A DNA stretch of 64,000 nt from Beijerinckiaceae bacterium (GTDB taxonomy: Bacteria > Pseudomonadota > Alphaproteobacteria > Rhizobiales > Beijerinckiaceae): contig CANJJI010000004.1 in NCBI GenBank assembly GCA_947474545.1, positions 1-64,000 on the forward strand, written 5' to 3'. A program made the position numbers and the translations under genes. Numbering within the stretch: position 1 is the first letter of the stretch; each line of letters begins with the position of its first letter. The notes beneath the pieces were generated by a model that made no database searches, was not told the DNA's origin, and saw only the letters and a program-made list of their open reading frames with translations. Shown here in pieces: positions 1 through 64,000 of the stretch.

Positions 1-104
1 AGCGCAAGGCCCGCGGCTACAAGCGTTTCGCAACAATGCGCACCGTTCTGTTCCTAATCGCCGGAAAACTCGACTTCGCCCAAATCAAACCCCAGGCTCT
101 GTAA
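1..104 (+). mobile_element. 3' remnant of an IS transposase gene (C-terminal ~33 codons, truncated by window edge)
   Basis: Open frame reading RKARGYKRFATMRTVLFLIAGKLDFAQIKPQAL* resembles transposase C-termini; IS family not assigned. Confidence 0.55.
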
Positions 105-124
105 CCCACTCGAAATTTAAATGA

Positions 125-553
125 GCCAGAAATCCTGGTCCTCTCGATTGCGGCGGTATTCTAAAATATCACCTCTCGCAGAGGCCGTTATTAAACCCGT
201 TTATTGAATGGCAGAAGAGTCTGCCATCGCAAATCGAAGATCTTATGGTTCGTCCGGAAGGCTATTTTCACATCTATGCTTTCAATACGCTACGCCAATT
301 TGGAGCAAATTTTGAGTTGCTCGCGACACATCTGGAGTGGCTGCAGAATTCGCTGGCCCATGTGTTTTACAATGAAATAGCTGCTGCCCAGGCAATTTCA
401 GAATCGGCCAAAAGCATGCAATTTCAACTAGCGCGAGCGGTGGCTCGCCGCAAGCCCGATAGCCTTGCAGGATTGATCACGCCGATTGCCTCTCATTATG
501 AGAGACTCATGACGGGCCTTGACACATTCGCAGGCGTCAAACGTGCCGCCTGA
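125..553 (+). pseudogene. DUF1839-like protein, 5'-truncated C-terminal part
   Basis: Frame is open from 125 with no start before 245; reads ...LSQRPLLNPFIEWQKSLPSQIEDLMVRPEGYFHIYAFNTLRQFGANFELLATHLEWL..., resembling DUF1839 C-termini; abuts the IS remnant and precedes a GH2 gene. Confidence 0.55.
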
Positions 554-573
554 AATCGCGGATCTGTTGTACA

Positions 574-3039
574 ATGACCTCTGATCGCGTCCATTTTTCT
601 GCGCCTCAGGAAATTTCGTCCGGGTGGAAGTGCGCGATACTGCAAGCTGATTTATGCCGGACGCCGGATGAGGCTATAAAATCAGGCGATTGGATTTCAG
701 CCAAGGCGCCCGGGACTACAGCGCAGGCATTGAGCGAAGCCGGGCTCTGGCCGCCTGACGATCCTTCGCCCTTGCATGATCAGGATGTCTGGTATGTCTG
801 CGATATAGTCACGCAGGTTCCTTCCAGATTGCGGTTGGAAGGGCTCGCAACTATTGCAGAAGTCTGGATTAATGGCCAGTTGGCAACTGAATCCATCAGC
901 ATGTTTTTGCCCGTTGATATCGAATTGAAGGATAGCGGAAGTATTCAAATAGCTATCTGCTTTCGGAGTCTGAAACGATATCTGGATCAAGTTAAAGGCA
1001 AGCGTGCGCGGTGGCGAACGGCTTTAGCCGACAACCAGTCATTGCGCTTTGTCCGAACGACTCTGCTTGGTCATATGCCCGGATGGTGTCCACAGATTGA
1101 TTGTGTTGGTCCGTATCGCACGATCAAGCTGTTTCCCGGGGGGGCTCTCAGCCGGGAGAGCTTTGATTTGTGGACCCATTATTCTCAAGATAAGGGTTTC
1201 CTGTCAGCGTCTTTTACATTTCCGGAAGATGTGGCCTTACCTGGGTTTGTAACTTTGCTATGCGCGGGTCGCTCCGTTGCCTTAGTCATGGATGGCCGTA
1301 AAGCTCATGGTTTATTGGAACTTGATAATGTTGAGCCGTGGTGGCCCCATACGCACGGAAAATCTATGCTCTATGAGGTTGCGGTCGATATTGAGGGTAA
1401 CATTCAACCATTGGGCGCGGCGGGCTTCAGATCGGTTGAAATTGATCACGGGGCAGATGAATCCCGCTTTGGCTTTGTGGTCAACGGCGTCAAGATATTT
1501 GCACGCGGCGTTTGCTGGACGCCGTGGGATCTTGCCAGTCTGCCCGGCGACAAATCAACCTATTATCAGGCCTTGCGGCTTATGCGTGATGCAGGATTTA
1601 ATATGGTCCGCATTCCCGGCATGACGCTTTATGAAAGCCCGGAGTTTTTTGAAGTTGCCGATGAGCTTGGCATCATGGTCTGGCAAGACCTGCAGTTTGC
1701 AAATTTCGATTACCCATTTTCCGACAAGGCATTTCACGCGGCCGCAGTAAAAGAGATCGAGAACTTTCTTTCCAACACCCGGCGTCATTGTTCGCTCGTC
1801 GCACTCTGCGGAGGCAGTGAGGTTGAGCAGCAGGCAGCGATGATGGGGTTGCCGTCAACGGTGCGCAAGGTTGAATTTTTAGAGGGTGAAGCTAAAGCAA
1901 TTTTGTTGCGAGACCGTCCAGATATTGTTTACGTCGAGAACTCGCCTTGGGGTGGTGACCTTCCGTTTTCCGTCAATCACGGGGTAGGACATTATTACGG
2001 GGTTGGCGCATATTTGCGGCCGCTCGAAGACGCACGCAGGGCGGATGTCAGTTTTGCAGCGGAATGCCTTGCTTTCTCAAATGTGCCAGATCCCGCAACC
2101 CTGCGGGCGCAGTTTAGCCCGCCGGTATTAGAAAGCTTGGGTTGGAAAGAGGGTGTTCCCCGCGACAGAGGCGCTTGCTGGGATTTTGAGGATGTCCGCG
2201 AGTTCTAAATGAATCTCCTTTACGGCGTCGATTGTGCGGTTTTGAAAGATATTGATCCGGCCCGTTATCTTGCTTTGGCTCGCGCCTGTATTGCTGAAGT
2301 TATGGAAACGGCATTTCATGAATGGCGGCGGCCTAAGTCCCGCACCGATGGAGCGCTGGTATTTCTCTGGAAGGATTTACGGGCGGGGGCGGGCTGGGGA
2401 ATTGTCGATCTTTCCGGACGTCCGAAGTCTGCCTGGTATGCCTTGCGCCGGGCTTGCCAGCCGGAGCAACTTTTATTGACAGACGAGGGTGTGAACGGAC
2501 TTCACCTGCACGTAGTCAATGAAACTCAAAGTGCACAAAACCTTTTTATTACCATGGAGTGTATGACGGAATCGGGCGATATAGTGGCTTCCGGCGAGGC
2601 GGGCTTGTCACTTGGAACACGGCAGTCGCGAACATTGACGGGAGCGGAATTGTTGGGCGCGTTTTTTGACGTGAACTATGCCTATAAGTTTGGAGCGCGG
2701 GCTCATGATATTGTCGTAGCCCGTCTAAACGATCGTCCAACATCCGAAAATATCAGCGAAGTTTATTTTTTTCCCGGCGGGCGGGGGAGCGTGCAGTATG
2801 ATAACGGTCTCAAAGTTGAGCTGCTAGAGCAGAACGATTCGTTTTCGCTCAATATTTCATGCAGACGCTTTGCGCAGACAGTTGCAATCGATGATGAGTA
2901 TTTTAGGCCGGCCGATAATTACTTTCATCTGGCGCCAGGCCGGGTCAGATGTATCAGACTCGAGCGGATCGGCGAAAACAGGTGCAGACCATCTGGAATC
3001 GTGAGCTCGCTCAACGGATTGGATGTTGCCCGTTACTAG
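574..3039 (+). pseudogene. Glycoside hydrolase family 2 / beta-mannosidase-like protein interrupted by in-frame TAA at 2206-2208
   Basis: ORFs 574-2208 and 2209-3039 are in the same frame and together give one GH2-like protein (sugar-binding, Ig-like and TIM-barrel-like parts, then C-terminal region). Confidence 0.75.
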
Positions 3040-3103
3040 AATGTTGCACGAAAAGCGCAGCCCGGCCTTCCGTCCTCAAACGCGTAAGGAAAAAGAACTA
3101 GCG

Positions 3104-3135
3104 CGGAATTGCGGTTCAACTGAACCGAAATTCCG
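3104..3135. repeat. 32-bp near-perfect palindrome CGGAATTgCGGTTCAacTGAACCGaAATTCCG
   Basis: Two 7-bp arms each side with one mismatch; lies between convergent genes; candidate terminator or operator. Confidence 0.6.
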
Positions 3136-3192
3136 TTCAAGTATCAAGACGCCGTACGCGAGGCCGGCGTCCCGGTGAAAACCGAAAGAATA

Positions 3193-3912
3193 TTACGAAC
3201 GGCCAAGATATGGTTGATCGACAGGCAACATCGTCAGCTCGAAGACATTTGTTTCGTTCGGGAGACTGGCCATCAAGGTAATCGCCCGTGCAACGTCTTC
3301 TGTCGCCATCGTGTTCGACTTGGGACGCTGATCCATACCTGGGGAAAGTTCGGAAACAGTGGAGCCGGGATGAAGCACAGACGCCGTAATATTGAACGGC
3401 CGCGCATCAAGCGCGAGCGAATGGTTCATGGAGTGAATAGCGCCCTTGGATGCCGCATATCCGATTGCGTTCGGGCGCGGCATCTCCGCCGAAATACTGC
3501 CGATGGTGATGATGCGTCCGCGCCGAAGAGGTTTCATGCGGCGAAGAGCTTCGCGCGCACACAGGAATACGGATGAAAGATTCGTCGCTATTATTTTGTT
3601 CCAGGCTTCGAAACTTAATTCGTCCGTTGGCGTATGGTCCGCATATCCTGCACAATTAACAACGATGTGTGGGACGCCGAAGGCTTTTTCCGTCGCATCG
3701 AACAACGCGATGATGTCCGCTTCCTGCGTTACGTCAGTTCGCACCGCAATGGATTTTTGGCCGAGGCGTTTGGCGCGTTCATCCAGCCGCTCGGTACGGC
3801 GCGCAGCCATGGCGACCGAAGCCCCCTCAGCCACAAACATTTCGGCAATGCCAGCGCCGATGCCGGAGCTGGCTCCTGTCACTATCGCGATTTTACCGTC
3901 TAGTGTGCCCAT
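3193..3912 (-). CDS. SDR family oxidoreductase
   Basis: TGASSGIG and YAASK motifs. Confidence 0.9.
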   Translation of the reverse strand: MGTLDGKIAIVTGASSGIGAGIAEMFVAEGASVAMAARRTERLDERAKRLGQKSIAVRTDVTQEADIIALFDATEKAFGVPHIVVNCAGYADHTPTDELSFEAWNKIIATNLSSVFLCAREALRRMKPLRRGRIITIGSISAEMPRPNAIGYAASKGAIHSMNHSLALDARPFNITASVLHPGSTVSELSPGMDQRPKSNTMATEDVARAITLMASLPNETNVFELTMLPVDQPYLGRS

Positions 3913-3970
3913 GAATTCCTCCCCGGTGTGTTATCTCATATTTCCTCGGGCATTATGCCCGGCGACAGTT

Positions 3971-4759
3971 TCATGCCACGTTTGCGGCAGGTTTTACAAG
4001 AAAGCTTTCGCCGCGATCCAGAAAGTCGAGAGCCAGTGTGGCGACGCGTTTGGGCTGATCGAATTCGAGAGCGTGCGCAGCATCCCATATATAAGTGAGA
4101 TGGGATTGCGGGATACGCTGTTTCAGTAACTGGCCTGATTCAGGCGGAATGATCTTGTCCAGGGATCCCATCAGAACCAGAGTGCGGGCCTTGATCTCGC
4201 CAAGCCGCCCCGCCATTTGTTCGTCGAAGGCAACGCCAGCAGTATATTCGGCGACTGCTTTGCGGTTCGTCATCAGAATATGTTCGCCGCGCTTTTCTTC
4301 CGGCGCGTTCTCGGGATTGGCATGCAGGGCACGCAGACGTTCTTGTGTATCATTGGGGAGCCCGCCCTTGTCAGCGGGTCTCAGCCCGGCAGGGGCTTCC
4401 AGAACGAGCTGTCCTGCAAGTGATGGGTGGCGGATGGCGAGCCACAGCGCGATCCAGCCGCCAAAGGATTCACCGATGACATCACATTCGCCATTGCAAT
4501 GGGTGGTTATATATTCGCCGATCAGATCGGCAATGTCCTGCATGGAGGAGATGCTCGCATGACGATGCGTTCCCTCAAACCCGGGAATTACGGGAGCGTG
4601 GACCGTGTGGTGATCGGCAAGCGCCTGAACAACTTTCGACACGCGCGGACCGGCAGCGCTGTGAAGATGAATAAGTGGACGGCCCGAGCCGCCGGTGTTG
4701 ACGCGCAAGGCGCCGCTTTTCATCGCGTATTCTTTTTCGGTGAAAACAATATTTGTCAC
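3971..4759 (-). CDS. alpha/beta hydrolase
   Basis: GESFGG nucleophile elbow, C-terminal Asp/His region. Confidence 0.85.
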   Translation of the reverse strand: MTNIVFTEKEYAMKSGALRVNTGGSGRPLIHLHSAAGPRVSKVVQALADHHTVHAPVIPGFEGTHRHASISSMQDIADLIGEYITTHCNGECDVIGESFGGWIALWLAIRHPSLAGQLVLEAPAGLRPADKGGLPNDTQERLRALHANPENAPEEKRGEHILMTNRKAVAEYTAGVAFDEQMAGRLGEIKARTLVLMGSLDKIIPPESGQLLKQRIPQSHLTYIWDAAHALEFDQPKRVATLALDFLDRGESFLVKPAANVA

Positions 4760-4779
4760 GGTGATGTCCTGCTTAGCGT

Positions 4780-5916
4780 TTAGAGTGCGCGTACTTCCGG
4801 CAGTACACGGTCACGGAATAATTCCATGCTGCGGATCACCGCGGTTTGCGGCATTCTGCCCAGCGCCATGTTCATGTTGATGTGGCCTGCGCCCAGATGC
4901 TGATTGAGGCGCTTGATCTGTTTGACGACACTCGATGGACTACCGCAGAGAATTGTACCGGCTTCGATCTGTTCCTTGACACTGCGTTGCTTTAAAGTTT
5001 CAAGCCGTTTGACGAAATATTCGCCAGCACCTGCGCCGCCCGAGCCCTCGCCAAAGAAACGGGTTTTTTGCACAACGATACGTTGAGCATCCTGTTGCGG
5101 GCGCATCAGCACCTTATGGAAATAGGCGAGGGCCTCTGCCATCGTCTCTTGTGCTTCTTCATCCGTTTCGGCGATGCAGGTGCCCTGTCCAACAAGAATG
5201 TCCTCGGGCCCGGGGTTTCGACCGTGCTCCATTGAACTTGCGCGATAGGTATCAATGAGACCGCGTGCGACATCGAGGTCGCCGATCAACGTCAGGCCGA
5301 CCATGGCAGGAAACTGGCCGACAAAGGCGGCTGATTCCTTGTTGCTTGCTGACATCAACATACGCGGATGTGGCGTCTGATGCGGGCGCGGCCAGATGGA
5401 AATGGCGCGGTATTGATAGAATTCACCCTCCCAGCCGAACGGCTCGGGCTCAGTCCAGCATTTGAGAATGATGTTGAGCGCCTCGCGCATACGCCCGCGG
5501 GATTCATCGGGCGAAACATTATAGGCAATATATTCATGGGGAATGCCGCGCACGAAACCGGCAATAAGACGTCCGCCACTCATCACATCGAGCATGGCGT
5601 ATTCTTCGGCGACGCGAACCGGATTCAGGAGAGGCAGCAAATTGCCGAGCATGGCCAGCTTGACGTTCTTTGTCCGTTGGGTCAGCGCGCCGCCAACCAC
5701 ATTGCAATTGGCCATGAGTGAATAGGGCGAGAAATGATGCTCATTGCAGCCAACCCAATCGAATCCGCATGTCTCGGCATGAGCAAGCGTGTCGATATAG
5801 CGTTTGTATAATTCGGTGCCTTTTTCGCCGCGGAACTGTCCATTACGCGCCGGCCATTCGGTCGGGGCTTCTTCAAGGTCTGTCCATGGCATCAGGTGGA
5901 AGAATGAAAAATGCAT
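4780..5916 (-). CDS. LLM class flavin-dependent oxidoreductase (luciferase-like)
   Basis: CNEHHFSPYSLMANCNVVGGALTQRT and overall bacterial luciferase-like pattern. Confidence 0.88.
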   Translation of the reverse strand: MHFSFFHLMPWTDLEEAPTEWPARNGQFRGEKGTELYKRYIDTLAHAETCGFDWVGCNEHHFSPYSLMANCNVVGGALTQRTKNVKLAMLGNLLPLLNPVRVAEEYAMLDVMSGGRLIAGFVRGIPHEYIAYNVSPDESRGRMREALNIILKCWTEPEPFGWEGEFYQYRAISIWPRPHQTPHPRMLMSASNKESAAFVGQFPAMVGLTLIGDLDVARGLIDTYRASSMEHGRNPGPEDILVGQGTCIAETDEEAQETMAEALAYFHKVLMRPQQDAQRIVVQKTRFFGEGSGGAGAGEYFVKRLETLKQRSVKEQIEAGTILCGSPSSVVKQIKRLNQHLGAGHINMNMALGRMPQTAVIRSMELFRDRVLPEVRAL

Positions 5917-5990
5917 ATCTTGAGCTTTCCTCGTTTATACTTGCCGTCCGGGCCATATCGGCCTTACTGGAAATTATCCAGTATTCGTGG

Positions 5991-6848
5991 CTATCGCGGC
6001 GGCGGCTCCATTCCGCGTTCCTGATACCATTTCTCGCATTCGTCAAAAGCGGCTTGAACACGGGCATGTCTTTCGTCGAGCAGTTCACGCGCCCATGTAT
6101 GCGTGAATATGTAGAATTCGCGGTTGCGAATGGCGCGCAGGACACGTTCGCCGACAACGTCAGGCGGTAAGCCCTCGTGAAGCAGATGGGCGAATTGTTC
6201 ACTCTCTTCGCGCTTGAAAGCGCCACCCATGCGTTCAGGCCGTGCGCGGCCTGAATGAAAAATGCCGGTGTTCACGGCGGCAGGGGCGAGAATTGACAGG
6301 CCAATGTTAGAGCCTTCCAGATCCTGTTCCAGAGCTTCGCTTATGGCGACCACTGCATATTTAGACATGGAATAGGGGCCGGTATCCCAGCCCGGCTGGA
6401 TGCGGAAGCCGCCAATCGACGCGGTGTTGACGATGTGTGACTCTTCGCCGTGTTCGCGCATATGCGGCACGAAGGTCTGAAAGCCATGAATCACGCCGTA
6501 GAGGTTCACGCCAAGCACCCATTCCCAATCTTTCGCCGGCAGCTTTTCGATTGGCACACCGTGCATGGAGATCCCGGCATTGGCGCAAAACACGTGCACT
6601 TTGCCGAAGGCGTCGAACGCCTGTTGTGCAGCCCGCTGCAGCTGTTCTTTCACGCTGACATCGGCCTCAACAGCGACCGCCTGCGCGCCGAGCCTGTTCA
6701 CTTCGCCCAGCGCCTGCTCAAGACCGTCGCGGCGGATATCGCATAGAACGACGTTCATGCCGTTGCGCGCGAATGTGCGGGCCATACCGAGGCCTATGCC
6801 GGATCCGGCGCCTGTTATGAAGGCTGTCTTGCCCTGAAAATTCTGCAT
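5991..6848 (-). CDS. SDR family oxidoreductase
   Basis: Start trimmed to MQNFQGKTAFITGAGSGIG; TGAGSGIG and YSMSK motifs. Confidence 0.88.
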   Translation of the reverse strand: MQNFQGKTAFITGAGSGIGLGMARTFARNGMNVVLCDIRRDGLEQALGEVNRLGAQAVAVEADVSVKEQLQRAAQQAFDAFGKVHVFCANAGISMHGVPIEKLPAKDWEWVLGVNLYGVIHGFQTFVPHMREHGEESHIVNTASIGGFRIQPGWDTGPYSMSKYAVVAISEALEQDLEGSNIGLSILAPAAVNTGIFHSGRARPERMGGAFKREESEQFAHLLHEGLPPDVVGERVLRAIRNREFYIFTHTWARELLDERHARVQAAFDECEKWYQERGMEPPPR

Positions 6849-7023
6849 GTTTGGCGTTCCTCTGATTTTACAGAACAATATTTTTTCTGAGGGCGCAATG
6901 TCCAGAGCACGGTCATGCGTCCATATTGTGTATCGGGAATCCGGATGCCGCCCTGCGATCTGGACATACGTGCTGCCACGTGTTCGACTGTTCAATCAGG
7001 GACAGCAAGTTGGGAGCCAAATC

Positions 7024-8346
7024 GTGACATCAGCAGCGGAAAGTGAAATTCTGACTCGCGTGGGACCGGGTACGCCGCTGGGGACAATGATGCGGGAATA
7101 TTGGATTCCTGCGTTGATGTCTTCAGAGCTCGGGGCCGATGCGCCGCCCACTCGGCTTATGCTTCTGGGGGAAAAGCTGATCGCCTTTCGCGACAGCCGG
7201 GGGCGCGTGGGCATACTCGATCATCGCTGTCCGCATCGCTGCGTCTCGCTGTTTTTCGGCCGCAACGAGGAAGCTGGATTGCGCTGCACCTATCACGGCT
7301 GGAAGTTTGACGTGGATGGCAATTGTCTCGATCAGCCGAATGTTCCTGCGCATCAAGCGTTTCCTGACAAGGTGAAAGTTAAAAGCTACCCTGTCGTCGA
7401 GCGCCATGGCCTGATCTGGACCTATATGGGCGCGCGCGCCGAGCCGCCGCCTTTGCCGTGTTTTGAGTCCGTGATGCTTGCTGACCCTGCCGAACGCAAC
7501 TTGTTCTGCGTGATGCGGGAGTGCAATTGGCTGCAGGCTCTGGAAGGGGATATTGATACGTCCCACTTCAGCTTTCTGCACATGGGCGGCGTGGGCGCTG
7601 ACGAGGTGGAGGCTGAAAATCCCGGGCGTTATGCACTGATCTATCCTGCCCCTGAATATCATGTTGCGGATACGGATTGGGGCACAATGTATGCAGCCCA
7701 CCGGCCAGCAGATACGGGCAACACCTATTGGCGCTTTGCCCATTTCATGTTTCCCTTCTGGACCATCCCTCCTGACGGCAATTTCGCAGATCACGTGATC
7801 GCCCGCGCCTGGGTGCCTATGGACGATACTCACACGATGTTCATCCATTGCTCCTGGAAGAAGAATGCCCCGGGGCTGCGCAAGCGAAGGGATGGGTCGC
7901 CGATCCCCGGCGCGACGGTGGGAAACACTTATCTACCCAATACTACGGACTGGTTTGGCCGCTGGCGTCTGGCGGCAAATGTTGAGAATGACTATCTGAT
8001 CGATAGGGACGCCCAGCGCAGCGGATCGAATTATTCGGGCATCACGGGCATTCATCTTCAGGATCAAGCCCTGACGGAAAGCATGGGCGGGATCGTGGAT
8101 CATACGTACGAGCATCTTGCTGTGAGCGATCTCATGATCAACCGTACGCGGCGGCGGATATTGCAGGCTGCACGGGCTGCAGCGGAAGGCGTCACCCCGC
8201 CGGGGGTGGACCGTCCGGAAACTTTCCAGGGTGCGCGTGGCGGCGATTTTGTTTCGTCCAGCTCCATTGGCTGGCTGCAGGCCTATGGAGACGAGATGCG
8301 CGTTTCCAAAAACCCGGCTGGTGTATTGAAGGTTGCTGCGGAATGA
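7024..8346 (+). CDS. Rieske 2Fe-2S aromatic oxygenase, phthalate 4,5-dioxygenase-like oxygenase component
   Basis: Probable GTG start; Rieske CPHRC..CTYHGW and mononuclear iron D..H....H (EGDIDTSHFSFLH). Confidence 0.88.
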   Translation: MTSAAESEILTRVGPGTPLGTMMREYWIPALMSSELGADAPPTRLMLLGEKLIAFRDSRGRVGILDHRCPHRCVSLFFGRNEEAGLRCTYHGWKFDVDGNCLDQPNVPAHQAFPDKVKVKSYPVVERHGLIWTYMGARAEPPPLPCFESVMLADPAERNLFCVMRECNWLQALEGDIDTSHFSFLHMGGVGADEVEAENPGRYALIYPAPEYHVADTDWGTMYAAHRPADTGNTYWRFAHFMFPFWTIPPDGNFADHVIARAWVPMDDTHTMFIHCSWKKNAPGLRKRRDGSPIPGATVGNTYLPNTTDWFGRWRLAANVENDYLIDRDAQRSGSNYSGITGIHLQDQALTESMGGIVDHTYEHLAVSDLMINRTRRRILQAARAAAEGVTPPGVDRPETFQGARGGDFVSSSSIGWLQAYGDEMRVSKNPAGVLKVAAE

Positions 8347-8410
8347 GGCGTGAACTTGCGTTTCAGCCCCAACCGGGGCAGATAACGCCCATCACAAGAG
8401 GAAAATATCG

Positions 8411-9124
8411 ATGCGTCCTTCCGGTAGAGCCATGGATCAAAAACGCGAAGTCACTATGGAACGTGACGTTGCGCGCTATGCCGAAGGCTCATGCCTGATC
8501 AAATGCGGCAATACCCATGTGCTGTGCACGGCGTCTCTGGAAGACAAGCCGCCGATGTGGCTGCGCGGACAGGGGCGGGGCTGGGTGACCGCAGAATATG
8601 CGATGTTGCCGCGCGCTACGGAAACGCGCACCCGCCGCGAAGTCCAATCGGGCAAGCCATCTGGCCGTACTCAGGAAATACAGCGGCTGATTGGACGTTC
8701 TCTCCGCGCCGTGGTGGACCTGCAGGCTTTGGGTGAACGGGCGATTACGATTGACTGCGACGTGCTGCAAGCTGACGGTGGGACGCGCACAGCCTCGATC
8801 ACCGGCGGTTGGATCGCGCTGCACGATTGCCTCAAGTGGATGCATGGCCGTTCCATGATCAAGAACATGCCGCTGAACGACCATGTAGCCGCGATCTCTT
8901 GTGGAATCACGAAAGAAGGCACTGTGCTTGACCTCGATTACATCGAGGACTCGGCAGCGCATACGGATTCAAATTTCGTCATGACCGGCAAGGGCAATAT
9001 AGTCGAAGTGCAGGCGACAGCTGAAGGGGCGGCTTTTACGGACGAACAGCTTGCCCAGATGATGGCGCTGGCGCGCAAGGGCATTTCGGAGCTTGTCGAA
9101 CTGCAGAAACAGGCCATTGCCTGA
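8411..9124 (+). CDS. rph: Ribonuclease PH
   Basis: [49 protein letters not shown]. Confidence 0.97.
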
Positions 9125-9140
9125 CGTTTAGGTATTCCAA

Positions 9141-9785
9141 ATGAGTGAACAGCTGTCGCATCGTCGCCTTTCCGGGCGGATCGTTATCGCCACGCACAAT
9201 GCGGGGAAATTGCGCGAAATGCGGGAATTGCTGCAGCCATACGGTATCGAGGCAGTGTCGGCAGGAGAGCTGTCGTTGCCCGAGCCCGATGAAACCGGAA
9301 CGACATTCATTGCGAACGCGCTCATCAAGGCGCGAGCGTCTGCCATAGCTGCGAACCTGCCTGCATTCGCTGATGATTCCGGCTTGTGTGTTGATGCCTT
9401 GGGTGGAGATCCTGGCATCTATTCGGCTCGCTGGGCCAAGGAAGCAGGCGATTTTCCCAAGGCCATGGCGCATATCGAAGGCTTGATGCAGGCAAAAGGC
9501 GCAACCGAACCGGCACAACGCAAAGCGCACTTTGTGTCGGCGTTGGCTTTGGTCTGGCCCGATGGACACGAAGAGACATTTGAGGCGAAGGTCTTTGGAA
9601 GAATTGTCACTCCGCGCGGAGAAAGCGGTTTTGGTTATGATCCATTTTTCCTGCCCGAAGGTTATGATCGCACTTTTGGCGAAATGAGCTCAGATGAAAA
9701 GCATGGCATTCCCGCCGACGGATCGCAGGCCTTGTCGCACCGCGCGCGGGCGTTTCAGATCCTTGCCAGGGCTTGCCTAAGCTAG
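9141..9785 (+). CDS. rdgB: Non-canonical purine NTP pyrophosphatase (RdgB/HAM1)
   Basis: [46 protein letters not shown]. Confidence 0.96.
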
Positions 9786-9941
9786 CCGACTGCGCGCGCA
9801 CATCCTGTCGACGAGCCACTATGCGGAGCGGTTTGTACCTGGTGCTCGTTCGCACACCTGTGGCCCGGATAGAGAGCTATAGGCATATGGTGGCGGCTTC
9901 GCGTTTCTTCGAACCCGGTCTCACGCACGCAGGAGGCGAGA

Positions 9942-11597
9942 ATGGCCGGACCCGGATTTTCCTATACGTCGCTTTTGTTCAAGGATGCGCCTGGCGGCTA
10001 TATCTTTCAGGCGCCGGGCTTATCGCTGACCGGCGAACGCAAACATTACCTTGTAGACGCACAGCAACGGGCGGAAATTGAAGCCATAATGCCTAAAGGC
10101 GTTTATCTCGAGCCATTCAAGAGTATGGTCTGGGCAACGGTAATCTTCTCTGTCTTGATCATGGTGATAGTTCTTGCCGCGATGCATACGGAACATCCCT
10201 TCACGATAATCATGGCCGGCATTGGTGCGCTAATTGCTATTGGCATCTGGGCATTGCAGATTTCGAACAGAAAGCGGGTGCAACGCCTCCAACCCATCCT
10301 TGAGCGGGCAAGCCTGACCGAACAAGCGATTAGCATCGATGACATGAGTCTCGCGATGTCAAAAAGCAAATCACCGCGCGGGTTTGTGATCACAGGTAGT
10401 GTAAGTGGCCTTTTTGCAATGGCTTTCGCGACAGTTGTCTACCTGTCCCTATATTGGCTTGATCCAGGAAAAAGTTATTTCGGAAACCCGATCGCAACCT
10501 CGTTTTCTCTTTACACAATTGGTTTGATCGCCTTATCGGCTATCAGCTTCAAATCAGCGATTTTGGCGGGGATACCACGTGGGTCAAATCCCACAGACGG
10601 ACAATGGAAATGGATGGCAGGCTTGCAGCGCGTGTCAATATTGGCGTCTGCAGCGGCTGGCTTGTTCGGTGTTGCATTGCTGATCATGACAGTCTGGCAG
10701 GACTATACTAATTTTGCTGATGGTAAGAGATTCATCGCGAAGAAGGACTATGATAAGGCCATAAGCAGCTTTACGAAGGCCATTGAAGATGAGCCCTACC
10801 GTGCAGATACTTATATGCAACGGGCGCTGGCCTATGTGTTGAAGTCTGAAAATGCACGCGCGATTTCGGATTTTACAAAAGTCATCGAACTCGAACCACG
10901 TAATGTTGCGCCGCTCCGGCAGCGCGCAGGCAGCTACCGGGCGATTGGCGATCACGGCAAGGCGATCTCCGATCTCACCAAAGCAATTGAAATGGCGCCT
11001 CAAGAAAGTTTCCTTTATCTTTCGCGCTCCTGGTCGCTGTCGTCGCTTGGCGCTTACGATCAGTCGCTTGATGATGCAACAAAAGCGATTGAACTGGAGC
11101 CGAATTCCGCCGGAGCTTACAAGGCTCGTGGTGATGTCTATTTTCACGAGAAGCAGCTCGATCTTGCACTCGCGGATTTTAGCAAGGCTACCTTGCTCGA
11201 ACCAAAAGATCCGTATGCACGCATCCAACGGGGTCGTGTATATCAAGATCGTAATGAGTTTGACTTTGCCAATGGCGATTTTACTAAAGCAATCGACATG
11301 AATATTGCGCCCGCGCAGGGTATAGCCTACACTTGGAAAGGTGCGCTCAATATAAAGCTCGCCAAATACGATCAAGCCGTTTCAGATTTTTCCAAAGCCC
11401 TGGAGTTTAATGCTGCGATCTTTGTCAGTCACAACAATCGTGCCTTTGCCTATCTGAAAACTGGTGAACGCGATCTTGCGGCGTCAGATTACAAAGCTGT
11501 ATTGGGTTTAACAGCCAAGAATGATTCAGATCGGCGAAATCAGCAAATTGCCCGGGATGGTTTGGCGCGCATCGGCGTATTGGAAGCAATAAAATAA
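9942..11597 (+). CDS. Membrane-anchored tetratricopeptide repeat protein
   Basis: Several hydrophobic N-terminal segments then tandem TPRs (AISSFTKAIEDEP..., AISDFTKVIELEP..., AISDLTKAIEMAP...). Confidence 0.85.
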   Translation: MAGPGFSYTSLLFKDAPGGYIFQAPGLSLTGERKHYLVDAQQRAEIEAIMPKGVYLEPFKSMVWATVIFSVLIMVIVLAAMHTEHPFTIIMAGIGALIAIGIWALQISNRKRVQRLQPILERASLTEQAISIDDMSLAMSKSKSPRGFVITGSVSGLFAMAFATVVYLSLYWLDPGKSYFGNPIATSFSLYTIGLIALSAISFKSAILAGIPRGSNPTDGQWKWMAGLQRVSILASAAAGLFGVALLIMTVWQDYTNFADGKRFIAKKDYDKAISSFTKAIEDEPYRADTYMQRALAYVLKSENARAISDFTKVIELEPRNVAPLRQRAGSYRAIGDHGKAISDLTKAIEMAPQESFLYLSRSWSLSSLGAYDQSLDDATKAIELEPNSAGAYKARGDVYFHEKQLDLALADFSKATLLEPKDPYARIQRGRVYQDRNEFDFANGDFTKAIDMNIAPAQGIAYTWKGALNIKLAKYDQAVSDFSKALEFNAAIFVSHNNRAFAYLKTGERDLAASDYKAVLGLTAKNDSDRRNQQIARDGLARIGVLEAIK

Positions 11598-11726
11598 AGA
11601 AAAGCTGCGATGCACCGCAACGTCATTGTTGGCACTCATGTCTTGTAACAGCGTGTAACGTCAATAGACGATGCGCCCGCCCAGCTGGCTGGTGGAGCGG
11701 AGTATAAGACTGTCCGCACTGGAATA

Positions 11727-12827
11727 TCACCGCCGCCCATTCGCCGCCTGGCCTTTCTCGATATAGTCGCGAAGAAATGTTCTGATCTGGGGCGGTGGGT
11801 TCATCGTACGCTTGAATATGTCTTCAGTATTCTTGTCTGTCACGTATTTGGGAATATATTGCATTGTCTTCTGAGCTTCGGCCTTGAAGTCAGAATCTTC
11901 CTGCATTCTTAAGAAGCCGTCCTTGAGAGCAGCCATTGCGTCGGGCGGTGAATCTTGCGGCAGATGAATTGTGCGTAAGAACAATGTCCCGACATTGTTG
12001 ACGACACGGAAGGCTTCCCACAATTCCCCACTGGGATATTCGCCTTTCACGCGCCTGTAGAAGGCCGGAAAATGCTCGGCTTCGATGCCTTGTGATTCCG
12101 GCGGCGTCGAAAACTCCTTGCCGTCGTCGTATGGATCATACCAGAGCGCGATGCCTTCTCCCGTCTTGATGATATTAGGCTCGATGGATGCCCTGTACGT
12201 AGGCATAGATTCTGCGGTCATGTGTACTTCACCACGCTGCAAGGCGAGGCGTGCTTCGGCGGAGCCACGGAATCCGGAAATGTATTTGTGGGGGATGCCG
12301 AGCATGTCGAGTTGCATGCGAATGCGGACGTCCTTGTCGGCCTCAGGCGTCAGGCCACCTGCCCAGAAGTCTCTGGCCTTCAAGATGTCCTCGGGCTTGT
12401 TGATGCCGGGTGGTACGTCCTTGCGGATATAGGCTACGCTGGTGCCGGGACCGCTGGCGATGAATCCGAGTTTCGTGACGTCGACCTTGATGCCGGGATC
12501 TCCCAGTGTTGTTTTTGATGCTGCGCCTGTGAAGAAACCGACGACAGTGCCATCGCGGGGTGCGGCCTGTCCCAGCCAGTTGAGCCCGACAATGCCCGCG
12601 CCTCCAGGCATATTTCGCGGCACGATAGTTGGTGCGCCGGGTAGGTATTTGACGATGTGACGGGCGGCGAGACGCGCTTCGAAATCGGTCGGGCCGCCCG
12701 GTGTGAAATTGATCAGAAAGGTGATTGTTTTGCCTTTGTAGAATTCATTGGGCTGGGCGTTAGAGCTGCCTGTGGCGGCCACCACAAGAGCCAAGACAGC
12801 AGCAAATGTCTTTATGTTTACACGCAC
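11727..12827 (-). CDS. Tripartite tricarboxylate transporter (TctC/Bug-type) substrate-binding protein
   Basis: Signal peptide, FYKGKTITFLINFTPGGPTDFEARL, NMPGGAGIVG; GTG start inferred. Confidence 0.78.
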   Translation of the reverse strand: MRVNIKTFAAVLALVVAATGSSNAQPNEFYKGKTITFLINFTPGGPTDFEARLAARHIVKYLPGAPTIVPRNMPGGAGIVGLNWLGQAAPRDGTVVGFFTGAASKTTLGDPGIKVDVTKLGFIASGPGTSVAYIRKDVPPGINKPEDILKARDFWAGGLTPEADKDVRIRMQLDMLGIPHKYISGFRGSAEARLALQRGEVHMTAESMPTYRASIEPNIIKTGEGIALWYDPYDDGKEFSTPPESQGIEAEHFPAFYRRVKGEYPSGELWEAFRVVNNVGTLFLRTIHLPQDSPPDAMAALKDGFLRMQEDSDFKAEAQKTMQYIPKYVTDKNTEDIFKRTMNPPPQIRTFLRDYIEKGQAANGRR

Positions 12828-12885
12828 GGATTCTCTCCCTTGCCATACCTGGCGCCAAGAATGATGGGGGATCACAATAATGATT

Positions 12886-12924
12886 GCGATCCCGGAAAAA
12901 TGCATCCGCATTTTCCGGGATGAC
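12886..12924. repeat. REP-like palindrome, half unit (GCGATCCCGG...CCGGGATGAC)
   Basis: Matches right half of the repeat at 36742-36840. Confidence 0.75.
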
Positions 12925-12931
12925 TATCCAT

Positions 12932-14089
12932 TTATTTCCCGTACGCATTCAGCACGTGCCGGGCGATAACCATTTTCATCACCTCTGTTGCACCTTCGGT
13001 GATGCGATAGCTGCGTTGCTGCCGCCACATCTTTTCTATCGGCAGGTCAGTCGTCAGGCCAATGCCGCCATGGATCTGCATGCACATATCGGCGGCCTTG
13101 AACGCCATTTCATCGGCAAAATATTTGCACATGTATGCCTCTGTGCGCGCCTGGTGACCTGCCTCGATCATGGATGCTGCGCGATAGACCAGCAGACGTG
13201 CAGCTTCCAGCTCGACATACATATCCGTGAGCATGAACTGGATCGCTTGCCGGTCGGACAGGGGCCTGCCGAAGGTTACACGTTGCTTGGCGTAGGTTGC
13301 CGCCAGTTCAAGACAGCGTTCGGCAACGCCGATGGCGCGGGCGCCATGATGGACGCGCCCGTGTCCCAGCCACTTCTGGGCGAATTTAAAGCCATCGCCT
13401 TCGCCGCCCACCATATTCTTTGCAGGCACACGGACATCTTCAAAAATGATTTCCCAGGGCTTGTCGCCCATCATCGTATTGTATTGTACGCCTAGCTTCA
13501 CACCAGGCGTATTCATATCGACGAGGAAGCAGGAAATTCCGCCCTTTGAGCCTTTTGCGCGATCGGTTGCGACCATAAGCTGAATATAATCGGCATCGCC
13601 TGCGCCGGTGATAAAGCGCTTGGTTCCATTGATGATATAATGGTCGCCGTCGCACGCAGCCACTGTTCGCATGGAGCCGGGATCAGAACCAGCGTCAGGC
13701 TCGGTTTGGCCGAAGCAGGCAATGCGTTCGCCGCGCAAAGTGGGCAGTAGATATTTTTCTTTCAACTCTCCGGTGAGATCGTAAAGATTGGAGCGCACAT
13801 GCGGGCCCATGATACCGTGCCCGCGCGCAGGAAGTGCAATGGTACGCGCGAATTCTTCCCATACGATGACGCTGGCCATCAGGTTCATGCCGAGGCCGCC
13901 GTATTCCTCCGGCACTTCCATCATCCAGAGGCCGAGTTCCTTGGTGCGGGCTTCGAATTTCTTGCGCCATTCGGGCTTCAGCTTTTCCCCGTCGCAGGTT
14001 TCGCGCTCGAACGGGATCATTTCATCGTTGACGAACCGGCGGAGCTGATCGCGCAGCATCCGCAGTTCTTCGGGCATTGTGAAGTCCAT
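12932..14089 (-). CDS. Acyl-CoA dehydrogenase family protein
   Basis: FGQTEPDAGSDPGSM, RVTFGRPLSDRQAIQFMLTDM, QIHGGIGLT. Confidence 0.93.
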   Translation of the reverse strand: MDFTMPEELRMLRDQLRRFVNDEMIPFERETCDGEKLKPEWRKKFEARTKELGLWMMEVPEEYGGLGMNLMASVIVWEEFARTIALPARGHGIMGPHVRSNLYDLTGELKEKYLLPTLRGERIACFGQTEPDAGSDPGSMRTVAACDGDHYIINGTKRFITGAGDADYIQLMVATDRAKGSKGGISCFLVDMNTPGVKLGVQYNTMMGDKPWEIIFEDVRVPAKNMVGGEGDGFKFAQKWLGHGRVHHGARAIGVAERCLELAATYAKQRVTFGRPLSDRQAIQFMLTDMYVELEAARLLVYRAASMIEAGHQARTEAYMCKYFADEMAFKAADMCMQIHGGIGLTTDLPIEKMWRQQRSYRITEGATEVMKMVIARHVLNAYGK

Positions 14090-14117
14090 GGTGTTCCCTC
14101 TGCAGTTTTGTTTCTGA

Positions 14118-14864
14118 CTATTCTGTTAGCGAAACGTAGTAACGCCAGAGCGCCGCATCGCGGCCTGCAGGCGGCGCGCCCGGTTTGCCGGGTTTGGGGT
14201 TGAGATCGCCACGCATGAAGAAGTCCTGCTCGTCTTGCGGAATAGGCTGAGGATCGCCCAGCAACTGCGCCTGATAGTTCACTTCCGCCAGATTGGTGAG
14301 GTGGATGGCGGTGAGAGCCGCTTCCTCGACATTCACGCCGGCTGTCGAAACGCCGTGGCCACGCATCATGCAGCAATCGGATTTCCCCATGGCTGCGGCC
14401 AATTCATCGCCACGTTCTGGTGTGTCGCAGAGAATGCTGCGCGGGTAGGTCGGAATGCCTTTGAACGCCAGTTTTGCGCTGGAGGGATCATAGGCTCCAT
14501 AGAGCGGTAAAAGCGGCTTGCGGCAGATGGTGAACAGCACGACCGGCAGCGGATGAACATGTACGACGGCCTGAACTTCGGGCCGGGCCTTATAAAGCGC
14601 GGTATGGATGAAGACTTCGAGGGGCGCCTCGAGGCCCTGATCGTTAACATGAACCAATTTGCCATCGAGTCCCACCTCCACGACTTGTTCGGTGGTAGTG
14701 AAACGCACGCCCAGTTCACCCGGTCCGCGTGCGCGAATGAAAACACGATCCGTGCCCGGCAAACGGGCGCTTGCATGTCCCGTCGCTCCTTTGGCCAGAC
14801 CCAGTGCGCCGAGTACGCGGCAGGCCTGCGCGACGCGGGCGCGCAATTCGTCGATCTCACTCAT
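14118..14864 (-). CDS. Class II aldolase/adducin family protein
   Basis: GHASARLPGTDRVFIRARG, VVHVHPLPVV metal site, MRGHGV. Confidence 0.88.
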   Translation of the reverse strand: MSEIDELRARVAQACRVLGALGLAKGATGHASARLPGTDRVFIRARGPGELGVRFTTTEQVVEVGLDGKLVHVNDQGLEAPLEVFIHTALYKARPEVQAVVHVHPLPVVLFTICRKPLLPLYGAYDPSSAKLAFKGIPTYPRSILCDTPERGDELAAAMGKSDCCMMRGHGVSTAGVNVEEAALTAIHLTNLAEVNYQAQLLGDPQPIPQDEQDFFMRGDLNPKPGKPGAPPAGRDAALWRYYVSLTE

Positions 14865-14900
14865 GCATTTCCTCCTGCCATTCGCCGGGCGAATGATCTG

Positions 14901-16106
14901 TTATTTCGCAGCCGCCAGTTCTTCTGCGAACTGCGCCTGCCCTTGTGAATAGGTGAAGCGGATGATCTCGTTCACCTTGGGATCGCGGACCACACCGTCG
15001 GGTTCGCCGCCTTCCTGCACCTTGCGAATCTGTTGGCGCAGGAGATCGCGATACATCACGACGCCTCTGTCGCTGGCGCCCAGCAGCTCCGTTGTGCGGT
15101 CGGCAATAGAGCCCTGCGTCTCCCAGGCCATTTGGTCCTGATAGACGAAGTTATGCAGTTCGTATTCGCCATCGGGCTGCAGCGGGTGGGTCATGATATC
15201 GAGCGGAATATCCTCATCCTTCTGGTCAACAATCGAGCCATCGTCCGTGCGAAGGAACTCCACCCAATAGATTGCCGTGTGGGTATCGTCGATGGGCACG
15301 CGGAAATGGATGGTCAGATATTTGGCCTGAGGCGCAATCAGAATGTTCGGGAAAATGGCGGGATGGCCATGTTCCTTTTCTGGCCTGTCGCCGCCATAAG
15401 TGCGCACTTTACGAATTCCGGTCCAGGATTGTTCGCGGCATAACTCGAAATCAATGCCCTCAATGGGACGGCCGAAATAGGCTAGGTCCGGCGCCCATTT
15501 CTTGGCCTCTTCTGGTGGCCGCTTCTTCAATGCGCGTTCGAAGAGTTTGGCATGCAGCCAGAAAGTGTGCGTGGGATCGTGTGAGTTCTCCTGCGCCTGC
15601 AACCAGTTGTTGTTGTGAACCGGGAGAATGACATTGGTCCGAGTGCCGTCCTTGCGAATAAGCAGCTCCCAATTAGGCAGCAGGGGGACCGGATCCGGGC
15701 CGAGATAGGCGAAGACCAGTCCGGCCAATTGCTGCACCGGATAGGAACGAAGCTTTGCCTGTTTCATCAGAGGGGAATTAGGGCGCTCATACGGCTGTTC
15801 GATGCAATTTCCATTCACATCGAATTTCCAGCCATGATAAGGGCAGCGTAACCCATCTTCCTCGCAAAAGCCGAAGTAAAGTGAGACGTGGCGGTGTGGG
15901 CAGCGCTCCGGGATCAGGCCCAGTTTGCCCTTGCCATCGCGAAACAACACGAGATTTTCGCCCATGATGCGGACGCGTTTGACCGGCTTGTCGTCAGTCA
16001 ATTCCTTGACTGCCGCAACAGGCATCCAGTAGCGCCGCAGAAGTTCGCCGCACGGCGTACCGGGGCCAACCTGGGTAAACAGGGCATTGTCATCCGCACT
16101 GAGCAT
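14901..16106 (-). CDS. Rieske 2Fe-2S aromatic oxygenase, phthalate 4,5-dioxygenase-like
   Basis: CPHRHVSLYFGFCEEDGLRCPYHGW; iron site NSHDPTHTFWLH. Confidence 0.9.
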   Translation of the reverse strand: MLSADDNALFTQVGPGTPCGELLRRYWMPVAAVKELTDDKPVKRVRIMGENLVLFRDGKGKLGLIPERCPHRHVSLYFGFCEEDGLRCPYHGWKFDVNGNCIEQPYERPNSPLMKQAKLRSYPVQQLAGLVFAYLGPDPVPLLPNWELLIRKDGTRTNVILPVHNNNWLQAQENSHDPTHTFWLHAKLFERALKKRPPEEAKKWAPDLAYFGRPIEGIDFELCREQSWTGIRKVRTYGGDRPEKEHGHPAIFPNILIAPQAKYLTIHFRVPIDDTHTAIYWVEFLRTDDGSIVDQKDEDIPLDIMTHPLQPDGEYELHNFVYQDQMAWETQGSIADRTTELLGASDRGVVMYRDLLRQQIRKVQEGGEPDGVVRDPKVNEIIRFTYSQGQAQFAEELAAAK

Positions 16107-16211
16107 GTGTTCCTCCGAGAGTCTGGCCGGTCTTGCGACAGGCTGCGTCCTTGCATTTCCGCAGAGTATGGCCAGCGGGGGAGAGGGTCAATCGCCCTCC
16201 GTACCGCTGCT

Positions 16212-17648
16212 TCATTCTGCCCCGGAGTTGCGGAATCCTGCTACGCCACGTTCAACTGCTGTCACGTGGCGGAGTGCGAATTCTTCCGGACCCGCGACGC
16301 CGCAGGAATGGGCAATCATCTCAACATCTTCACGCATCCGCTTGGCGTAATGCATCACACGGACGGATTTGTCGGTGGGATCGAGCCCTTTGATAAGTTT
16401 GGGATCAGAGGCGGTGACGCCTGTCGGGCAATTGCCGCTGCCGCATTTCATGGCCTGGATGCAGCCCAGGGAAAACGTGAAGCCACGTGCGCTGACGACA
16501 AAGTCCGCGCCGGTGCAGAGCGCCCAGGCGACCTTATCAGGGGTCACCAATTTGCCTGCGGCGACAATGCGGATGCGTTTGGTCAGCGCATGCTGTTCGC
16601 GCGCCGCGACCACCATTGGCAGCGCCATCGTAATCGGCAAACCCATGCATTCGGCCAGCGCTTCGGGCGCTGCGCCTGTCCCCCCCTCGCCGCCGTCTAC
16701 GTGGACATAATCCGGACAGCCCTCAGGATGTTGCAGGCAATCGGTGAACCATTCGTCCAGATGCTGAGCATCTCCAACAACGAACTTGACGCCAACTGGC
16801 TTGCCAGTGATGCGACGTACGCGAGCTATAAATTCACCTAACTCGCGAATACTTCCGATGTCCCTGTGCCTATTGGGGCTTATCGACGCTTGCCCTTCTG
16901 GAATGTTGCGGATACCGGCTATTTCCTTTGTAACTTTGATCGCGGGCAGTACGCCGCCCTTACCGGGCTTTGCGCCTTGCGCAAGTTTGACCTCAATCAT
17001 TCGGACATTCTCATGGGCAGCGATTGTGCGAAGTCTTTCTTCGCTGAGCCCGCCGTTTTCATCACATACGCCGTATTTCGCGGTTCCGATCTGAAACACG
17101 ATGTCTGCGCCGCCTTCAAGGTGGAAGGGCGACAATCCGCCTTCGCCGGTGCCCATCCATACGCCCGCCATCTTTGCGCCACGCGACAGCGCGGAAACGG
17201 CGGCATGGCTCAAGGCGCCGTAACTCATGCCCGAAATATTGAAAAAGCTTTGCGCTATATAAGGTCTTGCGCAGGCGCCCGGTCCCTCGATCACGCCGAT
17301 CTGCAATCCGGCAAAAGGTTTGCGATCTTCTTCCAGCACCGGAAAGGCGGCGTTTCTGAAAGCAAAACTCGGCGTCGCCTCACTGCCGAAACTGATGTAG
17401 TTCGAAACATTTTTTGAGGAGCGGTAAATCCAGGAGCGTTCCAGGCGATTGAACGGGCGTTCTTCCCAATCCGGCAAATACTGGTATTGCCGCATATATT
17501 CGCCCCATGTCTCCGCAAAATAGCGGAAATGTCCGAGGACCGGGTAATTGCGCAGAATGGTGTGCTGGGTCTGGTTGATGTCGTGAACATAGATGGCGGC
17601 AATGGCAGCAATCACGGCAAGTGTTGCAATTATGAGAAACGTCAGCAT
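16212..17648 (-). CDS. FMN-binding glutamate synthase family protein
   Basis: GltB FMN-domain-like motifs: KPGKGGVLPAIKVT, HVDGGEGGTGAAPEA, GSGNCPTGVTASDP; N-terminal TM helix. Confidence 0.92.
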   Translation of the reverse strand: MLTFLIIATLAVIAAIAAIYVHDINQTQHTILRNYPVLGHFRYFAETWGEYMRQYQYLPDWEERPFNRLERSWIYRSSKNVSNYISFGSEATPSFAFRNAAFPVLEEDRKPFAGLQIGVIEGPGACARPYIAQSFFNISGMSYGALSHAAVSALSRGAKMAGVWMGTGEGGLSPFHLEGGADIVFQIGTAKYGVCDENGGLSEERLRTIAAHENVRMIEVKLAQGAKPGKGGVLPAIKVTKEIAGIRNIPEGQASISPNRHRDIGSIRELGEFIARVRRITGKPVGVKFVVGDAQHLDEWFTDCLQHPEGCPDYVHVDGGEGGTGAAPEALAECMGLPITMALPMVVAAREQHALTKRIRIVAAGKLVTPDKVAWALCTGADFVVSARGFTFSLGCIQAMKCGSGNCPTGVTASDPKLIKGLDPTDKSVRVMHYAKRMREDVEMIAHSCGVAGPEEFALRHVTAVERGVAGFRNSGAE

Positions 17649-17736
17649 TCATTCCTCCCTTTGTGTGATACGGACTTTTTGTTATGTCAGGCTTCGAGCC
17701 ATTGCAGCGCTGTGTGACAATGGCGTGATAGGCAAA

Positions 17737-19386
17737 TCACACAGCGGATATCCGGGTTTCGCTTGAGCCAATTTCAGAATGTCCGCAAATACGCGCGACA
17801 ATCGCTTTGGCCGAAAGCTCTGCAAATTCTCCTCGCCAGGCAATATGTTGATCTGGCCGTATGAGAACCAATGGTGCGCTGTAAAGTTCATGCAATCGCG
17901 GGTCTTGTGGCGCGATAGTGCGCAGCGGCGCTTTGATATCTGCAAAAGCTTGTTGTAACGCGCTTATGAATTCATCATCGGGATCATCGCCAATAACCAG
18001 CAGAGTGAAGCCAAGTCCAAAATGATCGTAAAGAGAAGACCCATCGGCGAGCCAGAGATGGGGAGCAAGGCATCCGGGATGAGCCGAGGGGATGTATGTG
18101 GTCGAGAGCGGCGGCGGCTTCGTCCCATCTGGCGCGACAAGCGGCGAACCTGAATAATTGACGCCGAGTACTATGCCCAGAGTGTGGAATTCTGCGGCTT
18201 TTGCTTTGAGAATGTTTTCACCCATTCGCTGCCGGACGAATTCGCCTTCGGAGGAATTTTCTTCTAGCTTGTCATGCAGAAGGTGCTGGCTTTGAACAGC
18301 GAGATTGCTGACAGCCTCGTTCATCACGACATCATGGACGGGGCGGCGCTCCTGTTCGTAGGACGTCAGCAATCCCGCTCCGCCCCAACCTTGCAACACT
18401 GCAGCCAGCTTCCAGCCGATATCGACAGCGTCCGAGATGCCCATGTTCATGCCGTAACCGCCAAAGGGCGGATGTACATGACAGGCATCACCTGCCAGAA
18501 AAATGCGTCCGCCGCCATAGCTCTCTGCGCTCGCGCGGCTTGCTGTCCAGTAGTCGGCGGCGATGATTTCGGCTTCGACGGGACGTCCCACGGCCGCTTC
18601 CAGCCTATTGAAGATCTCGGGCCTGGTGAGTTCCTCTTCGCCTGGCCGAAGCACGGTCATGAAAGCCCAGAGATCGCCGGTATCCATTTGCCCGAGGGCT
18701 CCCGGGCTTTCGGGGTTCACGATCCAGTAGATGAACGCTTCACGTTCCGGTTTCGATTGTCCGAGTTGCGGGCATTTGATGATGACGTTGAGGAAATTGC
18801 CGAGATCGCGTTCGCCATTCATGGCAATGCCAAGTGCGCGCCGGACGGTGCTGCCGGGTCCGTCGGCCCCTATCACATAGTCAACGGATAACGTCTCAGC
18901 GGCGCCGGTAGCTCCATTTCTGATTTGCACCTTTACATCATCGACAGATTGATGAACGTCAGTGACCTCTGCGTTGAGCCGAATGACGACATTTGGCAGG
19001 GTGGTGAGCTTTTCGCGAAGGACAGCCTCGACCTTGTATTGCGGGATCCATTGCGCATGTTCGCTAAAGCGTTCATCGCGTTTTTTCGCGGTGAAGAATG
19101 CATTTTCAAAACAGGCAAGTTCGTAGCCGAACAACCTGGTCTTGAAGAGGATATCGGGAGGGCAGTCTGCGGCAAGCGGCGCCATCTCGCGCAGCCGGCT
19201 TGCAATGCCCCACCGGCGCATATGTTCGACAGTGCGCACATGCGTAGTTTTGGCGCGCGGGTGCCAGCCCGCGCGCTCCTGTTTTTCAAGGACTAATACA
19301 CTTATGCCGCGCAAGCCTAGTTCCAGCGCAGCGGCGAGACCCACAGGCCCTGCCCCAACGATGATAACCTGGGCATCGCGGGGCAT
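17737..19386 (-). CDS. FAD-dependent monooxygenase (PheA/TfdB-like)
   Basis: Start trimmed to MPRDAQVIIVGAGPVGLAAALELG; GADGPGSTVRR; GRIFLAGDACHVHPPFGGYGMNMGISDAVDIGWKLA. Confidence 0.9.
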   Translation of the reverse strand: MPRDAQVIIVGAGPVGLAAALELGLRGISVLVLEKQERAGWHPRAKTTHVRTVEHMRRWGIASRLREMAPLAADCPPDILFKTRLFGYELACFENAFFTAKKRDERFSEHAQWIPQYKVEAVLREKLTTLPNVVIRLNAEVTDVHQSVDDVKVQIRNGATGAAETLSVDYVIGADGPGSTVRRALGIAMNGERDLGNFLNVIIKCPQLGQSKPEREAFIYWIVNPESPGALGQMDTGDLWAFMTVLRPGEEELTRPEIFNRLEAAVGRPVEAEIIAADYWTASRASAESYGGGRIFLAGDACHVHPPFGGYGMNMGISDAVDIGWKLAAVLQGWGGAGLLTSYEQERRPVHDVVMNEAVSNLAVQSQHLLHDKLEENSSEGEFVRQRMGENILKAKAAEFHTLGIVLGVNYSGSPLVAPDGTKPPPLSTTYIPSAHPGCLAPHLWLADGSSLYDHFGLGFTLLVIGDDPDDEFISALQQAFADIKAPLRTIAPQDPRLHELYSAPLVLIRPDQHIAWRGEFAELSAKAIVARICGHSEIGSSETRISAV

Positions 19387-19390
19387 GGGG

Positions 19391-20548
19391 CTACTTGGCC
19401 CAGAGCTTCTTTGATGCGATGGCGGCGCCTTCCGACATGGCCTTGAATTTTTCCCACATGACCTTGGGATTGACTTCCGGTTTGTAGGTTGCCTGAGACG
19501 AGAAGCCACAATCAGCGCCCGCGATCACGTTTTCACGGCCGCACAGATTTGCGAAACGTGTTAGCCGTTCGGCGACCAGTTCGGGATGTTCGATGATATT
19601 GCTGGCATGGGTGATGACGCCGGGGATGATGATCTGCCCGGGCTGCAATTTGACAGTCTCGAAAACATGATACTCGTGTTCGTGACGCACGTTACCTGCC
19701 TCGAATGAGAACGCCTGCGCGTTGATTTTAAGCATGTGTGGAATGACTTCCATCAGCGAAGCTTCGTGCAGACGCGGACCGTCGTTGATGCCGTAACAGG
19801 TATGAAAGCGAACCTTTTCTGCAGGAATGCCGCGCAAGGCATGATTGATCGATTCAACATACATGCCCGCTTTGCGCGCAAGCATCTTTGCATCGTCCCT
19901 GTAATCATAGACAATGTCGGACAGGAATGGGTCGTCCACTTGCAAAAGGAAGCCAGCATCAACAATCGCCTTGTATTCGGTGCGCATGGCTTCACCGAGC
20001 GCTTCAAAGAATTCTTCCTCGGTTTTATAATATTCGTTTTGTGCGACGCCGCTTGGCGCTGTAGACGGCACAAAGGCCTCTTCATATTTCAGGCCCGTCA
20101 GCGCGCTCTTGAGATTTTCAAGATCGCGTTTAAGAATCTCCTCGCCTTTATACTTCACTGCCCCTGTGCAGAACGCGGGCACGAAGGGCGCAACAGAGCC
20201 GCCGAGCATAGCGCGCTGAAAATAGTCCGCGTAATACTCAGGAAATGCGTCAACTTCCTTGGCAAACAGGCGCAACTTGCGTTCAGGCTTGCCTTCGATG
20301 CCGGTGAGACGTTCCTGAATGTAAGAGAAGAAGCCTGGTTTTGAAGTTTCACCGTCTGCGGGGATATCAACGCCGACCTCGATCTGTTTGCGGACGATTT
20401 CAGCAGTTGCGCTTTTCAGGCGGGCGTCATATTTCCCTTTGTCATAGTCGCGGCCCGAAAGTTTTTCACGCATCATATCGAGGAGATCATGGGGCCGCGG
20501 CAACGAGCCAGCGTGTGTGACGAGTATTCTGTTCGTGCTGTGCTTCAT
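19391..20548 (-). CDS. Cobalamin-independent methionine synthase C-domain-like protein
   Basis: THAGSLPRP, zinc-ligand-like HTCYG and ADCGF motifs. Confidence 0.85.
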   Translation of the reverse strand: MKHSTNRILVTHAGSLPRPHDLLDMMREKLSGRDYDKGKYDARLKSATAEIVRKQIEVGVDIPADGETSKPGFFSYIQERLTGIEGKPERKLRLFAKEVDAFPEYYADYFQRAMLGGSVAPFVPAFCTGAVKYKGEEILKRDLENLKSALTGLKYEEAFVPSTAPSGVAQNEYYKTEEEFFEALGEAMRTEYKAIVDAGFLLQVDDPFLSDIVYDYRDDAKMLARKAGMYVESINHALRGIPAEKVRFHTCYGINDGPRLHEASLMEVIPHMLKINAQAFSFEAGNVRHEHEYHVFETVKLQPGQIIIPGVITHASNIIEHPELVAERLTRFANLCGRENVIAGADCGFSSQATYKPEVNPKVMWEKFKAMSEGAAIASKKLWAK

Positions 20549-20722
20549 TGTGCGTCTCCTCCTTGTTCACCGATATTCCGTACCGGTGATTTCGCGGCAG
20601 CAAGCTAACATATTGCATGTTGTTGAATAGAAGAAATCGTGCGGTTTTATTGATGGGCACTTGACCACTGAGTGGGCAGCGTCTTGCGGACTTGCTGTAA
20701 CTTTCAAAATTGTGCAACCGCC

Positions 20723-21517
20723 TCACACCGGGTTCGTTGTCGTTCCCTTGAACGCGAGATAGCCGCCGTCCAGCAAGAGATCCGTACCTGTCATAAACGC
20801 CGATTCATCGCTTGAAAGAAAAATCGCTCCTGCGGCGATTTCTTCGGTCTTTCCGGTTCTCCCGACGAGATAGGCGGGGCCCTTGGCGGCATTGGCTTCC
20901 TCGCGGCTTTTGAAGCGCTGCATGGCGGCGCGCAGCGTATCTATCGCTCCGGGCGAAATGGAATTGGCGCGGATGTTGTCCTTGCCGAAATCGATGGCGA
21001 GACATTTGGTGAGCTGCAGCACTGCACCCTTGGACGAACAATAGGCGGGACGTCTGGGCATTCCGATGTGGCCGTGTGACGATGCAATATTTACGATTGT
21101 GCCGCCGCCTGCGCGGCGCATTTCGCCAACCGCATATTTGCACATGAGGAACATGCCGGTGAGATTGACGTCGAATGCAGAGCGCCAGTTTTCCAGCGAC
21201 AGTTCTTCGACTGTACCGAGCGGAGTGGCTGCAGCCGCGACATTGGCCAGCGTGGTCAGTTTCCCGAAGGCGTCCACGGCGGATTTGACAACGTGTTCGC
21301 ACTGGGCAGGGTTGGTGACGTCGAGGGCTGTCGCTGTGGCGCGGCCACCGCCGGTCTTGATGTCATCGGCTACAGCTTGCGCCTTTTCCAAACTGATGTC
21401 GGCAACAAGAACTTCTGCTCCCTCTGCAGCGTATCGGCGGGCGATAGCGCTGCCGATTTCTCCCCCACCGCCGGTGACTATTGCAACGCGTCCTTCGAGT
21501 AAAAACGGTCTGGCCAT
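20723..21517 (-). CDS. SDR family oxidoreductase
   Basis: TGGGGEIG, YCSSK, FLSSDESAFMTGTDLLLDGGY. Confidence 0.92.
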   Translation of the reverse strand: MARPFLLEGRVAIVTGGGGEIGSAIARRYAAEGAEVLVADISLEKAQAVADDIKTGGGRATATALDVTNPAQCEHVVKSAVDAFGKLTTLANVAAAATPLGTVEELSLENWRSAFDVNLTGMFLMCKYAVGEMRRAGGGTIVNIASSHGHIGMPRRPAYCSSKGAVLQLTKCLAIDFGKDNIRANSISPGAIDTLRAAMQRFKSREEANAAKGPAYLVGRTGKTEEIAAGAIFLSSDESAFMTGTDLLLDGGYLAFKGTTTNPV

Positions 21518-21680
21518 GGTCCCCCCTGTTGTAAGCTTGTTTGGAGGACATCAGTGCATAAAGTAGGTCGTGTAAACAACTGGGATATATTACCCGATCT
21601 GAATAGGGTGAATTAAATTCAAGACAAAATGAAGTTGTAAAAAGTCGCCGCCGAATTCAAGCTTGGGAATATTGCTTCAA

Positions 21681-21708
21681 GGCTCGGAATTTATTTCGCT
21701 TCCGAGCC
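21681..21708 (-). terminator. Hairpin just downstream of rimM
   Basis: Perfect 9-bp stem GGCTCGGAA/TTCCGAGCC; weak T-tract. Confidence 0.45.
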
Positions 21709-21710
21709 AG

Positions 21711-22289
21711 TCAGGCTTCGCCGTCGATTTCGGCCGGTGGCTCAACAATAATATATTTTCCGGCGATGTTCACTTCAGGAACAGCAGCTTTTGTGAAAGG
21801 TACCATGCGGCTTTCGGCGGTGCCTGCGTCGATTTCCAGGATATCGCCAGCACCGAAATTGACCACGTTCAGGACTCGACCGAAACGTTCGCCACTTTTG
21901 AGCCGGGCCTCCAGGCCAATGAGATCCGTGAGGTAATATTCGTCTTCTTCTGGCGGGGGAAGTTGCAAACGGTTGACAAATATCTCTTGATTGACAAGCG
22001 TTTCGGCTGAGTCACGATTGTCGATGCCTGAAATCCGGGCAACTAACATGTCATCTTTGATGTGCCGCACATTTGATAGGCGAAATTGCCGGGAATTGTC
22101 GCGATTTACGAGTTCACCATAGCGTGCAATCGCCAATGGTTCAGCTGTGAATGACTTGATGCGTATTTCGCCGCGCACACCGTGCGCTGCGCCAAATCTG
22201 CCCACCAAAATCAGATTCTTAGGGCCAGAAGGCGATTTTCTGGGTTGGGCCGCGTCGGGATGGGTGGACTTATCCGGCTGCCGGCTCAT
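21711..22289 (-). CDS. rimM: Ribosome maturation factor RimM
   Basis: LVGRFGAAHGVRGEIRIKSFTAEP; LIGLEA. Confidence 0.93.
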   Translation of the reverse strand: MSRQPDKSTHPDAAQPRKSPSGPKNLILVGRFGAAHGVRGEIRIKSFTAEPLAIARYGELVNRDNSRQFRLSNVRHIKDDMLVARISGIDNRDSAETLVNQEIFVNRLQLPPPEEDEYYLTDLIGLEARLKSGERFGRVLNVVNFGAGDILEIDAGTAESRMVPFTKAAVPEVNIAGKYIIVEPPAEIDGEA

Positions 22290-22302
22290 TGCAATAGCCC
22301 GA

Positions 22303-22333
22303 GATCTGCCTGCAATCTCATTGCAGGCAGATC
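22303..22333. promoter_or_regulatory. Perfect 13-bp hairpin in the rpsP-rimM spacer
   Basis: GATCTGCCTGCAA-tctca-TTGCAGGCAGATC. Confidence 0.65.
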
Positions 22334-22379
22334 AGGATGGGTTTCAAATACGGCGATGCGCTTCATGAAGCGCGAACTC

Positions 22380-22754
22380 TCAGCTTTCGGCAGGTTCGGC
22401 GGCGGCAGCGGCTGCTTTTTCCGCAGCTGCGGCGTTGGCTGCAGCGCGTTCCTGAGCCTTCTTCTTGGGAAGAGCTTTTTCCGGATTGTTGCGGGCTTCG
22501 CGCTTGCCGATGCCGACAGTCTCGAGCAGGCGTGCGACGCGATCCGTCGGCTGAGCGCCCTTGGCAACCCAGGCTGCAGCCTTTTCCGCATCCAGCACGA
22601 GACGCAAAGCGTCGTCCTTCGCCTTCAGCGGATCGAACGTGCCGAGCTTTTCGATGAAACGGCCATCTCTGGGCGAGCGGCCATCGGCCACGACGATGCG
22701 ATAGAACGGGCGCTTCTTGGCGCCGCCACGGGCGAGGCGAATTTTTACGGTCAT
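22380..22754 (-). CDS. rpsP: 30S ribosomal protein S16
   Basis: [42 protein letters not shown]. Confidence 0.98.
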
Positions 22755-22798
22755 GCTTTGTGCCTTTCGTTGCTTTCCAATGTTTCAAAAGCGGATAG

Positions 22799-22855
22799 CG
22801 AATAGTGAGCAGCGAATAGAGGTTGTCCTATTCGTTATTCGCTACTCACTATTCG
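22799..22855. repeat. Nested inverted repeat between ffh and rpsP
   Basis: CGAATAGTGAG/CTCACTATTCG outer arms; CGAATAG/CTATTCG inner arms. Confidence 0.65.
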
Positions 22856-22857
22856 TC

Positions 22858-24426
22858 TCATTTCTTCTTCCCGAACGGGTTGAACCCACCGGAAAATCCT
22901 CCGCCAAGTCCCGGCAGCTTCACGCCGCCCAGTCCTGGCAAACCTGTTTGCGGTCCGCCCAGCAATCCCGGCGGCGGCGCTTCGGGCAGTTTGGGCATTT
23001 GTGCGGGGAGATTGCCGCCGCCCATCTGCTTTTTCATCTCCTCGATCTGTTCTGGGGTTGGCGTGGGCATGCCGCCGCCAATGCCGAACATCTGCGCCAT
23101 CTTGGCCATGGGCCCGCGCTTGCCCGCCTGCTGCCCCATCATCTTCATCATGTCAGCCATTTGGCGATGCTGTTTGAGAAGCTTGTTGAGATCTTCCACT
23201 TTCATGCCGGCGCCAGCGGCAATGCGCTTCTTGCGGGATGCTTTCAAAATATCGGGATTGCGCCGCTCCAACGGGGTCATTGAGAGAATGATCGCGCGCT
23301 GGCGCTTGATCGTTTTTTCGTTGATATTCGCATTGGCCATTTGATCCTTGATCTTGGCAACGCCGGGCATCAGCCCCATCAAGCCGCCAAGACCGCCCAT
23401 CTTTTCGATCTGGGCGAGCTGGTCGCCCATATCGTTGAGATCGAACTTGCCCTTGCGCATCCGCTCGGCCATGGCCGCGGCTTTTTCCGCGTCGATATTC
23501 GCGGCGGCCTTTTCGACCAGGGCGACGATGTCGCCCATTCCGAGAATGCGGTTGGCAATACGCGAGGGCTGGAATTCGTCGAGGTCGTCGACCTTTTCAC
23601 CTGTGCCGATGAGCTTGATCGGCTTGCCGGTCACGGCGCGCATGGAGAGTGCGGCACCGCCGCGCCCATCGCCGTCCATGCGGGTCAGCACAATGCCGGT
23701 GATTCCCACGCTTTCGTTGAAATTACGGGCGAGATTGACTGCGTCCTGGCCTGTCAGAGAATCCGCAACAAGCAGGATTTCATGGGGGTTGGCGGCGGCC
23801 TTGATCTCCGCCATTTCCTGCATCAGGGGTTCGTCGATGTGGGTGCGGCCAGCGGTATCCAGCAGGACAACATCATAGCCCTGCAACCGCGCGGCCTGTT
23901 CGGCGCGGCGGGCGATCTGTACCGGCGTTTCGCCTGCGACAATCGGCAGGGTTTCGATGCCAATCTGGCGGCCCAGTACCGCGAGTTGTTCCTGAGCGGC
24001 TGGGCGTTTCACGTCGAGCGACGCCATCAACACCTTGCGCTTGTAACGATCGGTCAGGCGCTTGGCGATTTTTGCAGAGGTGGTGGTTTTACCAGCGCCC
24101 TGAAGGCCGACCATCATGATGGCGACCGGCGGCGCTGCGTTCAGATTGATCGGTTCGCCTTCGCCGCCAAGGGTTTCGACGAGCACGTCATTGACGATCT
24201 TGACGACCATCTGGCCCGGCGTGACAGATTTGACGACATTGACGCCAACAGCCTGCGCGCGGACTTTTTCAGTAAATTCGCGCACGACTTCGAGCGCCAC
24301 GTCCGCCTCTAGCAGCGCCCGGCGAATTTCGCGCATGGCAGCGTTCACATCAGCTTCGCTCAGGGCGCCGCGGCGTGTCAGACTGTCAAATATGCCGGAG
24401 AGCTTTTGACTGAGGCTCTCGAACAT
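22858..24426 (-). CDS. ffh: Signal recognition particle protein Ffh
   Basis: GLQGAGKTTTSAKIA, DTAGRTHID, Met-rich M domain. Confidence 0.98.
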   Translation of the reverse strand: MFESLSQKLSGIFDSLTRRGALSEADVNAAMREIRRALLEADVALEVVREFTEKVRAQAVGVNVVKSVTPGQMVVKIVNDVLVETLGGEGEPINLNAAPPVAIMMVGLQGAGKTTTSAKIAKRLTDRYKRKVLMASLDVKRPAAQEQLAVLGRQIGIETLPIVAGETPVQIARRAEQAARLQGYDVVLLDTAGRTHIDEPLMQEMAEIKAAANPHEILLVADSLTGQDAVNLARNFNESVGITGIVLTRMDGDGRGGAALSMRAVTGKPIKLIGTGEKVDDLDEFQPSRIANRILGMGDIVALVEKAAANIDAEKAAAMAERMRKGKFDLNDMGDQLAQIEKMGGLGGLMGLMPGVAKIKDQMANANINEKTIKRQRAIILSMTPLERRNPDILKASRKKRIAAGAGMKVEDLNKLLKQHRQMADMMKMMGQQAGKRGPMAKMAQMFGIGGGMPTPTPEQIEEMKKQMGGGNLPAQMPKLPEAPPPGLLGGPQTGLPGLGGVKLPGLGGGFSGGFNPFGKKK

Positions 24427-24682
24427 GGGTTCGCTCCGTTAAGCGTGTCAAACCGCAAAGCACAAGCGCGCCCGGGGGCGCATCGCGCTGCCGGACGTTG
24501 ACCTCCTGCCTCAAGGGCTGGTCGGCTTCTGCGTTCAGGGTTCTGGACGAGAATATCCGGCTTTTAGGGGGGAGCAGCGGACAAGTCAATGTAAACTGTT
24601 GGAATGTGCGTTCAAACACTGAAAATGGCTCCTGTTTGCCTCAATTTCGGGAAAAATCCTTTCCTTATTGGAGGCATTACCG

Positions 24683-25882
24683 ATGGTGCATAGCCTTTTG
24701 ATCCATTGCAGACCTTCGCCACTCACGCGCCTGAATTTGGCCGTGGCCGCGACCGGAGCCTTGTTGTTGGCGTTCACTGGCCCGAACAGAGCTATGGCGC
24801 AGATGGACGTCATTGACCCCAATCACTTCGGACTGCGACAGGAAATGCCGCTCCTGAAAGTTCAGGGTCCATCTGGGCCGTACCGTCTGGAACTCATGGT
24901 TGTGCGCTCTGCTGGCGCACAAGGTAAGCTGCCAATTGCCCTGATCACTCACGGCAAACCCCGCAACGCCGCGGAAATGGCAAAAGTGCGTGGTGAAACA
25001 ATGGTGCGCGAGGCTCGTGACATGGCCTATCGGGGATACCTTGCTGTTGCCGTTGTCCGGCGCGGATATGGACAATCGGACGGAACACCCGGCGTCGCCA
25101 GCAACGCCCCTTACCTTCAGTGCAATTCAGCAAGCTTGCAGAAATATTTCGAAGTTGAGGCCGATGATCTGGAAGCCGTTCTCAAGTCTATCGCCATCCG
25201 GCCCGATGCTGACGCCACCCGCGTTATCGCCATTGGCGGCTCTGTGGGTGGCGGCGTAGCGCTGGCGCTGGCCGCACGCAACCCGCAAGGCCTGTTGGGC
25301 GTAGTCAGCATTTCTGGCGGCGTGCGTTTGACTAACGCCGAGGGTCAGGTCGCTTGCCCCTATAACCATCTGGCTGAAGCCTATGGAAAGCTCGCCGTCA
25401 GTACGAAGGTCCCTTCGCTTTGGATTTATTCGCAGAATGACCGAACGTTCGACCCTTCTGTCGTTAAGATGCTCCACATCGCCTATTTAGCGGCGGGCGG
25501 CAAGGCGTCGTTGAGAATGATTCCGCCAATTGGCGAAGACGGCCATAACGCGATGCATTTGGCCGACGGTCGCAAGCACTGGCTCACACAATTCGATATT
25601 TTTGCTGTCGACAACAGATTACCCACATGGAGCGTCGAGCACACAAACCTTGCCATGCAGCTGACTAAATTACCTACCAAATACCGCCCCTTCATGGCGG
25701 AATATTTTTCGGCCTACACGCCCAAGGTTCTAGTGCAGGCACCAAATGGCAATGTGTCATTCAATGCCGACACGCGGAGCCTGTTCAACGCGCGCCAATC
25801 AGCTCTTGAGGCCTGTCAAAAAGCTGCCGGCGCCCAATGTCGCGTAGTGCTCGAAAACTTTGCACCGCCGCTCGGACAGTAG
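24683..25882 (+). CDS. Secreted alpha/beta hydrolase (dienelactone-hydrolase-like)
   Basis: Signal peptide; GGSVGGGVALALAARNPQGLLG; GHNAMHL. Confidence 0.8.
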   Translation: MVHSLLIHCRPSPLTRLNLAVAATGALLLAFTGPNRAMAQMDVIDPNHFGLRQEMPLLKVQGPSGPYRLELMVVRSAGAQGKLPIALITHGKPRNAAEMAKVRGETMVREARDMAYRGYLAVAVVRRGYGQSDGTPGVASNAPYLQCNSASLQKYFEVEADDLEAVLKSIAIRPDADATRVIAIGGSVGGGVALALAARNPQGLLGVVSISGGVRLTNAEGQVACPYNHLAEAYGKLAVSTKVPSLWIYSQNDRTFDPSVVKMLHIAYLAAGGKASLRMIPPIGEDGHNAMHLADGRKHWLTQFDIFAVDNRLPTWSVEHTNLAMQLTKLPTKYRPFMAEYFSAYTPKVLVQAPNGNVSFNADTRSLFNARQSALEACQKAAGAQCRVVLENFAPPLGQ

Positions 25883-25935
25883 CGACCACCACGGCTGAAA
25901 AAGTTACCTTGTGCAAGGTAGAAACCAGGCACGGG

Positions 25936-26154
25936 CTAGACTTTCGCCTTCTCTGCCCGTTTCTCAGCCACACGCTTCATGGCGGCTTTCGCCGCCTGAT
26001 AGGCCTTGGCCTCAAGGCCCCAATACATGCCTTTTTCCAGCGGGATCAAATTACCCGCCACATAAATCTCCCAGGCCCAGCGTGCATCGCGGCCATTGCC
26101 GCCGCGCGGGAGCAGTCTGAGGGAATATTCGGGATGTTCTGGCTGATCTGACAT
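25936..26154 (-). CDS. Small hypothetical protein
   Basis: Short ORF MSDQPEHPEYSLRLLPRGGNGRDARWAWEIYV..., intergenic, no competing ORF favoured. Confidence 0.5.
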   Translation of the reverse strand: MSDQPEHPEYSLRLLPRGGNGRDARWAWEIYVAGNLIPLEKGMYWGLEAKAYQAAKAAMKRVAEKRAEKAKV

Positions 26155-26196
26155 CTGACGAGTATGGCATGGAAAACTCGCGCAACCCAAAAAATC

Positions 26197-26586
26197 TCAA
26201 TCCTGCAGGATATCAAGCAACCGCAATATCAGGATCGTCAGGCTTGCGACTACAAAACTGTAAACAACAAGCCTGATGAAGGGCCGCTGGACGCGCGCTT
26301 TGCCTGGCATACCCATGGGGTAAATGACCGGCAACGGTGACCCCACGGGTGGCTTCTTTGCGCCGCCCCCATAAGTATCCGTGATTTTATGAAGAGTGCC
26401 GTTTTCGTCGTGAAATTCCACCATCGCCATGAAATATTCAGAACCATAATCGGTTCGCCGTTCATGATCGACAACCGTACCCTTGGTTCGTGACTTTGGA
26501 TATCTCAGAAACCACCAATCCTGGTAAACAAGATGGCCAAGAATGGGGGTCAGAAACAGGATTGCGATCCAAAGAAAAAGCGTCAC
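26197..26586 (-). CDS. DUF3592-like membrane protein
   Basis: Two TM helices flanking a small domain with DUF3592-like pattern. Confidence 0.65.
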   Translation of the reverse strand: MTLFLWIAILFLTPILGHLVYQDWWFLRYPKSRTKGTVVDHERRTDYGSEYFMAMVEFHDENGTLHKITDTYGGGAKKPPVGSPLPVIYPMGMPGKARVQRPFIRLVVYSFVVASLTILILRLLDILQD

Positions 26587-26608
26587 AGGCAGCGCCTCCG
26601 CTGCTATA

Positions 26609-27667
26609 TTATTGCGCGCCGATTAAAAACTTCTTCATGACGACATCCTGCAATGTGGCCTTGCGTTCCGCACTCATGCCATTGATCAGGCCCAGTGCTC
26701 TCTCGCGCGTGACTTCCGGTGATTGAAAATCGATATAGCGCTCGAGACGCACGCCTTCTGCAATCACGGCGGGATCTGTTAGCACCTTGCGCACTATAGC
26801 GCGAATAAATGCAACGCGTTCGGGCGGCGCTTTCGGGTTCATCATGATGATCCGGCCGAGCGCGTCGATATCTGCGCGGGCGTTCATCCACCATGTCTGG
26901 GTTTCGTTGAGGCCGCCTTGTTCAAATATTGTAGGCATATCCGGCAGGAAGCGCGAACGGGCGCGCGCAACCACTGCGATGGCACGGTTTTGTCCGCTCT
27001 TTATATAGTTGTTAGCAGACGTATCGGATACATAGAGCGCGTCCATTTCGTTACGTGCGATGGCCAGCGAGCCTTCATTGCTGGAACGATAGCCAAGCAC
27101 AGCCCGGCATTTCATGGCAAACGCTTCACAGAGCATGGAGGCGCCGTCAGACAATCCGTCTATGGGGCCGGTGGCGGGCCAGCGCACCACATCGAGCGAT
27201 TTGAGATCTGCCAGAGTTTTGACTGGAGACTTCGGTTCCACCAGCACGACCCAGGGCGACTGGCTGACTGTGGCGAGAAAATTGATCCTGCTCAGATCAT
27301 ATTGCACTGTCTTGAGCTCAAATAACTGGGACATAACGGCTGCGCCGCCGTTCATGATGATAATCTGCTGGCCGTCATTATCTGTCGCGTACATCCGGTT
27401 AAGCGCGATCAAACCACCGACTGCACCTTGATTGTCTACGATAACGCTATTGCCGAGTTCGGTTGAAAAATAAGGCGCCAGTAGCCGGGCATAATTGTCA
27501 TAACCGCCACCGGGGCCGCCGCCAGCGATGAATCGCAAAGGGTGGGTTTTGTAATAGGTGATGGCATCGAGATCGCCGGGCGATTGGGCCATCGCCATGG
27601 ATGTGCCTGCCAACAGGGCAAACAAGGCCTGACAGGACCTTGTAATCAGCTTGGATAGACCGGCCAT
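26609..27667 (-). CDS. TctC/Bug-like substrate-binding protein
   Basis: Start trimmed to MAGLSKLITRSCQALFALLAG signal peptide; FIAGGGPGGGYDNYARLLAPYF; VDNQGAVGG. Confidence 0.75.
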   Translation of the reverse strand: MAGLSKLITRSCQALFALLAGTSMAMAQSPGDLDAITYYKTHPLRFIAGGGPGGGYDNYARLLAPYFSTELGNSVIVDNQGAVGGLIALNRMYATDNDGQQIIIMNGGAAVMSQLFELKTVQYDLSRINFLATVSQSPWVVLVEPKSPVKTLADLKSLDVVRWPATGPIDGLSDGASMLCEAFAMKCRAVLGYRSSNEGSLAIARNEMDALYVSDTSANNYIKSGQNRAIAVVARARSRFLPDMPTIFEQGGLNETQTWWMNARADIDALGRIIMMNPKAPPERVAFIRAIVRKVLTDPAVIAEGVRLERYIDFQSPEVTRERALGLINGMSAERKATLQDVVMKKFLIGAQ

Positions 27668-27844
27668 GTGTTTCCCCCAAATGAATTGAGGCGATGTTAT
27701 GATGGGAGAGACATTGCGGCAAGCCAGATGGAACAGCATCCGGAAGCGGTAGTTTGGACGGCGTAGAATATCTGCGTCACAAAACGGTCTGGACTCTCAG
27801 ACAAGATTTCACCTTTCGCAGCGCAATTGCGTATCTCAGAACAT

Positions 27845-29050
27845 TCACTCGTGCCGGAGTGCTTCGATCGGGTCCATATGTGCAGCGCCACGGGCTGGAA
27901 AATAACCGAAGACAACGCCGACAGCGGCAGAAAAAACAAAGGCAACAAAGACAATCATGGGATCGACGACGAAGGGTATGTTCATAAAGCGTGCAGCAAC
28001 AAAGGCGAAGCCGAGGCCGGTGCCTATTCCAACGATGCCGCCAAATATCGAAAGCACGACAGCCTCGACCAGAAACTGCATGAGAACCTGACTTTCAAGC
28101 GCGCCGATCGCCAGCCTTATGCCGATTTCCCGCGTTCGTTCGGTCACAGATACGAGCATGATGTTCATGATGCCAATGCCGCCGACCAGCAGACTGACGC
28201 CTGCAACTGCTGCCAGAAGGCCTGTCAACATCGTGGTTGCTGCAGCCTGAGTTTCGGCAACCTGCTTCATGTCGCGAACTGTGAAATCATCGCGCTTGCC
28301 TGGCGTAATGTTTCGCCTTTCCCGCAAAAGGAATTCTATGTCGGTCTGGACTTTTGCTGTGTCAATTCCATCCTCAGCAGAAACATAGATCGTTGGAATA
28401 TCGCTGTTGCCAGCTATACGCCGGTGAAACGTGCGCAATGGCATAATGACGATGTCATCCTGATCAGAGCCAAAACTTGATTGTCCCTTGCCTTCGAGAA
28501 CGCCGATAACTTCGCACGAAATCTTGTTGACCCGGATTGCGCGCCCGATGGGCTCGCTGGAACCAAACAGGCGCGTTCGCACTGTTGTTCCAATAATGCA
28601 GGCGGCGCGGCCACTTCTCAATTCACCTTCGAGAAAGGTACGGCCACTGTCGAGAGACCATGCCTGGGCGATAAAGTAATTGTTGTCTGTGCCGCGAACC
28701 GGCGTCATCCGGTTTTCGGAACCTGATACAAGCGTCACTGCCTTTTGCGCTACAGGCGCAACGACCTGAATGCCGCGCAACTGGCTTCGCAAAGCCTCGA
28801 TATCCCGAATGTTGAACGGTTTGGCATCAGCGCTCGCCCGTCCCGGCCCGAACTGGCCCGGGCTCAGAAATAGAAGGTTGCTGCCAAGCCGAGACAAGTC
28901 GGCTTTTACTTTTGCTGTTGTGCCATTGCCAATCGTCACCATGGCAATCACCGCGGCTACGCCAATGACGATGCCGAGCACTGTCAGAGAGGAGCGCAGG
29001 ACATTCCGGAATATTGCCTGGCGGGCAAGTCTGATTGTTTCAAGCAGCAT
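27845..29050 (-). CDS. ABC transporter permease, MacB-like
   Basis: FtsX/MacB-like architecture; LTVLGIVIGVAAVIAMVTIGNG; GIMNIMLVSVTERTREIGIRLAIGA. Confidence 0.92.
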   Translation of the reverse strand: MLLETIRLARQAIFRNVLRSSLTVLGIVIGVAAVIAMVTIGNGTTAKVKADLSRLGSNLLFLSPGQFGPGRASADAKPFNIRDIEALRSQLRGIQVVAPVAQKAVTLVSGSENRMTPVRGTDNNYFIAQAWSLDSGRTFLEGELRSGRAACIIGTTVRTRLFGSSEPIGRAIRVNKISCEVIGVLEGKGQSSFGSDQDDIVIMPLRTFHRRIAGNSDIPTIYVSAEDGIDTAKVQTDIEFLLRERRNITPGKRDDFTVRDMKQVAETQAAATTMLTGLLAAVAGVSLLVGGIGIMNIMLVSVTERTREIGIRLAIGALESQVLMQFLVEAVVLSIFGGIVGIGTGLGFAFVAARFMNIPFVVDPMIVFVAFVFSAAVGVVFGYFPARGAAHMDPIEALRHE

Positions 29051-29777
29051 GGGCGCGTGCCTCTCCGCTCACATCACTTGCAATCTTGCCGTCGACGAAC
29101 TTGATGATGCGGCGTGCGTAATCCGCCATGTCGGATTCATGCGTCACCATGATCACGGTGATATTGCGATCACGGTTCAATCCTGTGATCAGTTGCATGA
29201 TTTCATGACTGGTTTTGGTGTCGAGATTTCCTGTGGGTTCATCGGCCAGCAATACGGCAGGGTTTGTCACGATAGCACGCGCAATCGCTACACGTTGCTG
29301 CTGACCGCCTGAAAGCATGCTTGAGACGTGGTTGGCCCGATTTTCAAGACCAACTTGTTCCAGCGCGCGCATGGCTGCTTGCCGGCGCTCGGAAAATTTC
29401 ATTCCGCGGTAGATAAGAGGCAACTCCACATTTTCAACCGCGCTGGTGCGCGCAAGCAGATTGAATCCCTGAAAAACGAATCCGATGTAATGGCGGCGCA
29501 GCAGGGCGCGCTGGTCCCGGCTGAGGGCGCCAGCTTCAATTCCAAGGAATGAATAGCTTCCGGAGGTTGGGGTATCCAGGCAGCCGATCATGTTCATGGC
29601 CGTCGATTTGCCAGAGCCCGACGGCCCCATAATCGCGACAAACTCGCCGCTCTGTATTGTCAGATCTACGCCGGCAAGCGCATGAACAATGGCTTCTCCA
29701 CTGCCATAAATTTTCTCGACATTCCTGAATTCGATCAGGGATTGGCCGGGATTTGCAGATTCAGGTTCCGGTGGCAT
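29040..29777 (-). CDS. ABC transporter ATP-binding protein, MacB/LolD-like
   Basis: Walker A GPSGSGKST, LSGGQQQRVAIARAI, LLADEPTGNLD. Confidence 0.96.
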   Translation of the reverse strand: MPPEPESANPGQSLIEFRNVEKIYGSGEAIVHALAGVDLTIQSGEFVAIMGPSGSGKSTAMNMIGCLDTPTSGSYSFLGIEAGALSRDQRALLRRHYIGFVFQGFNLLARTSAVENVELPLIYRGMKFSERRQAAMRALEQVGLENRANHVSSMLSGGQQQRVAIARAIVTNPAVLLADEPTGNLDTKTSHEIMQLITGLNRDRNITVIMVTHESDMADYARRIIKFVDGKIASDVSGEARAHAA

Positions 29778-29780
29778 GGG

Positions 29781-31067
29781 TCACCTGCGTTGCGCAGTAT
29801 CGACGATGACAGCGTCGCCTGCCTGCAGATCGCCACGGACGATTTGCGTACGCAGACCATCACTCGATCCAACCGTCACGCGTACTGGCAGAGCCTGTCC
29901 ATCGCGCAGAACAAATATCCGCGCGGCGGCTCCGGTTGCACGTTGCTGGCTTGCAGGACGAAATTGCGGACGTGGACTTGGAAGCAGGCGATCGAGAAGC
30001 GTACGGTTTTGGGCCGGGGCGACGATTTGCGGGGGTTGGAAACGCAGGGCCTGATTGGGGACGGTCAATGCGTCCTTCAATTGTTCGACGACTATTTCCG
30101 CAGTTGCGGTCATCCCCGGGAGAAGCTGCAGCGCAGAATTGTCGGTTGTCAAAACAGCTTTGTACGTGACGACACCCTGCACGACTTCCGATCCATAGCG
30201 CAGCATGCGGATCTGTGCGTCGAACTTCTTGTCGGGATAGGCATCGACGGAAAATGCCGCTTTTTGCGCTTCACGAACCCTACCCACGTCGGCTTCGTCG
30301 ACATCGACCTGAACTTCCATGCGCTTCAGATCTTCGGCGATGGTGAATAGAACCGGCGCCTGCAATGAAGAGGCGACGGTCTGCCCGGGGTCAACCTTGC
30401 GCATCAATACGACACCGTTGATCGGTGATGTAATGCGGGCCCGCGACAAGTTGGTTTCATCGAGACGTAACTGGGCTTCGGACATCTCCACATTTGCCTT
30501 GGCGGTCTCCACGGCGACAACAGCGCGATCATAGGCTGCCTTGGCTGTGTCGAGGTCCTGTGCGGAACTGACATTGTGCGCGGCCAAGGACTTCTTGCGG
30601 TCGTAGATCTGATGCTTTTCTGCAAGCGAGACGTTTGCGTCCTGCACTGAAGCGCGCGATGCACTCAGGCGGGCGCGGGAATTTTCGACAGATGCGGTCA
30701 GCTTGGTTGTATCTAATTCTGCGAGTACATCCCCTTTTTTAACGGTTGTATTAAAGTCGACGTTCACCTGACGCATGACACCAGACAATTCGCTGGAAAT
30801 GTCGACCTTGTTTGTTGGTTGCACGGTACCTGTGGCCGTGACTTTGATGACCAGTTCTGCCCTTTCAGCGGGGGCAGTTACGAATGTATAGGGCACGCGG
30901 GCGGCGTTGGGATTGTACCAGTAACGCCACCCGCCAAAGGCAGCCGCGCCACCGATGAGAAGAAGGACGATGTTTCGCGGCCGGAAAATGCGGCGTACAG
31001 GGGATGCCCCAACCCCAAGAAGAGCCTCGATTTCAGCCCGTTGCTCCTTGGATGAATTCATGTTCAT
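29781..31067 (-). CDS. Periplasmic adaptor subunit, MacA-like
   Basis: Membrane fusion protein pattern; KVTATGTVQPTNKVDISSELSG. Confidence 0.92.
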   Translation of the reverse strand: MNMNSSKEQRAEIEALLGVGASPVRRIFRPRNIVLLLIGGAAAFGGWRYWYNPNAARVPYTFVTAPAERAELVIKVTATGTVQPTNKVDISSELSGVMRQVNVDFNTTVKKGDVLAELDTTKLTASVENSRARLSASRASVQDANVSLAEKHQIYDRKKSLAAHNVSSAQDLDTAKAAYDRAVVAVETAKANVEMSEAQLRLDETNLSRARITSPINGVVLMRKVDPGQTVASSLQAPVLFTIAEDLKRMEVQVDVDEADVGRVREAQKAAFSVDAYPDKKFDAQIRMLRYGSEVVQGVVTYKAVLTTDNSALQLLPGMTATAEIVVEQLKDALTVPNQALRFQPPQIVAPAQNRTLLDRLLPSPRPQFRPASQQRATGAAARIFVLRDGQALPVRVTVGSSDGLRTQIVRGDLQAGDAVIVDTAQRR

Positions 31068-31224
31068 GACGCAGCCCCGCCGCGTGGGTGAGCCATAAAA
31101 TCAGAGCCCGCAGGCATACGCTGGGGCTCAACCACCGATGCTGATTGCTTATCAGCCTGCTGCTATATTGTAATTGACAGGGATCAACGCTACCGGGGCG
31201 GCTCAAGCATTGCAGGCAAATGAG

Positions 31225-32883
31225 CTATTTTCCAGAAATCTTTGCGATCAGGGCTTCTGCTTCAGTATTTCCTGTTGTCCCGCGCCAGGCGACAACCTGA
31301 TCGGGACGTATCAATGCGAGATCCGCCTCATAGAGGTCGCGCAGGTTTTTGTCTTTTATAGTGGTGATCTGAAGGGGCATTCCCGCAGCTTTCGCGGCGC
31401 TAACCAAATTGTCTATGCCGTCAGTGGTTTCGCCCATCTGAAGTAGCGTCCAGTCGAACCCAAATTTATCGTAAAGAGAGGTTCCATCCGCAAACCACAT
31501 GTGGGGCGCGCGGCCGCCGGGGCAGGCCGTGGGATGGTAAATGTTTGGGCCGTCGGGTGGGGGCTTTGTGCCATCGCTTGCAATGATCTCACAGCCGTCG
31601 TAGCGCGCGCCCAGCGTGAAGCCTGGGATGTTGAACTCTGCCCGGGCGTGTTTGTTGTAATATTCGCCTGCGATATGGCGGGCTTCCTCGCCTTTCGGGG
31701 TCGCCTGTTCAAGTTCGGGCACAGCGACGAAATTACCCAGGGAATCTGCAAACGCCCGCGCATAACCGGTGTTGCGAACGGCGACGGCGCGCCTCTCCGT
31801 GTCGTAGGATTGCAGCAAGCTTTCGCCGCCGTAGCCTTGCAGGACCGCGCTCAATTTCCAGGCAAGATTTACAGCATCTTCAATGGCCGTGTTGTAGCCC
31901 ATGCCGCCGGCGGGCGTGAATAGATGCGCGGCATCGCCACCAATGAAAGCGTTGCCCTGGCGCATCCTTTCCGCAACAAGCGTATATCCTGCGGTCCAGG
32001 AGACGCGGGACAGGATTTCGATCGGCAATTCTTTCCCCCATCCGGTGAAAACCTGACGTTTAGCTTCCGCTTCATCAATGAGATCTTCATCCTGGCCGGG
32101 CTTCAGCTGGAAGTGAAAGGAAAACTCCTCCTTGCCGTCGATGGCTGTCATGAACGCACGTTGTTCAGCATTCACAGTCACGTTCATCCAGGCCGGCGAA
32201 TTTGGCATTTGCGCATAATAGCTTGGGCATTTGAGATAGATCGCATACATGCGCCCACCCATGAATTCGCGCTGGCGGCCACTTTCCCCGGCATAGGACA
32301 CCCCCATCTGCTTGCGTACGAGCGAGCGTCCGCCATCTGCGCCAACGATGAATTTGGCGCGCGTGATTGTTTGCGGGCCGCCGTTCAATGGTTCGGTCAC
32401 GCAGTCCACATGCGTTCCAAAATCGGTGAATCCAACAAAACGCGTTTCAAAATGGATTTCGTTGGTTGGATATTTGCGGGCGTGTTTCAGCAGCACCTGC
32501 TCGACATATTTTTGCGAGACGCGATGAGGCAATTCTGCCGCGCTCCAGGCGCCCGAAAGGCCCTTGATGATTTCTTTGGCATCCTTGGCGGTGGGCAGGC
32601 TGAAGCGGGCCAGTTCGTATTTTGAAATCCGTGTAAAATAGGCGATGTCGGGCGGATAATCGGGCGGCATGCCCATGGCGCGAATTTCGTCGGCAAAGCC
32701 GTGGCGACGGTAATGCTCCATGGACCGGGCTTGGGTCGCATTGGCCTGCGGATTGAAGGCAGTCGTTGATTTGGTGTCGACCAATGTGGCGGCGACGCCT
32801 CTGCGGCCAAACTCATTTGCCATCATCAGCCCGCACGGGCCGCAGCCAACGATGAAAACGTCTGTTTCGCGCGGTATGCTCAT
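31225..32883 (-). CDS. FAD-dependent monooxygenase (PheA/TfdB-like)
   Basis: VFIVGCGPCGLMMANEFGRRG; GADGGRSLVRKQMG; GNAFIGGDAAHLFTPAGGMGYNTAIEDAVNLAWKL. Confidence 0.92.
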   Translation of the reverse strand: MSIPRETDVFIVGCGPCGLMMANEFGRRGVAATLVDTKSTTAFNPQANATQARSMEHYRRHGFADEIRAMGMPPDYPPDIAYFTRISKYELARFSLPTAKDAKEIIKGLSGAWSAAELPHRVSQKYVEQVLLKHARKYPTNEIHFETRFVGFTDFGTHVDCVTEPLNGGPQTITRAKFIVGADGGRSLVRKQMGVSYAGESGRQREFMGGRMYAIYLKCPSYYAQMPNSPAWMNVTVNAEQRAFMTAIDGKEEFSFHFQLKPGQDEDLIDEAEAKRQVFTGWGKELPIEILSRVSWTAGYTLVAERMRQGNAFIGGDAAHLFTPAGGMGYNTAIEDAVNLAWKLSAVLQGYGGESLLQSYDTERRAVAVRNTGYARAFADSLGNFVAVPELEQATPKGEEARHIAGEYYNKHARAEFNIPGFTLGARYDGCEIIASDGTKPPPDGPNIYHPTACPGGRAPHMWFADGTSLYDKFGFDWTLLQMGETTDGIDNLVSAAKAAGMPLQITTIKDKNLRDLYEADLALIRPDQVVAWRGTTGNTEAEALIAKISGK

Positions 32884-32952
32884 CTTGTTACACCCTGCCT
32901 TTGTGCCGCTGCATAGTCGGACCGGCGGGCGTGAGCAAGTAGGGAGGCCTCT

Positions 32953-34575
32953 CTATTTGCGAGTCCGATCCCAGAACCTTTTGACTTTTTTGAAAGAATT
33001 GAATTGGTCGATAAGTCCGGCATCAGCTTCCGCCTGTCCTCGGGCCGTCCAGCCGGTGACGATGCCCGCAGCCCGTGCCGACTTTGGTCCTGCGCGCCTT
33101 TCAATATCTGCTATTATGGTGTTTGCGACCAAGCCATCATTAAATACGCCCAGCGCATCCTGAAATTGCCCGGCCACGCGGACATATTTTCGCGCTGTTC
33201 CCGGATGTTCGAACAATTCCCGGAATAGTTCAGCGCAGTAGCGTATATTTTTTAAAATGATCCGGAGTTCGTGGCGCAATTCTCCTGACATGGCTTCAAG
33301 CGTTTGCCCGCTTTTTCTGGCTTTCCGATCAAGCTTGTGAAGCGCATGGGCAGCAAGTTTAGCCGCGGGTTGCCCCAGAGACATAAGGTGCTGCGCTTCA
33401 AGCCCTTCTTGCCAGCCGTGACGCGCAATAAAGGACCGCAGCTCCAGGACAAACCGGGTCGTTTGGGGCGCCGCCAACATGGCATGAGCGCGTCCATAAC
33501 CTTCTTCCCGGCGTTCTTGCGCAGCTTGAATAAAGGCATCAACGCTTTCGTCATGGGCGCAATATTTGAAAGGCCCTCGCTCCAGCATGGAAATGAACAC
33601 GTCGGTGTCGCGCGCATCACCGAGCGCAGCCGCTATTTCCTTGCCGTCCGTCCTGAATGCCAGAAATTTCGGGTGAGGTATGGTCCGGTGAAATAACTTG
33701 AGAACCGCACGCAACCTGCGGATTCCCACCCTCATCTGATGAATGGCTTCAGCATTGTCCGATTGGAGCAGCGCCGGCCAGTTCAGCACGAAATGGTCCA
33801 GACATTCGGTCAGACTTGCGCCAATGAGGTCATCCAGCCGCATATCGCTGTCCAACGGGGGACTTTGGGCCCGGCGCACGGCAATCTTGTCGTCAGCGGC
33901 AAGGCCGAAGCCGCGCTGAGATTTTGTCAGCAGTCCAAGGCGCAGATTATAGGCGGCCGAAAGCTGTTCGGCGAAAGCGTAGAGGTCGGCGGCTTCACCT
34001 TGCTTGAGTTCCAGCTCGATTTCCCGCACAGGCACTTTGCTCTTCCCATCGATAATGTTGCCAATATCGAGGGCCACCTCGATTTTCGACGAAGCTATGG
34101 CGATGTCGATCGTCCGCCGGCGGATTTGTGTGCTGAAATGCGGAATCAACGGAGCGCCGCCTGTCAGCAATTGTAATTCCGCCGCGACTTCCTGGCCAAA
34201 AAGGTCAATTTCCGGTTCTCCGCCAGGGCATTTCACTTCCAGTTCGTTTCTCGTGTCGGAAGCTGTGTTGGGACCATCGGACCACTTCAGGGTTTGAATG
34301 AAGCGGCCTTGCGACTTGCGTACGCGCAGAACGATCCCCCGCGACCACAATGCGCTGCCCGGCGTATCAAAATAGACAGATGACAAGTTACGCGCCGGGG
34401 CGGCGCCTTCTGCGTCTTTCATCAGGGATGCAAATGCAGAGTCGAGTGATTCTTGAGGGCCATCCAGCTTAATTTCGCATTCCTGAAACGGAGCGATGGG
34501 GACGACCGCCTCAATGCCTGGCGCCAAAGCAGCAGGGTGCGGTCTTTCAACCACTTCAATTTCTGGAAAACTCAA
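32953..34575 (-). CDS. CYTH and CHAD domain-containing protein
   Basis: N-terminal CYTH-like E-x-E-x-K-like region, C-terminal His-rich CHAD helices (AIHQMRVGIRRLRAVLKLF). Confidence 0.88.
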   Translation of the reverse strand: MSFPEIEVVERPHPAALAPGIEAVVPIAPFQECEIKLDGPQESLDSAFASLMKDAEGAAPARNLSSVYFDTPGSALWSRGIVLRVRKSQGRFIQTLKWSDGPNTASDTRNELEVKCPGGEPEIDLFGQEVAAELQLLTGGAPLIPHFSTQIRRRTIDIAIASSKIEVALDIGNIIDGKSKVPVREIELELKQGEAADLYAFAEQLSAAYNLRLGLLTKSQRGFGLAADDKIAVRRAQSPPLDSDMRLDDLIGASLTECLDHFVLNWPALLQSDNAEAIHQMRVGIRRLRAVLKLFHRTIPHPKFLAFRTDGKEIAAALGDARDTDVFISMLERGPFKYCAHDESVDAFIQAAQERREEGYGRAHAMLAAPQTTRFVLELRSFIARHGWQEGLEAQHLMSLGQPAAKLAAHALHKLDRKARKSGQTLEAMSGELRHELRIILKNIRYCAELFRELFEHPGTARKYVRVAGQFQDALGVFNDGLVANTIIADIERRAGPKSARAAGIVTGWTARGQAEADAGLIDQFNSFKKVKRFWDRTRK

Positions 34576-34757
34576 GTTACGCCTCTATGACATCCGCCCC
34601 CCAAATTCGTGCATTGCGCAGCATTTCGTCAAGGGAAATCGGAAATTGTTCGTTTATTGGTTGGAAATGCGTGAGATTGCAGCCATAAAATCCTGTGGCT
34701 CGCAAAATAAGACAGTTTTGTGACAATATGAATGGGCGCGCCGACGGGATACTTTCC

Positions 34758-35756
34758 ATGAGAACCAGAAAAGAAATCAGCATAGCTTTCGCCGAAAACC
34801 CGCGAACACGGCCAATACTTGATGGCCGTGTGCAGGCCGAAGGGATTGATCTTTTACCCAGTGCTGGCAACCCGGGCGATATATTCTGGCGGCAATTACA
34901 CTATGGCGACTTCGATGTCGCCGAAATGTCCTTCTCCTCTTTGATGATTGCCAAAGCCAGGGGCGACGACCGTTTTGTTGGCCTGCCGATCTTTACCACG
35001 CGGCGCTTTTTTCATTCGCATATTCTTGTGCGAAAAGGATCACGCATCGAACGTCCGGAAGACCTGAAGGGAAAGCGCGTTGGCGTGACCGAATATCAGC
35101 AAACCGGCGCGTTATGGACGCGCGGGGCGCTTGAGCATGAATGGGGTGTCCGGTCTCAGGACATGGAATTCTTCATGGAGCGTACGCCCGAAAAGAGCCA
35201 CGGCGGCGCAACGGGATTTAAACCGCCTGCGGGCGTGACCGTGCATCAGATTCCTGAAGACAAGAGCGTCGCCTCCATGATGCTTTCAGGGGAACTTGAC
35301 GCCGCCATTCATTATCGTGGCCACGTCAATCTTGTGAATCGTTCGCGCGCAAATCTCGTCACTCATCTGGATATCAAGACATTGTTTGCCGATACGGCGG
35401 CTGAGGGCGCGCGTTATTATGCAAAGACGAAGATTTTCCCGATCAATCATGGCATGGTCATCAAGCGGGAGCTGGCGGAAAAACATCCGTGGCTGATTAT
35501 CAATCTCATCAAGGCGTTTAACGATGCCAACGCTATATGCGAGGCTGAACGTCAACAGCACGTGGAATATCATATCGATTCAGGCCTGCTGCCGCCTTCG
35601 GCGCGGGAGGCTATGAAAAAGCAAATCGTATATTACGGTATTCCCGAAAACCGGCTGGTGCTTGAAACGGCTGCGCTCTATTCTCTCGAGCAAGGTTTGA
35701 CGCCACGGCTGATGAAACTCGAAGACGTGTTCGCCGAAAGCGCGATGGAAATGTAA
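34758..35756 (+). CDS. ABC substrate-binding-like protein related to 4,5-dihydroxyphthalate decarboxylase family
   Basis: Start trimmed; RTRPILDGRVQAEGIDLLPS, DLKGKRVGVTEYQQTGALWTRGAL. Confidence 0.7.
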   Translation: MRTRKEISIAFAENPRTRPILDGRVQAEGIDLLPSAGNPGDIFWRQLHYGDFDVAEMSFSSLMIAKARGDDRFVGLPIFTTRRFFHSHILVRKGSRIERPEDLKGKRVGVTEYQQTGALWTRGALEHEWGVRSQDMEFFMERTPEKSHGGATGFKPPAGVTVHQIPEDKSVASMMLSGELDAAIHYRGHVNLVNRSRANLVTHLDIKTLFADTAAEGARYYAKTKIFPINHGMVIKRELAEKHPWLIINLIKAFNDANAICEAERQQHVEYHIDSGLLPPSAREAMKKQIVYYGIPENRLVLETAALYSLEQGLTPRLMKLEDVFAESAMEM

Positions 35757-35778
35757 GACTGCAAAACAGGAGGAAATC

Positions 35779-36735
35779 ATGACAACTCTGGTAATCGGCG
35801 CGGGCCTTGTCGGTTCGCAATTAGCGCGCATCCTGGTCGAGGGAGGCGAGAAGCCTGTCCTCATGGATTTTGCAGCGCAGACCAAATCCATCGGCGAAAT
35901 TGTACCGCTGGACAAGGTGACGATGATATCAGGCGATATTCTGCGCCCGCTCTCCATTGTGAAGGCGATCAACGATCACGGCATCACCGGCATCGTCCAC
36001 ACTGCCGCCAACCCCATGCTGACCCTGGGCGCGCAGACTGATCCCTATTCGGCAATTAATCTCAATATCATGGGGACTGTAAACGTGATGGAAGCTGCGC
36101 GTGTCACCGGGGTGAAGCGCGTTGTTGTCTCCAGCTCTAACGTTCTCAATCATTATCTTGCGGGCGGCGGCGGCTCGACTGAGCCTATGAATGAGGAAGC
36201 CTATCCACGCCCGACGACATTTTATTCCGCAACCAAGCAGGCCATAGAGAGCCTTGGTCTCAATTATGCCAAATGGTGCAACGTCGAATTCGCCGGCATG
36301 CGTTATGGCGCCGTGTTCGGCCCGTGGAGCGGCGCGGGTGGCGGCGGTCCCTCGAACGTCGTGCGCGACGCCTTGCGCAATGCAATGGCTGGCCGTGAAG
36401 CGGTCGTGCCGCCAGGCACGATGGAATGGGTCTATTCGAAAGATGCGGGACGTGGCACCGTTCTGGCGCTGAAGGCAAAGGAACTTGGCAGCGGCGTGTT
36501 CAACGTCACCATGAGCGCCGCTGTCTCGCCGGACGAATTTGCACAGGCGCTCAAGCAGGTCGTGCCCGGCGTGCAAATTCGCATCGACACGCCCAAAGGC
36601 ACGGCGATCTCGCTGCCCAACATGCGCCGCACTAGCGATCTCACAAACTCGAAGGCGACCATCGGTTATGAGCCGCAATTCGATATTCTGAACGCCCTGC
36701 AGGACATGCACGCCTGGATGAAGGCAAACGGTTAG
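35779..36735 (+). CDS. NAD-dependent epimerase/dehydratase
   Basis: LVIGAGLVGSQLA, FYSATKQAIE. Confidence 0.88.
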   Translation: MTTLVIGAGLVGSQLARILVEGGEKPVLMDFAAQTKSIGEIVPLDKVTMISGDILRPLSIVKAINDHGITGIVHTAANPMLTLGAQTDPYSAINLNIMGTVNVMEAARVTGVKRVVVSSSNVLNHYLAGGGGSTEPMNEEAYPRPTTFYSATKQAIESLGLNYAKWCNVEFAGMRYGAVFGPWSGAGGGGPSNVVRDALRNAMAGREAVVPPGTMEWVYSKDAGRGTVLALKAKELGSGVFNVTMSAAVSPDEFAQALKQVVPGVQIRIDTPKGTAISLPNMRRTSDLTNSKATIGYEPQFDILNALQDMHAWMKANG

Positions 36736-36741
36736 CATTCA

Positions 36742-36840
36742 GTCATCCCGGCCGAGCGAAGCGAAAGCCGGGATCGCTTCGAAATATGCACTGTAACAAT
36801 GCGATCCCGGATAAATCGCTGCGCGATTTTCCGGGATGAC
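36742..36840. repeat. REP/BIME-like composite palindromic repeat
   Basis: GTCATCCCGG...CCGGGATCGC then GCGATCCCGG...CCGGGATGAC. Confidence 0.8.
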
Positions 36841-36848
36841 CACACGCT

Positions 36849-37868
36849 TCATTCGCCGCGCGCCGCTTTGGCCAGGGCGACAACTTCCGGCGAGACGGCC
36901 AACGTCTCGTCAACGAGTTTCGCCAGCGCTGCGCCATCGAGCGCCGGGCCAAAATCGATATGTTTATCTTTGGTGAATGCAATGAGTTCGGGATCGTTCA
37001 TTGCGTCCATAAAGGCTTTGCGCAAAGCAGCAACACGATCAGCGGGAATTTCGGGTGTCGCCATGATGGAGCGGCCCATGGCGTTACCCATTGCGAAAAG
37101 TTTGAGCGCGAGTTTTTCATTTGCGTTACGTCCAAGTTCCATCATCAACGGTACATCGGGCAGATCGGGCGCACGGGCATCAGCATATTGCACGAGGATG
37201 TTGATCTTCTTGTCGCGCAGCCAGTCTGCATTATCGACCTTCATGGACGCCCAGGCCTTGCTCCCGCCTTCCACTTCGCCGCGCTGGATGGCGAGGATCG
37301 TCTCGGCATTGCCGGGATAAGATAGGATCACGTTGAATTTCGTGCCGGCAAGCTGATTGAGCGCTTTCAGATAAAATACGGTCGGCGAGGCCGCGCCTGA
37401 TCCGCCCATGATTGTTTCGCGTTTGCGTGCATCCTCCAGAGTTTTCGTTGCTGACGTGTGCCAAGTGTAGGTTACTTCAACCACCGGGGCGACGCGTCCG
37501 ATCCAGGTGAATTTGCGCGCGTCATATTGGATACCTTCAGTTTTCATCGCCTGTTCGATTGCAATGGCCTGTGGCGCGACGCCAAGGACTGTGCCGTTTC
37601 TCGGGGCGGCGTTGAAGACCCAATTGGTCATTTTCAAATGACCCGCACCGGGCATGTTCTTAACGATCACGGCAGGTTTGCCGGGCATGTGCGGGCCCAT
37701 GTTGCGGGCTATCAGACGTCCGTAAAGATCATAACCGCCGCCCGGGGAAGTGCCGACGTAGAGTTCGATAGTCTTGCCCTTGTAGAATTCTTCCGGCGTC
37801 TGTGCGCGAGCAGGCAAGTTTGCGAGCAGAGCATTGAAAGCGAACAAGGCTGGAAGTGTCTTCTTCAT
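36849..37868 (-). CDS. TctC/Bug-like substrate-binding protein
   Basis: FYKGKTIELYVGTSPGGGYDLYGRLIARNMG; signal peptide. Confidence 0.8.
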   Translation of the reverse strand: MKKTLPALFAFNALLANLPARAQTPEEFYKGKTIELYVGTSPGGGYDLYGRLIARNMGPHMPGKPAVIVKNMPGAGHLKMTNWVFNAAPRNGTVLGVAPQAIAIEQAMKTEGIQYDARKFTWIGRVAPVVEVTYTWHTSATKTLEDARKRETIMGGSGAASPTVFYLKALNQLAGTKFNVILSYPGNAETILAIQRGEVEGGSKAWASMKVDNADWLRDKKINILVQYADARAPDLPDVPLMMELGRNANEKLALKLFAMGNAMGRSIMATPEIPADRVAALRKAFMDAMNDPELIAFTKDKHIDFGPALDGAALAKLVDETLAVSPEVVALAKAARGE

Positions 37869-37916
37869 GGTGACGCCCTTTTACATCCGACAAGAGAGCA
37901 GGGAATGTTCGGCAGT

Positions 37917-38669
37917 TTATGCCGGTCCGCGAAATTCCAGAATCTTGTCACGCGGAACATCGTAAAGTTTTCCGTTCTCCTGCCATCCGGGCAGGCACAT
38001 ACGCACGATCTGCGGCGAGATTTCCTCTGGCGTCTTCAGTGACATCGGGTCCTCATCGGGCATGATGGCGGCGCGCATGCCGGTGCGTGTGGGACCGGGA
38101 TTGCACAACATCACACGAAGGTTGGTTGCTTCAGCCTCCGCCGCCCATGTGCGGACAACAGCATCCAGCGCCGATTTTGAAATCGCATAGACGCCGCGTC
38201 CGGGCGAGAGTTTGCTGCCTGATCCGGAGGTGAGGAAAACAGCACGCGGCGCTTCGGCCCTCAGCATGAGCGGCCCAAGTTCGCGTATCAACAGCCAGCT
38301 GGCGGTGACATTGGTTGTAAAGACCGCCTGCCATTCGGCTTGCGTTATCTGGCCGAGCGTTGTGCGGGGTCCCATCATGGCGGCATTGGAAACAAGAATG
38401 TCGAGATGGCCGAATTTGTCTGTGATCATCTGTCTAAGCGACATGATCGCGGTTACATTTGAGATGTCACATGCGTGGAGAACAGTCTGTCCGCCAGTTT
38501 TGATAATTTCTGCACAGACGGGTGCCAGGCTTGCTTCATCGCGCGCCACAGCAATGACGGTTGCGCCCCGCCGCCCCAAGTCCAATGCAATACCGCGCCC
38601 GATGCCACGGGACGCACCGGTTACCAGGGCAATGCGGCCCTTAAGAGATTCCTGCATCAACATTTCCAC
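37917..38669 (-). CDS. SDR family oxidoreductase
   Basis: TGASRGIGRGIA, YAISK. Confidence 0.92.
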   Translation of the reverse strand: MEMLMQESLKGRIALVTGASRGIGRGIALDLGRRGATVIAVARDEASLAPVCAEIIKTGGQTVLHACDISNVTAIMSLRQMITDKFGHLDILVSNAAMMGPRTTLGQITQAEWQAVFTTNVTASWLLIRELGPLMLRAEAPRAVFLTSGSGSKLSPGRGVYAISKSALDAVVRTWAAEAEATNLRVMLCNPGPTRTGMRAAIMPDEDPMSLKTPEEISPQIVRMCLPGWQENGKLYDVPRDKILEFRGPA

Positions 38670-38769
38670 CCGAAATTTGTTTGCGGCTCTGTTCAGTCCG
38701 GTTTGTTATCACAAATTTTAACAGCCTTTTGCGCTTGACCCAACATGCTTCAACATCAATTGTCGAACA

Positions 38770-39834
38770 ATGAATCGCCGCCGTTTCCTGACTGCACTGA
38801 CTTTGCCTTTGCTGGCCGCCGGGGGGCTGGTTGGCTGGCGCTCGAGTTACAATCCGTATTACTCTGGTCCCTCAAGCGATCATTTTGACGGACAACAATT
38901 CTTCATTGATGGTTTTACCAGAGATAAAGCCCATCTTGATCTCATTCGCTGGCAATCGGCGCGGCAGAAGGCAAAATGGCCGGAATCGTTTCCGGGACTT
39001 GCGGACAAGCCGCCAATGCGGGTCAAGGATGCGGCGCTGCGCGTTGCCTATGTTGGTCACGCCACGCTTCTGATCCAGACTCACGGATTGAACATCCTGA
39101 TTGATCCGGTATGGGCGGAACGGGCGAGCCCCGTGCAATGGGCCGGACCGAAGCGGATCAACGCGCCGGGAATTGCACTCAGCGATTTGCCGCCACTGGA
39201 TTATGTGCTGGTCTCCCACAATCATTACGACCATCTTGATCTTGTCACGCTGGGTGTGCTCGCTGCGGCCCATCCCGGCGCACAATTTTTGACGCCACTT
39301 GGTAATGATTTGATCATGCAGGGCGCCGTCCCCGCAAACCGTCTTCATACATTCGATTGGGGCGCTCGTGTCGAGATCGGGCGGGGCGCTGCGGTGCATT
39401 TCGAGCCAAGCTATCATTGGTCCGCACGTGGCCTGTTCGACCGGCGGATGGCGCTATGGTGCGCTTTTGTCATCGAGACGCCTTCGGGCAAGATTTATCA
39501 CATTGCCGATACCGGGTTCGCCGATGGCGCCCTGTTCAGGCAGGCGCGGGAGAAACACGGCGGGTTCAGGCTGGCTATCATACCCATCGGCGCTTACGAG
39601 CCGCGCTGGTTCATGCGGGATCATCACGTTAATCCGGACGAAGCTGTGAAAATTATGCAGCTGTGCGGCGCGGAACGAGCACTGGCGCATCATTGGGGAA
39701 CATTTCAGCTGACCGATGAGCCCCATGACGAGCCGCCGCAACTGCTCGAAGCGGCGCTCATGCGGGAAAACATCCCCGCGCCGCGCTTTCAGGTGAAGCG
39801 GCCGGGCGAAGCGCTGGATATTGCGACTGTTTGA
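38770..39834 (+). CDS. MBL fold metallo-hydrolase (NAPE-PLD/UlaG-like)
   Basis: GHATLLIQTHGLNILIDPVW; SHNHYDHLD; N-terminal hydrophobic segment. Confidence 0.9.
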   Translation: MNRRRFLTALTLPLLAAGGLVGWRSSYNPYYSGPSSDHFDGQQFFIDGFTRDKAHLDLIRWQSARQKAKWPESFPGLADKPPMRVKDAALRVAYVGHATLLIQTHGLNILIDPVWAERASPVQWAGPKRINAPGIALSDLPPLDYVLVSHNHYDHLDLVTLGVLAAAHPGAQFLTPLGNDLIMQGAVPANRLHTFDWGARVEIGRGAAVHFEPSYHWSARGLFDRRMALWCAFVIETPSGKIYHIADTGFADGALFRQAREKHGGFRLAIIPIGAYEPRWFMRDHHVNPDEAVKIMQLCGAERALAHHWGTFQLTDEPHDEPPQLLEAALMRENIPAPRFQVKRPGEALDIATV

Positions 39835-39841
39835 ACAACCG

Positions 39842-40459
39842 CTATTTCAGCAGCACATAAATATCGACGGCGAGATTCGTATCATCGGAACCGATGGTTT
39901 CGTTGACGAATTCCTCAATCAATTCGTCGCGCGCCGAGAGGCCTTTCTCATCGAGATAGGCGGCAATCGCTTCATATGTCGATTCGATATCATCGTAGGC
40001 GCCGCGATGTTCAAATTTCAACGCCTGACCGCCGGGACTTTTGCCGGCGGTTACGCTGCCTGAAAATGTGGCTCCCGAACGGGGCTCTGCGGCCAGCGGC
40101 AACATGGCTTCATAGGTAAAGCCCTCGTCGTCGCTCTGAATGAAAACCGCAACAGGCTTGCCACCCACTTCCAGTTTCTCTTTTTCGGCTTCGGCGCGCA
40201 GGGTGACGAATGCGTCGGTGATGGCTTTGAATCCGTCGTCCCATTTGGCCTTTCCGCGGGCGACAAGTGCGGGGCGTTCGGGAACTTCGATAGGGACAAC
40301 TGTCGGAGCTTCCGGCTGAGCCGGTTCCGCCGGCGTTTCGGGAGCAGGTGTTTGGACGGGCGCGCTTTGCTGGGCTGACGCAGGGGAACTCACCGGCGCG
40401 GCGCATATTGCGCACAGCAGAGCCAAACCAGCCAGACGGAGGGCATTGGTCCAGAGCAT
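39842..40459 (-). CDS. Exported protein with GyrI-like (AraC effector-binding-like) domain
   Basis: Signal peptide and Pro-rich linker; KFEHRGAYDDIESTYEAIAAYLDEKGLSARDELIEEFVNE...DIYVLLK. Confidence 0.65.
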   Translation of the reverse strand: MLWTNALRLAGLALLCAICAAPVSSPASAQQSAPVQTPAPETPAEPAQPEAPTVVPIEVPERPALVARGKAKWDDGFKAITDAFVTLRAEAEKEKLEVGGKPVAVFIQSDDEGFTYEAMLPLAAEPRSGATFSGSVTAGKSPGGQALKFEHRGAYDDIESTYEAIAAYLDEKGLSARDELIEEFVNETIGSDDTNLAVDIYVLLK

Positions 40460-40601
40460 CAGAAAGTCTCCCGAAGCGGGTGATTCCCGCTGTTTTGATT
40501 ATAAGTAGGTTCCAGTGGCAAAAACAGGGCCAGATCGCCTCTGGCGCGATTTTGAGCCCGAAAGATTTGGGCCTGAGGACCAACAGGATTATAAGCAGCC
40601 C

Positions 40602-41489
40602 ATGACATCTGCCGCCGCCAACCCTCTTGCCAACAGGCCGTTCCTGAAAATGAACGGCATCGGTAATTCCATTGTTGTCCTCGACCTGCGCGGCAGCGCG
40701 CTGCAGGTGGGCGCTGTCGATGCGCGCGCCATCGGACGCGGCGAGGGGCTGGCCTATGATCAGATGATGGTGCTTTACGATCCGGTTTCGGCTGGGACTG
40801 CGGCAAGGATGAAGATATTCAATATTGACGGTTCGCTTTCCGGCGCCTGCGGGAATGGCACACGCTGCGTCGCCTGGGCGCTTATGCAACAAATGGCTGA
40901 CAAGCATATTGTTCTGGAAAGCGATGCGGGCCTGCTGGAATGTACGCGCGAGGGCCCTTGGCGGTTTACCGTCGACATGGGCGCGCCGCAGCTTGGGTGG
41001 GCTGATATTCCCTTGCGGGACGCCGTCGCCAATACTGTGCTAGTGACCCTGCCTGACCCGCCGCCGGGCGCGGAACTCTTGGACGGGTTTGGCGCGGTGA
41101 GTATGGGCAATCCTCACGCCGTGTTTTTTGTCGATGACATTGAAGCACATCACCTCGACCGGGTAGGACCGCTCATCGAGCATCACCCGATGTTTCCCCA
41201 ACGGGTAAATGTCTCGCTCGCGCACGTGGTTTCGCGCGATTACATCGATTTGAAAGTCTGGGAGCGCGGGACCGGGCTGACACTGGCCTGCGGCTCAGCC
41301 GCCTGCGCCACGCTGGTCGCTTCTGTGCGCCGGGATCTGTGCGGCCGCCGCGCCACCATCCGCCTGCCGGGTGGCGAACTGGTGATCGAATGGCGCGAAA
41401 GCGATGGCCATGTGCTGATGACCGGTGATGTTGAACTTGAATTCGAGGGGAAGTTCGACCCGTCGCTGTTTGCCGCAGCCAACGCATGA
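40602..41489 (+). CDS. dapF: Diaminopimelate epimerase
   Basis: FLKMNGIGNSIVVLD; GACGNGTRCVA; LACGSAACA. Confidence 0.95.
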   Translation: MTSAAANPLANRPFLKMNGIGNSIVVLDLRGSALQVGAVDARAIGRGEGLAYDQMMVLYDPVSAGTAARMKIFNIDGSLSGACGNGTRCVAWALMQQMADKHIVLESDAGLLECTREGPWRFTVDMGAPQLGWADIPLRDAVANTVLVTLPDPPPGAELLDGFGAVSMGNPHAVFFVDDIEAHHLDRVGPLIEHHPMFPQRVNVSLAHVVSRDYIDLKVWERGTGLTLACGSAACATLVASVRRDLCGRRATIRLPGGELVIEWRESDGHVLMTGDVELEFEGKFDPSLFAAANA

Positions 41490-42784
41490 GTCCCGGAAAT
41501 ACTATCGAGGTCATGACCTTCGGCTGTCGGCTTAACACGATTGAATCCGAGGCCATGCGGCGCGCGGCTATCGAAGCGGGTCACGAGGATATGGTCATCG
41601 TGAATACCTGCGCGGTGACGCAGGAGGCCGTGCGGCAAGCGCGGCAATCGATCCGGCGCATCGCGCGCGAAAAGCCCGGCGCGAAAATCGTCGTCACGGG
41701 CTGCGCGGCGCAAATCGATCCGGCGATGTTCGCGGATATGCCGGAGGTTGCGCGGATCATCGGCAATGCGGACAAGGCCAAAGCGGCAAGCTGGCGGCCG
41801 CTGGATTTTGCCGATGATCTCGCCCCGCGTGTGCGCGTCAACGACATTATGGCGTTGACGGAAACCGCCCACCATTTTGTGGCCAGCGAGGGCGTGGATT
41901 CGGTCGAGGGGCATACCCGCGCCTTCGTGGAGGTGCAGAATGGTTGCGATCACCGCTGCACGTTCTGCATCATTCCCTATGGTCGGGGACCTTCGCGTTC
42001 TGCGCCTGCGGGGGAAGTGGTGCAGCAGGTCCGGAAACTGGCGGACAATGGCTACAAGGAAATCGTACTCACTGGAGTCGATATTACCTCATGGGGCCAC
42101 GATCTGCCGGGCGCGCCGAAATTCGGCCGGCTGGTGAAATCCATTCTCACACATGTTCCAGAACTTGTGAGGCTGCGGATTTCGTCACTCGATTGCATCG
42201 AGGCTGACGACGACCTTTGGGATTGCATCGCCAATGAAAAACGTCTGATGCCGCATCTGCATCTGTCGCTGCAAGCGGGGGACGATCTCATTCTCAAGCG
42301 CATGAAGCGCCGCCACCTGCACGACGACGCTATCAGATTTTGTGAGGAAGCGCGCAGGCTCCGGCCTGAGATGATTTTCGGAGCGGATATTATCGCTGGT
42401 TTCCCGACGGAAACTGAAGCGATGTTCGACCGCTCGCTGGATCTGGTGGATGATTGCGGCCTCACATTTCTGCACGTCTTCCCCTATTCGCCGCGTCCGG
42501 GAACACCGGCTGCGAAAATGCCGCAGGTTGCGCCGCATGAAATCAAGGCGCGCGCCAAGCGATTGCGCGACAGGGGCGCTTTGGCGCTTTCCGCACATCT
42601 CGACCGGCAGATTGGCAGAACATTGAAGCTGCTGACGGAAGCAGGGGGAATGGCGCGCAGCGAGGACTTTACTCCTGTTCGCCTTGCCGGTTTGGAGCGT
42701 GGCCAATTGGTCGATGCGACGATCACCCATCATGATGGGGCTGTGCTCTCCGCTGTTCCCGCGATAGCGAAAGCACTCACGTGA
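41486..42784 (+). CDS. mtaB: tRNA t6A37 methylthiotransferase MtaB
   Basis: GCRLNTIESEAMR; radical SAM CDHRCTFCIIPYGRG; 4-bp overlap with dapF. Confidence 0.95.
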   Translation: MSPGNTIEVMTFGCRLNTIESEAMRRAAIEAGHEDMVIVNTCAVTQEAVRQARQSIRRIAREKPGAKIVVTGCAAQIDPAMFADMPEVARIIGNADKAKAASWRPLDFADDLAPRVRVNDIMALTETAHHFVASEGVDSVEGHTRAFVEVQNGCDHRCTFCIIPYGRGPSRSAPAGEVVQQVRKLADNGYKEIVLTGVDITSWGHDLPGAPKFGRLVKSILTHVPELVRLRISSLDCIEADDDLWDCIANEKRLMPHLHLSLQAGDDLILKRMKRRHLHDDAIRFCEEARRLRPEMIFGADIIAGFPTETEAMFDRSLDLVDDCGLTFLHVFPYSPRPGTPAAKMPQVAPHEIKARAKRLRDRGALALSAHLDRQIGRTLKLLTEAGGMARSEDFTPVRLAGLERGQLVDATITHHDGAVLSAVPAIAKALT

Positions 42785-43542
42785 GCGCTTTTCTTTCCTC
42801 ACTGTCCTCACTGTGGATTTATACGCCGCTGGAATTTGCCGCAGCGCTGGCGATCGTGATGGCGGGCGGCATCGTACGGGGCTTTACGGGATTTGGTTCC
42901 GGCCTCGTGATGGTGCCGTTGCTGGCGTTACTCTGGGGTCCGGTTGAGGCGCTGGCGGCGATGGTGGGTCTTGGCAGCTTTGCGACATTGCAGCTGATTC
43001 CCCGGGCATTTCCCATGACGAACTGGCGCGATGTCGGCCCGATGGTGGTGGGCTCGCTGGCTCTGACGCCGGTTGGTACAGTTCTGCTGATTTCGCTCGA
43101 TCCGGGCGTAGTGAAAAAAATCATCGCGGCGCTGGTGCTGATAGCGACGATCATTACCTTGCGTGGCTGGGTCTATCGCGGGCCGCGCGGGATCGTGCCG
43201 GGATTTATATCGGGCGGATTGACCGGGCTGATCAATGGCGTGGCGGGCGTGGGCGGGCCGGCGACCGTGCTCTATCTGATGGCGTTGCCGGACAAGCCTG
43301 AGACGCACCGTGCCAATATTGTTTCGGCGATGGCGTTCGTGACAATCGCGGTGTTTGTTTCGATGATTGTCGCCGGGGCGGTCAGCGCCCGGGCGGTGAC
43401 GCATATCATCGTGTTTTTTATACCTTCTTTCCTCTCGATCCGGATTGGCGTAAAGATGTTTCACGTCCTGCCGTCCCGGTTGTTCAAGATCATCGTGCTG
43501 TGGTTCCTGATTGCGATCAGCCTCACGATACTCGTGGCGTGA
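42781..43542 (+). CDS. TauE/SafE family sulfite exporter-like permease
   Basis: Multi-TM; GFTGFGSGLVMVPLLALLWGPVEA. Confidence 0.9.
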   Translation: MSAFLSSLSSLWIYTPLEFAAALAIVMAGGIVRGFTGFGSGLVMVPLLALLWGPVEALAAMVGLGSFATLQLIPRAFPMTNWRDVGPMVVGSLALTPVGTVLLISLDPGVVKKIIAALVLIATIITLRGWVYRGPRGIVPGFISGGLTGLINGVAGVGGPATVLYLMALPDKPETHRANIVSAMAFVTIAVFVSMIVAGAVSARAVTHIIVFFIPSFLSIRIGVKMFHVLPSRLFKIIVLWFLIAISLTILVA

Positions 43543-43663
43543 TCGGCAAACGCGAACAAGTCGCCAAATTTCACCCCTATTCCCAAAGTGGTTCTCCGCG
43601 ATATGCTGTGTAGGTGAATAAGCGGTTCGCCCCTGCGATTCGCGACACCTGAACGGAGATTCC

Positions 43664-43975
43664 GTGATGAAAAGTCTGTCCTTCGCAATGCCCTTCGCAC
43701 TCGCGATTTCGCTCGCGGCAAGCAGCGTCTTTGCTCAGTCACCTGCTCCTGCGCCAAGCGCGCCTGCGGCCCCTGCAGCTGCTGCCCCTGCGCCGACCTG
43801 CACGGCAAGCGCGACCGAGAAAAAACTCGCGGGCGCGGCCAAAAACAGTTTTATGAAAAAGTGCCAGACGGATGCGGCGACATCGTGCAACAATCAGGCG
43901 ACCGAGCGCAAAATTTTCGGCGCGGCCAAGGCCAGCTTCACCAAGAAATGCATTGCTGACGCCGTCGGCGCTTAA
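43664..43975 (+). CDS. PsiF repeat-containing secreted protein
   Basis: Signal peptide, Ala/Pro linker, two C-x(n)-KKC repeats (ATEKKLAGAAKNSFMKKC; ATERKIFGAAKASFTKKC). Confidence 0.8.
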   Translation: MMKSLSFAMPFALAISLAASSVFAQSPAPAPSAPAAPAAAAPAPTCTASATEKKLAGAAKNSFMKKCQTDAATSCNNQATERKIFGAAKASFTKKCIADAVGA

Positions 43976-43987
43976 AATCCCGCGAAT

Positions 43988-44749
43988 TCACAATGCGCTG
44001 GCCGGCTCATCCCCGGCCGGTTTTTTCATGTCGATATGACGGGCCGTTTCGTCCTGCGCGCGCCAGCCGCAGGCGTGGAGCAGCGCTTTCATGTGATCGG
44101 GCACAGGCGCGCTGACACGCACCGGCTCGCCATTTTTGGACATGGGCACGACGATCTCGCGGGCCAGCAATTGCAGCCGCACCAAGCTATCACGGGCTGC
44201 GCTGCCGTAGATGTTGTCTCCGGCAATGGGAAAGCCTGAAGACGCCGAATGTACGCGTAATTGATGGGTGCGTCCGCTCAAGGGTGTATATTCGAGCCAG
44301 GCAATGGATTTCCCTTCGCCATCGAGGCCGCGTCCCAGCACACGCCAGCGGGTTTGCGAGGGCAGGCCCATGGGATCGTGCTGCATCCACCAGCCGCGAT
44401 TGGCGTCCTTGCGGCCCAGAGGCATGTCGATCAAGCCTTCGTCCGCCGCAGGCCCGTCTTCAACGACCGCCCAATAGGTCTTGCTGACAAGCTGTTCCTT
44501 GAACAGTTTTCCGAGCCGTTCCAAGGCTTTGTGATGTCGTCCCAGGACCAGACAGCCGGAGGTTTCGCGATCCAGCCGGTGGGCGAGGTGCGGTACGCGC
44601 GGCAGCCCGAACGCCAGGACATAGAAATAGTCCTCAAGGTTCTCGCCCCCCTTAGGCCCGCGATGGACGGCGATCCCCGCAGGCTTGTCGATGACGAGCA
44701 TCATTCCATCGCGATAGAGTATTCGGCCAAGAAGGTCTTCGGATTTCAT
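43988..44749 (-). CDS. RluA-family RNA pseudouridine synthase
   Basis: HRLDRETSGCLVLGR; GRTHQLRVH. Confidence 0.93.
   Translation of the reverse strand: MKSEDLLGRILYRDGMMLVIDKPAGIAVHRGPKGGENLEDYFYVLAFGLPRVPHLAHRLDRETSGCLVLGRHHKALERLGKLFKEQLVSKTYWAVVEDGPAADEGLIDMPLGRKDANRGWWMQHDPMGLPSQTRWRVLGRGLDGEGKSIAWLEYTPLSGRTHQLRVHSASSGFPIAGDNIYGSAARDSLVRLQLLAREIVVPMSKNGEPVRVSAPVPDHMKALLHACGWRAQDETARHIDMKKPAGDEPASAL
43999..44026 (+). terminator. Rho-independent terminator for the PsiF-like gene
   Basis: CTGGCCGG/CCGGCCGG stem followed by TTTTTT. Confidence 0.7.
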
Positions 44750-44892
44750 CTGTTATCTTTCGGTCTGCCGGATTAGAGGCTATCGAAGGATCGGACCGAT
44801 TGGTCAAGCGCGTATCGATTCTATGGGGTGGGGAGCCGGTAACGCGAGAATCCAGTCCGGGTTTAGCGCGTAAAGCTCCAGAGCGAATATTT

Positions 44893-45912
44893 ATGGCTGA
44901 TAAAGAGAGCAAGAAACCTGGCCTGCTGGGCCGCCTGTTCGGGCGAAGCGAGGCTGCGCCAGCTGTTGCTGCGACCCATTCACCCGAGCCCAAGCGCAGC
45001 TGGTGGCAGCGGCTGCGCGAGGGTCTTTCGCGTTCCTCTTCGGCGCTGACACAGGGTATCAGCGACATTTTCACCAAGCGAAAGCTGGATGCAGGTACGC
45101 TCGAGGAACTGGAAGACATATTGATCCAGGCCGATCTCGGTCTCGCTGCTTCGACCCGCATCGCCGCAGCTGTGGGCAAGGACCGTTATGACAAGCAGAT
45201 CACGCCGGAAGAAGTCAGCGCCATTCTCGCCGCCGAAGTGGAAAAGGTGCTTGAGCCGGTTGCAAAGCCCTTGGTGATCGACACGGAGAAAAAGCCGTTT
45301 GTCATTCTCGTGGTCGGGGTGAATGGTTCCGGCAAGACGACCACAATTGGCAAGCTGGCATCTGTTTTTTCCGGTGAAGGGCACAAGGTGATGCTGGCGG
45401 CGGGCGATACGTTCCGTGCAGCGGCAATCCAGCAATTGCAGATCTGGGGCCAGCGCACGGGCGCGGCTGTCATCGCCAGGGATCAGGGTTCGGATGCGGC
45501 GAGCCTCGCCTTCGAGGCGATTGAAGCAGCGAAAAAAGACGGCGCTGACGTTCTCATCATGGATACAGCTGGACGGTTGCAGAACCGGGCCGAACTGATG
45601 GCGGAATTGGAAAAAATCGTCCGCGTCATGAAAAAGGTCGATGCGGAAGCGCCCCATGCGGTGTTGCTCGTGCTTGACGCCACCGTGGGCCAGAATGCGC
45701 TGAACCAGGTGGAGATCTTTGGCCGGGTAGCCGGGGTGACGGGTCTTGTCATGACCAAGCTCGACGGCACTGCCCGGGGCGGGATTCTGGTCGCAATCGC
45801 CGACAAATTTGCACTGCCGGTGCATTTCATCGGCGTGGGCGAAGGTGTGGACGATCTGGAAGCTTTCGAAGCGCGCGATTTCGCACATGCAATTGCTGGA
45901 ATCAGCCGGTAA
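44893..45912 (+). CDS. ftsY: Signal recognition particle receptor FtsY
   Basis: GVNGSGKTTTIGKLA; DTAGRLQNRAELM; TKLDGTARGG. Confidence 0.97.
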   Translation: MADKESKKPGLLGRLFGRSEAAPAVAATHSPEPKRSWWQRLREGLSRSSSALTQGISDIFTKRKLDAGTLEELEDILIQADLGLAASTRIAAAVGKDRYDKQITPEEVSAILAAEVEKVLEPVAKPLVIDTEKKPFVILVVGVNGSGKTTTIGKLASVFSGEGHKVMLAAGDTFRAAAIQQLQIWGQRTGAAVIARDQGSDAASLAFEAIEAAKKDGADVLIMDTAGRLQNRAELMAELEKIVRVMKKVDAEAPHAVLLVLDATVGQNALNQVEIFGRVAGVTGLVMTKLDGTARGGILVAIADKFALPVHFIGVGEGVDDLEAFEARDFAHAIAGISR

Positions 45913-45919
45913 CAAGTGT

Positions 45920-46012
45920 GTCATCCCAGAAATCGTGCAACGATTATCCCGGATCGATTGGTGCTAGAAGGTCGACGCGATCCCGGCTCTCGCTACGCTC
46001 GGCCGGGATGAC
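45920..46012. repeat. REP/BIME-like composite palindromic repeat
   Basis: GTCATCCCAG...ATCCCGGATCG...GCGATCCCGGCTC...GGCCGGGATGAC. Confidence 0.75.
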
Positions 46013-46045
46013 AGCATTACGAGAGTCAGCACAGGATCAAGACGT

Positions 46046-46672
46046 ATGGACGCCAAAGTAGACCCTCAAACCAGCACAGCCAGCGAAGTGCGCAGGCCGA
46101 AGGTCAATCCATTGCTCAAACTGGTGCTGGAAATGGGGCCGCTGGTTGCGTTCTTCATCACCAATTCGAAGTTTGGGATTTTTCCGGCCACCGGTGTGCT
46201 GATGGCCTGTGTCGTGGCGGCGCTGATCGTTTCTTACGTGCTGACCAAACATTGGCCCATCATGCCCGTCGTCACTTGCGTGGCTGTGCTGTTCTTTGGC
46301 GGCCTGACGTTTTTCTTTCACGACGACCTGTTCATCAAACTCAAACCTACGATCGTCAACGCGCTGTTCGGCAGCGTCTTGCTGGGTGCGCTTTATATGG
46401 GCAAGCCCCTGCTGCCGATCGTTCTCGACAGTGTGATGAACCTGACCGAAGAAGGCTGGAAAAAACTCACCCTGCGCTGGGGCATATTCTTTTTCGTTCT
46501 CGCAATTTTGAACGAAATTGTCTGGCGTACGCAAACCACGGATTTCTGGGTAAGCTTCAAGACGTTTGGCATCATGCCGCTGACGGTCGTCTTCGCGCTG
46601 TCGCAGGTCGGGTTGATCATGAAGCATGAGTTGAAGGAAGAAGAAGCCGCGAAGGCGCCGGAGCATTTTTGA
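46046..46672 (+). CDS. ispZ: Septation protein IspZ/YciB
   Basis: Multi-TM; LLKLVLEMGPLVAFFITNSKFGIFPATG; NEIVWRTQTTDFWVSFKTFGIMPLT. Confidence 0.93.
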   Translation: MDAKVDPQTSTASEVRRPKVNPLLKLVLEMGPLVAFFITNSKFGIFPATGVLMACVVAALIVSYVLTKHWPIMPVVTCVAVLFFGGLTFFFHDDLFIKLKPTIVNALFGSVLLGALYMGKPLLPIVLDSVMNLTEEGWKKLTLRWGIFFFVLAILNEIVWRTQTTDFWVSFKTFGIMPLTVVFALSQVGLIMKHELKEEEAAKAPEHF

Positions 46673-46679
46673 AGGCGTA

Positions 46680-47273
46680 TTACTTCAACGCCTTTTCTAT
46701 CTCCGGCATCAGCATGCTCTTTAAGGTCAGCTCTGAAATCGGCCCGATGAATTTGTAGGCTATTGTGCCGTCGCGCTTCACAACAAAGGTTTCGGGTACG
46801 CCATAGACGCCCCAGTCTATGCCGACGCGTCCCGAGCGGTCTGTGCCGATCAGCGCATAGGGATTGCCGAGCGAGTCGAGGAAGCGTTTGGCGTTTGCCG
46901 GTTCGTCCTTGTAGTTCAGGCCGGCGATGCGTACGCCCCTGGCTTTCAGCGTGTCATCTTTCGCCAGTTGCATCAGCAGGGGATGTTCATCTCGGCAGGG
47001 CGCGCACCAGCTGGCAAAGACGTTCACGAGCGTCACGCTGCCGCCTTTCAGATCGCCATGGGAAAAGCCTGGCAGGCTTGCACCCTCCAGCGGCGGCAGG
47101 GTGAAGGCGGGGACAGCCCGGCCTATTAGTGCTGAGGGAACTTTTGCCGCGTCCTTGCCGAGCTGGGTCAGGAATAAAAAGGCCAGCGCCAGAAATATCG
47201 TGAGCGGCACGAGCGCCAGCAGGAGGCGGCGCGCCTTGCCCGGCTTTTCGATTGGGTTGCTTGAGTCACTCAT
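46680..47273 (-). CDS. ccmG: DsbE/CcmG thiol:disulfide interchange protein
   Basis: FASWCAPCRDEHP; VYGVPETFVV. Confidence 0.95.
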   Translation of the reverse strand: MSDSSNPIEKPGKARRLLLALVPLTIFLALAFLFLTQLGKDAAKVPSALIGRAVPAFTLPPLEGASLPGFSHGDLKGGSVTLVNVFASWCAPCRDEHPLLMQLAKDDTLKARGVRIAGLNYKDEPANAKRFLDSLGNPYALIGTDRSGRVGIDWGVYGVPETFVVKRDGTIAYKFIGPISELTLKSMLMPEIEKALK

Positions 47274-47419
47274 GCGTCCTCGCCGCCGTCACGCGGTGGA
47301 AATTTGTCCAGCGCCCGGCGCAGTGAAGCGTATTCCCGGGTGATCGCGCCAATCATTAAGGCGACGACAACGAAAGTGAGGCCATAGGCCGCGAGGATGA
47401 AGACGGAATGGGTGCTCAT
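47270..47419 (-). CDS. ccmD: Heme exporter protein CcmD
   Basis: 49-aa ORF absent from track: MSTHSVFILAAYGLTFVVVALMIGAITREYASLRRALDKFPPRDGGEDA; ATGA overlaps with ccmC and ccmG. Confidence 0.88.
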   Translation of the reverse strand: MSTHSVFILAAYGLTFVVVALMIGAITREYASLRRALDKFPPRDGGEDA

Positions 47420-48177
47420 CTCGCGCTTTCGACGATCTCAGGCGAAGGGACCGGCGTTTCCCCCCGCGCCGCCATAATGGAGAGCCGCCGCAGGCGCCGC
47501 CGCAGGATTTCATTGCGCGTCGCCATCAGGTGTAACGTCAGAAAGAGCAGAGTGAATGCCAACGCCATCACGAGCAATGGCCAGAGCATGGAGGGATGGA
47601 TGGTCGGTCCTCCCATGCGGAAGACCGAGGCGGGCTGGTGCAGGGTCGACCACCAGTCGACGGAGAATTTGATAATGGGAAGATTGACTACGCCAACCAG
47701 TGTGAGGATGGCGGCGGCTCGTGCGGCCTGAGGCGGCTCTTCGATGGTCTGCCAGAGGGCGATCAGGCCGAGGTAGATGATAAACAGCACCAGAACTGAG
47801 GTGAGTCGGGCGTCCCACACCCACCAGGTTCCCCACATCGGCCTGCCCCAGAGAGAGCCGGTGACGAGACAAATGAAGGTGAAGGCCGCGCCGAGAGGGG
47901 CGGCCGCCTTCTGCGCCGCATCGGCAAGAGGGTGCCGCCAAACCAGAGTGCCGAGCGCTGAAAGCGTCATCACACCGTAGCAGAACATGGAGAGCCAGGC
48001 AGCGGGCACATGAATATACATGATCCGCACCGTCTCACCCTGCTGGTAATCTGCGGGCGAAGCAAAGAAAGCCCCCCAAAGGCCCAGTGCGAGTAAAAGC
48101 GCTGTGATGCCGCCGGTCCACGGGATGAGCGCATTGGCGAGGCGAAGAAAATTCGCCGGATTGGCATATTTCCACAT
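47416..48177 (-). CDS. ccmC: Heme ABC transporter permease CcmC
   Basis: Start trimmed to MWKYANPANFLRLAN; MYIHVPAAWLSM; WGRPMWGTWWVWDARLTSVLVL. Confidence 0.96.
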   Translation of the reverse strand: MWKYANPANFLRLANALIPWTGGITALLLALGLWGAFFASPADYQQGETVRIMYIHVPAAWLSMFCYGVMTLSALGTLVWRHPLADAAQKAAAPLGAAFTFICLVTGSLWGRPMWGTWWVWDARLTSVLVLFIIYLGLIALWQTIEEPPQAARAAAILTLVGVVNLPIIKFSVDWWSTLHQPASVFRMGGPTIHPSMLWPLLVMALAFTLLFLTLHLMATRNEILRRRLRRLSIMAARGETPVPSPEIVESAR

Positions 48178-48418
48178 GGCGCAGATGTATTGCGCCGCCG
48201 CCGTGAAAGCAATTGCCGGAGATTTCCCAAGCCCCAAATGCCGCGAATGTGACTGCCTGGAAACCGGTAGGGGCATGCCGGGCAGGGGCTATGGCGAATG
48301 CGCCACACACACGCCCGGATTTTCTGTTCACTGCTTGTGGCGATTGCCGGATTTGTAGCAATCCAGTAATCGAAGTCTGATGAAATCTTGCCGGAGTTCG
48401 GCGAGTCCCGGGTGTTTT

Positions 48419-49915
48419 ATGCGTTTTTTGCTCCTGTTCCTGAGTCTGGCTCTGTCTGGCTGCAATTCCGCCAATCAGACGTCGCTTGTCACGCCAGATC
48501 TCGCGGATGTGCAGAGGATTGCCACCTCGCCGCGCGTCACGCAGGCGCTCGAATCCGATGTGTCGCGCCGTTACGGCGGCATATATCGGCACGAGCCAGC
48601 AGAAGCTCTGGTGCAGGCAACCCTGCAGGATTTAATTCGTGCGGCTGGCGTTCCCGATTTACCGCAAAGCGTTATCCTGCTGGATTCCCCGGTCTATAAC
48701 GCACTGGCGCTTCCCAATGGCCAGCTGTTTGTCACGCGGGGCATGTTGGCGCTGGCAAACGACAGGGCTGAACTGGCCGCAGCGCTGGCGCATGAACTCG
48801 GGCATGTCATCTCCCGCCATTCGGCCCAGCGCATTGTCGAACGCGCGCGGGCCAATGCGGATGTGCAGAACGTCGCGCGCATTTTCGGAGATCCCGATGT
48901 TGTCCGCGCAACTGCTGCCGCGCATCAGCAATCACTGGCCGCATTTTCCCGTGACAAGGAGCTGGAGGCGGATCGAATCGGCGTCGAATTGTTGAGCAAG
49001 GCGGGCTATGATCCTCATGCGGCGCTGCGTATCCTGCAGTCACTGGACAGAATGGGGACGTTTTACGCCAATCTGGCGCGGCTACAGCGCCGTCCCGCTT
49101 CACCACTTGCGACCCACCCGCCGACGCCCGAGCGGGTCGCCGCGACCCGCAAGTTGATCGAGGGCACCGGCAAGGCCAGTGGACGCACGGATCGCGAGCG
49201 TTATCTGGCGACAATTTCCGGTATTTCCTTTGGTGAAAGCGGGCGGGCCGGCTTTGTGCGCGGGCGATCATTTTTTCATCGCGGCATCAATATCGCGATC
49301 ACGATGCCCCAAGGCTATGTAGTGCAGGGATTTCCGGAAGCCGTCGGCGGCATCAAGCAGGGCGGGAAGACCGTCGTGATTTTCCGGCGCATGGCGGACG
49401 GAGTTGCGGGCGACCCGGAGGGGGCGCTGCGGCGGCTGTTTGCACGGAACGGACCGGAAGTCACAATCGGCCCGCTGCCTGCGGGGCAACAGGGCGCGAT
49501 GGCTTCAACCAATACGCCCAAAGGCAAATCCAAATTCGCCATCGTTGTTGTTGGTGGCCGGCCCTACCGGCTGTTCATAACCTCGACTGCGCCGGATGCG
49601 GCGTTTGACCGGGATTTTTCGGAAACGCTTGGCTCGCTGCGCACGCTTTCGCAGCAGGATGAACGGATCGCCCGCCCACTCAATTTGCGGATTGTAAGGG
49701 CGGAAGGGCCAGTCGCTCTGGGTCGCTACGCCGCACAAACAGGCGACGGCGAACATGGCGTAGATCTTTTGCTTGCTATCAATGGTTTGCGCAGCTCGTC
49801 CGATTTGCGGCCCGGCAGCCAGATCAAGGTGCTTGAGCCGGGCCAAGCGCCTGCCCTGCCTATTGCTCAGCCCTTTCCGGTAGAAGCTGTGGCAGCGGAG
49901 CCCGCCGCGCTGTGA
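48419..49915 (+). CDS. M48 family metalloprotease lipoprotein with C-terminal LysM-like segment
   Basis: Lipobox LALSGC; HELGHVISRH; start trimmed. Confidence 0.88.
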   Translation: MRFLLLFLSLALSGCNSANQTSLVTPDLADVQRIATSPRVTQALESDVSRRYGGIYRHEPAEALVQATLQDLIRAAGVPDLPQSVILLDSPVYNALALPNGQLFVTRGMLALANDRAELAAALAHELGHVISRHSAQRIVERARANADVQNVARIFGDPDVVRATAAAHQQSLAAFSRDKELEADRIGVELLSKAGYDPHAALRILQSLDRMGTFYANLARLQRRPASPLATHPPTPERVAATRKLIEGTGKASGRTDRERYLATISGISFGESGRAGFVRGRSFFHRGINIAITMPQGYVVQGFPEAVGGIKQGGKTVVIFRRMADGVAGDPEGALRRLFARNGPEVTIGPLPAGQQGAMASTNTPKGKSKFAIVVVGGRPYRLFITSTAPDAAFDRDFSETLGSLRTLSQQDERIARPLNLRIVRAEGPVALGRYAAQTGDGEHGVDLLLAINGLRSSSDLRPGSQIKVLEPGQAPALPIAQPFPVEAVAAEPAAL

Positions 49916-49939
49916 AGTTACTGCGGTTCCCCGTTTTGC

Positions 49940-50917
49940 CTATTCTAATTTGGCGCCGAACCGCGCCTTGATGATATCGCCCCAGAGCTTGCGTTCTGCG
50001 GCAAAGAATTTTGCCGCTTCGGCCGGAGGTAGCGAATTGATCTCGATGCCCATGCCCTGAACGCGAGCAGTGACAGCTGGAATCTTCAGGGTTTCGTCCA
50101 CATCGCGATAAATCTTTTCTGCCAGTACAGAAGGAAGGCCCGGCGGTCCCGTCATGCCAAACCAGGTGAGCGCCTGGTAGCCGGGCAGGCCATTTTCTTC
50201 CATTGTCGGTTCATTGGGCATAATCTGTGTGCGTTGTTTTGCGGCTACGCCAAACGACTTCACTTTGCCCGCTTCAATCAATTGTTTTGAAGTGGTGACG
50301 ATATCGAACACGAAATCGACATGGCCGTTCATGACATCGACCAGAGCGGGGGCTGCACCGCGATAGGGCACATGCACCATCTGCAATCCGCCTGCGAGAT
50401 TTTCCAACTGTAGCGCGGCCAGTTGCGCCGTCGAACCCATGCTGGATGAGGCGTAAGTAATCTTGCCGGGATTGGCTTTCACATGGGCGATGAATTCCTT
50501 CAGCGTGTTCGCCGGAAAACTCGTGCGTACGACCATCACATAAGGCACGCTGCCAACCATGGTGATAGGCGCGAGCGCATCGGCGTCGTAGCCCGTGCTT
50601 TTGTAGATGAACTGGTTGATGACCAGCGGCGGCGCGGGCACAAACAGCAGCGTATAGCCATCGGGCGCGGCGCGCGAAATCGTCTGCCCGCCAATGTTGC
50701 CGCCTGCCCCCGTCATATTGTCGACGACAACGGATTGGTTCCATTTCTTGGAGAGTTGCTCGGCGATAATACGCGCCAGCGCATCAGTTCCCGATCCCGG
50801 CGGGAACGGCATGATGAGGCGAACCCCGCGCGAAGGATATACGTCTTGCGCGGCGGCTGGCGCATTGCATGCTGCGAAGGTGAGCAATGCAGCGCCAAGA
50901 GCAGAGATGATTTTCAT
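49940..50917 (-). CDS. Bug-type tripartite tricarboxylate transporter receptor
   Basis: PSRGVRLIMPFPPGSGTDALARIIAEQLS; DNMTGAGGNIG; PYRGAAPALVDVMNGHVDF. Confidence 0.92.
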   Translation of the reverse strand: MKIISALGAALLTFAACNAPAAAQDVYPSRGVRLIMPFPPGSGTDALARIIAEQLSKKWNQSVVVDNMTGAGGNIGGQTISRAAPDGYTLLFVPAPPLVINQFIYKSTGYDADALAPITMVGSVPYVMVVRTSFPANTLKEFIAHVKANPGKITYASSSMGSTAQLAALQLENLAGGLQMVHVPYRGAAPALVDVMNGHVDFVFDIVTTSKQLIEAGKVKSFGVAAKQRTQIMPNEPTMEENGLPGYQALTWFGMTGPPGLPSVLAEKIYRDVDETLKIPAVTARVQGMGIEINSLPPAEAAKFFAAERKLWGDIIKARFGAKLE

Positions 50918-50973
50918 AATTTCCTCCCGGGCGAATGTTGCCCCGGCGCGATGGCGCCGACAAGTTCGCTTTT

Positions 50974-51645
50974 TTATTCCCCCAGCAACCTGATCGCCGC
51001 CGCCGCTGCAAATGGCGCGAGCGCGATGGCCGCCAGCGACAGGCCCAGCAGGATCAGGAGTGGTGTTGCAAACGGGATTGTGCCTCCGCTGGCTGCCGCC
51101 GAGGCGGAGACGCCGAAGATCAGCACAGGGATGGCCAGCGGCAAAATCAGGATGGCGCTCAACAGGCCGCCGCGTCGCATGGCGGCGGTGAGCGCGGCGC
51201 CGATGGCGCCAAGAAATGTCAGCGCGGGCGTGCCTGCCAGCAAGGTGAGCGTGGTCCCGGCAAGCGCATCAACATCCATCGCGAGCATCAGGCCGAAGAG
51301 CGGCGCGGCGAAAATGAGTGGCAGGCAGGTCGCAACCCAATGGGCCATGCATTTTACAGTGACGATCAGTTCGAGTGGAATTTCAGACAACCGAAGCAGA
51401 TCGAGCGAGCCGTCTTCCATGTCCGCCTGTAACAGACGGTCCTGCCCCAGCAGTGTCGCCAGCAGAGCCGCAATCCAGAGAACGGCGGGGCCGATGCGTG
51501 CAAGCAGGTTGAGATCTGGCCCGATGGCGAAGGGGACTATCGTCACCATGATGAGAAAGAACACGATTCCGATGGCGGCTCCGCCGCCGATGCGATGGGC
51601 GAGACGCAATTCGCGTTTGAACAAGGCGGCGAGGGCGCGGGTCAT
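50974..51645 (-). CDS. ccmB: Heme exporter protein CcmB
   Basis: FKRELRLAHRIGGGA; QDRLLQADMEDGSLDLL; adjacent to ccmA. Confidence 0.93.
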   Translation of the reverse strand: MTRALAALFKRELRLAHRIGGGAAIGIVFFLIMVTIVPFAIGPDLNLLARIGPAVLWIAALLATLLGQDRLLQADMEDGSLDLLRLSEIPLELIVTVKCMAHWVATCLPLIFAAPLFGLMLAMDVDALAGTTLTLLAGTPALTFLGAIGAALTAAMRRGGLLSAILILPLAIPVLIFGVSASAAASGGTIPFATPLLILLGLSLAAIALAPFAAAAAIRLLGE

Positions 51646-52307
51646 GCAAGCGCGCCTGCACGTTCGGACAGCCGCAGTTCACGTGCATCTTCCAATCCCA
51701 GGGGAGCGTGCGTGGCCGCGATAATGACGCCGCCGCGCGCACGATGGGTTTGCATCATCGCAGCAAGTCTGTCCTGCGAAGCGGCGTCCAGTGCGGTTGC
51801 CGGCTCATCGAGCAGCCAGAGCGGCCTTTCCGCCACGAGCAGACGCGCCAGCGCGATCCGGCGTTTCTGTCCTGCCGAGAGATAACCGGCGGGAAAATCC
51901 GCCACATGGGACAAGCCAACGCAAGCCAGCGCCCCGGCGATATCGGGCTGCGGCCCGCGGCCGCCCAGCATGGCGGCCCAGAACTGCAGGTTTTCCTGAA
52001 CGGTCAGGGCGCCTTTCAGGCCGTCGGCATGGCCGAGATAATGCGCGCACAATCCAGCCGGGGTCCCGGACTCAAGCCCCGTGCCGGTGACGGAAATCCT
52101 GCCCTCTATTGCAGAGAGCAGACCGGCAAGTGTGCGCAGAAGCGTTGATTTTCCAGCGCCATTGGGGCCGGTGACCAGAAGCGCCTGTCCGCGTTCCAAA
52201 ACGAATGACAGTCCGGATGCGAGGGCCTGTCCGCCGCGCCCGATGGTGAGATTTGCGGCGGCCAGCCGGAAATCCGGCCAGCCTTCCAAAGTCGAAGCTC
52301 CATTCAT
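51642..52307 (-). CDS. ccmA: Heme ABC exporter ATP-binding protein CcmA
   Basis: GPNGAGKSTLLRTLAGL; LSAGQKRRIALARLL; overlap with ccmB. Confidence 0.94.
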   Translation of the reverse strand: MNGASTLEGWPDFRLAAANLTIGRGGQALASGLSFVLERGQALLVTGPNGAGKSTLLRTLAGLLSAIEGRISVTGTGLESGTPAGLCAHYLGHADGLKGALTVQENLQFWAAMLGGRGPQPDIAGALACVGLSHVADFPAGYLSAGQKRRIALARLLVAERPLWLLDEPATALDAASQDRLAAMMQTHRARGGVIIAATHAPLGLEDARELRLSERAGALA

Positions 52308-52403
52308 CTACTTGCTGTAGCCCTTACGCTAAAATTTATCTATAAGCCGCGCGGTTTCTCGTTTATCACACCACCACTCAGGCCACTCAAACAGGATGCA
52401 GCC

Positions 52404-55130
<2,727 letters not shown>

Positions 55131-55160
55131 TCTATCTTCGGTAACTTTATGCCGGACAAT

Positions 55161-55310
55161 GGTTTCCTCATCCTGAGGGCGCGCGAGGCGCGCGTCTCGC
55201 CCTTCGGAGGGCTCAGGATGAGGGGATGAGGAAACCGAAGTGCACCTTTGTTGCTCGCCCCCATGGTTCGAGACGCGCTCCTGCTGAGCGCCCTCACTAT
55301 GAGGGTTGAT
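55161..55310. repeat. CTCATCCTGAG-type intergenic inverted repeats downstream of acnA
   Basis: Perfect 13-bp outer arms GGTTTCCTCATCC/GGATGAGGAAACC and nested CTCATCCTGAG/CTCAGGATGAG; a related degenerate unit follows. Confidence 0.7.
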
Positions 55311-55408
55311 TTTGCACTTGTTTACCTGTTGCCTTTGGGTCTTCTGATGCGCCCTTTTTCATTTTCTGATTTCAGGTCCGCCTTTTTCTTTTAATGTGAG
55401 GAGAGCCC

Positions 55409-56566
55409 TCACCCCCACAGCTGCTTGCTCGCAATCCTCGCGCCCTCCGCAAGGCTTTTCAACTTGGCGGTGACGACAGTGGGGTGCACTTCCGGCACAT
55501 CACGCGGCGTGGACGCAAAACCGCAGTCGGTTGAGGCAATGACGCGCTCCTTGCCGACGACACCGGCGAATTTGCAGATCCGTTCGGCGATGAGTTCGGG
55601 ATGTTCCACCAGCACGGAGGCATGGGTGATCATGCCCGGCAGCAGCGCCTTTTCTGCAGGCAGTTTTGCGTCTGCCCAGATTTTCCATTCATGCTCATGG
55701 CGCGGGTTGGCGAATTCGAACGAATAATAATTCGCGTTGATGCCGAGGATGATGTCCGTGAGGTGCTTCATCTCCATGTCGTGGGTGCGCGGGCCCATGT
55801 TGATGCCGTAACATGTATGATGGCGGACCCGTTCAGCGGGAATGTTGCGGATGGAATGATTCATCGCTTCGACGCGCTGCCACGCCCATTTGCGCGCCTG
55901 TTCCAGTGTCATTTCGGGATTGAGCATGTAGTGCATGGCAAGGCGGGGATCGTCGAGCTGCACGGAAAAGCCCGCTGCAACTATGGCCTCGTATTCAACG
56001 CGCATGGTTTCGGCGCAGGCTTCCAGAAACTCATCCTCGGTCTTGTAGAATTCGTTGACGACAGCCCCTTCCACAGTGCCAACGGAAGCGGCGGGAATGA
56101 AGACATCGGTAAAATTTCGCCCGGCAATGGCGCTTTTCAGATTATCAAGATCGGCTTTGAGAATATCCATGCCCGTATAGGACAACGCGCCGGTGCAGCG
56201 CGATCCTGCCGGCTGGGTGCCGGAATGTCCGGCTGCATAAAATTCCGGAAAGGCATCGATTTCCTTGGTGTGTGCGCGGCCCTTTGCGCCGGGCGGGCGC
56301 GCCTCGACGCCGCCAACGCGCTCTTTCACATAAGCGAAAAAGCCGGTCTTGGATTGCTCGCCATCGCTGATGATATCAATGCCGCAATCGGCCTGATAGG
56401 CGACGCATTCGCTGACGGTCTTGCGCACTGTATCCGCATAGAGCTTTGAATCAACCGGACGGCCGTCCATCCGCGCGACCATGAGTTCACTCAAGGCGGG
56501 CGGTCTTGGCAGTGAGCCGACATGGGTTGTGAGAATCCGCTTTGTGCGTTCGGCCGCAAGTGTCAT
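55409..56566 (-). CDS. Cobalamin-independent methionine synthase C-domain-like protein
   Basis: THVGSLPRPPAL, HTCYGINMGPR, STDCGFAS; start trimmed to MTLAAERTKRI. Confidence 0.87.
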   Translation of the reverse strand: MTLAAERTKRILTTHVGSLPRPPALSELMVARMDGRPVDSKLYADTVRKTVSECVAYQADCGIDIISDGEQSKTGFFAYVKERVGGVEARPPGAKGRAHTKEIDAFPEFYAAGHSGTQPAGSRCTGALSYTGMDILKADLDNLKSAIAGRNFTDVFIPAASVGTVEGAVVNEFYKTEDEFLEACAETMRVEYEAIVAAGFSVQLDDPRLAMHYMLNPEMTLEQARKWAWQRVEAMNHSIRNIPAERVRHHTCYGINMGPRTHDMEMKHLTDIILGINANYYSFEFANPRHEHEWKIWADAKLPAEKALLPGMITHASVLVEHPELIAERICKFAGVVGKERVIASTDCGFASTPRDVPEVHPTVVTAKLKSLAEGARIASKQLWG

Positions 56567-56657
56567 GGCGTTTCCTGAAAGTTGTTTGTTGCTTCTATAA
56601 GAGAATTGGCATGAAATCGGCTTCAACGGCAAGCGCCTGCCAAACCGGAAATAGCCC

Positions 56658-56993
56658 ATGTCAGCAGAAGAATTTCCCGCCTTTCATGCCCACGTCTATT
56701 TCGATGCTGCGAGCGTGGAAAAAGCGCGCGATATCTGTACACGATGCAGCGAAAAATTTGGCATCCGCATGGGGCGCATGCACGAGCGGCCCGTCGGCCC
56801 ACATCCCGATTTCAGCTGTCAGCTGACTGTGCCCGCTGAGAAAGTGGGCGAGGTCCTGACGTGGCTGGCCTTTCATCGTGATGGGCTTGTTGTGTTTTCG
56901 CACCCCAACACGGCTGATGCGCTGACCGATCATCGTGATCGCGCAATCTGGATGGGAGCGGTCAGGCCGCTGGATTTGGGGGCGCTGGGGTAA
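56658..56993 (+). CDS. DOPA 4,5-dioxygenase family protein
   Basis: FHAHVYFDAASVEKARDI; RPVGPHPDFSCQLTV; HRDGLVVFSHPNTADALTDHRDRAIWMG. Confidence 0.9.
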   Translation: MSAEEFPAFHAHVYFDAASVEKARDICTRCSEKFGIRMGRMHERPVGPHPDFSCQLTVPAEKVGEVLTWLAFHRDGLVVFSHPNTADALTDHRDRAIWMGAVRPLDLGALG

Positions 56994-57111
56994 TGCACGT
57001 TGAAGATTGTCAGGCGTTTGGTCTGATTTTACACGCGCCCGGAATTCCCGTTGCGGCTGTTTGAGCCAGCGCTTCAACCAAATGGCAATGCGACAGTGTC
57101 ATATTCGCGCA

Positions 57112-57594
57112 ATGGAAGAGGACGGACAAACCTATCTCCTGCCATATTCGGCAATAGCGCGGCTGATCATAACTGCGGCCGGTGCGTTCGCATTTTTCAT
57201 GGCGCCCTATGAATTGTGGCGCGGCGTCTGGCCGTTGAATATTACAACGCCGTTCTTTGGTTTCATCATGCTGGGCGGGATGTCGGTTGGAGCAACATTT
57301 CTCCATGCCGGACTTTTTGCGCCATCCGGACGGCTGGTGTTCCGGGATGGCGTTCTGGAGGTTGAGAAGCGCTATCTTACCCATGTTACGCGCAGCTTGA
57401 TCCCTGCAACGGACATACAGGCCGTTGAAGTCGTTGAAGATCCCAATAGCGACGGCCCCAGCGACTGGCAGGCTGCAATCCGGACAACAAGCTCAGGTCC
57501 AATATACTCCCGCCCCCTTGCCACCCCCGCCGACGCCGAGGCTTTGGCGGTGATTTTCCGCGAAAAACTGGGATTGCCGCCAGGGCAGGCCTGA
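57112..57594 (+). CDS. Hypothetical membrane protein
   Basis: Two TM helices then a soluble PH-like segment; start trimmed. Confidence 0.6.
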   Translation: MEEDGQTYLLPYSAIARLIITAAGAFAFFMAPYELWRGVWPLNITTPFFGFIMLGGMSVGATFLHAGLFAPSGRLVFRDGVLEVEKRYLTHVTRSLIPATDIQAVEVVEDPNSDGPSDWQAAIRTTSSGPIYSRPLATPADAEALAVIFREKLGLPPGQA

Positions 57595-57632
57595 TACAGA
57601 CGGAATTATATCAAAGCGGCGCTGCGCCCTTG

Positions 57633-58052
57633 CTATGCAAGCTCGATATCGGTTTTTGGAAAATCATCACCCTTGCAGACGAGTTTGGAATTGAAATAGC
57701 GCGCTGTGGCGTAGGAGAAGCAATCGCCGAGATTCAGGACAGCTGGATTGCCTTGCAGGTTCCCGGCTCCGTATCGCTCGGCGGCATCTACGGCCAAACG
57801 TGTAATTTCATGGCTGGCGGGCGTTATGGCAATGTGTGCGACTTCCAGGAAGCATTCGATTTCCAGAAGAGCTTGCGGGCGCGAAACTTTTTTTATTCGA
57901 CCTACAGCGCATGCTGCTTCCCATACGGAAAGACATGAAATTCTTCTGTCGATTTTGTTATCTCGCGCGTTGTCGATAGCCGATACCAGACTCTCGTAAC
58001 CTGCTTCCCTGCACATGATAGCCACAAGTGCGGATGCATCGACGACAATCAC
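57633..58052 (-). CDS. vapC: VapC-type PIN-domain toxin
   Basis: MIVVDASALVAI, SVWEAA, NLGDCFSYATAR, CKGDDFPKTD. Confidence 0.92.
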   Translation of the reverse strand: MIVVDASALVAIMCREAGYESLVSAIDNARDNKIDRRISCLSVWEAACAVGRIKKVSRPQALLEIECFLEVAHIAITPASHEITRLAVDAAERYGAGNLQGNPAVLNLGDCFSYATARYFNSKLVCKGDDFPKTDIELA

Positions 58053-58303
58053 GTTCCAGCTCTTTCGTTTTCTCCATTGATCTCATCATAGAATGCCTTG
58101 TCAGCTTTGAGACCAGTGTCTCCGTAGGACGCAATTCGATCCTGTATCGGCTTGATAAGTTCAGCGAGACTTGGCCGGGAATTTTCCCGGTCCTGCATTT
58201 CCTCCAAGGCGGTCTGGATGATTTCGGTGAGTCCGACACCATGCTTTTGGGCAAGCTTGCGAGCGAGCTGTTCCACCTGATCATTCTTGATACTGATACC
58301 CAC
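58049..58303 (-). CDS. vapB: VapB-type antitoxin
   Basis: MGISIKNDQVEQLARKLAQKHGVGLTEIIQTALEE; GTG start, 4-bp overlap with vapC. Confidence 0.88.
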   Translation of the reverse strand: MGISIKNDQVEQLARKLAQKHGVGLTEIIQTALEEMQDRENSRPSLAELIKPIQDRIASYGDTGLKADKAFYDEINGENERAGT

Positions 58304-58315
58304 GGAGAATTTCCA

Positions 58316-58345
58316 ATTCTAGACAGTATCATCATTTTATAGAAT
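58316..58345. promoter_or_regulatory. Candidate vapBC operator/promoter
   Basis: Inverted ATTCTA/TAGAAT with 18-bp spacer overlapping a TATAAAAT -10-like box upstream of vapB. Confidence 0.4.
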
Positions 58346-58361
58346 GCGATCTAAAATACAA

Positions 58362-58385
58362 GCCCGCCATTTCACAATGGCGGGC
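58362..58385 (-). terminator. Terminator downstream of asd
   Basis: GCCCGCCATT-tcac-AATGGCGGGC then T-rich tract on minus strand. Confidence 0.65.
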
Positions 58386-58408
58386 GAAATTCTATCAAGC
58401 AGCTGATA

Positions 58409-59446
58409 TCAGGCCGCTTTCTGCTGCTTGGGCGTAATCAGCTTGCGCTTCACCAGCTCCTCGGCGATCTGCACTGTGTTCAGCGCTGCGCCCTTGCGCA
58501 GGTTGTCGGAGACGCACCAGAAGGCGAGGCCGTTTTCAACGGTGGCGTCTTCGCGAATGCGGGAGATGTAGGTCGCGTCCTCGCCAGCGGCCTCGTGGGG
58601 GGTGATGTAGCCACCGGGTTCGTGCTTGTCGATCACCAGAACGCCTGGCGCGTTGCGCAGGATTTCGCGCGCTTCATCGGGTGAAATCGGGTGCTCGAAC
58701 TCTACGTTCACCGACTCAGAATGCGAGATGAAAACCGGCACGCGCACACAGGTGGCAGTGAGCTTGATCTTGGGGTCGAGAATTTTCTTCGTCTCAGCCA
58801 TCATCTTCCACTCTTCCTTTGTGTAGCCGTCTTCCATGAAGACATCTATCTGAGGGATGAGATTGAAGGCGATGCGCTTGGGGAATTTCTTGGGTGTGAC
58901 CGGATCTGACACAAACACCGCGCGGGTCTGCGAGAACAATTCGTCCATCGCTTCCTTGCCGGCGCCGGAGACGGATTGGTAGGTCGAGACGACGACGCGC
59001 AAAATCTTCGCTTTGTCATGCAAGGGCTTCAGCGCCACGACCAGTTGCGCGGTGGAGCAATTGGGATTGGCGATGATGTTGCGGTTCTTGAACCCCACAA
59101 TCGCATCGGCATTCACTTCCGGCACGATCAGCGGGATGTCGGATTCATAGCGCCACGCCGACGAATTATCGATGACCACGCAACCCTGGGCGCCGATCCT
59201 GGGCGCCCATTCCTTGGCGACTCCGCCACCCGCCGACATCAGGCAGATATCGGTGCCGGAAAAATCATAAGTGTCGAGATGTCTGCATTTCAGGGTTTTG
59301 TCGCCAAAGGAGACTTCACGGCCCATGGAGCGCGCAGAGGCGAGGGCAATAACCTCGCTCACCGGGAACTTGCGCTCGGCCAGAATATCCAGCATTTCGT
59401 GGCCCACATTCCCAGTGGCGCCGACGATGGCGACCTTGAATGCCAT
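58409..59446 (-). CDS. asd: Aspartate-semialdehyde dehydrogenase
   Basis: VGATGNVGHEMLDIL; NPNCSTAQLVVALKPL; VSTYQSVSGAG. Confidence 0.97.
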   Translation of the reverse strand: MAFKVAIVGATGNVGHEMLDILAERKFPVSEVIALASARSMGREVSFGDKTLKCRHLDTYDFSGTDICLMSAGGGVAKEWAPRIGAQGCVVIDNSSAWRYESDIPLIVPEVNADAIVGFKNRNIIANPNCSTAQLVVALKPLHDKAKILRVVVSTYQSVSGAGKEAMDELFSQTRAVFVSDPVTPKKFPKRIAFNLIPQIDVFMEDGYTKEEWKMMAETKKILDPKIKLTATCVRVPVFISHSESVNVEFEHPISPDEAREILRNAPGVLVIDKHEPGGYITPHEAAGEDATYISRIREDATVENGLAFWCVSDNLRKGAALNTVQIAEELVKRKLITPKQQKAA

Positions 59447-59696
59447 GATACCAATCCTGTTTTATGCGACCGCCAAACCGGCAGACGCTTTTTGCACTGC
59501 AGCGCGCCCAAAAGCATGCGCACCCCGCAAAGTCAATCATTCCACGGATGAACTGGCGGTGAACTGTACCGTAGCCCTGCTTTAATCGTCCGTTGACCCT
59601 GCTTTTTGATTCCGGGACTGCGGTAACTTTCCGCTCAACAACTCCGGTCAAAGTTTACGCATCCAATTTGAGCCCGAAGTGGCCGGGGAGCGCGTG

Positions 59697-60554
59697 ATGT
59701 CAGTATGGAGTACAGCCGGACGAGGTTCCGGGGCCTTTTTCAGGCCAAAACCAAAATCAGGAAAACAGCACGGGTTTCTGCGTTCGGCGTTGGGCGCAGG
59801 CGCAACTCTTGGCGCCATGTGGCTGATTACAAATACCTTATTGAATCCGCCAGAATTTCTGGTGCAAACGGCGGCCCGCCCGGCCGTCCAGCATCAAGAG
59901 TGGGTGGAAATCGTCAAACCGTTCCCGCTCTATGCATTGCCTTCTGCAACATTTGGAGCTGAACCGCGCCAGTTTTCAGCGCGCCGTCATGCGAGCGGCG
60001 GAGGCCGGGCAGACGCGCTGGTTTTCGGCGCCGAAGAGCCGGGTAAAGGTAATTGGCTCCGGGTGGAGATTCTGCGATCGGGCCGGGAATCCTCGCCCGA
60101 TGTTCCCTTTTACCCTGAAATCGCTCGTCAAGCGGCCCGCTCTGGCAGCTCGATTGCCCGCTCTGCCTTGCCTGATCTGCTCCAGACCCGGTTCGGCGGC
60201 GTGGAATTTGCCGATGTTCAGGTCGTAACTGGCGATCGCTTTACGGCCTGCATAGGTTTCCGCCTCGGGCGGCAGGAGCCGGGAATAGCTTTTTCCGGCC
60301 TAGCCTGTGGTACAGCGGTGAAGCCTATGGACCGGCAGACGCTGGCCTGCACTCTGGATCGTCTTGATCTGATCGCCTCGGGGGATTATCGGGATCTTGG
60401 GAATTTCTTTGCCGAACGGGAGTTGCGCCGCGGTCAGGATTGTTCCGGAAACAAAACAGCGCTGCAAGCGGACCGGCCCGGCTGGCTGACCCCGGTGGCA
60501 GGCGCTTTGCCGCTTAAGGGATCAATCACGGTTGCCGATGCGAGAAGGCGGTGA
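59697..60554 (+). CDS. Hypothetical membrane-anchored protein
   Basis: Single N-terminal hydrophobic segment; long ORF with no strong competitor. Confidence 0.6.
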   Translation: MSVWSTAGRGSGAFFRPKPKSGKQHGFLRSALGAGATLGAMWLITNTLLNPPEFLVQTAARPAVQHQEWVEIVKPFPLYALPSATFGAEPRQFSARRHASGGGRADALVFGAEEPGKGNWLRVEILRSGRESSPDVPFYPEIARQAARSGSSIARSALPDLLQTRFGGVEFADVQVVTGDRFTACIGFRLGRQEPGIAFSGLACGTAVKPMDRQTLACTLDRLDLIASGDYRDLGNFFAERELRRGQDCSGNKTALQADRPGWLTPVAGALPLKGSITVADARRR

Positions 60555-60645
60555 CGAATTTGACCGGAGTTGCAGATTTCCCTCTGTTCCCGTTCGCAAT
60601 TCGTCGTAAAGTAGCCACAAGGAATCGAACCTCCGAGGGAAGCTT

Positions 60646-60927
60646 ATGCGCCGCATTTTCACTGCTCTTGTTATCGCCGCCAGCACGGCGACATTTCTCG
60701 CCGCTACAATTGTCAGCGCCGATGCGCGGACGCGCAAAAAGAATCCCCGTGTCCTGGTCATCACCAAGCGCAGCTTCCTCGACAGCGGGAAATATCCTGC
60801 GATCGGCAGCATGAACCGTTACGTGACGATGGATACCGTGTTTGGCTATCCAGCCTATATGAGTCAGCGTGGCCGTTACGGACTGGAGACGCTGCCGGGC
60901 CGGTTTGGGCCATCCTGGCCGAACTGA
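60646..60927 (+). CDS. Small exported hypothetical protein
   Basis: Signal peptide MRRIFTALVIAASTATFLAATIVSADA; followed by a terminator. Confidence 0.65.
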   Translation: MRRIFTALVIAASTATFLAATIVSADARTRKKNPRVLVITKRSFLDSGKYPAIGSMNRYVTMDTVFGYPAYMSQRGRYGLETLPGRFGPSWPN

Positions 60928-60945
60928 ACGATTCCTCATTGTTTG

Positions 60946-60981
60946 AAAGGGCCGCCCGGAAAATATCCGGCGGCCCTTTTT
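60946..60981 (+). terminator. Rho-independent terminator
   Basis: AAAGGGCCGCCcGGA ... TCCGGCGGCCCTTTTT stem with U-tract. Confidence 0.8.
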
Positions 60982-61053
60982 CATTTGCCGCGATTTGCCT
61001 TAAGAAAGCGACGACACACTACTGGCGGTGCGCTCGAGCGCAGGGAGAAGACC

Positions 61054-62307
61054 ATGGACGATCTTAGCGTCAAGACGGCGGCGGCGCCGGATTTCAAATG
61101 GCTACACGGGGACATGTCCCAGGTGCCCTTTCAGGTCTATACCGACGAAGCGCTTTATGCGGCTGAACAGCAGCGCATTTTTCAGGGGCCGGTGTGGAAT
61201 TTCATCGCGCTGGAATGCGAAATTCCCAACCCAGGCGACTTCAAGACCACCTTTGCTGGCGATGCACCGATTATTGTCGTCCGGGCAGAGGACGGCTCGG
61301 TCAAGGCCATGGTCAACCGCTGCGTCCACAAGGGATCATTGGTTTGTTACAAGCCGCGCGGCACGGTGAAGGAATTCACCTGCGTCTACCATAATTGGAC
61401 CTATGATCTCTCCGGGCAATTGACAGGCGTAGCCTTCCGGCGCGGTGTGAATGGCGTCGGCGGGCTGGATCCGGAATACGATATCAAGAAGCACGGCCTG
61501 CAGAAGCTGCGGGTCGAGATATTCAATGGCCTGATCTTCGGCACATTCTCGGACACGACGCCGCCCTTCCGAGAATATATCGGCGCCGAACTTTGCGCCA
61601 ATATCGAGCGTGTATTTCCCAGAAAGTTGAAAGTTCTGGGCTATCACAGCCAGATCCTGCCGAATAATTGGAAGCTCTATGTGGAGAACAACAAGGACGC
61701 GTATCACGCCAGCCTTTTGCATGTGTTCCACAATACGTTTGGCGTGGTGCGGCCCACCATGGGGGGCGGAATAAAGCTTTCAGACAATGGCTGGCATCAT
61801 CTCAGCTACACCGTGAAGAACGCCGACAGCGATGACGCCACCGGCAAGGAAAAAGTCCGCTCGCTGCAGGATCAATACAAGCTCAACGACGTGCGCATGA
61901 TGGAGCACAAGCTCGAGTTCGGCGACTACACCACCAACGCCATCCAGACCGTGTTTCCCACCCTCGTCGTGCAGCAGATCCTCAACGCGCTTGCCGTGCG
62001 ACAGCTCGTGCCCAAGGGCGTCGACAAGAGCGAGTTGATCTGGACCATTCTCGGCTTTGAGGACGACGATGCGGATATGCAGGCTTTGCGCGTGCAAGTG
62101 AATAATCTCGTCGGCCCCGCTGGTCTCATCTCGATGGAAGACGGCTGCGTTGGCGGCTGGGTGCAGACAGCGGCCAAGGCCGATCCCGGCGCACAGACAG
62201 TCATGCCCATGGGTGGGCGCGATATACTGCCGACCGAAGGATCGCGCGTAACAGAATCCGCTGTGCGTGGCTTCTGGAAGGGCTGGCGCGAGTTGATGGG
62301 GGTTTAA
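61054..62307 (+). CDS. Aromatic ring-hydroxylating dioxygenase alpha subunit (Rieske)
   Basis: CVHKGSLVCYKPRGTVKEFTCVYHNWTYD; NWKLYVENNKDAYHASLLH. Confidence 0.94.
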   Translation: MDDLSVKTAAAPDFKWLHGDMSQVPFQVYTDEALYAAEQQRIFQGPVWNFIALECEIPNPGDFKTTFAGDAPIIVVRAEDGSVKAMVNRCVHKGSLVCYKPRGTVKEFTCVYHNWTYDLSGQLTGVAFRRGVNGVGGLDPEYDIKKHGLQKLRVEIFNGLIFGTFSDTTPPFREYIGAELCANIERVFPRKLKVLGYHSQILPNNWKLYVENNKDAYHASLLHVFHNTFGVVRPTMGGGIKLSDNGWHHLSYTVKNADSDDATGKEKVRSLQDQYKLNDVRMMEHKLEFGDYTTNAIQTVFPTLVVQQILNALAVRQLVPKGVDKSELIWTILGFEDDDADMQALRVQVNNLVGPAGLISMEDGCVGGWVQTAAKADPGAQTVMPMGGRDILPTEGSRVTESAVRGFWKGWRELMGV

Positions 62308-62309
62308 CT

Positions 62310-62410
62310 GTCACCCCGGAAAGCGCGCAGCGCTTATCCGGGCCCGCATTAAAAGTGACGCATGAAAAACTAGCGATCCCGGCCCTGCGCTGCGCTCCGG
62401 CCGGGATGAC
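62310..62410. repeat. REP/BIME-like composite repeat between Rieske alpha and beta genes
   Basis: GTCACCCCGGAAAGCGCGCAGCGC...GCGATCCCGGCC...GGCCGGGATGAC. Confidence 0.8.
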
Positions 62411-62427
62411 AAACACCGGACACACAC

Positions 62428-62913
62428 ATGACCACATTCACCAGCGACCTCACCCTGCGCCTGCGCATCGAAACGCTGTTCGCCGATTACGTTCACTGCA
62501 TCGACGATGACGCATTGGAGCAATGGCCGGAATTTTTCACAAAAGACGGAATTTATCGCATCAACAGCCGCGAAAACCTTGCCCTCGGCATGCCCGTCAG
62601 CCTCGTCTATTGCGAGGGACGCGGCATGATGGGCGACCGCATTTCAGCCCTCCGCACTGCCAACATCTACGAACCCCACACCTACAATCACAGCATCAGC
62701 GCGCTGAAGATTTTATCAGTTGCCACTGACGGCATTCGCACGCAATCGAATTTTGCTGTGTTTCGTACAATGTCGGATGGCGCCATGAGCCTGTTCAATT
62801 GCGGGCGTTACATGGACCGCATTGTGGAAGAGAATGGCGCGCTGAAATTTGCCGAAAGACTCGTGGTGCTGGAATCGCGGCGGATTGATACGTTGCTGGT
62901 GATACCGGTGTGA
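62428..62913 (+). CDS. Aromatic ring-hydroxylating dioxygenase beta subunit
   Basis: Small NTF2-like beta subunit pattern; adjacent to alpha gene. Confidence 0.87.
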   Translation: MTTFTSDLTLRLRIETLFADYVHCIDDDALEQWPEFFTKDGIYRINSRENLALGMPVSLVYCEGRGMMGDRISALRTANIYEPHTYNHSISALKILSVATDGIRTQSNFAVFRTMSDGAMSLFNCGRYMDRIVEENGALKFAERLVVLESRRIDTLLVIPV

Positions 62914-62924
62914 TTTAAATAAAT

Positions 62925-63022
62925 GTCATCCCGGAAAGTGCGCAGCGCTTGTCCGGGATCGCGAGGGAATTGCATAAGTTGATGGCGATCCCAGCTCTCC
63001 GCTTCGCTTCAACCGGGATGAC
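62925..63022. repeat. REP/BIME-like composite repeat
   Basis: GTCATCCCGGAAAGTGCGCAGCGC...GGCGATCCCAGC...CCGGGATGAC. Confidence 0.8.
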
Positions 63023-63030
63023 CATTCAAA

Positions 63031-64000
63031 TCAAACCGCCTTCTTCAACTCCGCAACAATCGCATCGCCCATCTGCTGGGTTGAAACGCTTGACGCCGCA
63101 TCGCCCTTGATATCCGCAGTGCGAAGGCCAGCCGCCAGCGTATCGGCAATGGCTTTCTCGATCATGTCTGCGGCATTGCCCAGATTGAACGAATAGCGCA
63201 GCGCCATGGCGAAGGAGGCGATCATGGCTATCGGGTTGGCGATGCCCTGGCCGGCGATGTCGGGCGCTGAGCCATGCACGGGCTCGAAAAGCGCTTTGCG
63301 TTTGTCGGTCTTCTTGTCAGTGTCGCCGAGGGAGGCCGATGGCAGCATGCCCAGGGACCCCGTCAGCATGGATGCGATATCCGAGAGCATGTCGCCGAAC
63401 AGGTTGTCGGTGACGATCACATCGAACTGCTTGGGCCAGCGCACCAATTGCATGCCCAGAGAATCCGCGAGCTGATGTTCCAATGTCACATCAGCATATT
63501 CGCGCTTGTGCAGGGCGCTGATGACTTCGTGCCACAAAACGCCTGACTTCATCACATTGCGCTTGTCGGATGACGTCACCTTGTTGTTGCGCTTGCGCGC
63601 CAATTCAAACGCAACACGGCCGATGCGCTCGATTTCGTAGGTGTCATAAACCTGCGTGTCGATGCCGCGCTTCTGGCCATTGCCGAGGTCGATGATCTGC
63701 TTGGGCTCGCCGAAATAGACGCCGCCCGTCAGTTCGCGCACGATCATGATGTCGAGGCCGTCGATGATCTCCTTCTTGAGCGAGGAGGCATCGGCCAGCG
63801 CCGGATAGCAGAGCGCAGGGCGCAGGTTGGCGAACAGGGCCAGATCCTTGCGCAGGCGCAGTAGACCCGCTTCCGGGCGCACATCATAGGGAACCGCGTC
63901 CCATTTGGGGCCACCAACTGCGCCGAACAGCACGGCGTCTGCGGCATTGGCGAGCTTCATGTGGTCTTCGCTGATGGACTGGCCGTGCGCGTCATAGGCT
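63031..64000 (-). CDS. leuB: 3-isopropylmalate dehydrogenase (5' end beyond window)
   Basis: [56 protein letters not shown]. Confidence 0.97.

Follow-up and report, generated by a model that had tools for sequence, protein, structure and literature searches.

What would a bacterium of the rhizobial order do with eight co-directional genes that combine a methionine-synthase-like zinc protein with two oxygenases, an aldolase-fold protein and an acyl-CoA dehydrogenase (ACAD)? The question is raised by a block at positions 11727-21517, on the minus strand, of a 64,000-nucleotide stretch of DNA (the window) from an uncultured Beijerinckiaceae bacterium. The original prediction named the genes in the order sdr, metE, FAD monooxygenase, gltB, Rieske, aldolase, ACAD and binding protein, recognized no textbook pathway in them and offered demethylation of a substituted aromatic as a possibility. 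The reading that we prefer, with a probability of roughly 0.4, is a catabolic operon of a small clade of one genus that serves the import and oxidative breakdown of a carboxylated, probably methylated (methoxy-) aromatic compound.

Open reading frames and profile searches bear out the eight genes in that order and of those families (Table 1): all eight minus-strand frames are intact at their coordinates, with two starts corrected. The longest monooxygenase frame (to 19509) overlaps metE, and the start was placed at ATG 19386 because homology to the copies of two close relatives, L045 and L046, begins at or next to that ATG. The metE stop and the monooxygenase start do nearly touch, the stop codon lying at 19393-19391, 4 nt from the ATG (TAG CCCC ATG). 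The binding protein is taken to begin at a GTG near 12827, with a ribosome-binding site (AAGGGAGAG), rather than at 12911, because the longer frame crosses a palindrome. By chance, 0.01 such perfect inverted repeats are expected. A hairpin is also present at the corresponding site of L045, an A-T pair being replaced there by G-C in a compensatory change, and more than 20 similar sites of ~40 bp occur elsewhere in the window genome. Promoter and terminator scans of the block stayed at chance level.

Table 1. Features of the block and of its upstream neighbour in the window.
Feature	Position	Strand	Supporting match or remark
sdr: SDR-family dehydrogenase, 264 aa	20723..21517	-	PF13561/PF00106; 193 bp downstream of rimM
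metE: MetE-like core (cobalamin-independent methionine synthase II family), 385 aa	19391..20548	-	PF01717, 48.6 bits
fadmo: FAD-dependent aromatic-ring monooxygenase, 549 aa	17737..19386	-	PF01494 + PF21274; NF004780
gltB: stand-alone FMN/[3Fe-4S] glutamate-synthase-domain protein, 478 aa	16212..17648	-	PF01645, 280.7 bits
Rieske oxygenase alpha subunit, phthalate-dioxygenase/LigXa type, 401 aa	14901..16106	-	PF00355 + PF19301 (LigXa_C)
Class II aldolase-fold protein, probable decarboxylase, 248 aa	14118..14864	-	PF00596; NF053537, 184.3 bits
Acyl-CoA dehydrogenase, short-chain/acryloyl-CoA reductase-like, 385 aa	12932..14089	-	PF02771/PF02770/PF00441
Palindrome between ACAD and binding-protein genes	12889..12921		Perfect inverted repeat
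Divergent TctC/Bug-type periplasmic binding protein, 366 aa	11727..12827	-	PDB 6hke; orthologues
rimM, upstream neighbour marking the conserved site	21711..22289	-	TIGR02273, 151.2 bits

The MetE-like protein is a single barrel without the N-terminal folate domain. Against the MetE model TIGR01371 its 385 residues score 27.6 bits, where the cut-off is 929.95 and the full length ~750 aa, which places it outside that family. The zinc ligands expected of PF01717 are present (H249-x-C251, E283 and C347, aligned with T. maritima MetE), and E67, D205 and S15, at the positions where MetE touches homocysteine through Glu, Asp and Ser, are invariant in 21 sequences. The best fold matches of an AlphaFold2 model (pLDDT 85.7) are to the T. 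maritima MetE barrel (TM 0.75-0.77). Folate-independent core methionine synthases, MesA-MesD, have been described (PMC7857596); they share with the window protein a single catalytic barrel of at most ~386 aa and the MetE zinc site, whereas the window family is linked to aromatic oxygenases and transporters and reaches nine copies, in a genome with MetH.

A role in aromatic catabolism is suggested by the genes found beside MetE-like genes elsewhere, which were called by a simple script, selected ones being checked against Pfam. The Rieske and aldolase genes, too, have homologues in such company: a locus from the same class (L098) holds Rieske (50%), GFO/IDH/MocA dehydrogenase, aldolase-fold (55%) and amidohydrolase genes and LigB twice, in the layout expected of aromatic-carboxylate degradation. 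MetE-like, cupin, FAD-binding and Rieske (58%) genes are found together at L074 of the window genome, and L115 has a MetE-like gene with Rieske (51%) and GFO/IDH/MocA genes. At L117/L118 a MetE-like gene (59-60%), a Liv-type ABC transporter, an FAD monooxygenase (46%) and a PF00903 gene lie within 9 kb, accompanied by LysR. Isolate H3SJ34-1 (G678) carries two related loci; its L137 has cupin dioxygenase, FAD monooxygenase (36%), class II aldolase (31%), Bug-like, TctC and MetE-like (41%) genes on one strand, and LigB and Rieske/LigXa (39%) genes on the other. Since the L137 MetE-like protein belongs to a distant subfamily in the protein tree, the association of MetE-like and aromatic genes probably arose or was kept more than once.

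An oxygenase, aldolase-fold or ACAD gene lies within ~10 kb at 10 of 19 MetE-like loci as against 1 of 20 control stretches (Fisher p=0.001), a difference whose real weight is lower, as the 19 loci come from three genomes, include orthologues and are not independent. Many MetE-like copies adjoin transporters only. Recurrence beside ring-cleavage-type genes would place the MetE-like protein in aromatic catabolism. Together with the intact zinc and homocysteine positions, it gives the proposed demethylation of a substituted aromatic a better footing than it first had, though still as a possibility.

The FAD monooxygenase falls in the PRK06126 family (NF004780, 559.9 bits against a cut-off of 445), its PF21274 region is a ring-hydroxylase C-terminal domain, and its closest solved structure is RebC. 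The Rieske protein conserves the C-x-H/C-x2-H motif and the D/H/H iron ligands expected of a phthalate 4,5-dioxygenase, and scores 51.8 bits against LigXa_C (cut-off 27), the matched part of the profile being 205-259 of 304. LigXa is the oxygenase of the 5,5'-dehydrodivanillate O-demethylase of Sphingobium SYK-6. Relatives of the window protein likewise occur with LigB-type ring opening; unlike LigXa, it matches the LigXa_C profile in part, and its operon lacks LigXc/LigXd-like partners. It could be the Rieske enzyme itself that acts as the O-demethylase, with the MetE-like protein in another role. The genus carries an unusual number of Rieske oxygenases: in the window genome all 14 scored LigXa-type candidates, out of 49 at first look, were confirmed, with at most 3 matches in 149 order-mates.

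The nearest solved relatives of the Rieske protein are the phthalate dioxygenases of Comamonas. With the phthalate/isophthalate dioxygenases of C. testosteroni KF1 (7FJL/7V25/7V28; PMC12445078) it shares the family, the Rieske and mononuclear iron ligands and one of the two carboxylate-binding arginines of phthalate dioxygenase, R207 and R244 (PMC12445078). Arg stands at KF1 R207 and His at R244, around which the alignment is gapped; since the position of R244/R234 has no Arg, the substrate of the window enzyme is uncertain. Unlike in the KF1 systems, no reductase gene adjoins it.

The aldolase-fold protein is a probable decarboxylase related to 3,4-dihydroxyphthalate decarboxylase, judged by its best match among all models (NF053537, 184.3 bits, below the cut-off of 200) and by E83, H102, H104 and H170 at the expected metal-ligand positions. 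The phthalate operon of Arthrobacter keyseri pRE1 likewise has Rieske genes followed by a class II aldolase-fold protein (PhtC), 39% identical to that of the window. It differs in having a two-subunit oxygenase, a ferredoxin and a reductase, and the stretch of pRE1 compared has no MetE-like, FAD phenol hydroxylase, GltB-like, ACAD or Bug-type protein. Another class II aldolase-family decarboxylase, DhbB, is reported to act in 2,3-dihydroxybenzoate catabolism (PMC6362003). The ACAD has the three acyl-CoA dehydrogenase domains, and its closest solved structures are 5ol2, 1ukw and SCAD. Even at E<=5 Pfam gives nothing for the binding protein, which so falls short of the PF03401 (TctC/Bug) gathering threshold. 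It matches the TctC/Bug structure 6hke (E 7e-5), and its orthologue at L113 reaches PF03401 with E 9e-5, short of the curated cut-off; from the PDB search and these relatives it appears to be a divergent TctC/Bug homologue. Its AlphaFold model (pLDDT 44.9) was left out of the interpretation.

The likeness of the Rieske and aldolase-fold proteins to phthalate enzymes, and the phthalate-like arrangement at L098, would also suit an aromatic-carboxylate operon without demethylation. The Rieske, decarboxylase and SDR enzymes would then form a phthalate-like set, and the zinc of the MetE-like protein would add or remove a thiol in an alkyl transfer like that of epoxyalkane:coenzyme M transferase (EaCoMT), to which the MetE-like family is distantly related. 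Against this stands the His in place of the carboxylate-anchoring R244 of phthalate dioxygenase, as well as the comparison with XecA of Xanthobacter pXAUT01 (reference taken from Xanthobacter CP000782). XecA, too, is a catabolic member of the MetE superfamily with SDRs adjoining, but it is 20% identical to the window protein and has Arg at position 67, where the window protein keeps Glu, and the surroundings of the block showed no genes for coenzyme M synthesis. The window protein accordingly lies outside the epoxyalkane:CoM transferases, defined by close relation to XecA and by that Arg, and an epoxide/coenzyme M route was rejected as first choice on the same grounds. We regard an operon without demethylation as unlikely, though it is the alternative that survives best.

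Whether the eight genes form one unit was approached through their conservation. The MetE-like protein was scanned against 84,980 species genomes, a single-protein scan that reaches close relatives only, and neighbourhoods were then compared by BLAST; 51 genomes of the genus were searched with the Rieske, MetE-like, FAD and GltB-like proteins. Most of these genomes are metagenome-assembled (MAGs), and the absence of a gene may reflect an assembly gap. The full set recurs gene for gene at L045, in a freshwater MAG (G710), with protein identities of 82-97% and a single 9,867-bp DNA alignment (82% nt) whose two limits fall at the start of sdr and at the end of the binding-protein gene. At L046, in a Lake Erken MAG (G695, which also holds L169/L116), metE to binding protein is conserved at 72-92% protein identity. 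Orthologues of sdr are 90% (L045), 82% (L169) and 79% (L173) identical, the last two following rimM, and those of the binding protein 92%, 84% and 54%. Every gene has a dN/dS of 0.02-0.10 against L045 and L046, strong purifying selection that indicates that the genes have been kept functional. Co-conservation of the neighbourhood is thus supported in two relatives of the same genus, G710 and G695; the full set was found in no more distant genome among those examined.

The surroundings of the block were compared at the rimM site in eight genomes. In G695, rimM and sdr lie close to the end of contig C13. The final 141 bases of this contig are identical to the opening 141 of contig C61, on which a TctC gene, metE and the remainder of the block follow. 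The order rimM-sdr-TctC-metE-...-binding protein is therefore probably continuous across the contig junction, by which the TctC gene, extra relative to the window, is placed between sdr and metE. In G710, rimM and the operon are on separate contigs, one breaking off directly behind rimM and the other opening directly ahead of sdr, and no long overlap was found between their ends. The place of the block thus appears to be immediately downstream of rimM in both genomes, as it is in the window. Because G690 has rimM-sdr-metE (59% over 102 residues) and G697 rimM-metE (64%), the linkage of MetE-like gene and rimM probably predates the remainder of the operon. The protein tree joins the window MetE to the L045 and L046 copies (100/100) and to a wider group that includes the G697 copy (95/90). 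A recent genomic island was lowered as an explanation, since rimM precedes the block or its sdr/metE piece in the window genome, G695, G690, G697 and probably G710. A motif scan for trmD/rplS beside rimM, run without a positive control, gave no match in any locus.

In another reading, improbable in our view, there is no single pathway: an old rimM-linked sdr-metE pair, a mostly single-copy gltB and a Rieske/aldolase/ACAD/binding-protein set would have become aligned while serving different substrates. It draws on the spacers within the block (174 bp between sdr and metE, and 88 and 105 bp) and on the hairpin before the last gene. G678 (L113) has gltB-Rieske-ACAD-binding protein only, the aldolase and other genes missing, and in G690 gltB-Rieske (L112, up to the contig end) and rimM-sdr-metE are on separate contigs. 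The GltB-like protein, which has a C-x5-C-x4-C motif (GCIQAMKCGSGNC) and a hydrophobic N-terminal segment, is encoded by a mostly single-copy gene present in 41 of the 51 genus genomes, and in G692 and G679 this gene is not beside a Rieske gene. Its candidacy as a dedicated redox partner of the Rieske enzyme, based on a place directly upstream in five genomes, was lowered on these grounds. With gltB elsewhere apart from Rieske and the set in G678 partial, parts of the block may be unrelated. Loose assembly is countered by the gene order, which three genomes share in spite of a synonymous divergence of 0.7 to 3.5, and by metE and fadmo, 4-5 nt apart in two genomes and also together at L117/L118. 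Of the proposed single eight-gene pathway, the order kept in G710 and G695 thus speaks for a unit, while the separate gltB, the partial set and the older sdr-metE piece weaken it.

That the MetE-like protein is an accessory methionine synthase, receiving through a carrier the methyl released by the Rieske or FAD enzyme, agrees with its fold, zinc site and homocysteine contacts and with the existence of folate-independent core synthases (PMC7857596), but is quite improbable, as the genome encodes MetH (1742 bits), which makes the protein unneeded for methionine synthesis, and a family of as many as nine paralogues, spread over many kinds of catabolic neighbourhood, is unlike a biosynthetic enzyme.

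In the preferred reading, a methoxylated aromatic carboxylate would be bound in the periplasm by the TctC/Bug-type protein. The MetE-like enzyme would hold homocysteine as a zinc thiolate and take the methyl group of the substrate, yielding methionine and a free phenol, which the FAD enzyme would hydroxylate. The Rieske enzyme would oxygenate the ring or remove a second O-methyl group, the aldolase-fold enzyme would decarboxylate an ortho-hydroxy acid, the SDR would oxidize a diol or alcohol, and the ACAD would act on a later CoA ester. The operon itself contains no gene for ring cleavage, a CoA ligase or a reductase, a gap that counts against a catabolic operon; ring cleavage, CoA activation and the Rieske reductase would have to be supplied from elsewhere in the genome. 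The substrate, the succession of reactions and the methyl transfer assigned to the MetE-like enzyme are our inferences from sequence comparison.

The block is a real conserved arrangement built of known enzyme families. Full-text searches of open-licence PMC papers returned no published pathway with this gene set and no earlier description of the arrangement, so that, as far as these searches reached, the view that it matches no textbook pathway stands. Known aerobic aryl O-demethylation proceeds through Rieske or P450 oxygenases, or through the folate-dependent LigM/DesA. It is conceivable, if doubtful, that the MetE-like family constitutes a new class of catabolic aryl (or N-/S-) demethylases, free of folate and cobalamin, that would pass the methyl group of methoxy-aromatics directly to homocysteine, each copy being paired with its own importer and oxygenases. 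What is new here is the repeated occurrence of MetE-like enzymes among genes of aromatic degradation, for which a demethylase role is our hypothesis. If MetE-like zinc enzymes recurrently accompany aromatic hydroxylases, decarboxylases and ring-opening dioxygenases, demethylation may have one more route.

The genome containing the window (4.8 Mb) yields about 60 Rieske-oxygenase matches. Its LigXa_C family has at least 14 copies (14 scored out of 49 first-look candidates) versus 0-3 in 149 order-mates, and across 51 genomes of the genus counts are high in many and low in others. A second such oxygenase is found within the window, where a minus-strand cluster encoding an SDR, a luciferase-like monooxygenase, a hydrolase and a further SDR faces the plus-strand Rieske/LigXa gene. 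Elsewhere in the genome (L105 1-12000, contig C88), a Rieske oxygenase gene adjoins a run of six consecutive Bug-type binding-protein genes.

Between the acyl-CoA dehydrogenase and binding-protein genes of the eight-gene block lies a palindromic element (12889-12921); the genome holds more than 20 copies that resemble it. At the equivalent position of L045, a locus with all eight block genes, a hairpin carries a compensatory change. The window's palindrome looks like a REP element.

Besides the block copy, the genome has eight MetE-like paralogues, including a tandem pair on contig C83 that is resembled by tandem pairs in two same-genus genomes bearing the conserved block (G695:C56 and G710:C443).

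Features of the window and its genome
Feature	Location	Strand	Remark
Second Rieske/LigXa oxygenase	window 6847-8346	+	in region 3193-8346, opposite the minus-strand cluster
MetE-like paralogue	window 55409-56659	-	one of the eight further copies
Remaining further MetE-like paralogues	contigs C83, C2, C17, C18, C79, C229		

MetE-like genes also occur on plasmids of other bacteria. On that of Rhodococcus sp. PD04 (L088), one immediately follows a full-length metE gene; on Dietzia plasmid pI (L089), a 2-oxoglutarate/iron oxygenase gene comes right after the MetE-like gene, and a gene of the phytanoyl-CoA dioxygenase family lies downstream. Two Roseobacter plasmids (L090, L091) share a conserved string of hisD, SnoaL-like, SDR, LacI, cupin, MetE-like, alpha/beta hydrolase and RraA genes, which is another, unexplained, catabolic context for the MetE-like gene.
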